The position numbers and the translations under genes are program-made. From the NCBI GenBank assembly GCA_003235605.1, contig QJVU01000387.1, positions 1-9,818 on the forward strand: a stretch of 9,818 nt of DNA. The letters are read 5' to 3'. This document shows positions 1 to 9,818 of this stretch, in pieces (positions within the stretch are counted from its first letter, which is position 1; each line of letters begins with the position of its first letter). The notes beneath the pieces are model-generated. The model worked only from the letters and a program-made list of their open reading frames with translations. It had not been told where the DNA came from and ran no database searches. The stretch is from Planctomycetota bacterium (GTDB lineage: Bacteria; Planctomycetota; UBA1135; UBA2386).

Positions 1-1341
1 GTGATCAGGGGTCACGAGACCCTGGTGGGTGGGACGGCCGAGGCTTTGCGCCACGAGCCCTCGCCGTTGCCGCCGCCGAATCCCGGACGCCATGAGGAGT
101 GCGTGTTCGGTGGCATCCGGGAGAAGGGTCGGGCGACGCTGGCCGGCTACCGACGAGGAGGCGGCTACGAAGCCTTGCGGAAGGCCCTCACCCAGATGAC
201 GCCCGAGAAGGTGGTGGCGGAGATCCGGGACAGCAAGCTGGCGGGTCGGGGTGGGGCGGGCTTTCCCACCGGCGTGAAGTGGAAGGCGGTGGCGGAGGCG
301 CCCGGCGAGCCCAAGTCGGTGGTGTGCAATGCCGACGAGGGGGAGCCGGGGTGCTTCAAGGACCGCGCCATCATGGATCACGATCCCCACCAGATGATCG
401 AGGGGATGGTCCTGGCGGGGTATGCCACCGGCGCGCAGCGGGGGTTCATCTACCTGCGCTACGAGTACCCGGAGACCTTCCAGATCCTGGAGCAGGCGAT
501 TGCCGAAGCGAAGGATGCCGGCTTCCTGGGGAGTGACATCCTCGGAAGGGGTGTGCGGTTCGACCTCTACATCCGACGCGGGGCGGGCGCATACATCTGC
601 GGCGAGGAGGGTTCGTTGTTGAACTCGATGGAGGGCAAGCACCCTTTCCCGCGGAACCGGCCGCCGTTCCCTGTGACTCATGGCTTCGAGGACAAGCCTA
701 CCGTCGTCAACAACGTGGAGACCCTGGCCTCGGTGCCACCGATCATCAGGAACGGGGCGAAGTGGTACCGGGACCTGGGCATGGGGGAGCATGCCGGGAC
801 GAAGCTGATCAGCCTGTCCGGTGACATCAAGCGGCCAGCCAACTACGAGGTGCCCATCGGTCTGCCGCTGAAGACACTGCTCCACGACTGGGCGGGAGGT
901 CCCGCGAAGCCGGGCCGCAAGATCCGGGCGGTGACCATGGCCGGCCTGTCAGGAGGGTTGCTCGCCGGAAGCGACCTGGACGAGGTGACCCTCGACGAGC
1001 CCAGCATCCGCAGCAAAGGGTCTTTCCTGGGTGCGGGAGGCATCATCGTCTACGACGACAGCCGGGACATGGTGGAGGCCTCGCGGGTGATGATGTCCTT
1101 CTTTGCCCACGAGTCCTGCGGCAAGTGCTTCCCCTGCCGGATCGGGACCCAACGTCTGACCGAGAGGCTCTCCGGGGAAGCAGGTCCCAAGCAGGTGGAG
1201 GCCTGGACTGCCGAGGTAGAGGACATCGGCAACGTCATGAAGGCCACCAGCGCCTGCGGTTTGGGCATTGCCGCGCCCCTGGTGACCGACAGTCTCCTGC
1301 GCTACTTTCCCGATGAAGTGCAAAGGCATGTAGAATCGTGA
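1..1341 (+). CDS. fdhB: NuoF-like NADH/FMN-binding beta subunit of NAD(P)-linked formate dehydrogenase (start uncertain, may be 5'-partial)
   Basis: This is the flavoprotein subunit that passes electrons between NAD(P)H and the Fe-S chain of its partner, the formate dehydrogenase encoded next. Seen in the sequence (numbering from the GTG at base 1, 446 residues): a CVFGGIREKGRATLAGY segment near residues 34-50 typical of HndC/FdsB-type NuoF proteins; the glycine-rich GRGGAGFPTGVKW at 82-94; the FMN-site CNADEGEPG at 109-117; GAGAYICGEE at 194-203; and a C-terminal [4Fe-4S] site with C373, C376 and C379 (ESCGKCFPC) plus C419 (ACGLG). The usual GEETALL is GEEGSLL here. The frame is open to the left edge, so the true start may lie upstream. 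No NuoE-type [2Fe-2S] domain is visible in the 33 residues before the NuoF core, so that partner, if present, is upstream. The gene ends 19 bases before fdhA, which suggests one operon. Family assignment is secure. The role in formate dehydrogenase is inferred from the neighbour, and the symbol varies between organisms (fdhB, fdsB, nuoF-like). Confidence 0.9.
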   Translation: MIRGHETLVGGTAEALRHEPSPLPPPNPGRHEECVFGGIREKGRATLAGYRRGGGYEALRKALTQMTPEKVVAEIRDSKLAGRGGAGFPTGVKWKAVAEAPGEPKSVVCNADEGEPGCFKDRAIMDHDPHQMIEGMVLAGYATGAQRGFIYLRYEYPETFQILEQAIAEAKDAGFLGSDILGRGVRFDLYIRRGAGAYICGEEGSLLNSMEGKHPFPRNRPPFPVTHGFEDKPTVVNNVETLASVPPIIRNGAKWYRDLGMGEHAGTKLISLSGDIKRPANYEVPIGLPLKTLLHDWAGGPAKPGRKIRAVTMAGLSGGLLAGSDLDEVTLDEPSIRSKGSFLGAGGIIVYDDSRDMVEASRVMMSFFAHESCGKCFPCRIGTQRLTERLSGEAGPKQVEAWTAEVEDIGNVMKATSACGLGIAAPLVTDSLLRYFPDEVQRHVES

Positions 1342-1360
1342 CCTGCGGCTTCCCCAGACC

Positions 1361-4102
1361 ATGACCTCCACGGAAATCGCCCGCGAACAGGAGACCGGCA
1401 CCCAGACGATCACTCTGGATGGCGTGGACGTACCGTTCTCCGAGGGGCAGACCCTCTACGAGATCAGCCACCACCACCAGAAGGACGTGCCGACCCTCTG
1501 CTATGACGATCGGCTGGATCCGTTCGGGGGGTGCCGGATGTGCGTGGTGGAGGTGGAGGGAGTACGGAATCCCGTGGCCTCTTGCACGATGAAGGCCATG
1601 CCCGGGATGGTGGTGCGGACCCACACCGAGAAGCTCGAGAAGTACCGGAAGACGCTGCTCGAGATGCTGGTCTCGGAGAACGACAAGCTCGAGGTGGATC
1701 CCCTCAGGGGATACGCCTCCCAGGAGCTCACAGCCCTGGTGGACCGGTACGAGGCGCGGACCGGGCGGTTCTTGGGCAAGCGTTCCGGGAAGAGCTTCGA
1801 AGGCGACGACAACCCCTTCATCCTTCGGGACTACAACAAGTGCATCTCCTGCTACCGCTGCGTGCGGGTTTGCGCCGAGCACGAGGGGGACTACGCCATC
1901 AGCGTGAAGGGTCGGGGCTTTCACACCCAGATCACCACGGAGTTCGACCACATCCTGAAGGACTCGGCCTGCACGTTCTGTGGGCAGTGCGTGCAGACCT
2001 GCCCGACGGGGGCGCTGGCCGACAAGAAGGCCATGCGGGCCGAGGGCAAGCCAGGAGAGATCAAGAAGACCCGCACGATCTGTCCCTACTGCGGGGTGGG
2101 TTGCTCCGTGGACATCCTCACCAAGCAGGAGGAGATCGTCGCCGTGCAGCCGGCCATGGATGGACCGGCGAACCGCGGGGCACTGTGCATCAAGGGGCAG
2201 TTCGCCTTCGACTTCGTGCAGCACAGGGACCGGCTGAAGAAGCCCCTGGTGCGCAAGAACGGCAAGCTGGTGGAGGCCTCCTGGGAGGAGGCCCTGGACC
2301 GGGCGGCGGCAGGGTTCGTCAAGGCCGAAAAAGAGCACGGGCCGCAGTCGATCTATGGGGTGGCCTCGGGGCGTGCGCCCCACGAAGCCGCCTACACGAT
2401 GCAGAAGTTCATCCGGGCGGGGTTCGGTACCCACCGGATCGACAACTGTAGCCGAGCTTGACACGCTCCCACGGTGGCCGGTCTGGCCGCCACAATCGGG
2501 CGAGGCGCCATGTCGAACCCCTTGGAGGACATGGAAAAGCCCGACACCATCTTCTGTATCGGGACCAACATGACCGAGTGCCATCCGGTGGCTGCCACGC
2601 GGCTGAAGAAGGCACTGCGGAAGGGTGCCAAGATGATCGTGGCGGATCCCCGGCGGATCCCCTTGGCGGAGATCTGTGATCTCTACCTGCCGATCCGCGT
2701 AGGGAGCGACGTGGCCCTGCTGCTGGGCATGGCCCACGTGATCCAACGAGAGGGGCTCGTCGACCAGTCCTTCGTCGAGAGCCGCACCACCAAGGCCAAG
2801 GAGTTCCTGGAACACGTCAAGCAGTTCACTCCCGAGTGGGCCTCGAAGATCACGGGCGTGCCGGCCAAGGACATCGAGACCGCGGCGCGGTGGTACGGAG
2901 GCGTGGATCGAGCGGCGATCTACTACACCCTGGGGGTCACCGAGCACATCTGCGGGGTCGACAACGTCAAGAGCCTCTGCAACGTGGCGCTGATGACCGG
3001 CAACATCGGCCGCGAAGGCACCGGCATCAACCCGATGCGCGGGCAGAACAACATCCAGGGCGCCGGCGATGCCGGGGCGATCCCCGCCAACTTCCCCGGC
3101 TTCCAGTCGGTGTTGCTGCCCGAGCACCAGGCGAAGTTCGAGGAGCTCTACGGGAAGAAGTGCCCCTTGGAGAAGGGCATGACCAAGGTGGAGGCGCTGA
3201 GGCTCTGCGGCACGGAGATCCGCGCCATGCTCATCAACGGCGAGAACACCGTGGTCTCGGATCCCGAGCGGGAGCACTGCGAGCATGCCCTGAAGAGCCT
3301 GGACCACTTCGTGGTGATTGACATCTTCCTGACCGAGACCGGTGAGTTGGCGGACGTGGTGCTGCCGGCGACGGCGTGGGGCGAGACCGACGGCGTCTAC
3401 ACCAACACCGAGCGGCGCGTCCAGAAGCTCCGTGCTGCGGTACCGCCCCAGGGGGACAGCAGGCCCGACTGGTGGATCGTGAGCCAGATTGCGAAGCGTT
3501 GCGGCATCAAGGGTTTCGACTTCGAGTCCGCCAAAGACGTGTTCAACGAGCTTTGCAGTGTCTCGCCCATCTATGCCGGGATCGACTGGGACATGATCGA
3601 CAAGGGCGAATACCACTGGCCAGTTCCCGAGAAGGGCCACCCGGGCACGCCGGTCCTCCACCAGGGAGAGTTCAAGAACGGTCGTGGCATCTTCACCGTG
3701 GTGAACTATCGCGACCCCGCGGAGAGCATTGACGACGACTACCCGGTTTGGCTCACCACCGGCCGGCGCCTGCAGGCCTACCACACCAGGACCCAGACTG
3801 GCAGAGCCGCCGGCATCGACTACCTGCTTCCCGAGGAGTACCTCGAGGTGCACCCCGAGGACATGAAGGCCTGGGGCTACAAGGACGGCCAGATCATCCG
3901 CATGACCAGCCGCCGCGGCAGCATCCAGATCAAGGTGAAGGCGGACGACACTTCGCCCAAGGGGACGGTGTTCTGCAGCTTCAGCTTCAACCAGACGCCG
4001 GTGAACATCCTCACCGGTGGCGGCTACGACCCGGTCACCTACACCGCCGAGTTGAAGGTCTGCCCTGTGAGGTTGGAGCCGCTGCGCCCTGCCGCAGTGT
4101 AG
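1361..4102 (+). CDS. fdhA: Formate dehydrogenase catalytic (alpha) subunit, selenocysteine-containing, read through UGA at 2459-2461
   Basis: This enzyme interconverts formate and CO2 at a Mo- or W-bis(pterin guanine dinucleotide) centre. It is one 913-residue protein if UGA is read as Sec367. Domains in order: NuoG-like [2Fe-2S] domain with C47, C58, C61 and C75; a linker where the usual His(Cys)3 cluster ligands are absent (no Cys between 75 and 161); a two-[4Fe-4S] ferredoxin module (C161/C164/C167/C171 and C204/C207/C210/C214); the molybdopterin-oxidoreductase [4Fe-4S] site C241/C244/C248/C276; the active site NCSRA-Sec-H with Sec367-His368; NPMRGQNNIQGAGDAG around 560-572; and a pterin-binding C-terminal domain. 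Arg560 lies 193 residues after Sec, matching the U140-H141-R333 triad of E. coli FdhF as I recall it. There is no hydrophobic anchor or Tat signal, so it is probably cytoplasmic and acts with the NuoF-like subunit. ATG 1361 is chosen because an in-frame stop lies at 1331-1333 and the [2Fe-2S] domain follows; no clear Shine-Dalgarno is visible in the 19-base gap. The metal (Mo or W) and the preferred direction of reaction cannot be told from sequence. Confidence 0.93.
2459..2461 (+). other. Selenocysteine (UGA) codon of fdhA
   Basis: The in-frame TGA falls between NCSRA and HAPTVAGLAATIGRGAMSNP. In formate dehydrogenases this position, just before the catalytic His, is always Cys or Sec and binds the active-site metal. 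Formate dehydrogenase homology continues in the same frame without interruption on both sides, and no other stop occurs until TAG 4100-4102. A nonsense mutation at exactly this residue, with no other damage, would be a striking coincidence. A correctly placed SECIS-like hairpin follows. Known biology: UGA decoding needs SelA, SelB, SelC (tRNA-Sec) and SelD, none of which is in this window. Confidence 0.93.
2462..2491 (+). promoter_or_regulatory. Bacterial SECIS element (SelB-binding mRNA stem-loop) inside fdhA
   Basis: Bases 2473-2479 (GGTGGCC) pair with 2485-2491 (GGCCGCC) as a continuous 7-bp stem, six Watson-Crick pairs plus one U-G, around the 5-base loop GGTCT at 2480-2484. The loop begins 18 bases after the UGA, the same spacing as the GGUC loop of the E. 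coli fdhF SECIS, recalled from memory. Bacterial SelB recognises the apical GGUC-type loop and a bulged U in the stem. Here the U in the corresponding place (2475) can form a U-G wobble with 2489 instead of being fully bulged. The hairpin sits inside the coding sequence (VAGLAA), as is normal in bacteria. Pairing was done by hand; no folding energy was computed. Confidence 0.82.
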
Positions 4103-4106
4103 AGAG

Positions 4107-4130
4107 GCTCCTCCAGTTGGGGGGCTGGCC
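4107..4130 (+). terminator. Possible weak hairpin terminator between converging genes
   Basis: The 28 bases between the fdhA stop and the end of the opposing gene contain TCCTCC (4109-4114), loop AGTT (4115-4118) and GGGGGG (4119-4124). In the + strand RNA this gives six pairs, two of them U-G, and GGC/GCC flanks could extend it past a three-base bulge. In the opposite transcript the two U-G pairs become A-C mismatches, so the hairpin favours the fdhA mRNA. There is no U-tract, so a classical intrinsic terminator is doubtful. It may be only chance pairing in GC-rich DNA. Confidence 0.22.
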
Positions 4131-7100
4131 CTACTCCCACTCGCCCAGACGCCGGCGCCAGTCCTGAATGCGCCGGTTCAGGGGCTCGCGATGGGTCTTG
4201 TAGTAGATGGCGCCTGCGACCAGTGCCGCGCCCAGGAGCAGCACAAGGGTGCCCAGCCAGGTCAGCCGCGCGGCGCGTTCCATCCCTGAGAAAGCCCGGT
4301 AGAGGATCGAGGCGAGGGTCACCACGACCCCGGCAAAGCCGAGAAGCACGTAAACACGGATCTGCAGGAATCCACCCAGGCCCATGGCCAGCAGGCAGAG
4401 TGCCAACAGCGTGAGGTGGAACGCGATCGGATAGCGGGGATCGGCGAGGGCGTAGTAGCCCGCGCTGCCCAGCATGGCCATCAGCGTGACCAGCCGTATC
4501 GTGTTCCTGAGGTGCGGCTCTACCCGCTCCCGGAACATCTGCAGCAGCACCAGGATGCCCAGGCCGACCGGGACCACGTAGGCCTGCAGGGTCCGAAGCT
4601 CCAGCTTGGACCAAAGGGTGATCATCACGAAGGCGACGAAGCCGGCCACGGCCACCAGGTGGTACGGCGACTCGCGGTCGTCCTTGCCCAGGAAAGAGAA
4701 CATCAAGCTGTGCAGTCCCACGACCATGAGCGTCGTGTCGGTGCTCAGGTCGTTGGCCACCGTCCAGATCAGGGAGAATGCCGGCAGTGCCAGCATCGCA
4801 ACGGTGATCGGCACACGCATCTCGCTCGGCTGTGGACCGAACAGCTGCCGAGCACCTACCAGCAGGAATGACGCGATCAAGCTGGCCCAAACGTCGTACT
4901 CCAGACGCCAGAAGTCGGTGGTCAGCACCAGGTGATGGCGGATCGCCAGGAGCAGGAGCAGCACGCTCAACTTGCTGGCAATGTAGCTGGCCATCGCGCC
5001 CCGCCCCGCGAGACGCCGCGCGTTTGCAAACCAGGAGACGGCGAACGACGCGTACAACAGGCAGAGGAGCACCAGCACCTCGATCTCGAAGGCTTGGTGG
5101 TACCGGAGAGCCTGCACACCCACGGTCAGGGCCATGGAGGTCGCCAGCAGGACCACGTGCAGCGTCGCACCGGCTTCAGAGAGCCACCACACCACCTTGT
5201 GGTAGAGTCGGGGTCGTCCTGCCGGGGGAACCACGGACCGATGGCTCGACACCAGGGCGACCAATGCGGTGAGCAGGAGAGCCGTGGCGGCCGTGAGGTA
5301 CGGCCAGGGCAGGCGAGCGATGGGGACCAGCGCAGCCTGCCTCACCGCTGCCGGGGTGAACTGGCTGAAGTAGGCCAGCCAGGTGGGTACCGCCAGCAAC
5401 AGGCCGGCAGCCAGGTAGTCGCGGTTGCGGATATCCCCGGAGAGCGGCGTGATCGCGCCGAGGGCTCCCGCCACGGCCGTTGCCCAGAGGCCAACCTGGG
5501 AACAGGGTCCGTGGTAGAGAACATGAAGTGCCGTGACGGTGGCCAGGGTCGCGGCGGCAGGGGCGACGCGGAACCCGCCGCGCTCCATCCCCAGCAGCAG
5601 TGCCCACATCCCCAGCAGCGCCCATACGACGTGGTCCCGATCCAGGTAGCTGGGCACAACGAAGTCGGTGTGGAGTGCGAGCAGCAGTTCGAGGCCGGCA
5701 ACGACGAAGTAGGAAGGCAGGCGCAGAAGGACACCGTGGTGGATCAGCACCGAGCCGGCACCCAGGAGCAGCGGCGCAATGACGAGCCCCTGTTCCTGGG
5801 TGTCGTGGTCGAGCACCGCGATTGCCACCGTCAGATGGGTGCCTGCCAGCAGACACCAGCCCCACGCGCGGCGCAGGGAAGACCACTCCTCATGAGTGAT
5901 CCCGGCCAGCCGCTGGATGCCTGTGCTCAGCGGGGAGCGCTGGTTGGTGGTCAGGGTCCAGAAGTGTGCCATCGCCACGGAGCACCAGGCGGCTGGAACC
6001 ACGTGGGCAAACGGACTGAGCTTCGGCAACCAGGTGAGCGCAAAGAAGCTGCCCACCATCACTGCCAGGCCGCCGTAGAGGGCGAGCCAGTAGGTGCCGC
6101 CGAGGCCATGCAAGCGCAGCAGCAGCAGGCCAAGCACCATGATCCAGGGAGAGTTCACGTGGTAGTGGCTGGTGTCCACCGGGCTGTCGGGGAACAGCAC
6201 CAGGTGGAAGCCCCCTCTTGCGGCGTAGAGGGCCAGGATGGCGAAGCCGATGGTGGCAGCCGAGAGCCGGTAGCGGCGGGCGACATCCAGTCCCCGCCCG
6301 TAGGCCAGCTCCGCCCGGGCGGCGAAGTAGTAGACCGGCGCGCTGAGCGCCAGGAGCGCCACGTTGGGTTGGCGCAGTGGCGGTATCAACAATGCAGCGC
6401 ACCAGAGCGCCAGGGTCACGCCAAAGTGGTAGGCGCCTTCGAGGAAGTCCACACTGCGGGGCGACAGGTCGTCGGCACGGCGCGCGACGTAGCGAAAGGC
6501 GAGTCCCGCCAGCCAGGCCATGATGCCGGACACCAGGAACCTGGTGTTGGACACGTTCAACAGGTTCGGGTGGACGAGGTAGTTGGCCGCCAGCAGCAGG
6601 AGGACCAGGCCGGCGGCGCCGATGCTGGCCTGGTCAAGTCCGGTCTGCGAGGACCGCGAGCTGCGCAGCAGCGGGCGCAAGACGAACGCCACCAGCAGGC
6701 TGGCGACCAGCCCCAGGCAGATCAAGTGGATGTGGGAGAGACCCTGCTCCAGGAGGTAGGCGCCGCACAAGACCCGCACCGCATGGACATTGCCCAGGGT
6801 CAACAGCACGCCCGCGATGGCAAAGAGCACGCTGCGCCGCCACAACAGACCAGCGAGGCCGACTGCGACCGCTCCCAGGTAGGGGGTAGCGAGCTGCTGA
6901 GGGGCTTCGCGCAGGGCCGGGTGGATGGTGTGGTAGAGGGCTGCGAGGCAGGCGAGGACGGTGGCGGGGGCCAGCAGCCAGACCCTCACCGACGCGACCC
7001 GGCGCAACAGTGGCTCCGGGGCTTCCACCAACTGGGGCAGCGCCCGATGGAGGAAGCGGCCCAGGGCGTAGGCCAGCGGCAGCGCGGCTGCCAGAGTGGC

Positions 7101-9818
7101 CAGGTGCCAGGGGGAGAACAGGGTGCGCAGGCGCTCGGTGGGGAGAACCTGTGGTCCCAGGGCCGCACCGTGGACGGCCACGTAGCCGACGAGAAGGGAC
7201 AGCAGCACGACAGCCCCCGAGCCGGCGCAGCGAGCGGCCAGCAGCACCACGACGATCAGGGTGATCTCCTGGGCGGGGGTCAGCGCCAGGGTACCCACGA
7301 AGTCCAGGACCACCGCCCCGGCCATGGCCACCGCAAGCACCACGACACCGAATTGCAGCACCTGCAGCAGCGAGCGCGTTCTGGCGCGGAGCGGCGCGAA
7401 GGGCTCGGACAACAGCAGCAACGCCTGCACGACAAGGGCATGTGCCAACACCGGCCAGGCCGCGCTGTCGATGTGCAGACGCGGCAGCAGTGGGCCGACT
7501 CCAGGCGTTTGCCAGGCCAGGAGCGTCAGCAGCGGCAGTGCGAACAGGACCACGCCGTGGGCGCGGGTGCCCCGGCGTACCTCGTGCCATGCACAGTGCA
7601 GCGACACCAGCGTGACCAGGGGCAGAAGCTCACGGACCCCTGCACCATCGAGGATCGACAGTGCACAGATGACGCCGACAATCGTGCTACCGACCTCCAG
7701 CACTGCCAGCGTCGGCCGGAGCAGCAGGTCCCGCGACCAGGACGCCGGGAGACCCCAGCGGTAGACGGGACAGAGAGCGCTCAGGATGACGCCGGTGTGG
7801 AACAGCGGCCAGTGCCAACGGGGCTGATCGGACAGCGAGACATGGAACACGCACATCGCGACCAGCAGCTGAATCCAGCCGAGGTGCACCAGGCCCCGCG
7901 CCCACGGCCGTTCGCGGTTATAGGTGCCAAGCAGCGTCCAGTTGACGGCGATGACCCCGAGTGCCGTCGCGGTCTTGGGACCCACCCCCGCCACCACGTT
8001 GCGAACGAGGGTGACGGTGTCGGTCTTGAGGATCAGGAACGACACCGAGGCCAACAACGGCCAGGTGAACAGCGAGTGGTCCCGCCGCTGCAGCGGGAAC
8101 GGCGTGCGGTCCAGGAAGCGGTCGCCGGCCGAGAGTTGCTCGAGGGCTCGCCAGCGGCGCAGCAGGAAGCAAGCCACTGTCATGACCAGGGCGGTCAGTG
8201 CGCTGCCCAACCCGGTGCCCCAGCCTAGTTGCTCGAGGGTCCTCGCGTATTGGACCTTCAGCTCCGGGAACAGGACGATGACAATGACTGCGGCCATCAA
8301 GGCTGGCACGAGCGATCGCGAGAACCAGGTGGCAAACAGCAGGCATCCGGTCATCAGCAGCGGCCCGACGTAGACCATGAGCACCCGATGCCAGAGCAGG
8401 TCTTGGGGGCTGGGAGCCTGCTGTTCCAGCGCCACTCGCAGGAGCATGCCAACCACGGCCAGGGCACCGTAGGTCCACAGCACGGTGGAGCGGGCGCGCA
8501 ACACGAGGTCGGTGGGCAAGATCCATGTGCAAACCAGCCACAGGATCGACAACACGGCCAGGCCAAAGACCATGGTGTTGCCGTGCAGGCTTCGGCCCAG
8601 CATGTCGACGCAGCCCAGGTAGGGTAGTGCAACCGCCAGCACGACCATGGCGGTGTGCATCCAGGTCAAGCGCCGTTCGCGGTGGGCGTTGATCACAAGC
8701 CACGAAGCCACCACCAGCAGGCAGCCGGCAGTCCACACCGGTGGCGAGCGGAACTGCCACTGCGCCAGCACGGCGATCACCACGGTGACGAACAGCGTGG
8801 CGTTTCGCACGCCGGCGACGGCAGCACGCAGTGCGGTCTGCGCGACAGGTCTGCGCAGGGCCTCGAGGCCGAGACCCACGCCGAGGCCGACGGCGGGCAG
8901 CCATGCGCGGTCGAAACCGTCCAGCAGACCCACGGAGCCGGCCCCCAACGCTAGCAGCGTCACGCCGATCCATCCGTGGGCGGGGTGGCGTTGCGCGCTG
9001 GCCTCGTAGAGCCACACCAGACCCGCCAGCAGGAACGCGGCGATGCGCATCTGCTCCTGGGCCTGGCCCATGAGGCAGCCCACGAGGATCAGCGCAAAGC
9101 CCAGGAACGACTCACCCCCGTGGGCAGCGCGCTGCTCGGCCAGCTGCTGCACCCGGCGCTCGACATGCAAGAGCAGACCGCCCGCGAGCACAAGCATCGG
9201 TGCGTAGGTGTGAACCTGGGGCAGACGACCCAGCCCGGCATGCACCCAGGCAAACACCTGCAGGAACGTCACCACGAGGGTGGCCCCGAAGAACCACAGC
9301 ACCCGGCGGTCCTGCGCGAGGTCTCGGGTCAGCACCCGGTTGGTGAACGCCACGACGGTGAAGGCCAGGCCCAGGAAGCCGAGGTAGAAGCCGCTGCCCA
9401 GGACCAGGGGCAAGTCCTGATTGTCGGTACCTGCCAGGCCCTCGGCGATGGGACGGAGGGTGACGAGGCCGTTCAACAACAGTAGCGTGGTGCCCAGGAG
9501 CGCGCCCAGGGAGGCGTGGACGGCGGTGCACCAGCGCCTGAGACCCAGGCCGAAGAACCCCAGGTACAACGCTGCCACCCCCAAGACCAAGGGTAGGCGG
9601 TAGCCGGCGACGGCGGCGTCGTCCCCCAGCAGCGATACGGTCATGAAGTTGGCCGGCAACAGGCAGATGGCCGCGCCGCGCAGGATCGCGGCGGTGTCTC
9701 GGCACTGGGGCTCCTTCTGATCGAGCCAGCTGCCTAGCCAGGCGAGGCCCGCGGTGAAGCCTCCGAGCAGGCCGGGGAGGATCGTCCAGCGGACCAGCCA
9801 GGTACGGTTCCAGCTCTG
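4131..9818 (-). CDS. Giant polytopic integral membrane protein of unknown function (about 60 predicted membrane segments; 5' end outside the window)
   Basis: I do not recognise this protein. The frame runs from the right edge (9818) to TAG at 4131-4133, giving at least 1895 residues. It is open with no stop before 9818: reading leftwards the codons beyond 9659 still encode a membrane-like stretch (ILPGLLGGFTAGLAWLG and AAILRGAAICLLPANF), so TTG at 9659 is not the real start. By eye there are about 60 hydrophobic helices of 15-22 residues, separated by short loops, with no sizeable soluble domain and no catalytic, nucleotide-binding or metal motif that I can identify. The basic tail KTHREPLNRRIQDWRRRLGEWE, with several Arg/Lys, suggests a cytoplasmic C terminus. 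The last helices (GGFLQIRVYVLLGFAG then a two-helix end) loosely resemble the ends of bacterial DUF2157/DUF2339-type membrane proteins, from memory only, but this one is much longer than those. Several stretches look like diverged copies of each other (see findings). The gene converges on fdhA with a 28-base gap, so it is not in that operon. Coding reality is well supported by length and by consistent transmembrane composition; function is unknown. Confidence 0.85.
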   Translation of the reverse strand, partial: QSWNRTWLVRWTILPGLLGGFTAGLAWLGSWLDQKEPQCRDTAAILRGAAICLLPANFMTVSLLGDDAAVAGYRLPLVLGVAALYLGFFGLGLRRWCTAVHASLGALLGTTLLLLNGLVTLRPIAEGLAGTDNQDLPLVLGSGFYLGFLGLAFTVVAFTNRVLTRDLAQDRRVLWFFGATLVVTFLQVFAWVHAGLGRLPQVHTYAPMLVLAGGLLLHVERRVQQLAEQRAAHGGESFLGFALILVGCLMGQAQEQMRIAAFLLAGLVWLYEASAQRHPAHGWIGVTLLALGAGSVGLLDGFDRAWLPAVGLGVGLGLEALRRPVAQTALRAAVAGVRNATLFVTVVIAVLAQWQFRSPPVWTAGCLLVVASWLVINAHRERRLTWMHTAMVVLAVALPYLGCVDMLGRSLHGNTMVFGLAVLSILWLVCTWILPTDLVLRARSTVLWTYGALAVVGMLLRVALEQQAPSPQDLLWHRVLMVYVGPLLMTGCLLFATWFSRSLVPALMAAVIVIVLFPELKVQYARTLEQLGWGTGLGSALTALVMTVACFLLRRWRALEQLSAGDRFLDRTPFPLQRRDHSLFTWPLLASVSFLILKTDTVTLVRNVVAGVGPKTATALGVIAVNWTLLGTYNRERPWARGLVHLGWIQLLVAMCVFHVSLSDQPRWHWPLFHTGVILSALCPVYRWGLPASWSRDLLLRPTLAVLEVGSTIVGVICALSILDGAGVRELLPLVTLVSLHCAWHEVRRGTRAHGVVLFALPLLTLLAWQTPGVGPLLPRLHIDSAAWPVLAHALVVQALLLLSEPFAPLRARTRSLLQVLQFGVVVLAVAMAGAVVLDFVGTLALTPAQEITLIVVVLLAARCAGSGAVVLLSLLVGYVAVHGAALGPQVLPTERLRTLFSPWHLATLAAALPLAYALGRFLHRALPQLVEAPEPLLRRVASVRVWLLAPATVLACLAALYHTIHPALREAPQQLATPYLGAVAVGLAGLLWRRSVLFAIAGVLLTLGNVHAVRVLCGAYLLEQGLSHIHLICLGLVASLLVAFVLRPLLRSSRSSQTGLDQASIGAAGLVLLLLAANYLVHPNLLNVSNTRFLVSGIMAWLAGLAFRYVARRADDLSPRSVDFLEGAYHFGVTLALWCAALLIPPLRQPNVALLALSAPVYYFAARAELAYGRGLDVARRYRLSAATIGFAILALYAARGGFHLVLFPDSPVDTSHYHVNSPWIMVLGLLLLRLHGLGGTYWLALYGGLAVMVGSFFALTWLPKLSPFAHVVPAAWCSVAMAHFWTLTTNQRSPLSTGIQRLAGITHEEWSSLRRAWGWCLLAGTHLTVAIAVLDHDTQEQGLVIAPLLLGAGSVLIHHGVLLRLPSYFVVAGLELLLALHTDFVVPSYLDRDHVVWALLGMWALLLGMERGGFRVAPAAATLATVTALHVLYHGPCSQVGLWATAVAGALGAITPLSGDIRNRDYLAAGLLLAVPTWLAYFSQFTPAAVRQAALVPIARLPWPYLTAATALLLTALVALVSSHRSVVPPAGRPRLYHKVVWWLSEAGATLHVVLLATSMALTVGVQALRYHQAFEIEVLVLLCLLYASFAVSWFANARRLAGRGAMASYIASKLSVLLLLLAIRHHLVLTTDFWRLEYDVWASLIASFLLVGARQLFGPQPSEMRVPITVAMLALPAFSLIWTVANDLSTDTTLMVVGLHSLMFSFLGKDDRESPYHLVAVAGFVAFVMITLWSKLELRTLQAYVVPVGLGILVLLQMFRERVEPHLRNTIRLVTLMAMLGSAGYYALADPRYPIAFHLTLLALCLLAMGLGGFLQIRVYVLLGFAGVVVTLASILYRAFSGMERAARLTWLGTLVLLLGAALVAGAIYYKTHREPLNRRIQDWRRRLGEWE

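Follow-up and report, generated by a model that had tools for sequence, protein, structure and literature searches.

An in-frame TGA, almost certainly a selenocysteine codon, at the catalytic site of a formate dehydrogenase gene from a probable planctomycete

Introduction

Escherichia coli FdhF (formate dehydrogenase H) is the enzyme for which the catalytic roles of selenocysteine (Sec), His and Arg are established, and work on FdhF and SelB has likewise established how SelB and a GGUCU loop act in Sec decoding. FdhF works with a hydrogenase and not with NAD. Among formate dehydrogenases of known structure, the 7vw6/7e5z, 9wxb and 6tg9 complexes are ones that we take to use NAD.

Selenocysteine-containing FdhA is common in bacteria. 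According to the accessible text of PMC5029168, no bacterial selenoproteins are more widespread than FdhA and SelD, with FdhA in 822 organisms, and the accessible part of PMC1794560 lists 103 Sec FdhA proteins. As described in the available portion of PMC4807772, planctomycete P1 has a Sec fdhA that shares an operon with nuoEF, is 65% conserved in Plesiocystis pacifica and has undergone horizontal transfer. The locus analysed here resembles that P1/P. pacifica SIR-1 operon, going by the description in the same portion of the source, in pairing a Sec FdhA with a Nuo-type partner. What is accessible of PMC8318568 and PMC12013277 adds nothing on this gene. Our literature search surfaced no paper on the Gemmatimonadota members considered below, and we do not claim that they are unpublished.

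Results

A single reading frame interrupted at the catalytic site

The window, which is the whole 9,818-nucleotide stretch of DNA analysed, contains a frame that runs from the ATG at 1361 to the TAG at 4100–4102 with the TGA at 2459–2461 in frame (Table 1). This TGA is the single interruption, and recoding of position 367 gives a read-through product of 913 residues. Under translation table 11, the same region is listed as two frames, 1361–2461 (366 aa) and 2474–4102 (542 aa, GTG start), reproducing the two apparent fragments of 366 and 542 residues predicted by the first-pass annotation. The GC3 of fdhA is 0.90, and the long antisense open frame that overlies the gene is probably a by-product of this high GC3.

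Table 1. Coordinates of features in the window
Feature	Position	Strand	Basis or remark
NuoF-type NADH-dehydrogenase subunit, partner gene, cut by window start	1–1341	+	Pfam, NuoF models
Antisense open frame over fdhA, 872 residues	1235–3853	-	Frame listing
fdhA	1361–4102	+	Single coding region, 913 codons plus TAG; TGA codon 367 almost certainly read as selenocysteine
fdhA domains: 2Fe-2S, 4Fe-4S, molybdopterin	1361–4102	+	Pfam; TIGR01591
Codon 367, in-frame TGA at the catalytic Cys/Sec site, almost certainly selenocysteine	2459–2461	+	Aligned to E. coli FdhF Sec140
SECIS element	2456–2514	+	Rfam SECIS_3 match, 57.2 bits, E 1.9e-11
Apical SECIS hairpin, stem GGUGGCC/GGCCGCC around GGUCU loop (2480–2484)	2473–2491	+	Fold, pair counts
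Val372 codon GTG, apparent restart of second frame	2474–2476	+	Third base pairs with 2488 in SECIS stem
Membrane-protein-like frame	4131–9818	-	1842 residues from first in-window start; 1895 from window end, still open

Scored with C at position 367, the product passes TIGR01591, the equivalog model for the formate dehydrogenase alpha subunit, with 753.5 bits against a cut-off of 666.25. A two-sequence alignment with E. coli FdhF (taken from NC_000913.3; 262 of 678 aligned residues identical) pairs residue 367, His368 and Arg560 with Sec140, His141 and Arg333, so that all three active-site residues (Sec/Cys, His and Arg) are in place. The proposed location of the TGA at the catalytic Cys/Sec position is thereby borne out, as is the proposed spacing of the Arg, which lies 193 residues beyond the Sec in both proteins (560 − 367 = 333 − 140). 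FdhF differs in length (715 residues versus 913) and is without the N-terminal 2Fe-2S/4Fe-4S region; it aligns from about residue 235 of the window FdhA. By contrast, 7vw6/7e5z, 9wxb and 6tg9 are homologous over nearly the full length including the N-terminal Fe-S region, and 7vw6, 7e5z and 9wxb carry Cys at the active site where the window has TGA.

Conservation of the TGA in related genes

A scan of genome contigs found 11 stretches fitting the pattern, one of which, L001, encoded a relative. We searched 200 genomes from the phylum of G001, the Gemmatimonadales metagenome-assembled genome (MAG) that carries L001, and among the matches listed at least 38 of these genomes, G001 included, hold a long close match. 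All 38 long close homologues, at 63.7–73% identity, have TGA at the homologous codon; their next stop never falls before position 908, with the truncated L061 ending at 687 and stop-free up to there. Shorter close pieces that span the Sec site (in G061, G140 and G194, and a second one in G065) have TGA in four of four cases, which brings the count to 42 of 42 close homologous genes with the codon read; the G154 pieces do not reach across the site and stand outside this count. TGA also occupies the site in E. coli fdhF and in all three sampled members of an FdhA clade of about 42% identity in the same phylum (L062, L063 and L064). In this second, more distant clade, GGT CTG also follows behind the TGA. 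Six distant homologues have TGT or TGC instead; these were selected for the absence of a reported internal stop, and nine distant genes were sampled in all. Conservation of TGA at the catalytic site is far beyond chance. The compared sequences are related to one another, and the counts are not independent events. The claim that a single 913-residue selenoprotein FdhA is mis-split by gene callers is supported by the sequence itself and by this alignment of the read-through product with Sec and Cys homologues. Plasmids yielded 1558 matching records, all below 60% identity, and thus no close plasmid relative.

Because the host locus is known from one short window, one could suppose that fdhA is a pseudogene, or that the TGA arose through a sequencing error or through a nonsense mutation in a Cys codon. 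Against this, the 38 long close homologues with TGA come from different genomes and keep the downstream frame intact, and synonymous sites behind the TGA are constrained (see below). This explanation, which we hold to be very improbable, is already largely refuted, and we continue with the Sec codon as the preferred reading.

The second apparent gene and its start

Database entries reflect the split. In a search of a 5.8-billion-protein set (7998 candidates scored, 2387 matches), the best 120 of the 2387 matches all measure 518–547 aa with 57–59% query coverage, and a full-length protein is absent from these 120. The 12 pieces examined individually all start just past the Sec site: 11 begin at or next to the position that corresponds to Met384, and one begins at the counterpart of residue 372. 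The 366-aa N-terminal pieces are too short to count as candidates under the length rule. The restart at GTG 2474 given by the first-pass annotation therefore agrees with the table 11 frame but not with most of these database pieces; gene callers may in fact start the second fragment at ATG 2510.

Possible starts soon after the TGA, and an ATG at codon 384 in 39 of 39 close genes, would suit two separate polypeptides that assemble after a translational restart at GTG 2474 or ATG 2510. Conservation of ATG 384 does not tell against a restart, since the Met may be retained for the protein. However, the break coincides with the catalytic residue, the Cys homologues are single uninterrupted frames, and codon 372 is GTG in the window only, the remaining 37 of the 38 aligned genes having GTC or GTT there. 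We give two-polypeptide assembly very little credence and favour one continuous selenoprotein.

A SECIS hairpin behind the TGA

The region just 3' of the TGA matches Rfam SECIS_3 (RF01989) over the full length of the model, in the right place, but at 57.2 bits it does not reach the gathering score of 63. The match begins beside the TGA, so that a look for a bacterial SECIS element, as the first-pass annotation had suggested, comes out in favour of one. The loop codons GGT CTG are unchanged in 39 of 39 close genes and stand at a constant distance from the TGA in all 43 TGA genes (the window, 38 long close, three distant and E. coli); GGUC begins 21 bases past the U of UGA, which is also its distance in E. 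coli fdhF. At the corresponding codon, GGT occurs in two of the six Cys genes and another codon in the remaining four.

A codon test was designed to separate selection on the RNA from selection on the protein. The codon alignment comprised 38 genes (the window and 37 others; L061 was left out because it is cut off) and offered 226 columns in which the amino acid never varies and has four or six codons. Across these columns the mean share of the major codon is 0.59, and a single codon is used throughout in just three: A373 (GCC), G374 (GGT) and L375 (CTG). The three are contiguous and lie at or beside the GGUCU loop, at the tip of the hairpin. G374 is the sole single-codon column among 55 for Gly, and GGT is rare among Gly codons near the site in these genes (286 of 2616 readable). 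Moreover, the facing third bases of V372 and A376 form Watson–Crick pairs in all 39 genes: C-G in 36, U-A in two (L001 and L044) and G-C in one, the window.

The structure was examined on a 34-row alignment (the window, 29 of the 38 long close loci, three distant genes and E. coli), from which near-duplicates had been dropped by eye. In the folded structure, 82.6% of cells are paired and four pairs show two-sided changes, values reached by 0 and 7 of 500 shuffles, respectively. When the structure was slid along the alignment, none of six shifted versions reached this percentage, and one (+3) also has four two-sided pairs. The upper hairpin is well supported, with 88.3% of cells paired, and the lower stem is weaker at 74.5%; RNAalifold retains just the six-pair upper hairpin. 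The Rfam structure, with 69.1% of cells paired against 82.6% for the folded one, fits worse, and in two-sided pairs it is equalled or exceeded by two of its six slid versions. Relative to composition, the stability of the hairpin is not unusual (minimum-energy z-scores of −1.07 and −1.63); such scores by themselves would not have revealed the SECIS element.

A frame that stays open across TGA would also be seen if TGA were reassigned genome-wide, for example to Trp or Gly, and served here as an ordinary sense codon. However, the adjoining NuoF-type gene ends in TGA at 1339–1341, so TGA is not simply reassigned, and both the Cys at this site in the six sampled homologues without TGA and the SECIS element behind the codon speak against the idea, which we regard as the most improbable of those considered. 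Judged from sequence comparison, the internal stop of fdhA is almost certainly read as selenocysteine, and we infer that the UGA is actually decoded in this host.

Operon context and predicted reaction

FdhA carries a NuoG-like Fe-S region, and the gene upstream encodes a NuoF-type partner with FMN-binding and 4Fe-4S domains. The NuoF-type frame is open at the window edge; in many relatives with enough flank it extends about 110–170 residues further upstream, and in the window it probably does not start at the GTG of position 1. Counting the window, 36 of 39 loci have a NuoF-type frame directly upstream of fdhA; within the stretch examined none was found in L039, L040 and L049. In two relatives tested, L001 and L044, a NuoE-type domain (PF01257) is fused to the NuoF-type part, a fusion that sets them apart from the nuoEF of P1 and SIR-1 as these are presented in the available portion of PMC4807772. 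The NuoEF frame of G001 looks broken in two. The gene order in L044 is fdhD, nuoEF, fdhA. FdhD takes part in the maturation of formate dehydrogenases.

The product is most likely an NAD-linked selenocysteine formate dehydrogenase, with the NAD link suggested by homology; we likewise infer which metal is bound, in which direction the reaction runs and what accepts the electrons. A selenoprotein of FdhA fold might carry out something other than NAD-dependent formate oxidation, for example CO2 reduction or electron exchange with another partner: homology is what assigns the reaction, and in L056 a formate-tetrahydrofolate ligase gene comes after fdhA, an adjacency that would suit both formate use and the fixation of CO2 into C1 units. 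We judge such a different reaction unlikely, albeit less so than the other alternatives, given that the equivalog model for the alpha subunit is passed and that the NuoF-type partner carries FMN-binding and 4Fe-4S domains. NAD-linked formate oxidation is the reaction that we retain.

Selenocysteine machinery in carrier genomes

We refer to the 38 Gemmatimonadota genomes with a long close fdhA match as carriers. Among them, selA and selB each score above cut-off in 37 (in the 38th for selB, G123, the gene is spread over two contigs), selD is present in all 38, and tRNA-Sec reaches at least 55 bits in 36. The complete Sec machinery that the first-pass annotation expects in the host is present in nearly all of these carriers, and we predict it for the organism of the window. 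The 55-bit line is our own; the curated threshold of 47 bits lets through 62 of 74 genomes, in some cases apparently on account of other tRNAs. ARAGORN read the anticodon as TCA in eight of eight strong tRNA-Sec loci checked, six of them in carriers. A set of 36 non-carriers, picked by eye from genomes without a close match and not covering all of them (G034 is one that it omits), contains selA and selB above cut-off in 21 and 20 genomes, respectively, and tRNA-Sec of at least 55 bits in 22. Because sel genes are also common in these non-carriers, the co-occurrence of machinery and fdhA is weak evidence when taken alone. A tRNA scan of the window returned none.

No strong tRNA-Sec was found in carrier G099. 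In carrier G001, selB and selD were found, selA and a strong tRNA-Sec were not, and ARAGORN reads its five RF01852 match sites as His, Val, Trp, Glu and Leu tRNAs. A new Sec pathway in G001 was considered and rejected; given selA in 37 of 38 carriers, G001 is better read as an incomplete MAG.

As a separate observation, the match to selD itself contains a single TGA in 33 of the 38 carriers (the others being G046, G079, G087, G100 and G163), and the SelD of those 33 is probably also a selenoprotein.

Host and the remaining frame

The host is probably, not certainly, a planctomycete. Matching FdhA pieces include one of 78% identity labelled Planctomycetes and one of 76% labelled Gemmatimonadales. 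Downstream of fdhA on the opposite strand is a membrane-protein-like frame, listed as 4131–9659 and beyond, whose three best matches are 71–76% identical, one of them labelled Planctomycetota. It has 150 homologues; the best 120 of these are mostly about 2200–2450 aa long and include some labelled Planctomycetota, Verrucomicrobia, Elusimicrobia or Lentisphaerae. The frame has no match in Pfam or NCBIfam, and Pfam yields nothing for its best named homologue even at E 10.

Discussion

We hold with high confidence that fdhA encodes the catalytic subunit of an NAD-linked molybdenum or tungsten formate dehydrogenase with selenocysteine at residue 367. In the mechanism that we propose, the UGA would be decoded by tRNA-Sec brought by SelB, which would be bound to the mRNA hairpin just 3' of the codon through its GGUCU loop. 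Sec367 would serve as a metal ligand in an active site that also contains His368 and Arg560, and electrons from formate would pass through the Fe-S clusters of FdhA to the NuoF-type partner and there reduce NAD+.

The relatives raise a broader proposal, for which we see about even chances: a Sec-only clade of NAD-linked FdhA may be common to Gemmatimonadota and other phyla, with Cys versions apparently absent or very rare, so that its carriers would be Sec-dependent and catalogues, holding mostly headless pieces, would mask its abundance. Two observations point this way. TGA is found in every close homologous gene with the codon read, and a full-length Cys homologue of similar identity would be expected to outscore the top database match of 1170 bits, yet there is none in the best 120.

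The fdhA gene described here, though a sound example, is an ordinary representative of the bacterial selenoprotein family with the widest distribution; it provides a clean, well-supported instance of UGA recoding and changes no principle. Its close relatives are stored headless in public sets, and formate oxidation and selenium use are for this reason probably under-counted in little-cultured bacteria.
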